A stretch of 36,359 nt of DNA. It comes from an uncultured Spiribacter sp. (GTDB lineage Bacteria > Pseudomonadota > Gammaproteobacteria > Nitrococcales > Nitrococcaceae). The translations under genes and the position numbers were made by a program. Location: contig CAJXMI010000011.1 of the NCBI GenBank assembly GCA_913056145.1, forward strand, positions 1 through 36,359, in the 5' to 3' direction. Shown piece by piece: positions 1 through 36,359 of this stretch. A model generated the notes under the pieces. That model was not told where the DNA came from. It searched no databases and worked only from the letters and a program-made list of their open reading frames with translations. Position 1 is the first letter of the stretch, and each line of letters begins with the position of its first letter.

Positions 1-371
1 ACGATGTGCCGACCGGGATCTACACCATCCCCGAGATCAGCTCGGTGGGGCGCACCGAGGAAGAGCTCACGGAGGCCCGCGTGCCCTACGAGGTGGGGCA
101 TGCGTTTTTCAAGGATCTGGCGCGCGCCCAGATTTCCGGCCAGACCGTCGGCATGCTCAAGCTGCTGTTTCATGTCGAGACGCTGGAGCTGCTCGGTATC
201 CACTGCTTTGGCGATCAGGCGGCCGAGATTGTTCACATCGGCCAGGCCATCATGGCGCAGCCCGCGCCAGGCAATACGCTGCGCTATTTCATGAACACCA
301 CGTTCAACTACCCCACGATGGCCGAGGGCTACCGCGTTGCAGCGCTGAACGGCTTCAACCGGGTTGCGTGA
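1..371 (+). CDS. sthA: Soluble pyridine nucleotide transhydrogenase, C-terminal part
   Basis: This is the 3' end of a gene whose start lies outside the window; the reading frame is open from base 3 and ends at TGA 369-371. The visible 122 residues form the dimerisation domain of a flavoprotein disulfide-reductase family member. The stretches [38 protein letters not shown] and [20 protein letters not shown] match what I know of E. coli SthA almost position for position. SthA is a cytosolic FAD enzyme that passes hydride between NADPH and NAD+, usually draining excess NADPH. It is followed 76 bases later by ppk1 on the same strand. An alternative such as dihydrolipoamide dehydrogenase is unlikely because the NYPTMAE segment is specific to SthA. 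Confidence 0.93.
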
Positions 372-447
372 CCCGCGCCGGCAGGCCGTAACATCGCGGT
401 AATCTGCACGCGGCACCCTGAGGCATTTACCCGAAGGCAGTCTGGCA

Positions 448-2526
448 ATGGATACCCCTGATCTCCACAATCCCGACCTCTACAGCAACCGCCAGCTCAG
501 CCTGCTCGAGTTCAATCGCCGCGTATTGGCGCAGGCGGCCGATACTGGCAACCCCTTGCTCGAGCGCCTCAAGTTTCTGTGCATTGCCAGCTCCAATCTT
601 GATGAGTTTTTCGAGATTCGGGTGGCAGGGCTGCGCCAGGCCGTGGAGTTGGGCGCAAGCCAGAGCGGCCCCGACAATCGCACCCCGCAGCAGGTGCTCA
701 AGGAAATCAGCCAGCGAGCACAAGCACTGGTTGGCGAGCAGTACCGGCTGCTCAACGACGCGGTCACGCCGGCGCTTGCGGATGCGGGCATCCGTTTTTT
801 GCGTCGCAACGAATGGAGCCCGGAGCAGCAGACCTGGATTCGGGAGTATTTCGAGAACTCCCTGCTGCCCATCCTGAGCCCACTGGGACTGGATCCGGCC
901 CATCCATTTCCGCAGGTGCTCAACAAGAGCCTCAACTTCATCGTCTCCCTGGAGGGGCGCGATGCATTTGGCCGCAACAGCGGCATGGCCGTGGTCCAGG
1001 CGCCCCGCGCGCTGCCGCGCATCATCCAGCTGCCTGCGGATCTGGCCGGGAACGGGCCATATGATTTTGTCTTTCTGTCATCGATCATCCATGCGCATGT
1101 GACCGACCTCTTTCCCGGAATGAACGCCACGGGGTGTTATCAGTTTCGGGTCACTCGCAACAGCGATCTGTACGTCGACGAGGAGGAGGTTGATGATCTG
1201 CTGCGCGCCATGGAAGGTGAGCTGCCATCGCGCCGGTATGGCGAGGCAGTGCGGCTGGAGGTGGCGGCCAATTGCCCCGAGCACATGGCGCAATTCCTGC
1301 TCGAGGAGTTCGAGCTCGATCACGAGGCGCTCTATCAGGTAAACGGGCCGGTCAACCTGAATCGGCTGCTGGCAGTCTGTGATCTGGTCGACCGCCCCGA
1401 CCTCAAGTACCCGGGGTTCACCCCCGGCCTGCCCGCCGAGCTGCATCTGGGCGGCGATATCTTCAAGGTCATGCGCCAGCGCGATGTTCTGCTGCATCAC
1501 CCCTTCGAGTCATTCGCCCCCGTGGCCGAAGTGCTGCGCCAGGCCGCGCACGACCCCGAGGTGCTGGCGATCAAGCAAACGCTCTACCGTACAGGCCCCG
1601 ATTCGGCGGTCGTTGACCATCTGGTCGCGGCCGCACGCGCCGGCAAGGAGGTCACCGTGGTGGTCGAGCTGCGTGCCCGCTTTGACGAGGAGGCCAATAT
1701 CAGCCTGGCCAACCGTCTGCAGGAGGCCGGCGCCCACGTGGTCTACGGCGTGGTCGGCCACAAGACACACGCCAAAATGATCCTCATCGTGCGGCGCGAG
1801 GGGCGGCGGCTGCGGCACTATGTACACCTTGGCACGGGCAACTATCACTCGCGCACGGCGCGGCTTTATACCGACTACGGACTGCTCACCGCCAACCCGG
1901 CAATCGGCGAAGATGTCCACCGGGTGTTTCTCCAGCTCACAAGTCTGGGCAAGGTCTCGTCACTCACGCACCTGCTGGAATCACCCTTTACCCTGCATCA
2001 GGGCATGCTCGAGCGCATCGCGCGTGAACAGGCCCACGCCGAGGCCGGCCGTCCCGCCCGCATCGTCGCCAAGGTGAACTCGCTGGTTGAGCCAAGGATC
2101 ATTCGGGCGCTCTACAGCGCATCCCGGGCAGGCGTCGATATCGATCTGATCGTGCGCGGCATGTGCTGCCTTCGACCCGGCATCCCGGAGGTCAGCGACA
2201 ACATCCGGGTGCGCTCCATCATCGGCCGCTTTCTGGAGCACACGCGGGTGTTCCATTTTGCCAACGGGGGGCATCCCGAAGTCTTCTGCAGCTCGGCCGA
2301 CTGGATGGAGCGCAATTTCTTTCGCCGTGTCGAGACAGGCTTTCCGCTGCTCGACAGCGAATTGCGCGAACGCGTGATCGCCGACCTCGAGGCCTATCTG
2401 CGCGATAACACCCAGGCCTGGGTGCTGGATGCGAGCGGTGAGTACACCCGCCTGCAACCCGGCCCGGGCGAGGCGGCCTATTCGGCCCAGCAGATCCTGA
2501 TGGACACTTACTGCGAAGACGGATAG
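448..2526 (+). CDS. ppk1: Polyphosphate kinase 1
   Basis: A 692-residue protein, the usual length for PPK1, which reversibly transfers the gamma-phosphate of ATP to inorganic polyphosphate. The N domain starts with NRQLSLLEFNRRVLAQA and the family signature ASSNLDEFFEIRVAGL. The two phospholipase-D-like C domains carry the histidines implicated in phosphoenzyme formation in E. coli: His441 in THAK and His460 in YVHLGTGN. The C-terminal motif RGMCCLRPG and SSADWMERN are also intact. The ATG at 448 is preceded by an AAGG at 434-437, a modest ribosome-binding site. The gene is convergent with ppx, the enzyme that degrades its product, with only 30 bases between the two stops. This differs from the co-directional ppk-ppx operon of E. 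coli. Identification is secure. Confidence 0.97.
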   Translation: MDTPDLHNPDLYSNRQLSLLEFNRRVLAQAADTGNPLLERLKFLCIASSNLDEFFEIRVAGLRQAVELGASQSGPDNRTPQQVLKEISQRAQALVGEQYRLLNDAVTPALADAGIRFLRRNEWSPEQQTWIREYFENSLLPILSPLGLDPAHPFPQVLNKSLNFIVSLEGRDAFGRNSGMAVVQAPRALPRIIQLPADLAGNGPYDFVFLSSIIHAHVTDLFPGMNATGCYQFRVTRNSDLYVDEEEVDDLLRAMEGELPSRRYGEAVRLEVAANCPEHMAQFLLEEFELDHEALYQVNGPVNLNRLLAVCDLVDRPDLKYPGFTPGLPAELHLGGDIFKVMRQRDVLLHHPFESFAPVAEVLRQAAHDPEVLAIKQTLYRTGPDSAVVDHLVAAARAGKEVTVVVELRARFDEEANISLANRLQEAGAHVVYGVVGHKTHAKMILIVRREGRRLRHYVHLGTGNYHSRTARLYTDYGLLTANPAIGEDVHRVFLQLTSLGKVSSLTHLLESPFTLHQGMLERIAREQAHAEAGRPARIVAKVNSLVEPRIIRALYSASRAGVDIDLIVRGMCCLRPGIPEVSDNIRVRSIIGRFLEHTRVFHFANGGHPEVFCSSADWMERNFFRRVETGFPLLDSELRERVIADLEAYLRDNTQAWVLDASGEYTRLQPGPGEAAYSAQQILMDTYCEDG

Positions 2527-2556
2527 AGGCGGCCGATCAGATCGGAGCCGATCCGG

Positions 2557-4047
2557 TCAGGTGAGCACCAGACTGAATCCGGCCGTCTCCAGAAAGCCCG
2601 CCTCTTCTTGCAGATCGGCCTCAAGCAGGGGCCGATCGGCCAGCCAACCGGCCGGGAACTCCAGCCTCAACGCACCCTTGCGGATGCTCACACCCATCGC
2701 GGGAACAGGCTCGGCGCTGCGCGAGCGATGCAACACAATGGCCAGCCGCAGTAGCACGGCGAGGCGCGTGGCGGGCTCCTGCCAGGCCTCGGGCAGCTCA
2801 CGAAAGGCGCTCTTTGGAAACTTGCGCCGATGGGCCCGGACCAGCGTGGCCAGCACCATCTGCTCATCACGGGCAAACCCGGCAAGATCACTGTGGTGCA
2901 GGATATAGGCGCCATGCTTGTGGTACTGGCTGTGCGAGATATCCAGCCCGATCTCATGCACGCGTGCGGCCCAGGTCAGCATGTCGGCGAACGGAGCGCT
3001 GGCAAGCTGCCAGTCCTTTGCTGTCTCGCCCAGCAGGTACCCGGCCGTGGTGGCGACTCGCCCGGCCTGCGCCGTATCGACGTGGTAGCGCCCGGCCGTG
3101 GCCATCACGCTGGCGGTACGGACATCCTCGTGGCGGATCCGCCCCAACAGATCAAACAGCAGGCCCTCGCGCAGGGCCCCGTCAGCGGCCTCCATGCGCT
3201 CGAGGCCCAACTGCCGGAATGCCCCGAGCAGGACCGCAAGACCGCCCGGCAGCACCTGCGCGCGCGATTCGCTAACGCCGCTCAGTGACAGCTTGTCGAC
3301 ATGTCCCGCTTTCAGCAGCGCCCGCCGCAGCTGCTGGAGCCCATCGGCATCGATCCCCGTCTCGCTCCAGCCATTGCTGCGCAGACAACGCTCAATGGCC
3401 CGAATGGTGCCGGAGGCGCCGATGACACGCTCCCAGCTCAGGCGCCGGTAGCGATCGGCTATGGGCTCGAGCTCGCGGCGCGCGGCCAGTTCGGCCTTGT
3501 GCAGACGCTTCTCGGTAATGGCGCCATCCGGGAAGTGCTTGCGCGTGGCGCTGACACAACCCATGTGAAGGCTTTCCATTTCACGCGGCACGAAGGCCTC
3601 GCCAATAATGAGTTCGGTGCTGCCGCCACCGATGTCCATCACGAGGCGACGGTCATCATCATCCGCAATGCTGTGCGCCACCCCCAGATAGATCAGCCGG
3701 GCCTCTTCATAGCCCGATACGATCTGGATGGGATGCCCCAGGGCCGCCTCGGCCTCGGCCAGAAAGGCCTGCGCATTGCGCGACTGCCGGAGGGTGTTGG
3801 TGCCCACCGCCCGCACGGAACCCGCCGGCAAGCCCCGGACGCGCTGGCCAAAACGCTCCAGACAGTCGAGGGCCCGGCGACGCGCGGCGGTATCAAGGTT
3901 TTTATCGGCGTCCAGGCCCGCCGCAAGCCGAACCGACTCGCGCAGCCGATCCACCATGCGCAGGCCATCGGGTGCGGACTGCGCCACGATCATGTGAAAG
4001 CTGTTGGAGCCGAGGTCAACGGCCGCCACTTCCGGAAATTCACTCAC
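2557..4047 (-). CDS. ppx: Exopolyphosphatase (Ppx/GppA family)
   Basis: A 496-residue cytosolic enzyme that removes terminal phosphates from polyphosphate; the family also includes pppGpp phosphohydrolases. The ASKHA ATPase-fold N domain has the phosphate-binding motifs AAVDLGSNSFHMIVA (about residues 8-22) and MDIGGGSTELI (about 141-151). The C half has the HD-like helical domain with RVHEIGLDISHSQYHKHGAYI and LVRAHRRKFP, typical of full-length E. coli-type PPX rather than the short form. It starts at GTG 4047, which overlaps the stop of the upstream diguanylate cyclase as GTGA, so the two are translationally coupled. It is the last gene of a four-gene operon and converges on ppk1. GppA is the alternative name, since sequence alone separates the two poorly, but pairing with ppk1 favours Ppx. 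Confidence 0.92.
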   Translation of the reverse strand: MSEFPEVAAVDLGSNSFHMIVAQSAPDGLRMVDRLRESVRLAAGLDADKNLDTAARRRALDCLERFGQRVRGLPAGSVRAVGTNTLRQSRNAQAFLAEAEAALGHPIQIVSGYEEARLIYLGVAHSIADDDDRRLVMDIGGGSTELIIGEAFVPREMESLHMGCVSATRKHFPDGAITEKRLHKAELAARRELEPIADRYRRLSWERVIGASGTIRAIERCLRSNGWSETGIDADGLQQLRRALLKAGHVDKLSLSGVSESRAQVLPGGLAVLLGAFRQLGLERMEAADGALREGLLFDLLGRIRHEDVRTASVMATAGRYHVDTAQAGRVATTAGYLLGETAKDWQLASAPFADMLTWAARVHEIGLDISHSQYHKHGAYILHHSDLAGFARDEQMVLATLVRAHRRKFPKSAFRELPEAWQEPATRLAVLLRLAIVLHRSRSAEPVPAMGVSIRKGALRLEFPAGWLADRPLLEADLQEEAGFLETAGFSLVLT

Positions 4048-5135
4048 GGCGTGCCACGCGCCTGCGAATCGTTATCGGTCTCGGCCTGAGCACGCGCCCG
4101 CTCGATCATCTGCCAGACAGTATCATCCGGCTCCATCACGGCCACTCCCATTGAGCATTTCACGCCAAACCGTGCGGGCAATCCGCTAAAGCGGCAGCTC
4201 TCAACGCACTCGCGCAGGGTGCCGGCCACCTGGCCGGCCTCATCGGGGCCAGCATCAGGCAGGACGGCCAGAAACTCCTCGCCGCCGTAGCGCCCAAGAC
4301 CGTCGATATCACGCACACAGCGGCGCAGCCGACGCGCCACGCACTTCAGGACCTCATCACCGGCGGGATGTCCGTACTCGCGGTTGACCTGCTTGAAACG
4401 CTGCAGATCCACCAGAATAACGGCAAGCGGCTGGTCGAGGCGCTCGGCGCGCTGCATTTCCTGGGTCAGGAAGTTGACCATTGCCGAGCGGTTACTGATG
4501 CCGGTTAACGGATCCAGCACCCGCAGATCATGCACCTCCTCCAGGGCCCGCTGCAGGTCGATCTGGCGCTCGCGCAGCGCACGCCGCAGACCGCTGACGT
4601 GACTGGCGAAAAACCCGCCGCAGGGGACCAGCGTGCTGAGAGCCGCCAGATGCAACAACTCGACCTGGGCATTGAAGGCCTCGGGCCGCTGATGCCAGAC
4701 GGCGGCGACCGCGGTGCCGTAGGACAGCAGCGCAAACCCGCCGAGGGCGGTGAATTGCCGCGCATTAAGACGCAGCACACCAAACATCAGCAGCACCAGA
4801 AATACCAGCAGCATCCCGCCCCGGCCGCCGTCGAGCAGATACATCACCAGCCCCATGATCAAGCAGACGAGCAGCATCTGAACGCCAGTCATGCTGGGAT
4901 CGGCAAAGCGCTCGTTGCGACCGCTGCGCAGCAAACCGTACAGCCCTGCATTGACCAGCACGATGAACAGGGCGGCAAACCGCCATTCATGCCAGTCCAG
5001 AAGCCCCTGGCGCACGTACAGCGCCAGCAGGATGATGGCCAGCAGATAGACCAGCGCCGCCAGCAGAAAGCGTCGCACCCGCAGCGACTGGCGCGGGTCA
5101 TTGGCAGGCACAACCGGGCCCATGGGGACGTTCAC
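4044..5135 (-). CDS. Membrane-bound diguanylate cyclase (GGDEF domain)
   Basis: A 363-residue protein with an N-terminal half of about six hydrophobic segments (residues 22-42, 52-70, 85-101, 107-122, 130-147, 160-180), a short coiled linker (182-204) and a C-terminal GGDEF domain. The active-site motif GGEEF is at 284-288, preceded by RY, and the product-inhibition I-site RDID lies at 275-278 exactly five residues upstream, so it should be an active cyclase that makes c-di-GMP from two GTP and is feedback inhibited. There is no EAL domain. The membrane half resembles a seven-helix-like sensor but I do not recognise a named sensory family. The start is GTG 5135, overlapping the DUF2721 stop by four bases; an in-frame ATG at 5123 is an alternative. 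Coupling to ppx is unusual. Confidence 0.9.
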   Translation of the reverse strand: MNVPMGPVVPANDPRQSLRVRRFLLAALVYLLAIILLALYVRQGLLDWHEWRFAALFIVLVNAGLYGLLRSGRNERFADPSMTGVQMLLVCLIMGLVMYLLDGGRGGMLLVFLVLLMFGVLRLNARQFTALGGFALLSYGTAVAAVWHQRPEAFNAQVELLHLAALSTLVPCGGFFASHVSGLRRALRERQIDLQRALEEVHDLRVLDPLTGISNRSAMVNFLTQEMQRAERLDQPLAVILVDLQRFKQVNREYGHPAGDEVLKCVARRLRRCVRDIDGLGRYGGEEFLAVLPDAGPDEAGQVAGTLRECVESCRFSGLPARFGVKCSMGVAVMEPDDTVWQMIERARAQAETDNDSQARGTP

Positions 5136-5527
5136 CGCTGTGACTCCATCTCGGCCAGCTGGATATTGAGCGCGGTCACCGAGATCTGGATCTCGCGCAC
5201 GGACAGCGCAAGCGACATCATCATGAGCGCCAGGCTGCCGCCAAACAGCCAGCGCGCGGCCTCGGCGCCACCGGCAAAAAGCAGGAGAATGCTGGCGGTA
5301 GCGAACAGCAGACTGCCCGCGCCAGTGGCCTGCATCGACTGAATGAGCTTGACCCGGCGGCGCAGGTTGTCGATCTGCGCCAGCAGGCTGCGCCGCTGGG
5401 TACTGGCGTATTGCGCCTGCAGATCACGGATCAGCGAGGCCAGCGCCAGAAAGCGATTGGTATAGGCCAGCAGCAGCAGCGACACGGCCGGAAACAGGAG
5501 CGAGGGGGTGCCCAGTGTCAGCTCCAT
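5132..5527 (-). CDS. DUF2721 family small membrane protein
   Basis: A 131-residue protein recognised as the DUF2721 family by MELTLGTPSLLFPAVSLLLL and the following TNRFLALASLIRDL. It has a hydrophobic N-terminal helix (about 10-25), a polar helical stretch rich in Arg and Gln (30-65) and two further membrane helices (about 68-86 and 92-108). Its function is not known. I chose ATG 5527 over a longer frame because the family begins at this methionine and a GGGGA ribosome-binding site sits six to seven bases upstream. It starts 22 bases after the secreted coiled-coil gene and overlaps the diguanylate cyclase by four bases, so it may work with that membrane sensor; this is inference from position only. 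Confidence 0.82.
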   Translation of the reverse strand: MELTLGTPSLLFPAVSLLLLAYTNRFLALASLIRDLQAQYASTQRRSLLAQIDNLRRRVKLIQSMQATGAGSLLFATASILLLFAGGAEAARWLFGGSLALMMMSLALSVREIQISVTALNIQLAEMESQR

Positions 5528-5549
5528 ACCCGGTCCCCTGCGGCGTGGG

Positions 5550-6098
5550 TCACTGAGCCTGGCGGCCGCGGGATTCCGCCAGTTCGCGACGCAGGTTCTC
5601 AAAGCGCTCGATCATGGCGGGGGCATCGGCATCCTGTTCACGCATGGCGGCCAGCATTTCGCTGCGCAATGACGCCTCGGCGTCGATGATCTTCTGGTCC
5701 TGCATGGCCACACGCCGCGCGGCCATGACCTCGCTGCGCATTTCCTGATACTCGGTCATCAGGCCGCGGCGTTCGGATTCCGCCACCTCGCCCGCCTGAA
5801 GTTGCCGCGAGATATCCTGCAGGCGGCGAATGGACTTGCGCGGCTCCACCCCCTCGTCGCGCATGCGCGACAGCACCTGATCCTGGAAGGCCTGCTGGCG
5901 GCGTTCCAGCGCGGGGTTTTCCGCCATCGCCTGCTCGCGCAGCTGGGTGAGCGACTGTTGCAGGTCACGCAACTCGGCCCGGATCGCCTGTGCGTCCCCG
6001 GCGCCCTCCTGAGCCAGGCCACTCGACGGCAGGCCCGCGGCGAGCAGTAGAATCATCACCAGAACAAGGCGCTGCACCGGTTTATCGAACATCGTCAT
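5550..6098 (-). CDS. Secreted coiled-coil protein of unknown function
   Basis: A 182-residue protein of no family I recognise. Residues 1-29 form a signal peptide (MTMFDKPVQR, then a Leu/Val-rich core, then SSGLAQ with probable cleavage after Ala-28 or Gln-30), so export to the periplasm is likely. The rest is almost entirely charged, Gln/Glu/Arg-rich helix with heptad-like spacing, without cysteines or obvious catalytic motifs; it superficially resembles OmpH/Skp-like or CpxP-like periplasmic helical proteins. ATG 6098 is supported by GGAG six bases upstream. It is the first gene of an operon with a good promoter, leading into the DUF2721, diguanylate cyclase and ppx genes. A role as periplasmic partner of the membrane cyclase is conceivable but unsupported by motif. 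Confidence 0.72.
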   Translation of the reverse strand: MTMFDKPVQRLVLVMILLLAAGLPSSGLAQEGAGDAQAIRAELRDLQQSLTQLREQAMAENPALERRQQAFQDQVLSRMRDEGVEPRKSIRRLQDISRQLQAGEVAESERRGLMTEYQEMRSEVMAARRVAMQDQKIIDAEASLRSEMLAAMREQDADAPAMIERFENLRRELAESRGRQAQ

Positions 6099-6118
6099 GG
6101 CAGGCTCCGTTACTTTGG

Positions 6119-6137
6119 GCCGATAAAACAGATCGGC
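6119..6137 (-). other. Stem-loop in the 5' leader of the coiled-coil/DUF2721/DGC/ppx operon
   Basis: On the minus strand GCCGAT and ATCGGC form a six-pair stem around a seven-base loop (CTGTTTT). It begins at about the transcription start predicted from the promoter at 6140-6168, so the mRNA would begin with a hairpin, an arrangement that can stabilise transcripts. The base pairing is seen; the role is inferred. Confidence 0.45.
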
Positions 6138-6139
6138 AA

Positions 6140-6168
6140 GGTATCAGCCGCGCGCCGCGCCCTGTCAA
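6140..6168 (-). promoter_or_regulatory. Sigma-70-type promoter of the four-gene ppx operon
   Basis: Reading the minus strand, TTGACA (6168-6163) is a perfect -35 box, followed after 17 bases by GATACC (6145-6140), a partial -10 box. The predicted start point near 6133 leaves a leader of about 35 bases before the ATG at 6098. The spacing and perfect -35 make this the clearest promoter in the left part of the window. Confidence 0.6.
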
Positions 6169-6231
6169 CCGGATGCGTCGCTATCGAGCGCTATACTGCC
6201 CTGCCACCCCGCCCGATGCCACCGAGAGCGA

Positions 6232-7896
6232 TCAGCGCAAATCGACGACGATGGGATCATGATCACTGGCCCGCCACACACCCTCGCCGTCCGGGCGCAG
6301 ATAGTCGGGCTCGTCGGCGTTGACCGGCCAGGTGCTCAACCCGGCGACGCGCGCGGCAGCCGCTGCGCTGGCAAAGACATGATCCAGATACCCCGAGCGT
6401 CCGCGGTAGATGTAGGTGTAGCGCTCCGCGGGGCGGATCCGCGCTGCCAGCTGGTCGCGCAGCCCGGCAGCGCGAAGCGGCGCAATGGCCGCCTCCCGGG
6501 CATGGGCATTGAGATCACCCATCAGCAGGACGGGGGCCTGATCAATGCCGCGGGGGCCAAGCCAGTCATCCAGCCATGTCACCAGAGCCTCGGCCTGCGC
6601 CTTGCGCCGCTCGGCCCAGCACCCCTCGCCGCGGTCGATATCGCCGGTCTCCGGACAGCCACCGCGCGACTTGGCGTGGACGCCGATCACGATCAGCTCC
6701 CGGCCCGTGTCATCACGAAAGCGCGCCGCCACCGGATCGCGGGGGTGAACCGCGTGGGTCTGCCGCCGGGCCTCGCGCAGCTCGAGCACGGCCGGGCGAT
6801 ACAGAATAACGCTGCGAATGACGGCCGGACTGCGCTTGTTCAGTACGGGTCGGTAGTGGCGCGCGACGGCCTCGTCGCGATTCAGCAGGTTGACGAGATC
6901 GGCGACGGCCTCTGGCCGGTTCTCGATTTCGTGCAGGACCAGCAGATCGGCATCGATGGCCGCGAGGGTCTCCCGCAGGCGCTCGCGCTGACGCCGGAAC
7001 CCGGCCTCGGTATCCGGCCCGCGGCCGTCGCGGGTCAGGAAGTAGTTTTCGAGGTTGAGATGGGCGGCGCGCAGATCGGAGGGCGCCGATGGCGGCTCGG
7101 GACGGGGGTTGCTGGCCACAAAGGACGCCGGTTCGACGGGATGCAGACGCCAGTCGCCGAAGGCGCGCGTCACAACGCCCGTTACCGTATTCAGAGTATC
7201 GCCGGCGCGTCGCACACCGTCGGGACCCAAATGGGGAACGGGACGCGGGTCGCGGCGATAGCTGCCATCGTCGAGCACGACCGGGAAGGACGAGCCCCCG
7301 GCAATGCCGGTGCCCGGATGAAAGCGGCGCGATCCCAGTGACAGGCGCAGGCTGCCATAACGGCCCAGGTGATAGGTGTCAGTTACCGTGAGCGGCCCCT
7401 GCAGGCGCACCAGTCGCGCCATGTATGACTCGGGGTCGGCAAGCTGTGTGGCCGATACCGTCACCGGTGGCAGGGCCTGGGGGCCACACTCGATCGCATC
7501 GGCCACCGCCTCAAGCTGAATGCGTCCCCGATACCGGCCGGTGCGTGCCTGCACCCGCCAGCGCTCTCCCCGCACCGGCGCATCGCCGCTGTTCAAATCG
7601 GGGGCGTAGACGAACACGCCCACCCGCGGCGACTCCGACTCAAGGAAAAATCCGTTGAGGCCTTCACGCCCCGGGAAGCCTGCCGTAACGGCGGCCTCCA
7701 CCGTGACCTCGCGGCCGCTCGGCAGCGGCTCGCCGTGATGACCACGGACATCGGCCAGTGCCGTGACTCCGGGGGCGCCACAATCGGCGTTGGTGAGGGC
7801 TGCGGACGCCCCGGCAGCAGCAACCGGGACAAGCAGCAGGAGCAGTACCAGGCCCCGCACGGCCCGCCGGCAATGACGTCGGCCCGACCGCTGCAT
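6232..7896 (-). CDS. Secreted endonuclease/exonuclease/phosphatase-fold nuclease (ExeM/NucH-like)
   Basis: A 554-residue exported nuclease. The start at ATG 7896 gives a classical signal peptide: Arg-rich MQRSGRRHCRRAVRG, then a Leu/Val/Ala core ending near AGASA. An in-frame upstream start at 7962 would overlap relA and bury the signal. The middle contains an OB-fold-like region (EVTVEAAVTAGF, GRIQLEA). The C-terminal half is the catalytic DNase I-like domain with LNLENYF, LLVLHEIENR, GVHAKSRGG, MGDLNAH and the final SDHDPIVVDL; the acidic and His residues expected for metal-dependent phosphodiester cleavage are present. Several cysteines (NADC, IEC, GGC...GCW) fit disulfides in an exported enzyme, as in ExeM-type extracellular DNases. 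It lies 22 bases downstream of relA. A likely job is digestion of extracellular DNA for nutrients or biofilm turnover. Confidence 0.87.
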   Translation of the reverse strand: MQRSGRRHCRRAVRGLVLLLLLVPVAAAGASAALTNADCGAPGVTALADVRGHHGEPLPSGREVTVEAAVTAGFPGREGLNGFFLESESPRVGVFVYAPDLNSGDAPVRGERWRVQARTGRYRGRIQLEAVADAIECGPQALPPVTVSATQLADPESYMARLVRLQGPLTVTDTYHLGRYGSLRLSLGSRRFHPGTGIAGGSSFPVVLDDGSYRRDPRPVPHLGPDGVRRAGDTLNTVTGVVTRAFGDWRLHPVEPASFVASNPRPEPPSAPSDLRAAHLNLENYFLTRDGRGPDTEAGFRRQRERLRETLAAIDADLLVLHEIENRPEAVADLVNLLNRDEAVARHYRPVLNKRSPAVIRSVILYRPAVLELREARRQTHAVHPRDPVAARFRDDTGRELIVIGVHAKSRGGCPETGDIDRGEGCWAERRKAQAEALVTWLDDWLGPRGIDQAPVLLMGDLNAHAREAAIAPLRAAGLRDQLAARIRPAERYTYIYRGRSGYLDHVFASAAAAARVAGLSTWPVNADEPDYLRPDGEGVWRASDHDPIVVDLR

Positions 7897-7918
7897 GGGC
7901 CCGGGCCATGGGCACTGG

Positions 7919-10129
7919 TCAGATGCCACGATGCACGTCACGGACATTGCGCAGACCGGCAATACGCTCCATCACCCGGCTGAGCTGGTCGACATCATCA
8001 ACCTCGACGGTCAGCCCCATGCGCGCGACCTGATCGTCAGGATCAGTGCGGGTATTGACGGCCGTCACGTTGATCCCCTCGTTGTTGAGCAGCGAGGAGA
8101 TGTCGCGAATAAGCCCGCGGCGGTCATAGGCCTCAACGGTGATATCGATGGGATAGCGTCGGCGGGCGCTGTCATTCCAGCTGACATCGATCAGGCGCTC
8201 GGGGGCGGTGTCCTCAAGACGCTGCAGATTGCGGCAGTCACGGCGATGGATGGTGACGCCCTCTCCCCGGGTAATAAACCCCGTGATGGCATCGCCGGGC
8301 GCCGGCTGACAGCAGCGCGCCAACCGCGTGAGCAGATTGCCGACACCATGAATGTGGACATCATCCTGCCCCCCGTCCGGAGAGGATGACGACCGGCTGC
8401 GGCGCTGCAGCCGTGCCGGATCATCGGGGTCGGGCAGGAGGCGGTCACTCAGCATGGAGGCGATCTGCCCGCCGGTGATATCGCCCCGGCCGATGGCGGC
8501 GAGGAAATCGGGCAGACGCGGAAAGCGCGAGCGAGCCGCCAGGGAGTCGAGGTTAACGTCGGCAAGGCCCAGGCGATGGAGCTCACGATCGAGCAGGGCG
8601 CGTCCGGTATCGGCGTTCTTGTCCTGATCCTGCTGGCGGAACCAGGCACGCACCTTGGCGCGGGCCCGTGGCGAGGTCAGGTAGCCAAGCGCCGGGTTGA
8701 GCCAGTCACGGCTGGGCTGGCCGCCGCGGGCAGTCAGGATGTCGACCTGGTCGCCATTTTGCAGGGGGCGTGTCAGCGGCACGATGCGCCCGTTGACCCG
8801 GGCGCCACGGCAACGGTGGCCCACCTCGCTGTGAACCGTGTAGGCAAAATCAAGCGGCGTACTACCCCGCGGCAGGTCGATGACATCGCCCTTTGGAGTA
8901 ATGACATAGACCCGATCCTCGAACACCTCGGCCTTGAAGCGATCGATGAAATCCTCGCCCACCTCGGGATCGGCGGGGGCCTCGAGCAGCCGGCGCAGCC
9001 AGGCCACACGCGCGTCAAAGTCGGGGTCGGCGCCCCGGCCCTCCTTGTAGCGCCAGTGCGCGGCAATGCCAAGCTCGGCCTGCTCGTGCATGTCGCGGGT
9101 GCGGATCTGAACCTCGACCGACCGGCCGCCCTGGCCGATCACGGCGGTATGCAGCGACTGGTAGTTGTTCTCCTTGGGACTGGCAATGTAATCGTCGAAC
9201 TCGCGCGGGATGGGCTGCCAGAGACTGTGCACCACGCCCAGCGCCGCATAGCACTGCGGGACGCTGTCAACCAGGATCCGGAATGCGCGCAGATCGAACA
9301 GCTCACTGAAGCCAAGCCCCTTGCGCTGCATCTTCCGCCAGATGCTATAGATGTGCTTGGGCCGCCCTGATACCTCGGCCTGAATGCCCGCCGCGACCAG
9401 CCCCTCCTCGAGTCGGGCCTTCATGGCCTCGATAAAGCGCTCGCGATCGACGCGACGCTCGGCCAGAAGCCGCGCGATCCGCTTGTAGCCGACCGGATCG
9501 GTAAACCGGAAGGCAAGGTCTTCGAGCTCCCACTTGATCTGCCAGATCCCGAGGCGATTGGCGAGCGGCGCGTGCAGATCGAGCGTCTCGCGCGCAATAC
9601 GCTGATGATCGGCCTGTTCAACCTCACGCAACAGGCGCAGGTCATACAGCCGCTCGGCCAGCACCAAAAAGACCACGCGGATATCGCGGGCCATCGCGAG
9701 CAACATCTTGCGCAGGGCCTCGGCCCGCTCGCTGGCGCCGCCATCAGCCACACCGGCATGCAGGCGACTGACCTGCGTCATGCGCAGTCCGCCGTCAATC
9801 AGGCTGGCAACATCGGCACCGCATTGGGCGGCAATCGCATCAACCGACATGGCCTCGCGGACCGGCAGATCGTGTAGCAGCCCGGCAATCAGCGAGTCGG
9901 TATCGAGCCCCAGGCCCGCCAGAATATCGACCACGCCGAGCGCATGGTCGATGTAGCGGTCGCCGGAATCGCGCCGGGCATCACCATGAGCCGCCCGCGC
10001 CAGGGCCCAGGCGGCCTGCAACCGGCGCTGCCCGGCGTCATCGAGGGCAACCGGTAGCGCGTCGATCCACGCCCGAGGGTTGGCATCGACGGCCCGATAA
10101 TCCGTGGCGCTGCTGTTTACGGTAACCAT
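7919..10129 (-). CDS. relA: (p)ppGpp synthetase RelA
   Basis: A 736-residue RelA/SpoT homologue with domains in the usual order: HD-type domain (about 60-170), synthetase (about 235-360), TGS (about 405-465), helical, Cys-containing RCCQPAPGD segment (about 600-610) and C-terminal ACT domain. The synthetase contains EFDDYIASPKENNYQSLHT; the acidic ExDD form, as opposed to the RxKD of bifunctional enzymes, marks a monofunctional RelA. In the HD domain the HD pair survives (LLHDLPVREA) but the ED expected four residues on is missing, so hydrolysis is probably lost. RelA binds the ribosome and makes the alarmone from GTP/GDP and ATP during amino-acid starvation. It is divergent from lexA; its candidate promoter overlaps an SOS box. 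The start ATG 10129 has only a weak ribosome-binding site. Confidence 0.93.
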   Translation of the reverse strand: MVTVNSSATDYRAVDANPRAWIDALPVALDDAGQRRLQAAWALARAAHGDARRDSGDRYIDHALGVVDILAGLGLDTDSLIAGLLHDLPVREAMSVDAIAAQCGADVASLIDGGLRMTQVSRLHAGVADGGASERAEALRKMLLAMARDIRVVFLVLAERLYDLRLLREVEQADHQRIARETLDLHAPLANRLGIWQIKWELEDLAFRFTDPVGYKRIARLLAERRVDRERFIEAMKARLEEGLVAAGIQAEVSGRPKHIYSIWRKMQRKGLGFSELFDLRAFRILVDSVPQCYAALGVVHSLWQPIPREFDDYIASPKENNYQSLHTAVIGQGGRSVEVQIRTRDMHEQAELGIAAHWRYKEGRGADPDFDARVAWLRRLLEAPADPEVGEDFIDRFKAEVFEDRVYVITPKGDVIDLPRGSTPLDFAYTVHSEVGHRCRGARVNGRIVPLTRPLQNGDQVDILTARGGQPSRDWLNPALGYLTSPRARAKVRAWFRQQDQDKNADTGRALLDRELHRLGLADVNLDSLAARSRFPRLPDFLAAIGRGDITGGQIASMLSDRLLPDPDDPARLQRRSRSSSSPDGGQDDVHIHGVGNLLTRLARCCQPAPGDAITGFITRGEGVTIHRRDCRNLQRLEDTAPERLIDVSWNDSARRRYPIDITVEAYDRRGLIRDISSLLNNEGINVTAVNTRTDPDDQVARMGLTVEVDDVDQLSRVMERIAGLRNVRDVHRGI

Positions 10130-10163
10130 GCTGTCATTCTACCGGCCTCGGCTATTGCATATC

Positions 10164-10192
10164 CATACAGTACTGTATAAATTAACAGTCAA
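10164..10192 (-). promoter_or_regulatory. Candidate relA promoter overlapping the SOS box
   Basis: On the minus strand TTGACT (10192-10187, five of six consensus bases) is followed after 17 bases by TGTATG (10169-10164, three of six). The spacer contains most of the LexA site at 10171-10190. The -10 is weak, so this is a tentative call; its start point would lie near 10157, about 28 bases before the relA ATG. Confidence 0.4.
10171..10190. promoter_or_regulatory. LexA-binding site (SOS box) between relA and lexA
   Basis: TACTGTATAAATTAACAGTC contains CTGT-N8-ACAG, the invariant core of the gammaproteobacterial SOS box, and matches the 20-base E. coli consensus at 16 positions by my count. It lies 27 bases before the lexA ATG (10217). 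A TATAAA stretch within it (10176-10181) is the probable lexA -10 element, so LexA binding would block its own promoter. An additional overlapping small palindrome ACAGTACTGT at 10167-10176 extends the half-site array upstream. The site also overlaps a candidate relA promoter on the other strand. Confidence 0.9.
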
Positions 10193-10216
10193 TTCAGTTG
10201 CAGCAGGATGTGCGCC

Positions 10217-10858
10217 ATGCAGCGCCTAACCCCACGACAGTCAGAGATCCTCCAGCTGGTCCGTCGGTTCCTTGAGCAGACCGGCTATCCGCCCACCCGC
10301 AGCGAAATCGCTGCCGAGCTGGGGTTTCGCTCGGCCAACGCCGCCGAGCAGCATCTCCGGGCCCTGGCCCGCAAGGGCGTCATTACCCTGCAGCCCGGGG
10401 CCTCGCGTGGCATCCGCCTGTGCGACAGCCACACATTGGCTGCAGGTGATGATGCCGGCGCCAACGATGCCAGCGCCGGGCTGCCCGTGGTTGGCCGCGT
10501 TGCCGCCGGCAGTCCGCTGCTTGCCGAGTCCCACATCGACCGTTACTGCCAGGTCAGCAGCGGGCTGTTCTCGCCCGGAGCCGACTACCTGCTCAAGGTG
10601 CGGGGCATGAGCATGCGGGATGCCGGCATTCTCGACGGCGATCTGCTGGCCGTTCACCGCACCAGCGATATCCGCGAGGGACAGATCGTGGTCGCCCGCA
10701 TTGATGACGAGGTCACGGTCAAGCGTTTCTCGCGCAGCGGGCACCGTGTGCAACTGCTCCCCGAAAATCCCGACTTCGAGCCTATCGAGCTGGATCTGCG
10801 CCATCGCGAACTCACGATCGAGGGCGTTGGTGTCGGTGTCATCCGCGCCGGGCTCTAA
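10217..10858 (+). CDS. lexA: SOS repressor LexA
   Basis: A 213-residue repressor with autoprotease. The N-terminal winged helix-turn-helix has [25 protein letters not shown] and the recognition-helix region [16 protein letters not shown], all close to E. coli LexA, agreeing with the E. coli-type operator seen upstream. The cleavage site Ala97-Gly98 ([11 protein letters not shown]) and the Ser132 (GMSMRD)/Lys169 (EVTVKRF) dyad are present, so RecA-stimulated self-cleavage should work. I chose ATG 10217 over ATG 10208 because AGGA at 10205-10208 is eight bases upstream and because the family begins MxxLTxRQ. It heads an operon with imuA, 23 bases downstream behind an AGGAGG. The linker between domains is a little long ([10 protein letters not shown]). 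Confidence 0.97.
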
Positions 10859-10881
10859 CCCGTCCAACAGGAGGTTTCCGC

Positions 10882-11556
10882 ATGGAACAGGCCATTCATC
10901 AGCTCCTTGAGCAGCCGGGCATCTGGCGCGCCAGCGACCGGCATGCGGGCAGTCAGCCCACCGCTCATACCCATGTGCCCACGGGCTTTTCAGGGCTGGA
11001 CGCAGTGCTGCCGGGCGGCGGTCTGCCGGCCCGCGCGCTCACCGAGGTCATGCATGCCCGCCACGGTATCGGCGAGCTGCAGCTGGTACTGCCCGCCCTT
11101 GCACGTCTCTCGCGTGGTGGCCGCTGGGTGGCTCTGGTGGCGCCGCCCTTCATTCCCTACGCCCCGGCACTTGCGGCAAGTGGCGTGGATCTCTCGCGAA
11201 TGCTGATCGTCCACCCCCACAACGACCAGCAGGCACTTTGGTCGATTGAACAGGCCCTGCGTCTGGGCACCTGCGCGGCGGTACTGGCCTGGCCCAACCG
11301 CTGCGATGACCGCAGTCTGCGGCGGCTGCAGCTTGCCGCCGAAAGCGGTGACAGCCTGGGCCTGCTCTTTCGGGATACCGCTGCCGCCAGCGAGCGCTCA
11401 CCGGCCGCGCTGCGGCTGGCGCTCGAGCGGCGCCAGGGCGGCCAGCTCGATGTACAAGTGCTCAAATGCCGCGGCATCCCCGCTGGCACGATCGGGCTGG
11501 AGGCAGGGCCTGTCGCTCCCGAGGCGCAGGCACCCTCCCTTGCACTCGCTCATTGA
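10882..11556 (+). CDS. imuA: ImuA, translesion mutasome accessory protein
   Basis: A 224-residue RecA/SulA-related protein. The start MEQAIHQLL, the segment VPTGFSGLDAVLPGGGLPARALTEVM (described here by its ends at about residues 32-57) and VLAWPNRCDDRSLRRLQLAAE are characteristic of ImuA as found before imuB. No functional Walker A is visible. In systems studied elsewhere (Caulobacter, Mycobacterium for the equivalent ImuA') it is needed with ImuB and DnaE2 for damage-induced mutagenesis. A strong AGGAGG at 10869-10874 sits seven bases before the ATG. It lies between lexA and imuB on the same strand and should be induced by DNA damage through the SOS box. Confidence 0.9.
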   Translation: MEQAIHQLLEQPGIWRASDRHAGSQPTAHTHVPTGFSGLDAVLPGGGLPARALTEVMHARHGIGELQLVLPALARLSRGGRWVALVAPPFIPYAPALAASGVDLSRMLIVHPHNDQQALWSIEQALRLGTCAAVLAWPNRCDDRSLRRLQLAAESGDSLGLLFRDTAAASERSPAALRLALERRQGGQLDVQVLKCRGIPAGTIGLEAGPVAPEAQAPSLALAH

Positions 11557-11583
11557 GCCGGCTCTCGTGGGGGCTGCATTGCC

Positions 11584-13020
11584 ATGCTCTGGCTGTGTCT
11601 TCACTTTGTCCGCCTGCCCATCGAGTCACTGAGCGGCGCGGAGACGGCTGAACATCCGCTCGTCATCAGTCATGCCAATGCCGTCATGCAGGCCAATGCT
11701 CCGGCCATTCAGGCCGGCATTCGGCCCGGCATGGCCATCGCCGCGGCCCGCGCCATCAGCGATGGACTTAGAGAGTGTGACTACTGCGGCGACCGCGAGG
11801 CGCGAATGCTCGAGCAGCTGGCCACCTGGGCCGTGCAGTTCACCTCGCGGGTCAGCCTGCAACCACCCCGTGCCCTGCTGCTTGAAATCGGTGCCAGTCT
11901 GGCCTACTTCGATGGGCTGGAGTCACTGCGCCAGGGCCTGCGCAACAGCCTGGCCAATATCGGCCATCAGGCCACGGCCGCCATTGCGCCCACACCCACC
12001 GCCGCCTGGCTGCTTGCACGGCAGGACGACACCGCGCCGGTGATCACCCGGGCCGAGTTGGGCGAGCGCCTGGCCCGCATTCCGGTTGCAGCCCTCGATC
12101 TCGAACCAGCCCGGCAAAACGCCATCCACGGGCTGGGCTGCACAACGCTGGGCGATCTGCGGGCGATTCCCGCCGACGGCCTCGCCAAGCGCCTTGGCCG
12201 TCATCTGCTGGCCACCCTGCAGCGCGCCCATGGCGAGCGGGCCGATCCGCGCGTCGACTGGCAGCCGCCGCCGCGTTTTCAGGCACGTATCGAGCTGCCC
12301 GCCGAAACCACCCATAGCGATCGACTAAGACCCGGGTTCGAGCATCTGCTGGGCGTACTCTGTGGCCAGCTCCGCTATCGCGAGGCCGGCGTCACGCGCA
12401 TCCTCTGCGAGCTGCATCACCCCAGCCACAGCCCCACCCGCCTGCGCGTCGGGATGAGCCGCCCGGGGCGCGACCCGCATCACCTTGGCATGCTGCTCGA
12501 CCAGCAGCTCGAGCAATGCCGGCTCACAACCGGTGTCATTGCCCTTACGCTAAAGGCCGATACCTTCCATGCGCTCGCTCCCGCGCCCCGCGATCTACTG
12601 GATGATGGCCAACAGGCAACGCCCGATGATGCCTGGCATCAGCTGATCGACAACCTCAGCAATCGCCTGGGGCCCGATCGAGTACGGGCACTGGCGGTGG
12701 ACGACGAGCATCGTCCCGAGCGGGCCTGGCGCTTTACCGACCCGGGCCGTAATCGTGCCAACGACCCACCTGCTCTTCCGCCGCGCCCGGCCTGGCTGCT
12801 GGGACAGCCCGTTCGGCTGATCAGCCGGGGCGGCCAGCCCCATCATCATGGCCCGCTTATCCTCGAGCACGGTCCCGAGCGGATCGAGTCGGGCTGGTGG
12901 GACGGCCAGGATGTAAGCCGCGACTACTATCAGGCCATCACGCCGGCCGGTGAGCGCCTGTGGGTGTTTCGCGAGCGTCGCGGGGAGCGCCGGTGGTATC
13001 TGCATGGCCTGTTTGCCTGA
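11584..13020 (+). CDS. imuB: ImuB, catalytically inactive Y-family polymerase-like protein
   Basis: A 478-residue protein with Y-family polymerase fold. It starts MLWLCLHFVRLPIESL, where active Y-family enzymes have the metal-binding DMDxFFAS motif, and has LLLEIGAS at about 98-105 where they have the SIDE motif; both catalytic acidic sites are thus absent, as is typical for ImuB. The C-terminal module GPERIESGWWDGQDVSRDYY and RRWYLHGLFA is the ImuB-specific tail. ImuB is thought to act as a hub bringing DnaE2 and ImuA to the sliding clamp. I could not pick out a confident clamp-binding motif. Its stop TGA shares one base with the dnaE2 ATG, so the two are coupled. Confidence 0.92.
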   Translation: MLWLCLHFVRLPIESLSGAETAEHPLVISHANAVMQANAPAIQAGIRPGMAIAAARAISDGLRECDYCGDREARMLEQLATWAVQFTSRVSLQPPRALLLEIGASLAYFDGLESLRQGLRNSLANIGHQATAAIAPTPTAAWLLARQDDTAPVITRAELGERLARIPVAALDLEPARQNAIHGLGCTTLGDLRAIPADGLAKRLGRHLLATLQRAHGERADPRVDWQPPPRFQARIELPAETTHSDRLRPGFEHLLGVLCGQLRYREAGVTRILCELHHPSHSPTRLRVGMSRPGRDPHHLGMLLDQQLEQCRLTTGVIALTLKADTFHALAPAPRDLLDDGQQATPDDAWHQLIDNLSNRLGPDRVRALAVDDEHRPERAWRFTDPGRNRANDPPALPPRPAWLLGQPVRLISRGGQPHHHGPLILEHGPERIESGWWDGQDVSRDYYQAITPAGERLWVFRERRGERRWYLHGLFA

Positions 13021-16000
13021 TGCAACAGACCCGTCCCGCCCCCCGCTATGCCGAGCTGCACTGCCTCAGCAACTTCACTTTTCTGCGCGGCGCGTCCCAC
13101 CCCGACGAGCTGGTGGCGCAGGCCGAAAAGCTGGGCTACACGGCCCTCGCACTCACCGATGAATGCTCCCTCGCCGGCGTGGTGCGCGCCCATGCCGCTG
13201 CCCGGAAGCGGCGCCTGCAGCTCATCGTGGGCAGCGAATTCCACCTCGACGACGGGTTGCACCTGGTGTTGCTGGCACCGGACCGTGCCGCCTACGGCCG
13301 GCTCTCGGCCCTTATCTCATTAGGTCGCAGTCAGGCCGACAAGGGCCACTATCGCCTTGCCCGCAGCCACCTCCAGGACGGCGTGCCCGGCTGCCTGGCA
13401 CTCCTGGTTACCACTCCGCGCACCAATGCCGAGGCAGCGGCATGGGTAGCACGCACATTCCCCGACCGCGCCTGGCTCACAACCTCGCTGCAGCGCGACG
13501 GGTTTGACACACAGCGGCTTACCCGCTGTCAGATGCTGGCGGCCGAACACGGCCTGCGTGCGGTTGCCAGTGGCGGCGCGCTCATGCACGCCCGCGGCCG
13601 GCGCGCCCTGCAGGACACGCTCACCGCCATCCGCTGCCGTCAGCCTCTCGCCGCCCTGGGGCGCGCACTCGCGCCCAACGGCGAGCGACATCTGCAGCCG
13701 CGGGAGCAGCGGGCACGCGACTTTCCGCGCGCCATGCTGGCCGAGACCCTGCACATTGCCCGGCGCTGCCGGTTCTCGCTTGACGAGCTGCACTATGAAT
13801 ACCCCGAAGAGCTGGTCCCCGCCGGATACACCGCGGCCGGCTGGCTGCGCCACCAGGTCGAGACCGGTGCGGCGCGTTGCTGGCCCGACGGGGTCCCGGA
13901 GCGCATCCGCCAATCCATCCAGCACGAGCTCGCCCTCATTACCGAGCTGGCCTACGAGCCCTACTTCCTGACGGTCCACGATGTGGTCACGTTTGCCCGA
14001 TCGCGCGGCATTCTCTGCCAGGGCCGGGGGTCAGCCGCCAACTCCACGGTGTGTTACTGCCTGGGCATCACTGCTGTCGATCCCAGTCGCTCGAGTCTGC
14101 TGTTTGAGCGCTTCATCTCGCGCGAGCGCAACGAGCCCCCCGACATCGATGTCGACTTTGAGCATCACCGCCGCGAAGAGGTCATTCAGTACATTTACCG
14201 CAAGTACGGCCGGCATCGCGCGGCCATTGCCGCTACGGTCATCTGCTATCGCCCCCGCAGCGCCCTGCGCGATGCCGGCCGCGCCCTCGGCCTGGATACC
14301 GACCAGGTAGAGCGGCTTGCCGGCAGCATGCAGTGGTGGGATGGCCGCCAGATCCATCCCGAGCGCCTGCGCGAGGCCGGCTTTGACCCTGACAACGCCG
14401 TTATCCGGCGGCTGCTAACGCTGGTCGAGCGCCTGATCGGGTTTCCACGCCATCTGTCGCAACATGTTGGCGGCTTCGTCATCAGTCGCGGCCCGCTCAG
14501 TGAGCTGGTACCCACCGAAAACGCCGCCATGGCCGGGCGCAGCATTATTCAATGGGACAAGGACGATCTTGAGACCCTGGGGCTGCTCAAGGTCGACTGC
14601 CTGGCGCTGGGCATGCTGAGCGCCATCCGCCGCAGCTTCGAGCTCATCGAGCGCCATCACGGACGCCCGCTCACCCTTGCCAGCGTGCCGGCCGAAGACC
14701 CGGCGGTCTACGCCATGCTCTGCGAGGCCGATACCGTTGGCGTCTTCCAGGTCGAGTCACGGGCGCAAATGGCGATGCTGCCGCGGCTGCGGCCACGACG
14801 CTTCTATGATCTGGTCATCGAGATCTCCATTGTCCGGCCCGGGCCCATCCAGGGCGACATGGTTCACCCCTATTTGCGCCGGCGGGCCGGCGAAGAGCCG
14901 GTGGATTACCCCAGTGACGAGGTACGGAGTGTGCTCGAGCGCACCCTGGGTGTACCCATCTTCCAGGAGCAGGTCATGCAGCTCGCCGTTGTCGCCGCCG
15001 GGTTCAGCCCGGGGGAGGCCGATCAGCTGCGCCGGGCAATGGCCGCCTGGAAAAAGCGCGGCGGCCTCGATCCCTTTCGCAAACGCCTGCTCGACGGGAT
15101 GGCCGAGCGGGGCTATGCACCGCAGTTTGCCGAACGGGTATTCGAGCAGATCTGCGGCTTTGGCGAATACGGCTTCCCCGAGTCGCATGCCGCAAGCTTT
15201 GCGCTGCTGGTCTATGTCTCCGCCTGGCTCAAGCGCCACTACCCGGCCGCGTTTACTTGTGCCCTGCTCAACAGCCAGCCCATGGGCTTTTACTCGCCGG
15301 CCCAGCTAGTGCGTGACGCACGCACTCATGGCGTTGCCGTGGAAGGGGTGGATGTGCGCTACAGCGACTGGGACTGCACCCTCGAGGAAGCCATCCATAA
15401 CACCCCGACACTGCGTCTTGGCCTGCGCCTTGTGCACGGCTTTGGCGAAGCGGCCGGTCAGCGTCTGATGCGGGCCCGTGACAGCGAGCGGCCGTTCCGT
15501 GACAGTGCCGACCTGGCGCGGCGTGCCGAGCTGGACCGGGGCGCCATGCGTGCCCTGGCCGATGCCGGCGCCCTGGCCGGGCTCAGTGGCCACCGCCATC
15601 AGGCCTGGTGGTCGGTGCTGGGCATTGAGGCAACCACGCCGCTGCTCGAACCCGCCACGGTGCAGGAGCCCGCCCCGGCACTGCCCGCTCCCAGCGAGGG
15701 CCAGGATCTTGTCAGCGATTACCGCAGCCTGGGGCTTACTCTGGGCCGCCACCCCCTCGCGCTGCTGCGTCCACGTCTCCAGCAGCTGGGCTATCGGCCG
15801 GCCAGTCACCTTGCCACCACCGGCCATCGTCGCATTGCCCGTGCCGCCGGTCTGGTAACCAATCGCCAGCGCCCGGGAGCGGCCGGCGGGGTGGTATTCC
15901 TCACACTCGAGGACGAAAGCGGCACCGTCAATGTGATTGTCTGGAAGGACCTGGCAGAGCGCCAGCGTCATCTGGTCATCGGCGCCCGCCTCTTGGCCGT

Positions 16001-16112
16001 GGTGGGCATCTGGGAGCGGCGCGACAGGGTCCGGCACCTTGTTGCCGGGCGCTTCGAGGACCACAGCCACCTGCTGGGTGAGCTACCCACTCGTTCGCGC
16101 GATTTTCACTGA
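13020..16112 (+). CDS. dnaE2: Error-prone DNA polymerase DnaE2 (ImuC)
   Basis: A 1030-residue C-family polymerase, shorter than replicative DnaE as usual for DnaE2. The PHP domain begins at [19 protein letters not shown]; the catalytic aspartate cluster is PDIDVDF at 374-380; [22 protein letters not shown] and the finger region [18 protein letters not shown] are intact. An OB-fold ([20 protein letters not shown]) and the DnaE2-type end SRDFH close the protein. ATG 13020 overlaps the imuB stop by one base and begins the family's homology; an in-frame start 60 bases earlier lies inside imuB and is rejected. It performs mutagenic lesion bypass together with ImuA and ImuB under LexA control. Confidence 0.96.
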
Positions 16113-16186
16113 CGTCGGCCAATCGCCCACAGCGATGCCCTGATCGCCTATCATGCATCTCCTCATTCAACGACGGAGACAACAGC

Positions 16187-18019
16187 CTGAGCGACACCGG
16201 CACCAACCCGGCCAATCCCGCGGCGGTCCTCGAGCGGGTCTTCGGATACCGCCACTTCCGTGACCGCCAGGGCGAGATCATCGAGTGGGTGGCAGCCGGC
16301 GGCGACGCCCTTGTCCTGATGCCGACCGGCGGTGGCAAATCGCTTTGCTACCAGATTCCGGCGCTGGTCCGCGAAGGCGTGGCGGTGGTGGTCTCGCCGC
16401 TCATCGCCCTCATGGAAGACCAGGTCAGCGCCCTGCGCCAGCAGGGCGTAGCCGCCGCGGCGCTGCACTCGGGGCTGGATCCGGCCGCGCGCAGCCGCAT
16501 CGAGGCCGATCTCCATGGCGGCACGCTCAAGCTGTTGTATGTGGCACCCGAGCGCTTGCTGGGCAGTGATCTGCTCCAGCGGTTGTCGCGGCTGCCGGTG
16601 GCCCTGTTCGCAATCGACGAGGCGCATTGCGTATCGCAGTGGGGGCATGACTTCCGGCCGGAGTACCTGCAGCTCGGCATTCTGGGCGAGCGTTTCCCCA
16701 CGGTACCGCGCCTGGCCCTGACCGCTACCGCTGATCGGCGCACCCGGGCCGAGATTGCCCGCCAGCTCCTGCCCGATACTGCGCGCACCTTCATCTCAAG
16801 CTTCGACCGGCCCAATCTGCGCTATCACATTGGGCTCAAACAGCGGCCGCGCGAGCAGCTGCTGCGCTTTATCCAGGAACGCCATGCCGGCAACTCGGGG
16901 ATTGTCTACTGCATGTCGCGCCGGGCCACCGAGCAGATTGCCGACTGGCTGAATGCCCGCGATATCCCCGCCCTTGCCTACCATGCCGGACTCGAGGCCA
17001 GCCAGCGCCAGGCCCATCAGACCCGCTTTCTGCGTGAGGACGGGCTGATCATGGTGGCGACGGTGGCCTTTGGCATGGGCATCGACAAACCCGATGTACG
17101 GTTCGTGGCCCATCTCGATCTGCCCAAGAGCCTCGAGGCCTACTATCAGGAAACCGGTCGTGCTGGCCGCGATGGCCTGCCGGCGGATGCCTGGCTGGTG
17201 TACGGCCTGCAGGATATCTATCGGGTGCGGCAGATGAGCGCGGCATCCGAGGCCAGTGAAGACCACAAGCGGGGCGAGCATCAGCGCCTTGAGGCCCTGC
17301 TGGGGTTCTGCGAGGCAACCGGTTGCCGGCGCCCGCCCCTGCTTGCGCATTTTGACGAATCCCATGCCGGAGCCTGCGGCAACTGCGACAACTGCCTGGC
17401 GCCGCCGGCAACGCGCGACGCCACCGATGCGGCGCGCCGCGCGCTGTCCTGTGTCTATCGAACCGGCCAGCGCTTTGGCGCCGGCCATGTCATCGACGTA
17501 CTGACCGGCGGTAACAGCGAGCGTGTTCGCGAGCTTGGCCATGACCGCCTCAGCACCTGGGGCATTGGCCGCGACATTGCCCGGCCGGTCTGGCAGTCGA
17601 TCATCCGCCAGCTACTGGCCCATGGCATGCTGGCACCCGACCCGGGTGGCCATGGCGGCCTGCAACTCACCGAGGCCTGCCGGCCGCTGCTGCGCGGCGA
17701 GGCACGCATTACCCTGCGTGAAGACACGATCCAGCCAGGCGCCAGCACCCGGCGTTCACGCTCCCCTGGCGATGACTGGCAGGGCGATCCCGACAGTTGG
17801 GCGGCATTGCGGGCCGAACGCCGACGTCTGGCCGAAGAGGCCGGTGTGCCGCCCTATGTCATCTTCCATGACGCCACGCTGGCGGCCATGCTCGAGCGCC
17901 GTCCGCGCACCCTCGAGGAAATGGCCGACGTGCCGGGCGTGGGCGCCACCAAGCTGGAGCGCTACGGCGAGGCATTCCTCGCGGCGCTGGCGGCATTGCC
18001 CAGCACATCCGGCGCCTGA
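16187..18019 (+). CDS. recQ: ATP-dependent DNA helicase RecQ, probable CTG start
   Basis: A 610-residue helicase, the E. coli length, if translation starts at CTG 16187. It includes motif 0 ([15 protein letters not shown]), Walker A MPTGGGKS (45-52), DEAH (144-147), [16 protein letters not shown], the zinc-binding CGNCDNC, the winged-helix region and a C-terminal HRDC domain ([12 protein letters not shown]). RecQ unwinds DNA 3' to 5' in recombination and fork repair. No in-frame ATG, GTG or TTG exists between the upstream part of the frame and GTG 16289; that GTG would remove motif 0, whose Gln contacts adenine. CTG 16187 has GGAGA at 16175-16179 at good spacing and gives an MSDT-like start. 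The 3' end overlaps convergent leuA by 58 bases. It lies 74 bases after dnaE2 and may be part of the same damage-response transcript. Confidence 0.93.
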
Positions 18020-19662
18020 ACCGCCAGGCGGTTGATGCCGCTCAGCACCGCCTGGATGGAGGCGGTTACGATATTGGCATCCATCCCCACACCAAACACA
18101 TCGCCGTCGACGCCCTCGGCAGCCAGCTCCATAAAGCAGATCGCGCCGGCATCCGCGCCGTGACTCAGCGAATGCTCCTCGTAGTGCTGAACGCGCACGG
18201 GGCTGTCCAGGGCATTGAGAAGGGCATCAATCGGCCCATTGCCAAAGCCGGTGAGCGTAACCTCCTCGCCGTCCCGTGCCAGGCGCAGGCGCAGCCCCTG
18301 GCGCTCGCCCGCGTCGAACAGCGCATGCCCGCGGTAATTCAGAGGTGACGCCAGGCTCAGATACTCGCGCTGGAAGATCTCCCAGAGCTGCTCGGCGCGC
18401 ACCTCACCCCCCTCGGTGTCGGTATGGCTCTGGACGACTCGCGAGAACTCCACCTGCAGGCGTCGCGGCAGGCTGACGCCGTACTCCTGCTCAATGAGGT
18501 AGGCAATGCCCCCCTTGCCCGACTGGCTGTTCACCCGGATGACCGACTCGTAGCTGCGGCCAATGTCCCGCGGGTCAATCGTAAGATAGGGCACCTGCCA
18601 GGGCGCATTCTCGCCCTGCACGGAAAACCCTTTGCGAATGGCATCCTGATGCGAGCCGGAAAACGCGGTAAAGACCAGATCACCCACATAGGGATGACGC
18701 GGATGCACGCTCATGCCGGTGCAGTGCTCCACCGTGCGCAGCACCTCGTTGATGCGCGAGAGATCCAGCCCGGGATGCACCCCCTGGCTGTAGAGGTTGA
18801 GCGCCAGGGTCACCAGATCCACGTTACCGGTGCGCTCGCCGTTGCCAAAAAGGCAGCCCTCGACGCGATCGGCGCCTGCCATCAGCGCGAGCTCGGCCGC
18901 CGCCACCCCGGTGCCCCGATCATTATGCGGATGGACACTCAGCACAATGCCGTCGCGGCGCTCCAGATGCCGGTGCATCCACTCGATCTGATCGGCGTAC
19001 ACATTGGGTGTCGACATCTCCACCGTGGCCGGCAGGTTGATGATCACCGGGGCGGCGGGTGACGCCTGCCAGGTGTCGGTAACGGCGTTGACCACGTCGA
19101 GCGCAAAGTCGGGCTCGGTGGCGCTAAAGGTCTCGGGGCTGTACTGAAAGCGCCACTGCGTGTCGGGCCGCGCGGCCGCCAGGTCGGCGATCTGCCTGGC
19201 GGCTCCCACCGCCATCTCCCGCACGCCGTCCGGTGCCTGACGAAACACCGTCTCGCGAAACACCGGCGAGGTGGCGTTGTACACATGAATGATGACCCGC
19301 GGGGCACCGGCCACGGCCTCGAAGGTGCGCTCGATGAGTTCGGGCCGGGCCTGTGTCAGCACCTCGATCCAGACCCCCTCGGGGAGGGCGTCGGTCTCGA
19401 TCAGGTGGCGGACGAAGTCGAAATCGGCCTGCGAGGCCGAGGGAAAGCCCACTTCGATCTCACGAATCCCGATATTGACGAGGCAGTCATAGAGCTGGCG
19501 CTTGCGCGCCACATCCATGGGCTCAAAGAGTGCCTGGTTGCCGTCGCGCAGATCCGTGCTCATCCACACCGGCGGCGCGGTCAGCGTGCGGTCTGGCCAC
19601 TGGCGGTCGGCAAGTCGCACGGGGCGGTAGGGCTGGTATTTCTGGCTGGGGTGATCGAGCAT
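17962..19662 (-). CDS. leuA: 2-isopropylmalate synthase (long, type-2 LeuA)
   Basis: A 566-residue enzyme that condenses acetyl-CoA with 2-ketoisovalerate, the first committed step of leucine synthesis. It is of the longer class seen in actinobacteria, fungi and some proteobacteria: [16 protein letters not shown] near the start, the catalytic/metal motif [19 protein letters not shown], the metal-binding [26 protein letters not shown], and a C-terminal allosteric domain (about 430-555) responsible for leucine feedback. ATG 19662 follows GGGAGAG at good distance and matches the family start; the longer open frame to 19854 is only the leader region read in the same frame. Upstream sits the leucine-rich leader peptide leuL, with complementarity to this ribosome-binding site. 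Its 3' end overlaps recQ by 58 bases. Confidence 0.95.
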
Positions 19663-19667
19663 CGGTA

Positions 19668-19794
19668 GCTCTCCCTCGGTATCAACGCGTCGCTTGCCGC
19701 CTTGGGCGGTCCGGGTGCAGTCAACGATTGGGGGGGGATAGATTAGCTGCGCGCAAGGCGCAGCAGCAGCCCGAGGGGCAGGCCGCGAGAGAGC
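19668..19794 (-). promoter_or_regulatory. Probable translational attenuator of leuA (leader arm and SD arm)
   Basis: On the minus strand GCTCTCTCGCGG (19794-19783, codons 10-14 of leuL) can pair with CCGAGGGAGAGC (19679-19668), which contains the leuA ribosome-binding site: eleven pairs including one G-U, broken by one mismatch. A ribosome stalled at the Leu codons 10-21 would cover the first arm and leave the leuA site free; completed leader translation would let the arms pair and hide it. No stem followed by a U-run is present in the 80 bases between leuL and leuA, arguing against a classic intrinsic-terminator attenuator. A short hairpin CCGCC-CAA-GGCGG and a run of eight C lie between the arms. 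The pairing is seen; the mechanism is inferred. Confidence 0.55.
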
Positions 19795-19823
19795 AGTCGA
19801 CGCTGTGCAGACCGAATACGCAT
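19743..19823 (-). CDS. leuL: leu operon leader peptide (26 residues, 8 leucines)
   Basis: A short frame, MRIRSAQRRLLSRGLPLGLL followed by LRLARS, from ATG 19823 to TAA 19743-19745, located 80 bases before leuA. Eight of 26 residues are leucine, including three consecutive CTG codons at positions 19-21, the pattern expected of an amino-acid-sensing leader upstream of a leucine-biosynthesis gene. There is no ribosome-binding site, and the candidate promoter places transcription start at or within a few bases of the ATG, so it may be translated leaderless. Arginine is also frequent (8 residues), so part of the leucine content could be chance in a GC-rich sequence, but position, length and complementarity to the leuA site support the call. 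Confidence 0.7.
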   Translation of the reverse strand: MRIRSAQRRLLSRGLPLGLLLRLARS

Positions 19824-19829
19824 GCGCGT

Positions 19830-19859
19830 AGTTAAGCGACAAGGGCCCCATCAAGTCAA
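19830..19859 (-). promoter_or_regulatory. Candidate leuL-leuA promoter
   Basis: On the minus strand TTGACT (19859-19854, five of six consensus bases) is followed after 17-18 bases by CTTAAC/TTAACT (19836-19830), a weak -10. The start would fall at about 19823-19826, at the leuL ATG. The strong -35 and location support it; the -10 does not. Confidence 0.4.
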
Positions 19860-19881
19860 GCCATTCCGTTAAACTGGGTCC

Positions 19882-21722
<1,841 letters not shown>

Positions 21723-21726
<4 letters not shown>

Positions 21727-23768
21727 CCCGGCCGGCCCCGCGACGTCTGATCTGGATTGTCGGCGATGCGCCTGCCGCCCGCCGCTGCGCGGCTGAAATA
21801 CTCGCCGGACTGCCGGCAACGGCGATCGGCTGGGTGGGTCGGGGCGACGCGGCGCCACCGCTGGATGTCCCCGAGATCGCGATGGGCCATGGCCGGCAGC
21901 TGCTGGGACAGACCCTGACGGCCGGCGTAATCGACGCGCATGCCGGCCTCGACCCCGATGACCTCGGGGCTGTCGCCGGCACCCTGGCGGGCGGTGCCGC
22001 GCTGCTGCTGCTAACCCCGCCTGCAAAGGATTGGCTGCGCCTGCCCGACCCCGGCGTTGAGCCATTGCGCAGTCACGGGCTCACCCGGGCCGACTTTCAC
22101 CGGCATTTCCGGGCGCGGCTGCTGCGCCTGCTCGCCGCAAGCCCGGGTGTGGAGCAAATCTGTCTGCCGGCAGCGCACCGCCAACCCCGGCCGGTGTGGC
22201 ATGCGCCCCACGTCGCACAAAATGGCGAGCGCGCCACGCCCACCGCTGATCAGCAAACGGTCATTGACGCCATTCAAGCGCTCGCCGCCGCAAGTGATCC
22301 CGGCTCGCTGCTGATCACAGCGGATCGCGGCCGCGGCAAGTCGGCCGCTCTGGGCATGGCCATTGCCGCACTGGGCGCGGAGCCGGTGCGCCTGACCGCA
22401 CCCTCGCGCCTTGCGGCAGGGAGCGTGCTCGCCCATGCCGGCCAGGCCGCACCCGCCTTTACCGCGCCCGAGCTTGTCCAGCCCGGGCCCGGCCTACTGC
22501 TCATTGACGAGGCTGCGGCCCTGCCGCTCGGGTTGACGGCGCGCCTGCTGGCCAACAACCCGCGCTGTGTGCTCACCGGCACGGTCCATGGCTATGAGGG
22601 CAGCGGGCGCGGCCTCATGCTGCGCCTTGCGCGGGACCTGGCGCTGCAGCCGGGCGGCCTGCAGCATCTGCGCCTCACCGAGCCAATTCGCTGGCCCGGC
22701 AATGATCCGCTTGAGACCCTGATTGACCAGCTGCTGTTGCTGAGTGCCGAACCACCGGCTATTGCGCCCGACCCCCGCGCCAGCGGCACCGCCAGCGTGC
22801 ACATAGCCCCCTGCAGCCCGGCGCATCTGGCGCGTAACGAGCCGGCGCTCCATGCGGCTTTCGGCCTGCTCGTTGACGGTCACTATCAGACCCGGCCGCG
22901 GGATCTGCGCCAGTTGCTGGATGACCCGGCCATGCGGCTGTGGACCGCTGCTGAGGACGGGGTGATCGTGGGCATCCTCGCCGCCCGGCGCGAGGGCGGA
23001 TTCGATGCCGATCTCACCCGCGATATCCATCTGGGCCGTCGCCGCCCGCCGGGGCATCTCATCCCCCAGTCACTCACCTTTCACGCCGGCATCCCCGCGG
23101 CCGCCCGGCTCGAGGGCCTGCGCATCCAGCGCATTGCCGTACACCCGGACCGCCAGCGTTGCGGCATCGGCCAACAGCTGGTCGCCGCCGCAAGGCAAGC
23201 CGCCCGGGCGGACCATCTTGCCTGGCTCGGCACCAGCTACGGCGCCACACCGGCATTGCTCGACTTCTGGGAGGCCTGCGGCTTGCAGGTGGCCCGGGTA
23301 GGCAATCGGCTCGATCCGGCGAGCGCCAGTCACGCGGTGATCATGCTCGAGGCCCTGAGCCGTTATGGCGCCGAGTTGCTGGCGCAAGCCCGCCGGCGGC
23401 TGGGTGTGCATTTACCCGATCAGCTGGAGCAGGCGCTGCGCAATCTCCCGGCCGCGCTGCATGCGCGACTGACGAAGAATCTGCCACAGCCAACGGCCGT
23501 CGAGCGCGCGCATATCGACCGGCTGGATCTTTACGCCTTTGCCCACGGGCACCGCGCGCTGCTGGATACGCATGGGGCACTGGCGCGATGCGCCGAAGAG
23601 GCCGACAATGCCCGGGGTTCAGCACCCGATCCCCTGTTGGCGCATGCCATCCGCGACCCCGGCGACATGGCGGCCATGGCCGCGGCCGCTGGCGCGAGTG
23701 GCCGGCGCGAGGCGCTCGCGGCGCTGCGCAGGCAGATCCGACAATGGCCGGAGGCCCAACATGAGTGA
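21723..23768 (+). CDS. tmcA: tRNA(Met) cytidine acetyltransferase TmcA
   Basis: A 681-residue enzyme (E. coli about 670) that uses acetyl-CoA and ATP to make N4-acetylcytidine at the wobble position 34 of elongator tRNA-Met, preventing misreading of AUA. An N-terminal domain is followed by a helicase-like ATPase module with P-loop GRGKS (203-207), LLIDEAAALPLGL and GYEGSGRGL, then a GNAT acetyltransferase domain with the acetyl-CoA loop RIQRIAVHPDRQRCGIGQQL, and a C-terminal tRNA-binding tail. The start is GTG 21723, overlapping the ABC transporter stop; the next gene, the long UvrA, begins eight bases before its end. The ABC-tmcA-uvrA order is not an association I know to be functional. Confidence 0.94.
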
Positions 23769-26700
23769 CGAGTCGATCCGCATCCGCGGTGCTCGCCAGA
23801 ACAATCTGCGCAACCTCGATCTTGATCTGCCGGCCGGTGAGTTCACCGTGATCACGGGCGTGTCCGGGTCGGGCAAATCATCGCTCGCCTTCGACACCCT
23901 CTATGCCGAGGGCCAGCGGCGTTATGTCGAGACCTTCTCGCCCTACGCCCGGCAGTTTCTGGACCGCATGGACCGGCCGGCCACCGACCGCGTCGAGGGG
24001 ATCCCGCCCGCGATCGCCATCGACCAGACCAATCCGGTGCGCACGTCACGCTCCACGGTCGGGACGATGACCGAGCTCAATGATCACCTCAAGCTCCTCT
24101 TTGCCCGCGCCGCGCGTCTGTACTGCGGCGGCTGCGGCCGCGAGGTCAAGCGGGACGGCGCCGATGGCATCCATGAGCGGCTCCGGGCGCGCTGCCCGGA
24201 TGCCCGCGCACTGATCGCCTTCGACCTCGATGTGCCCGATAACTACGCCGAAGACGAGATACGCGCCCTCCTGGAGCGTCAGGGCTACACGCGAACCGAG
24301 GTGCTCGAGCCCGGTCGGGTGCGCGTCGTGCAGGACCGCCTGCGCCTGACCACCGAGCGCCGTGACCGCATTGTCGAGGCGCTGGAGACCGCGCTACGCC
24401 ATGGCCGTGGCCAGGCCGTGGTGATCGAGCTGGATGACGAGCGCGCGCCGGTCAACCTGCACCGCTTCTCAAGCGATCTGCACTGCCCCGACTGCGACCG
24501 CCACTATCGCGACCCCTCCCCCAGTCTGTTCTCGTTCAACTCCCCCGTCGGCGCCTGCGAGACCTGCCGAGGCTTCGGCCGGGTCATGGGCATCGACTAT
24601 GGCCTGGTGATCCCCGATCCGCGCCGCAGTCTCAAGGACGGCGCCATCCGCCCCTGGCAGTCGGGCAAATCCGCCGAATGCCAGGGCGATCTGCTGCGCC
24701 ATGCCCGCCGCGCCGGCGTGGCCGTGGATGTGCCCTGGGGTGATCTGCCCGCGGCGGATCAACGCTGGGTACTCGAGGGCGAGGGCCGTGGCCGCGGCAA
24801 GTGGTACGGCGTGCAGGGCTTTTTCGACTGGCTCGAGTCAAAGAGCTACAAAATGCACGTTCGCGTGCTGCTCTCAAAATACCGCAGTTATGATGCCTGC
24901 CCCGACTGCGCCGGCGCGCGCCTGAAACCCGAGGCATTGCTCTGGCGTGTGGGTGGTCATGACGAGGCCGCCGCGGCAATGCCCGCGGAGCAGCGCCATC
25001 GCGCCCGCGGCGCCACACTCTCCGAGCGCGCCTTTGGCGGCCTTCCCGGGCTGTGTATACACGACCTGATGACCCTGCCGTTGCAGGCGCTGGCCGATTT
25101 CTTTCGCGCGCTCACGCTGCCCGCATCGCTCGACGATGCCGTCCCGGTACTGATGGATGCCATCCACAGCCGCCTCGGGTTTCTGGAACAGGTGGGGGTG
25201 GGCTATCTCACGCTCGACCGGCAGTCACGCACCCTCTCGGGCGGCGAGGTGCAGCGCATCAACCTGACAACGGCGCTGGGCACGTCGCTGGTCAACACAC
25301 TGTTTGTCCTGGACGAGCCCAGCATCGGGCTGCACCCGCGCGACATCAATCGCATCACCGGGGTCATGCAGCGCCTGCGCGATGCCGGCAATACGCTGGT
25401 CGTGGTGGAGCACGATCCCGATATCATGCGCGCGGCCGACCGGATCCTGGACATTGGCCCGGGGCCGGGGCGCGATGGCGGTCAGATCGTGTTCAATGGC
25501 TCGCCCGATGCCCTACTGGCCGATCAGACGTCATTGACCGGCGCCTACCTGCGCGGTGAGCGCAGGGTCGAGGCGAGCGAAGGCGGGGCCCGGCCTGCCC
25601 CGGACGACTGGCTGATCCTTCGCGGTGCCCGCGAGCACAACCTGCAGAACATTGATCTGCATCTGCCCCTGCGGCGCCTGGTGTGCCTGACGGGCGTCTC
25701 GGGCTCGGGCAAATCCACCCTCCTCGAGACCGTCCTGTACCGGGCGCTGCGCAAGCACCATGGCGAGGCCGTTGACCCACCGGGCGAGCACGATGCCCTT
25801 GAAGGGGCCGATGCGATCGACGCGGTCATTCTGGTGGATCAGTCGGCCATCGGCCGCACCACACGCTCCAACCCGGCCAGCTACGTCGGCGCCTTCGATG
25901 CCATTCGCAAGGCCTTTGCCCGCGAGCCCCTGGCAAAGGAGCGCCGCTACACCGCGGGCACCTTCAGCTTCAATGCCGGCGCCGGCCGCTGCCCGGCCTG
26001 TGGCGGCAACGGCTTCGAGCATGTCGAAATGCAGTTCCTCTCGGATGTGTATTTGCGCTGCCCCACCTGTGACGGCCGGCGGTATCGCGACAGCGTGCTC
26101 GAGGTGCGCCTGCCGCCGGCGCAGGACGTGGAGCGCGCACCCGCCTCGATTGCCGAGTGCCTGGAAATGACGGTGGACGAGGCCAGGCGCTTTTTTGCCG
26201 ACCACCCGGACATCCTGCGCGGCCTTGAGCCCCTGGCGGCCGTGGGCCTTGGCTACATGCAACTCGGGCAGGCCGTGCCCACGCTCTCGGGCGGCGAGGC
26301 CCAGCGGCTCAAACTGGCCGGGCATCTTGCGAGGGCGGGCGGACGCCGGCGCGACGGACACAAGCTGTTCCTCTTCGACGAGCCCACGACCGGTCTGCAT
26401 TTTGCCGACATCAGCGTGCTCCTCACCGCGTTCGAACGCCTGCTTGCGGCGGGTCACTCGGTCATCCTGATCGAGCATAACCTTGATGTGATGCTGGCCG
26501 CGGACTGGCTGATCGACTTGGGCCCGGAGGGCGGTGATGCCGGTGGCCAATTGCTCGCCGAGGGCACACCGCGTCAGCTGATGGCGGTAAGCGCCAGCCA
26601 TACGGGCGCCGCCCTTGCCCGGTATGCCGCCGAGCGCGGGCAACAGAAGCCGGCGACGGCGACGGTGCCCGCGCCTGCACCCGCCAGACCGCGCCATGAC

Positions 26701-29268
26701 GCCATCGAGATCCGCAATGCCCGCGAGCACAACCTGCAGGGCATTGACCTGCGCATCCCGCGCTCGGGCATGACCGTGATTACCGGGTTATCGGGCTCGG
26801 GCAAGAGCACCGTGGCGTTCGATATCGTGTTCAACGAGGGCCAGCGACGCTATCTGGAGTCACTCAACGCCTATGCGCGGCAGTTCGTCCAGCCAGCGGC
26901 CCGCCCTGACGTGGATGCCGTGTTCGGGATCCCGCCCACCGTGGCGATCGAGCAGCGCACCAGTCGCGGGGGCCATAAAAGCACCGTGGCTACCCTGACC
27001 GAGCTGCATCATTTTCTGCGCCTGCTGTTCGTCAAGCTGGGCACACCGTACTGCCCCGACTGCGACCTCCCCATTACCCAGCAGGATCGCGCGGCCATCG
27101 CCGCGCATCTTCTCGAGAATCACCGCGGCGAGTCACTGGAGCTCCTGGCACCGCTGGTGGTGGCCCGCAAGGGCTATTACACCGATCTGGCGCAATGGGC
27201 CGCCGGCAAGGGCTTTTCCGTGCTCCGGGTCGATGGCAGTGACCGCCCCACCGACGACTGGCCCCGGCTCGACCGTTACCAGGAGCACGACATCGATCTG
27301 CCCGTGGCAAACATCACGCCGGATCCTGCCAGTGAAGACGCGCTGAACACCGCACTCGAGCAGGCCCTGGCCTACGGCCGTGGCCAGATCCGGGTGCAGC
27401 CCGCCGGCCACACCGCCACGCTGTATTCCACCGAGCGCGCATGCCCCGGCTGTCGCCGGAGCTTTGCCGAGCTCGACCCGCGGCTTTTCTCCTACAACAC
27501 CCGCCATGGCTGGTGCCCGCGCTGTTTTGGCACCGGGGTGGTCCTGCCAGGATTTGATGCCGAGCAAACGGGTGAGGAGCGACAGTGGCGCGGCGACGAC
27601 GAGGGTGAAGCGCGGGAATGCCCCGACTGCAAGGGTCATCGCCTGCGGCCCGAGGCGCTGTCGGTGCGGTTCCTCGACCGCGGCATTGCCGACTATGGCG
27701 CCCTGTCGATTCACGCGGCCCAGCAGTTTTTCGATACGCTGACGCTGGCGGGCCGCGAGGCCGCGGTGGCGCGCGACATCCTGGCCGAGCTGCGCAGCCG
27801 CCTTGGCTTCCTGGCGTCGGTTGGCCTGGGGTATCTCACACTGGATCGGGCCGCACCCACGCTCTCGGGTGGCGAGGCCCAGCGCATCCGGCTGGCCGCC
27901 CAGCTCGGCTCAAATCTGCAGGGCGTGTGCTACATCCTGGATGAGCCCACCATCGGCCTGCACGCCCGCGACAACCGCCTGCTGCTTGACACGCTCGAGG
28001 CCCTCGAGCGCAAGGGCAATACGCTGGTCGTGGTGGAGCATGATGAGGACACCATCCGCCGCGCCGATCATGTCATCGACCTGGGGCCGGGCGCCGGGGT
28101 GCGCGGCGGACGCGTCGTGGCCGAAGGCCCGCTGACACGTCTGCTCGAGGATCCGGCATCTGTTACGGGTCGCGCCCTGGCAAGCCCGCTCCGGCATCCG
28201 CTGCGCGAAGCCCGCCGCGATGCCCATGCGGTGGATGCCCTGATGCTCCGGGGTGCCAGCGCCAACAATCTGCAAACGGTGGATGCGCGCATTCCACTGG
28301 GCTGCCTGACCGTTGTCAGCGGGGTATCGGGATCAGGCAAGAGCACGCTCATCCGCGATGTCCTGCATGGCAACCTGCGCCGTCGCCTGGCTCGCGATGG
28401 CGGCGACACCGTGCTGTCCGGCTGCCGTGCAATCGAGGGCTGGGAGGCACTCGACCGTGTGCTCGAGGTGGATCAGACGCCCATTGGCAAGACACCGCGC
28501 TCCTGCCCGGCCACCTATGTCGGGATCTACGACGACATACGGCGGCTGTTTGCGCAGACCGAGGAAGCCCGCATCCGCGGCTACGGGCCCGGGCGATTTT
28601 CCTTTAACACCCGCGAGGGGCGCTGCCCCGAATGCGATGGCCAGGGCATGCGCCGTGTCGAGATGAACTTCCTGCCGGACGTAACGGTGCCCTGCGAGAC
28701 CTGCCACGGCCAGCGCTTTACCCGCGAGACCCTTGCCGTGACCTGGCGTGGCCGCTCAATCGGCGAAGTGCTGCAAATGGATGTCGAAACGGCCGTTGAC
28801 TTCTTTGCCGCCCATTCAAAGGTCCACCATGCGCTCACGCTGCTGCGCGACACCGGCCTTGGGTATCTCACGCTGGGACAGCCGAGCCCGACGCTCTCGG
28901 GCGGTGAGGCCCAGCGCATCAAGCTGGTCAGTGAGCTGGCCAAGGCACGCCCGGCCATCGGTCGTGGCCGTCGGGCGCGCACGCTCTACATCCTCGATGA
29001 ACCCACCGTGGGTCTGCACATGGCCGATGTCGAACGCCTGATCGGCGTTTTGCACCGACTGGTTGATGCCGGCCACGGTGTCGTGGTCATCGAGCACGAC
29101 CTCGACGTGCTGGCCGAGGCGGACTGGCTCCTGGATCTGGGCCCGGACGGGGGCAGCGACGGTGGCCGAATCGTTGCCCAGGGCACGCCCGAGCAGGTTG
29201 CCCGCAATCGCGAATCGCGCACCGGCGAAATCCTTGCCGATTTTCTTGCCAGCCGCCGCCGGCTTTGA
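23761..29268 (+). CDS. uvrA: Double-length UvrA-family protein (two UvrA units fused)
   Basis: A single 1835-residue frame containing two complete UvrA-like units. Walker A motifs (GVSGSGKS or GLSGSGKS) occur at residues 33, 645, 1009 and 1521, and LSGGE signatures at 492, 842, 1368 and 1712, each followed by an LDEP or FDEP Walker B, so four ATPase cassettes look intact. Both units keep zinc-finger cysteines (CPDC...CETC and CPGC...CPRC; CPAC...CPTC and CPEC...CETC). A Pro/Ala-rich linker at about 960-978 joins them. The part corresponding to the UvrB-binding domain (about 120-220 and 1090-1200) is shortened in the first unit. Canonical UvrA is about 940 residues and works as a dimer; this looks like a tethered dimer. 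ATG 23761 matches the family start. It may be a paralogue beside a normal uvrA elsewhere; that cannot be seen here. Confidence 0.9.
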   Translation: MSDESIRIRGARQNNLRNLDLDLPAGEFTVITGVSGSGKSSLAFDTLYAEGQRRYVETFSPYARQFLDRMDRPATDRVEGIPPAIAIDQTNPVRTSRSTVGTMTELNDHLKLLFARAARLYCGGCGREVKRDGADGIHERLRARCPDARALIAFDLDVPDNYAEDEIRALLERQGYTRTEVLEPGRVRVVQDRLRLTTERRDRIVEALETALRHGRGQAVVIELDDERAPVNLHRFSSDLHCPDCDRHYRDPSPSLFSFNSPVGACETCRGFGRVMGIDYGLVIPDPRRSLKDGAIRPWQSGKSAECQGDLLRHARRAGVAVDVPWGDLPAADQRWVLEGEGRGRGKWYGVQGFFDWLESKSYKMHVRVLLSKYRSYDACPDCAGARLKPEALLWRVGGHDEAAAAMPAEQRHRARGATLSERAFGGLPGLCIHDLMTLPLQALADFFRALTLPASLDDAVPVLMDAIHSRLGFLEQVGVGYLTLDRQSRTLSGGEVQRINLTTALGTSLVNTLFVLDEPSIGLHPRDINRITGVMQRLRDAGNTLVVVEHDPDIMRAADRILDIGPGPGRDGGQIVFNGSPDALLADQTSLTGAYLRGERRVEASEGGARPAPDDWLILRGAREHNLQNIDLHLPLRRLVCLTGVSGSGKSTLLETVLYRALRKHHGEAVDPPGEHDALEGADAIDAVILVDQSAIGRTTRSNPASYVGAFDAIRKAFAREPLAKERRYTAGTFSFNAGAGRCPACGGNGFEHVEMQFLSDVYLRCPTCDGRRYRDSVLEVRLPPAQDVERAPASIAECLEMTVDEARRFFADHPDILRGLEPLAAVGLGYMQLGQAVPTLSGGEAQRLKLAGHLARAGGRRRDGHKLFLFDEPTTGLHFADISVLLTAFERLLAAGHSVILIEHNLDVMLAADWLIDLGPEGGDAGGQLLAEGTPRQLMAVSASHTGAALARYAAERGQQKPATATVPAPAPARPRHDAIEIRNAREHNLQGIDLRIPRSGMTVITGLSGSGKSTVAFDIVFNEGQRRYLESLNAYARQFVQPAARPDVDAVFGIPPTVAIEQRTSRGGHKSTVATLTELHHFLRLLFVKLGTPYCPDCDLPITQQDRAAIAAHLLENHRGESLELLAPLVVARKGYYTDLAQWAAGKGFSVLRVDGSDRPTDDWPRLDRYQEHDIDLPVANITPDPASEDALNTALEQALAYGRGQIRVQPAGHTATLYSTERACPGCRRSFAELDPRLFSYNTRHGWCPRCFGTGVVLPGFDAEQTGEERQWRGDDEGEARECPDCKGHRLRPEALSVRFLDRGIADYGALSIHAAQQFFDTLTLAGREAAVARDILAELRSRLGFLASVGLGYLTLDRAAPTLSGGEAQRIRLAAQLGSNLQGVCYILDEPTIGLHARDNRLLLDTLEALERKGNTLVVVEHDEDTIRRADHVIDLGPGAGVRGGRVVAEGPLTRLLEDPASVTGRALASPLRHPLREARRDAHAVDALMLRGASANNLQTVDARIPLGCLTVVSGVSGSGKSTLIRDVLHGNLRRRLARDGGDTVLSGCRAIEGWEALDRVLEVDQTPIGKTPRSCPATYVGIYDDIRRLFAQTEEARIRGYGPGRFSFNTREGRCPECDGQGMRRVEMNFLPDVTVPCETCHGQRFTRETLAVTWRGRSIGEVLQMDVETAVDFFAAHSKVHHALTLLRDTGLGYLTLGQPSPTLSGGEAQRIKLVSELAKARPAIGRGRRARTLYILDEPTVGLHMADVERLIGVLHRLVDAGHGVVVIEHDLDVLAEADWLLDLGPDGGSDGGRIVAQGTPEQVARNRESRTGEILADFLASRRRL

Positions 29269-29343
29269 GCCGCGTCCCGGAATATGGTTAGCTGCATCGT
29301 GGTCCGACCAATTTAGACAACCTTGCCATGAGGAGTTGACCCA

Positions 29344-29808
29344 GTGCCAAAAAGTGAAGTGTTTCCCGTGCAGACCGCCCTGCCCCTTGATCAGGCCCGC
29401 GACATCATTGCCGCCGCCCGCGCCCGAGGCCGCGAGCGCGGCTTCATGCCCCTTACGGTTGTTGTGCTCGACACCGGCGGCCACCGCATCGCCATGGAGC
29501 GCGAGGACGGGTCGGGGATCGTTCGCGAACAGGTAGCGGCCGGCAAGGCCTGGGGAGCGCTTGGCATTGGTATCGCAAGCCGCACCATCGGCGGGCGCAA
29601 CCAGGGGCGCGAGGCCTTCATGGCCGGCGTGGCGGCGGCCTCCGACGGGCGCTTCATCCCCGTTCCGGGCGGGGTCCTCGTCATTGAGAATGGCCAGGCC
29701 ATTGGTGCCGTGGGTGTCAGCGGTGACACCTCCGATGCCGACGAGGAGTGTGCTATCGCCGGTATCGAGGCGGCCGGGTACACCGCCGGCGTGGATACAC
29801 CCGACTAG
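29344..29808 (+). CDS. GlcG/HbpS family protein
   Basis: A 154-residue cytosolic protein of the GlcG/HbpS (heme-degrading/binding fold) family, recognised by LDQARDIIAAARARGRERG, LTVVVLDTGGHRIAMEREDG, the AAGKAWGALG helix and GGVLVIENGQAIGAVGVSG with the ending DADEECAIAGIEA. Members include glycolate-operon GlcG of unknown function and the Streptomyces HbpS. The start is GTG 29344, supported by AGGAG at 29331-29335 eight bases before; no ATG fits. It stands alone on the plus strand 75 bases after uvrA. Its TAG stop overlaps the TAG stop of hslR on the other strand in the sequence CTAG. Ligand and role are unknown. Confidence 0.85.
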   Translation: MPKSEVFPVQTALPLDQARDIIAAARARGRERGFMPLTVVVLDTGGHRIAMEREDGSGIVREQVAAGKAWGALGIGIASRTIGGRNQGREAFMAGVAAASDGRFIPVPGGVLVIENGQAIGAVGVSGDTSDADEECAIAGIEAAGYTAGVDTPD

Positions 29809-30200
29809 TCGCGTGTCCGACGCTTGAGGGCCGCCAGCTCCCGGCGGTCCCGGCGCTCGGGCCGATGCGCCGGCCGCGGCTGGGCGGCAGCGGCCAGGCG
29901 CATGGCCTCGCGCTGCTCGGCGCGGCGCACCTGACTGGCCTCGGTCTCGGCATACAGCCCCTGCGCCACGCTGGCCGGGCCGCGCTGCTCGGCAAGCCCG
30001 GCTACCACCACCTCAAAGACCTGCGGGCCCTTGCGCACCGTAATCATCTGACCCTGGCGTACCGCCCGGGCCGGCTTGGCCCGCACGCCGTCCACCTCGA
30101 CATGGCCACTGCGAATGGCATCGCTGGCCAGCCGTCGCGTCTTGAAAAAGCGCGCCGCCCACAACCAGCGATCAAGGCGTACCGCTTCAGCGCTCGACAT
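29805..30200 (-). CDS. hslR: S4-domain ribosome-associated protein (heat shock protein 15)
   Basis: A 131-residue basic protein. The S4 RNA-binding domain is near the N terminus (VRLDRWLWAARFFKTR to VRQGQMITVRKG, about residues 6-65) and the tail is rich in Arg and Ala (RPAHRPERRDRREL). This is the layout of E. coli Hsp15 (HslR), which binds free 50S subunits carrying a nascent chain and helps recycle stalled ribosomes. I set the start at ATG 30200 because homology begins there; the longer frame to 30284 lies inside the CBS gene. It overlaps that gene's end by 14 bases and is the last gene of the rraA-CBS-hslR set. Confidence 0.9.
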   Translation of the reverse strand: MSSAEAVRLDRWLWAARFFKTRRLASDAIRSGHVEVDGVRAKPARAVRQGQMITVRKGPQVFEVVVAGLAEQRGPASVAQGLYAETEASQVRRAEQREAMRLAAAAQPRPAHRPERRDRRELAALKRRTRD

Positions 30201-30645
30201 GGCCCCCGTAGCTGCCATGTACATAGCTGGTGAGCTCGGCGAGCTCGAGATCGCGGCTCTCGACCACCGCGGCGGTGAGGTCACGCACCGAGATCATGCC
30301 CAGCACGCGACTGTCCTCCATGACGGGCAGATGCCGGATATTGCGCTCCGAGACCAGGGCGAGCGAATCCTCCACCGTGCTCTCGGGCCCGACCCAGAAG
30401 ACCTCCCGCGTCATGACCGACTCGAGGGACGTCGCGTCGGGATCAAGCCGGCTTTCAAGCACCCGCCGGAGCACATCGCGCTCGGTAAACACGCCCAGCA
30501 GTTCCTCGGCCGGGTTCATGATGAGCACCGCACCGATGTTGCGCCGGTTCATCAGCGCAACGGCCTCGCCCACGGTATTGTCGGGGCCCAGGGCATGCAG
30601 GCTGCCAGTCCGCTCACCCATCAGATTCCTGACGCTTCGCCGCAT
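30187..30645 (-). CDS. Tandem CBS-domain protein
   Basis: A 152-residue protein consisting of two CBS domains and little else: first VGEAVALMNRRNIGAVLIMN with LLGVFTERDVLRRVL (about 23-65), second VEDSLALVSERNIRHLPVME with LGMISVRDLTAAVV (about 88-128). CBS pairs usually bind adenosine nucleotides and act as energy or ligand sensors; here no effector domain is attached, so it probably regulates a partner. A GGAG lies eight bases before ATG 30645. It sits between rraA (24 bases upstream) and hslR (14-base overlap). The partner is not evident. Confidence 0.87.
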   Translation of the reverse strand: MRRSVRNLMGERTGSLHALGPDNTVGEAVALMNRRNIGAVLIMNPAEELLGVFTERDVLRRVLESRLDPDATSLESVMTREVFWVGPESTVEDSLALVSERNIRHLPVMEDSRVLGMISVRDLTAAVVESRDLELAELTSYVHGSYGGHVER

Positions 30646-30669
30646 GAGATGTCTCCTATTGTCGGCGGG

Positions 30670-31149
30670 CTATGCCAGCGGCCGCTCGGCAACCACGATG
30701 CCATCGCGATCGGCACATAGCCACTCTCCCGGATGCAGGGTGACACCCGCAAACGTCACCACGCTGCCAATCTCGCCCTCGCCGCCCTTGTGGCTGCGAC
30801 ACGGATGCGTATTGAGCGCCTTGATGCCGATATCAAGATCGGCCAGATCGGCGGCATCCCGGACACAGCCATAGACCACCAGGCCATTCCAGCCATTGTC
30901 GCGCGCCCTGGCCGCCAGGAGATCGCCCAACAGGGCGCAGCGCAATGATCCGGCACCATCAACCACCAGCACACGGCCTTCGCCGGGGCTATCGAGCACC
31001 TCCCGTACGCGGCTGTTATCCTCGAAGGTGCGCACGGTCTCGATGGGACCGGCAAATCCGTAGCGACCGCCGTAGTCGTCGAAAAGCGGCGCCATTATCC
31101 GCAGCTGCTCGGCGTGCTCGTCGCACAGATCGGTGGTCTTGATGGCCAT
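30670..31149 (-). CDS. rraA: RraA family protein (RNase E regulator / HMG aldolase-like)
   Basis: A 159-residue protein of the RraA fold: TTDLCDEHAEQLRIMAPLFDDYGG, ETVRTFEDNSRVREVL, GRVLVVDGAGSLRCALLGDLLA and WNGLVVYGCVRDAADLADLDIGIKAL. In E. coli RraA binds RNase E and limits RNA turnover. The related 4-hydroxy-4-methyl-2-oxoglutarate aldolases need an Arg-Asp pair; this protein has VRD where, as I recall, E. coli RraA has VRQ, so it may retain aldolase or oxaloacetate decarboxylase activity. The start is ATG 31149, with a near-perfect AAGGAGTT six bases ahead; a TTG two codons earlier is less likely. It is divergent from the phosphoribulokinase gene and leads an operon with the CBS and hslR genes. 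Confidence 0.88.
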   Translation of the reverse strand: MAIKTTDLCDEHAEQLRIMAPLFDDYGGRYGFAGPIETVRTFEDNSRVREVLDSPGEGRVLVVDGAGSLRCALLGDLLAARARDNGWNGLVVYGCVRDAADLADLDIGIKALNTHPCRSHKGGEGEIGSVVTFAGVTLHPGEWLCADRDGIVVAERPLA

Positions 31150-31222
31150 CGTCAACTCCTTTCTGTCGTTGCTGCAACCTAGCCGTCATGGCCGCGCGAG
31201 GCAACTGTGACAGGGCCGTCAT

Positions 31223-31250
31223 TTGACAGCCCACCTTTCGGGGGGAGAAT
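31223..31250 (+). promoter_or_regulatory. Candidate promoter of the phosphoribulokinase gene
   Basis: A perfect -35 TTGACA (31223-31228) is followed after 16 bases by GAGAAT (31245-31250, four of six consensus bases). It lies about 50 bases before the ATG in the 152-base divergent gap with rraA. Confidence 0.5.
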
Positions 31251-31301
31251 AGCAGGCCGACTTTGCCATCGGCGCATCGCGCCTGCCACGAGGATCATCC
31301 C

Positions 31302-32315
31302 ATGCCCGTTACCCCGGCCAGCAGCGCACAGCCCCTGCCCGGCGCCGGCCAGCTCCGGCAACGGCTGCTTGCGCGCCAGCAACCGGTGATTATCGGCGTG
31401 GCCGGCGACAGTGGCAGCGGCAAAACCACCTACACCCAGGGCATCGAATGGCTGCTTGGCAACGCCCTGGTGAGCCAGATCAGTCTGGATGGCTATCACA
31501 GTGAGGATCGCGCCACGCGGCGTAAGAGTGGACGCTCTCCGCTCGATCCTGACAGCAATCGCCTGCACGAGGCGGCGGACCATCTGGCCACCCTGAGCCG
31601 CGGGGAGGCCGCCCTGATCCCCGTATACGACCATGCCACCGGGCGGTTTGCCGAATCGCGCTGGCACGAGCCCACGCCCGTCATCCTGGTCGAGGGCCTC
31701 CATACCCTGTACCCGGCGCTGCGCCCGCTGCTTGATGCCTGCGTGTACGTGGACACGGATATCAGCATCAAACACGACTGGAAGGCCGCGCGCGACACCC
31801 GAGACCGCGGCTATGATCCGACCGAGGTGGCCGAGGAGATCGCCCGGCGCGCCGCCCAGCATGATGAGTGGATCGCCATTCAGCAGGACGCAGCCGACGT
31901 GATCCTGCGCATCCAGCCCAGCCGTCTCGAATCGCTGGCCCGTGGCCGGCTGGATCTGGACGATCCGCCCGAGTGCCAGCACCTTGAAGTCATCGTGCAG
32001 CCGCGTCACGGCGATCAGCCAGCGCTGTACTTTCCGGTTGACCTCAACAACATGACACGGGAATCGGCGATGCCCTTCATGCTCGCCACCGTGCCCAGTC
32101 ACTTTCGTGGGCGCACGGTCAACGTGCTGCATGTGGACGGCTACATGCCTCCGGCGGCACTGGCAACGCTGGAGCAGGAAATCTGCGCCTTTGCCGGCGT
32201 GGAGCCCCCCTCAGGCACCGCATCGGCCGCGGCGGATCGACGACCCACCATCCGCTTTGCGCAAATGCTGGTTGCCTGGCCGATCCTGGCCCATATCGCG
32301 AGCCTGGAGCACTAG
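31302..32315 (+). CDS. prk: Phosphoribulokinase, class II-like
   Basis: A 337-residue P-loop kinase. PVIIGVAGDSGSGKTT (Walker A 35-42), SLDGYHSEDRATRRKSG, LDPDSNRL, PVYDHATGRF and VILVEGLHTLYP match phosphoribulokinase, which makes ribulose-1,5-bisphosphate for Rubisco. The combination GVAGDSGSGKTT, YHSEDR and PVYDHATG is closer to the plant/cyanobacterial class II pattern than to the roughly 290-residue class I enzyme of purple bacteria. ATG 31302 follows GAGGA at 31290-31294. No Rubisco or Calvin-cycle regulator is next to it, and it stands as a single gene between rraA (divergent) and the patatin gene (convergent, 30 bases). The substrate could differ from ribulose-5-phosphate; uridine kinase is unlikely given the conserved motifs. 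Confidence 0.85.
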   Translation: MPVTPASSAQPLPGAGQLRQRLLARQQPVIIGVAGDSGSGKTTYTQGIEWLLGNALVSQISLDGYHSEDRATRRKSGRSPLDPDSNRLHEAADHLATLSRGEAALIPVYDHATGRFAESRWHEPTPVILVEGLHTLYPALRPLLDACVYVDTDISIKHDWKAARDTRDRGYDPTEVAEEIARRAAQHDEWIAIQQDAADVILRIQPSRLESLARGRLDLDDPPECQHLEVIVQPRHGDQPALYFPVDLNNMTRESAMPFMLATVPSHFRGRTVNVLHVDGYMPPAALATLEQEICAFAGVEPPSGTASAAADRRPTIRFAQMLVAWPILAHIASLEH

Positions 32316-32345
32316 CCCTCCGCGCGAGCGCCAGCACCGACCGGC

Positions 32346-33320
32346 TCAGTGTGGGCGGGATGCGTCCACAAACGCCTCGATGGCGGGTTGCATGCGCTGA
32401 ACGGCTTCATAGCCCTCCGCAATCGCCTCGTCACCCCGATACAACTCGAGCAGACCAATATGCGCAAGGCGCGGCGTAATCAGCAGATCCGGCGGATCGC
32501 CCGCCATACGGCTGCGGGTGATGCGGTCCTGCATGACGTTCACCGACGTGGCGATGACGTCGAAAACACCCGGGCTGGTCTCACGCGTACCACGCTGGAA
32601 CTGTGCCTGGAGCGCCTCGGCGCTATCCCGAAAGCCATGCGAGAGGCGCTGTAGCCAGCCCATCGGGCCATCGGCCGGGGGTGCATCGGACCTGGGCTCC
32701 GCCGCCGCCATGGAGGTGCCCACGTCCGGCACCGGGGGCTGGATACGCCGCCCCAGCAGCCCGCCACTCAGGTTGACCGCAATCACCCGATCCGCCCCCA
32801 TGGCATGGCAGAGCGAGATGGGCACCGGGTTGACCAGACCGCCATCCACAAGCCACTCGCCGTGGACCTGAACGGGCGTAAAGACACCGGGCAACGCCAT
32901 CGATGCCCGTACCGCCATCGCCACGTCCCCATCGCGCAGCCAGCGCTCCTGGCCGCTGTAGAGATCGGTAGCCACCACACCCAGCGGAGTGCGCAGCGAT
33001 TCAAAGCGCAAATCGCCAAAGGTCTCGTGAAAATGACCAAGCAGGCGTCGTCCCTGAATGAAACCCCCATTGCCAAGGGCAAAATCCATGTAGGCGACCA
33101 CGTCGCGGCGCCCCAGATCGCGGACCCAGTGCTCAAAGGCATCGAGATGATCACTGCAGAGCATGGCCCCCACGATGGCGCCTACCGAGGTGCCGGCCAC
33201 CAGATCCGGCTGAATCCCTGCCTCGCGCAGCGCCCGGATGACACCGATATGCGCCCAACCCCGCGCCGCGCCGCCCCCGAGCGCAAGCCCAATCCGCTCA
33301 CCCCGGCCGGCATTGCCCAT
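32346..33320 (-). CDS. Patatin-like phospholipase (RssA/NTE family)
   Basis: A 324-residue lipid hydrolase. The oxyanion-hole motif GGGAARGWAHIG is at about 15-26, the nucleophile elbow GTSVG at 43-47 (Ser45), and the catalytic Asp159 lies in VDGG, so the Ser-Asp dyad is complete. No signal peptide is visible; family members of this size act on membrane lipids from the cytosolic side. The start is ATG 33320, which shares one base with the YceI stop (TGATG); a TTG one codon earlier is possible. It is the last of three coupled genes together with a phospholipid-synthesis enzyme and a lipid-binding periplasmic protein, suggesting lipid turnover or remodelling. Confidence 0.88.
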   Translation of the reverse strand: MGNAGRGERIGLALGGGAARGWAHIGVIRALREAGIQPDLVAGTSVGAIVGAMLCSDHLDAFEHWVRDLGRRDVVAYMDFALGNGGFIQGRRLLGHFHETFGDLRFESLRTPLGVVATDLYSGQERWLRDGDVAMAVRASMALPGVFTPVQVHGEWLVDGGLVNPVPISLCHAMGADRVIAVNLSGGLLGRRIQPPVPDVGTSMAAAEPRSDAPPADGPMGWLQRLSHGFRDSAEALQAQFQRGTRETSPGVFDVIATSVNVMQDRITRSRMAGDPPDLLITPRLAHIGLLELYRGDEAIAEGYEAVQRMQPAIEAFVDASRPH

Positions 33321-33928
33321 CAACCGTCCTCGCGAATGGCCTCGAACTCGATAAGAAGCTCGATGCGATCACTGACCAGATCCCCCTCAAGCGCATAGTC
33401 CATGCCGAACTCGCTGCGCCGAAGACTGCCACGGAGCGAGGCGCCGAGCGTCTCGGCGCCGCCGATGGGATGGGCATCGATGCGGTTGATGGTGGCCTCG
33501 AGGCTGAGCGGGCGCGTTACCCCACGAATCGTAATCTCACCCTGCACTGTGCCGGTGCGGGCATCCCGGGCCACATAGTCGGTCGCTTCAAAACGGATCA
33601 CGGGGTGCGCGCCAGCGGCCAGAAAGTCGTCTTCGCGGACATGGCCATCGCGGCCGTTGTGTCCGGTAAAGACGCTATCAGCGGCGATCTCGGCCGTCCC
33701 CGACTGCAGCTCATGGGCCTCGGCGTCGTAGACGAACTCGCCGCTCACCTCGGTGAACAGGCCCAGCACATCGGCAAAGCGGGCATGGCCGGCAAGAAAG
33801 CCAATGCTGACATGCTCCTCATCGACCACGTAGCGCTGCGGCTCGGCCATTGCGGGACTGGCCAGCAGCCCGCCGGCAAGGAGGCTGACGCCAGCGAGGC
33901 TCAAGGAAAGCGGTGTGTAACGGATCAT
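33320..33928 (-). CDS. YceI-family periplasmic lipocalin-like protein
   Basis: A 202-residue exported protein. Residues 1-26 form a signal peptide (MIRYTPLSLSLAGVSLLAGG, ending SPAMA before EPQRY). The rest is the YceI beta-barrel: YVVDEEHVSIGFLAGHARFADVLGLF, IAADSVFTGHNGRDGHVREDDFL, PVIRFEATDY, GEITIRGVTRPLSL and SEFGMDYAL. YceI proteins bind isoprenoid or amphiphilic molecules in a hydrophobic tunnel. The start at ATG 33928 shares one base with the upstream CDP-alcohol transferase stop, and its own stop shares one base with the patatin start, so the three are tightly coupled. Its ligand may be a product or substrate of the neighbouring membrane enzymes; this is inference. Confidence 0.92.
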   Translation of the reverse strand: MIRYTPLSLSLAGVSLLAGGLLASPAMAEPQRYVVDEEHVSIGFLAGHARFADVLGLFTEVSGEFVYDAEAHELQSGTAEIAADSVFTGHNGRDGHVREDDFLAAGAHPVIRFEATDYVARDARTGTVQGEITIRGVTRPLSLEATINRIDAHPIGGAETLGASLRGSLRRSEFGMDYALEGDLVSDRIELLIEFEAIREDG

Positions 33929-34656
33929 CAGACATCTCCCGTTGGGGGCTCGGATCGCCATGATGCCGCAGCATCGACGAGGAACGAATAGCTAAGAAGC
34001 AGGAAAAGCACCAGCGCAAGCGGGGCGCTGAGCGTTGGCGGCACGCCGGGCGCGAGGCAGAGCGTCAACCCCAGCCCCTGGACGGCACAAATCACTCGCC
34101 GCCGCTGCGATGGCGCCAGCGGGCGGCGCAGGCGGGCGTCAATCCAGCCACCCAGCACAAAGACATAGCGCCAGGCCCCAATCAGCAACACCCAGATCCC
34201 CGCGCGGTCAAGCAGCACCAGCCAGACACCCAGTACCAGCAACAACAGCGCGTCAAGCTCCATATCAAAGCGGGCGCCCGCCCGGGTCGCACAGCCGAGC
34301 CGGCGGGCCACCGCGCCATCAAGGCCATCCAGCAGCACCGCGGCAAGCGCAAGCGCGAAGGGCAGAGACGGCTCCTGCCCCAGGGCATCCGCCGCCGGGA
34401 TAAGGCCGATCAGCAGCATGACCAGCACACCCCGCCCCAGCGTGACCCGATCGGCCGGGGTGAGCGAGACATTGCCGCGCTGGCGCCACAGAGCAAGCCC
34501 GAGGCCCGCGTAGGCGAGTAGCGCCACCCCCATAACCGCAGGGCTCAGATCGAGTGCAAGCCGCAGCCCGCCTGCGCCGGCAGCAAGCGGGATGGCACCC
34601 AGCAGCAGCTCGATCAACAGGGCCGGGCCGTTTCGATGGGTGGTTTGGGGAACCAA
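33928..34656 (-). CDS. CDP-alcohol phosphatidyltransferase family membrane protein (TTG start)
   Basis: A 242-residue membrane enzyme. The family motif D-x2-DG-x2-AR-x8-G-x3-D-x3-D is complete in LDGLDGAVARRLGCATRAGA followed by RFDMELDAL; these aspartates bind the metal that activates CDP-alcohol. About six hydrophobic helices surround it (about 12-30, 36-52, 71-90, 97-110, 135-160, 205-230). The exact alcohol acceptor cannot be told. I place the start at TTG 34656 because GGAGGG (complement of 34662-34667) lies at ideal spacing; the open frame continues to 34833 but would overlap the divergent dehydrogenase gene. Homologues near pterin-type gene sets would be worth looking for, since the divergent neighbour begins only 70 bases away. 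Confidence 0.88.
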   Translation of the reverse strand: MVPQTTHRNGPALLIELLLGAIPLAAGAGGLRLALDLSPAVMGVALLAYAGLGLALWRQRGNVSLTPADRVTLGRGVLVMLLIGLIPAADALGQEPSLPFALALAAVLLDGLDGAVARRLGCATRAGARFDMELDALLLLVLGVWLVLLDRAGIWVLLIGAWRYVFVLGGWIDARLRRPLAPSQRRRVICAVQGLGLTLCLAPGVPPTLSAPLALVLFLLLSYSFLVDAAASWRSEPPTGDV

Positions 34657-34726
34657 TGCTACCCTCCGTTTTCCGATGGCTCGATGCCGTTTGACACGTA
34701 CTGGCACGCAGGAGTGCGCAGCGCCC

Positions 34727-35704
34727 ATGACCCAGCCCCGCAGCCAGGCCTTCTGGATCACCGCCCCCGGCACCGGAGAGATCCGCAACGAGACCCTGCC
34801 GGCCGTGGCACCCGGGCAGCTTCGAGTGCGCACACTCTACAGTGCCGTCAGCCGCGGTACCGAGTCACTGGTGTGGCATGGCAGGGTACCGGCCAGCCAG
34901 CATCAGCGCATGCGCGCTCCGTTTCAGGCGGGCGACTTCCCGGGTCCGGTCAAGTATGGCTATAGCAATGTCGGCATTGTCGAGGCCGGACCGGCGGGAT
35001 GGGAGGGGCAGACGGTGTTCTGCCTGTATCCGCATCAAACCCGCTATGTGGTCGAGACGCCCGCCGTGCACCCACTGCCCGACGGGCTCGACCCCGCGCT
35101 TGCCGTGCTCGCCGCCAATACCGAGACCGCCCTCAACGCCACCTGGGATGCCCTGCCCCGCCCGGGTGAGCGCATCCTGGTCGTTGGCGCCGGCGTGGTT
35201 GGCAGTCTCACCGCAGCGCTCTGCGCCGGTATACCCGGCACGCAGGTCAGCCTGGTGGACAGCAATCCGCAACGTGCCGCACTGGCGCAGGCGCTCGGTG
35301 TTGACTTTGCCACGCCCGACAGCGCCCCGGGCCATGCCGATCGCATCATCCATGCCAGTGGCAGCGAGGCGGGCCTGCGCCTTGCCCTCGACCGGGCCGC
35401 CGACGAGGCGAGCATCATCGAGCTCAGCTGGTATGGCGCCCATGCGCCCGCCCTGCCATTGGGGGAGGACTTTCATTCGCGGCGGCTTACGCTGCGCTCA
35501 AGCCAGGTCGGCCAGCTCAACCCCGACATGCGGCCGCGCTGGGATCATGCCCGGCGCCTCGATACGGCACTGCGCCTGCTGGCCGATCATCCGCATTGGG
35601 CGGCACTGATCGACGCTGAATCCGCGTTTGCCGCGCTGCCTGACACGATGGCCCGCATTGCCAACGGCACGGGTCTCTGCCATCGCATCCGCTATCAGGA
35701 GTAA
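34727..35704 (+). CDS. MDR-superfamily dehydrogenase lacking zinc ligands
   Basis: A 325-residue medium-chain dehydrogenase/reductase-like protein. The NAD(P)-binding motif GERILVVGAGVVGSLTAAL is at about 146-164, with an acidic residue ending the second strand (VSLVDSNPQR), suggesting NAD(H) preference. The position of the catalytic zinc Cys is occupied by SRGTES (SAVSRGTESLVWHGRVP), the usual GHE motif is replaced by KYGYSNVGIVE, and no four-Cys structural zinc lobe is present, so it is probably zinc-independent despite the common label 'zinc-binding alcohol dehydrogenase'. ATG 34727 has an AGGAG 12 bases upstream, rather distant. It is followed three bases after its stop by a pterin-synthase-like gene, with a glycosyltransferase next, so it probably reduces an intermediate in that pathway. 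Confidence 0.83.
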   Translation: MTQPRSQAFWITAPGTGEIRNETLPAVAPGQLRVRTLYSAVSRGTESLVWHGRVPASQHQRMRAPFQAGDFPGPVKYGYSNVGIVEAGPAGWEGQTVFCLYPHQTRYVVETPAVHPLPDGLDPALAVLAANTETALNATWDALPRPGERILVVGAGVVGSLTAALCAGIPGTQVSLVDSNPQRAALAQALGVDFATPDSAPGHADRIIHASGSEAGLRLALDRAADEASIIELSWYGAHAPALPLGEDFHSRRLTLRSSQVGQLNPDMRPRWDHARRLDTALRLLADHPHWAALIDAESAFAALPDTMARIANGTGLCHRIRYQE

Positions 35705-35707
35705 TCC

Positions 35708-36112
35708 ATGTACAGCATCAATGTCCGCGAGCATTTCATGATTGCCCACAGCTTCCGCGGCGAGACCTTCGGCCCGGCCCAGGCAATGCACGGCGCCACC
35801 TATGTCACCGACGCCACGTTTTTTCGGGAGACACTGGATGCGGATGGCGTGGTCATCGATATTGCTCGCGCCACCGAGACGCTGCGGGCCATCCTGGGCC
35901 GCTACAACCTGCGCAATCTCGACGAGTTGCCCGAGTTTGCGGGTATCAACACCACAACCGAGTTTCTTGCCCGGCATATCGCTGACGCACTGGCGAGCGC
36001 CATCGACAACGGCGATTTCGGTGAGTCGGCGCGTACGCTCGACCGATTGCGGGTCACGCTGCACGAATCCCACGTGGCCTCGGCGGCGTATGAGCGGTCA
36101 CTCAAGGCGTGA
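35708..36112 (+). CDS. 6-pyruvoyltetrahydropterin synthase/QueD-like protein, atypical active site
   Basis: A 134-residue protein with the tunnelling PTPS/QueD fold: [21 protein letters not shown] near the N terminus, [16 protein letters not shown] (about 80-95) and [16 protein letters not shown] at the end with the substrate-anchoring Glu120. Compared with E. coli QueD, His14 and His28 match zinc ligands, but the third ligand of HGH is Ala30, the catalytic Cys position is Ala24, and the Asp-His pair is not seen ([13 protein letters not shown] instead). It therefore probably does not carry out the standard reaction. AGGAG at 35697-35701 within the end of the dehydrogenase gene gives its ribosome-binding site. 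It overlaps the glycosyltransferase start (GTGA). A role in making or modifying a pteridine is inferred from fold and context. Confidence 0.85.
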
Positions 36113-36359
36113 CCCGGCTTCACTTTCTGGTCCCGGGGCGGCTTGACCGGCCCACTGGCGGCAGCCGCTATGACCGGCATGTTATCGCGGCGCTGCGCGC
36201 CGAGGGTCAAGCGCTCACTGTGCATGAGCTTGCAGGGGGATATCCGGGGCCCGACACGGCGGCGGATCGCGCGGTGCGGGCAAGCCTTGGCCAGATTGCC
36301 ACCGACAGTACTGTCGTGGTGGATGGCCTGGTACTGGGCGGGGTGCCCGCCGCCTTTGC
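36109..36359 (+). CDS. Glycosyltransferase, N-terminal part (runs off window)
   Basis: The first 83 residues of a gene that continues past the window edge. GTG 36109 overlaps the stop of the pterin-synthase-like gene as GTGA. The visible protein, [20 protein letters not shown] then [13 protein letters not shown], followed by [13 protein letters not shown] and [17 protein letters not shown], looks like the N-terminal Rossmann domain of a GT-B family 1/4 glycosyltransferase: PG...TGG.RYDR is a donor/acceptor loop pattern I associate with these enzymes. The catalytic C-terminal half is not visible. Coupled to the PTPS-like and dehydrogenase genes, it may glycosylate their product. Confidence 0.72.

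Follow-up and report, generated by a model that had tools for sequence, protein, structure and literature searches.

The window, i.e. the whole stretch of 36,359 nucleotides analysed here, comes from a 1.87-Mb draft genome and carries on its reverse strand a leader ORF (19823-19743, MRIRSAQRRLLSRGLPLGLLLRLARS) of 26 amino acids, 8 of which are Leu, followed by leuA. A 26-residue leader with 8 Leu and three adjacent CTG codons in front of leuA had been described in an earlier sequence-only reading, and all of these were found at the positions it gave, the CTG CTG CTG run being codons 19-21. The leuA product scores 751.8 bits against NCBIfam TIGR00970 (cut-off 697.4), a cut-off passed by 1 of 14 control genomes. 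The 3' end of leuA overlaps a convergent RecQ-like gene (16289-18019, forward strand) by 58 bases (17962-18019), and an ABC transporter gene diverges upstream of the leader, at 19882. Elsewhere in the window, positions 10208-16112 hold a row made of LexA, a weakly SulA-like frame, a weakly ImuB-like Y-family frame and an error-prone DnaE2-type polymerase, which is likely an SOS mutagenesis cassette with its last two frames overlapping. The features of the leuA region are the following.

17962-19662, reverse strand: leuA, yeast-type 2-isopropylmalate synthase (TIGR00970 / PRK03739), assigned with NCBIfam TIGR00970.
19658-19679, reverse strand: leuA translation start region, with the SD CGAGGGAG at 19678-19671 and the ATG at 19662.
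19697-19709, reverse strand: hairpin P2, CCGCC-CAA-GGCGG, which 57 of 200 window shuffles match.
19698-19742, reverse strand: C-rich, G-poor tract after the leader stop, a candidate Rho-loading (rut) region by its composition.
19743-19823, reverse strand: leader peptide ORF of 26 codons, 8 of them Leu, probably leaderless; the C-terminal LLLR.ARS is found in 5/5 congeners and variants of it in relatives.
19746-19764, reverse strand: hairpin P1 (GCUGCGC / GCGCAGC), over the last Leu codons and the leader end.
19783-19804, reverse strand: leader arms that can pair with the ribosome-binding site and the start codon of leuA, namely AGCGUCG (19804-19798) and GCUCUCUCGCGG (19794-19783), with CUCUCUCG (19793-19786) as the longest contiguous helix.
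19830-19859, reverse strand: promoter-like pair, TTGACT (19859-19854), an 18-nt spacer and TTAACT (19835-19830), its end lying 6 nt upstream of the leader ATG.

Five of the 14 congeners, own genome counted, possess a TIGR00970-type leuA, and the nine that lack it include drafts of 74-91% completeness. A second LeuA, of the TIGR00973 type, is present in 14/14 genomes of the genus. In the own genome its gene (G000:C15:5001-6533, locus L002) lies after a hydrophobic frame, with no Leu-rich leader immediately upstream.

At least 80 comparison loci were gathered. A regular expression for the leader matched 36 loci, some of them by chance, and 23 loci entered the leader tables, while ten loci with degenerate leaders were left unscored (L010, L012-L014, L016, L019, L023, L026, L027 and L070). 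Alignment A1 comprises 18 loci, the Acinetobacter, Alkanindiges and Ferrovum loci being excluded, and L003 was kept out of the alignments as its leader is identical to that of L090 and the two apparently represent one contig. In all five leuA-bearing congeners the ORF, the promoter spacing, the Leu run, the stop-codon hairpin and the C-rich, G-poor tract are kept; the short frame, whose loss in close relatives was to count against the earlier reading, is thus retained together with its Leu run. The five leaders are 26-28 residues long, end in GLLLR.ARS or RLLLRLARS and stop 80-89 nt before leuA. Furthermore, the same features largely recur in family relatives, Betaproteobacteria and Moraxellaceae. 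The motif LLLR.[AP]R[SIT] and its variants precede leuA in loci of the family, of Betaproteobacteria (among them Cognatazoarcus, Denitromonas, Methylobacillus and Methyloversatilis), of Alkanindiges and of Acinetobacter, and the underlying codons CTGCGC...GCGCA are near-invariant. Judged by this comparison, the leader is real.

The transcript of the leader is probably leaderless, starting at or near the leader ATG, as the position of the promoter suggests. In the window the promoter scores 8/12 (shuffle p 0.03), and CTTGAC, an 18-nt spacer and TTWACT are found in 5/5 congeners; a scan of 19400-20100 with a stricter consensus did not return this promoter among its matches. Over 39 loci, a promoter scoring at least 8/12 ends 5-9 nt before an in-frame leader ATG in 35, including all five congeners, and the arrangement reaches a shuffle p of 0.05 or less in 32; where several ATGs were available (21 of the 39 loci), the best one was taken, likewise in the shuffles. 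The loci scoring below 8 are L079, L082 (Acinetobacter), L097 and L103. The earlier proposal that the candidate promoter lies at the leader ATG and implies a leaderless leader peptide hence fits the spacing seen in the 35 loci.

The five core pairs of hairpin P1 are near-invariant in the 18 aligned loci. RNAalifold recovered P1 alone from these loci and reported no covariation, because P1 is nearly invariant. Each of the five leuA-bearing congeners has a single copy of the exact 20-nt P1 motif, and 0/9 of the others have one; a match with one mismatch in G019 was discarded since the open frame that holds it is unrelated. Two Acinetobacter loci use rare codons for P1, with a joint six-codon probability of 1.8e-8 and 1.2e-8 under the usage of their own leuA (a crude measure, with a pseudo-count for unused codons), and therefore the RNA, not the peptide alone, seems to be selected. 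A class-wide exact search for the P1 pattern returned 4/370 genomes, which points to a patchy distribution there; one of these four, G155, looks like a chance match.

The sequence-only reading had seen no intrinsic terminator, and this was borne out: no terminator-like site was found in 19400-20100 and no run of four or more T occurs from the leader stop to leuA +60 in the window. Among the 18 loci such a run, looked for from the leader stop to the next ATG +60, is absent in 10, including the window and 4/5 congeners, and in five of the eight loci that have one it lies beyond the next ATG. P2, being matched so often by shuffles, is weak evidence alone. The tract after the leader stop has an excess of C over G of 12 in 45 nt, which places it in the top 0.9% of window stretches. 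The C>G tract is in the top 1.5% of its own locus in 18/23 loci and in the top 1.1% in 5/5 congeners, and is weak in the other five (L009 0.124, L017 0.045, L029 0.157, L031 0.103 and L079 0.192). In 15/18 loci it ranks in the lowest fifth of the leader for pairing, and it is conserved in composition, not in sequence. Together with the presence of a rho gene in the genome, these features suggest a Rho-loading tract. Pairing of the tract with the next SD was also tried and dropped, the own partner being weaker than swapped ones in 1885/2000 cases for the genus.

The central claim of the earlier reading was a complementarity of 12 bases, with 11 pairs and one mismatch, between the leader and the leuA ribosome-binding region. 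It is exact: 19794-19783 pairs with 19679-19668 by 10 Watson-Crick pairs and one G-U pair, with one mismatch. In the predicted fold, AGCGUCG adds 7 more pairs with CGAUGCU (19664-19658), which contains the leuA start codon, and the minimum-energy fold of the window leader buries both the SD and the AUG of leuA. Only 5 of the 72,696 window 12-mers (both strands, arm itself counted) reach 11 pairs. However, 188/5000 synonymous recodings of the leader equal this match, about a 4% event, and the complementarity in the window alone is thus weak evidence. The probability of pairing between SD and leader ORF is 0.70, a value reached by 15/300 recoded leaders. Folding, one of the checks that had been suggested, does contain the arm-SD helix; the fold (-73.8 kcal/mol) has a z-score of -2.12 and is equalled by 5/200 shuffles. 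The idea that stalling at Leu codons frees the leuA site was modelled by equilibrium folding with the ribosome footprint masked. In the window the SD is 0.17-0.30 unpaired with the ribosome at any Leu codon, versus 0.28 when the leader is free; modelled stalls thus leave it mostly paired, while some stalls raise the unpaired fraction in L084 (0.55), L085 (0.41) and L086 (0.45).

The same pairing was then sought in relatives. Contiguous leader-to-SD helices of 8, 7, 7, 9 and 10 bp are present in the five congeners, at leader nt 31-38, 48-54, 56-62, 37-45 and 32-41 respectively, the first being the window, and in all five the SD-complementary arm lies 6-22 nt upstream of the last 24 nt of the leader. 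Hence the arm at codons 10-14 holds for the window but shifts between codons from one congener to another. As metric, the length of the longest unbroken helix that the leader body can form with the SD core was added up over loci; a value as high as that of the five congeners was obtained in 0/1000 synonymous recodings, 27/1000 same-codon permutations and 57/2000 partner swaps; for 11 family loci the counts are 0/1000 recodings, 3/2000 swaps and 11/1000 permutations. With the window removed, the four remaining congeners give 1-4 of 400 recodings over 18 settings and 40/1000 permutations. Among 25 target offsets the SD is the peak for this metric (z 4.1-4.2). The metric and its windows were picked after weaker metrics had been tried, and the genus tests rest on five genomes, of which L084 and L086 look closely related. 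The excess is little or none in the remaining 6 family loci (16-187 of 400, depending on the setting; 129/1000 permutations) and none in 7 loci outside the family (857/1000 recodings as high).

Other measures are less favourable. The mean duplex energy is equalled by synonymous recodings in 71/300, 42/300 and 52/300 cases for 5, 11 and 18 loci. Partner swaps on duplex energy favour the own SD (p 0.007, 0.0035 and 0.0095 for the same sets), and without the window p is 0.030 for 4 congeners, 0.020 for 10 family loci, 0.065 for 17 loci and 0.223 for 7 loci outside the family, under a swap null that is uneven, with z down to -3.3 at other offsets. The 12-mer matches of the four other congeners are within the recoding range in 12/12 windows (best 76/1000), and across loci 12 to 254 of 300 recodings have an SD unpaired probability as low. 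Compared with 15 other window gene starts, taken from the ORF list, the own SD score is reached by 1, 1, 3, 0 and 0 of them for L001 and L083-L086 in that order; against 1839 SD-like window 14-mers the counts are 336, 517, 553, 24 and 108, the own SD being no better partner than many of these for L001, L083 and L084. The strongest single arm was seen in the relative L087, where 12 bp join it to the SD of the next ORF (a helix as long in 23/500 recodings). Since the tests disagree in strength, SD masking in the genus is likely but not established. The comparison of related upstream regions that had been proposed thus returned the ORF, the Leu run and a helix of 7-10 bp in 5/5 congeners, but with an arm that drifts and other metrics that are weak. 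Likewise, attenuation at translation is partly supported by the helix excess pooled over congeners, while by other metrics the excess is absent or marginal and other loci give little or none.

In many relatives the ORF that follows the leader is not leuA but a second uORF, located between leader and leuA and containing CTG CGA CTG or a variant. In the 5 loci in which leuA comes next, its start codon lies 80-89 nt after the leader stop; in 13 loci with the second uORF in that place, the uORF begins 79-93 nt after the leader stop. The nearest in-frame ATG was used in 8 of these 13 uORF loci, and one farther upstream was taken in L090, L091, L092, L031 and L113, where the nearest gives 94, 91, 132, 109 and 99 nt. 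A further RNA element, termed element B and likewise located between leader and leuA, was aligned from L088:1390-1483, L017:2391-2484, L100:1385-1478 and 20 further loci (alignment A2). Its 12-bp stem has 94.9% of cells paired and 8/12 pairs changed on both sides, and on each of five measures 0/500 shuffles did as well. A 5-bp helix between the loop and the downstream sequence exists in compensatory versions in 21/23 loci, compared with a mean of 5.7 and a maximum of 12 in shuffles and with 10/23 for the backwards-downstream control. This register test was chosen after a first pseudoknot score had barely discriminated (5.30 vs a mean of 4.91, sd 0.19 and maximum 5.43 for permuted partners). 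Together, the stem and the loop helix likely form a pseudoknot, as their compensatory changes suggest.

A model of element B (R1) matches 22/54 genomes of the order, once in each, 16 of them being training genomes. Twenty-one of the 22 matches adjoin leuA; in the remaining genome, G026, the two are on different contigs, leuA starting right at the end of one and the element being close to the end of the other. All 22 are among the 31/54 genomes with a TIGR00970-type leuA, and the nine leuA genomes without a match are five congeners, G002, G035, G036 and G037; none of the 14 congeners has a match. When R1 was run against the window and 77 loci, the 23 training loci excluded, 8/77 loci matched, all just upstream of leuA. 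Three of these eight matches are weak (E 0.0017-0.053), and two of the eight are Parvibaculum loci. In the class, R1 was found in 5/276 genomes, two of them new and with leuA downstream. No Rfam match was obtained for element B in the loci scanned. All this is most simply read as a loss of the second stage in the genus. We tentatively propose, at somewhat less than even chances, that the window is a shortened form of an undescribed two-stage leucine relay of proteobacterial yeast-type leuA genes, in which the leaderless leader would control initiation at the second Leu uORF and translation of the uORF would control element B before leuA; in the genus the uORF and element B would be gone, leuA would stand at the start of the uORF and the first stage would mask leuA.

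Other short leaders were observed on the way. Sixteen loci among L095-L112, from the same order and other families, have another, mostly leaderless-looking, leader type ending in PAS; its stop codon leads directly into a stretch resembling AGGAG and, by eye, lies in a hairpin. PAS-type leaders precede element B in 13/16 loci. L132 and L133 have divergent short Leu leaders before element B, and in L132 a long hairpin over the leader stop codon was judged by eye.

We prefer to interpret the locus as a leader-peptide attenuator that senses leucine and works without an intrinsic terminator, an interpretation that we hold to be about evenly poised between right and wrong. RNA polymerase would start at, or no more than a few bases from, the leader ATG and a ribosome would enter at once. 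With ample Leu-tRNA, the ribosome would reach the stop codon and leave, P1 would close, the codons upstream of the Leu run would pair with the SD and start codon of leuA, leaving leuA untranslated, and Rho would load on the naked C-rich tract and end transcription. With scarce Leu-tRNA, the ribosome would stall in the Leu codons and cover the arm and P1, so that the SD would be open and leuA translated. SD masking is the partly supported step, with some comparative evidence in the genus, the Rho step is proposed from base composition, and both could act together.

Rho might also act alone, in a manner similar to tnaC and mgtL, which we regard as rather unlikely. Rho bound at 19742-19698 would stop transcription near P2 once the ribosome leaves, a stalled ribosome would prevent this, and the SD match would be a by-product of C/U-rich Leu and Ser codons. 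The tract speaks for this with a composition that is kept while its sequence is not (top 1.5% in 18/23 loci), and with less pairing than four fifths of the leader in 15/18 loci; so do the 79-93 nt from leader stop to next start in 18 loci, a scale of about one Rho site, the rho gene and the failure to find an intrinsic terminator. However, the tract is weak in 5/23 loci and does not reach the length of a classical rut, stalling at codons 19-21 would leave it uncovered by the ribosome, and the arm-SD excess in the genus would be unexplained. That P1 and P2 resemble a pause hairpin and a terminator stem could point to classical transcription attenuation through a terminator missed by the scan, but with no terminator-like site in 19400-20100 and no T-run of four or more in 10/18 loci we find this very improbable.

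The leader may instead act through its product, the C-terminus LLLR.AR[SIT] arresting the ribosome and leucine, or some other ligand, serving as co-factor. The recurrence of the C-terminal peptide from gamma- to betaproteobacteria is in line with such nascent-peptide control; the codons are conserved too, though, rare ones in Acinetobacter included, which points at RNA, and PAS-type leaders of the same order lack the motif, so that we judge it improbable. Still less probable is a leader peptide without regulatory effect, a relic or a chance ORF, as could be imagined in a genus whose 14 genomes all have the second LeuA (TIGR00973): the ORF, P1, promoter spacing and tract are conserved over large distances.

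The kind of control considered here, leader-peptide attenuation, is already known. The leader of the enterobacterial leuABCD operon (Rfam Leu_leader) ends in an intrinsic terminator; it shares with the window Leu codons in a leader before a leu gene and differs by that terminator, none having been found here. Leu_leader has no gathering match in the window and is not among the matches at E up to 10 in 19500-20000, where two Rfam matches, far below gathering, include no leader family. Rfam leader families were also absent from the whole window at gathering, from 20 relative loci (one tRNA was found) and, at E up to 0.5, from L002, L088, L108, L113 and L005. In the Rho-coupled leader peptides tnaC and mgtL a leader frame is followed by a Rho-loading region, as by the candidate tract in the window, with different inducing signals and with Rho action here being predicted. 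A study of Shewanella leaders reportedly mentions leuA. Actinobacterial LeuA is of the same yeast type as that of the window.

For the actinobacterial LEU element, the part of Seliverstov et al. 2005 (PMC1262725) available to us proposes a helix between a run of Leu codons and the leuA SD and describes a pseudoknot adjacent to it, in leaders lacking other attenuator elements. As far as that part goes, the terminator-free SD-pairing design has in LEU a proposed precedent by analogy: both have a Leu-rich leader peptide upstream of leuA and oppose Leu codons or leader to the SD, and LEU, compared by its description alone, differs by its pseudoknot, the genus of the window having no R1 match. The LEU pseudoknot may have its proteobacterial counterpart in element B. 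In Corynebacterium glutamicum, RNA-seq reports, in the portions available, present a putative leader peptide of leuA that contains four Leu codons (PMC4046766, PMC3890552). A leaderless attenuator leader peptide that starts with AUG is described, in the accessible part of the source, for rnTrpL/peTrpL of Sinorhizobium meliloti (PMC10117765); it resembles the window leader in being leaderless and differs in being a Trp leader and a transcription attenuator that also yields an sRNA. Among the open-literature matches listed, neither a description of this leader or of element B nor one of leucine control of a proteobacterial yeast-type leuA was found, although Vitreschak et al. 2004 on proteobacterial attenuators may mention related leaders; the accessible portions of PMC4833913, PMC2965389, PMC8632094 and PMC2864571 do not contain the term leuA.

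The locus would represent a compact, testable, terminator-free and probably leaderless attenuator, and its comparison with related leuA leaders exposes in them a conserved RNA element, without an Rfam family match, that likely bears a pseudoknot.
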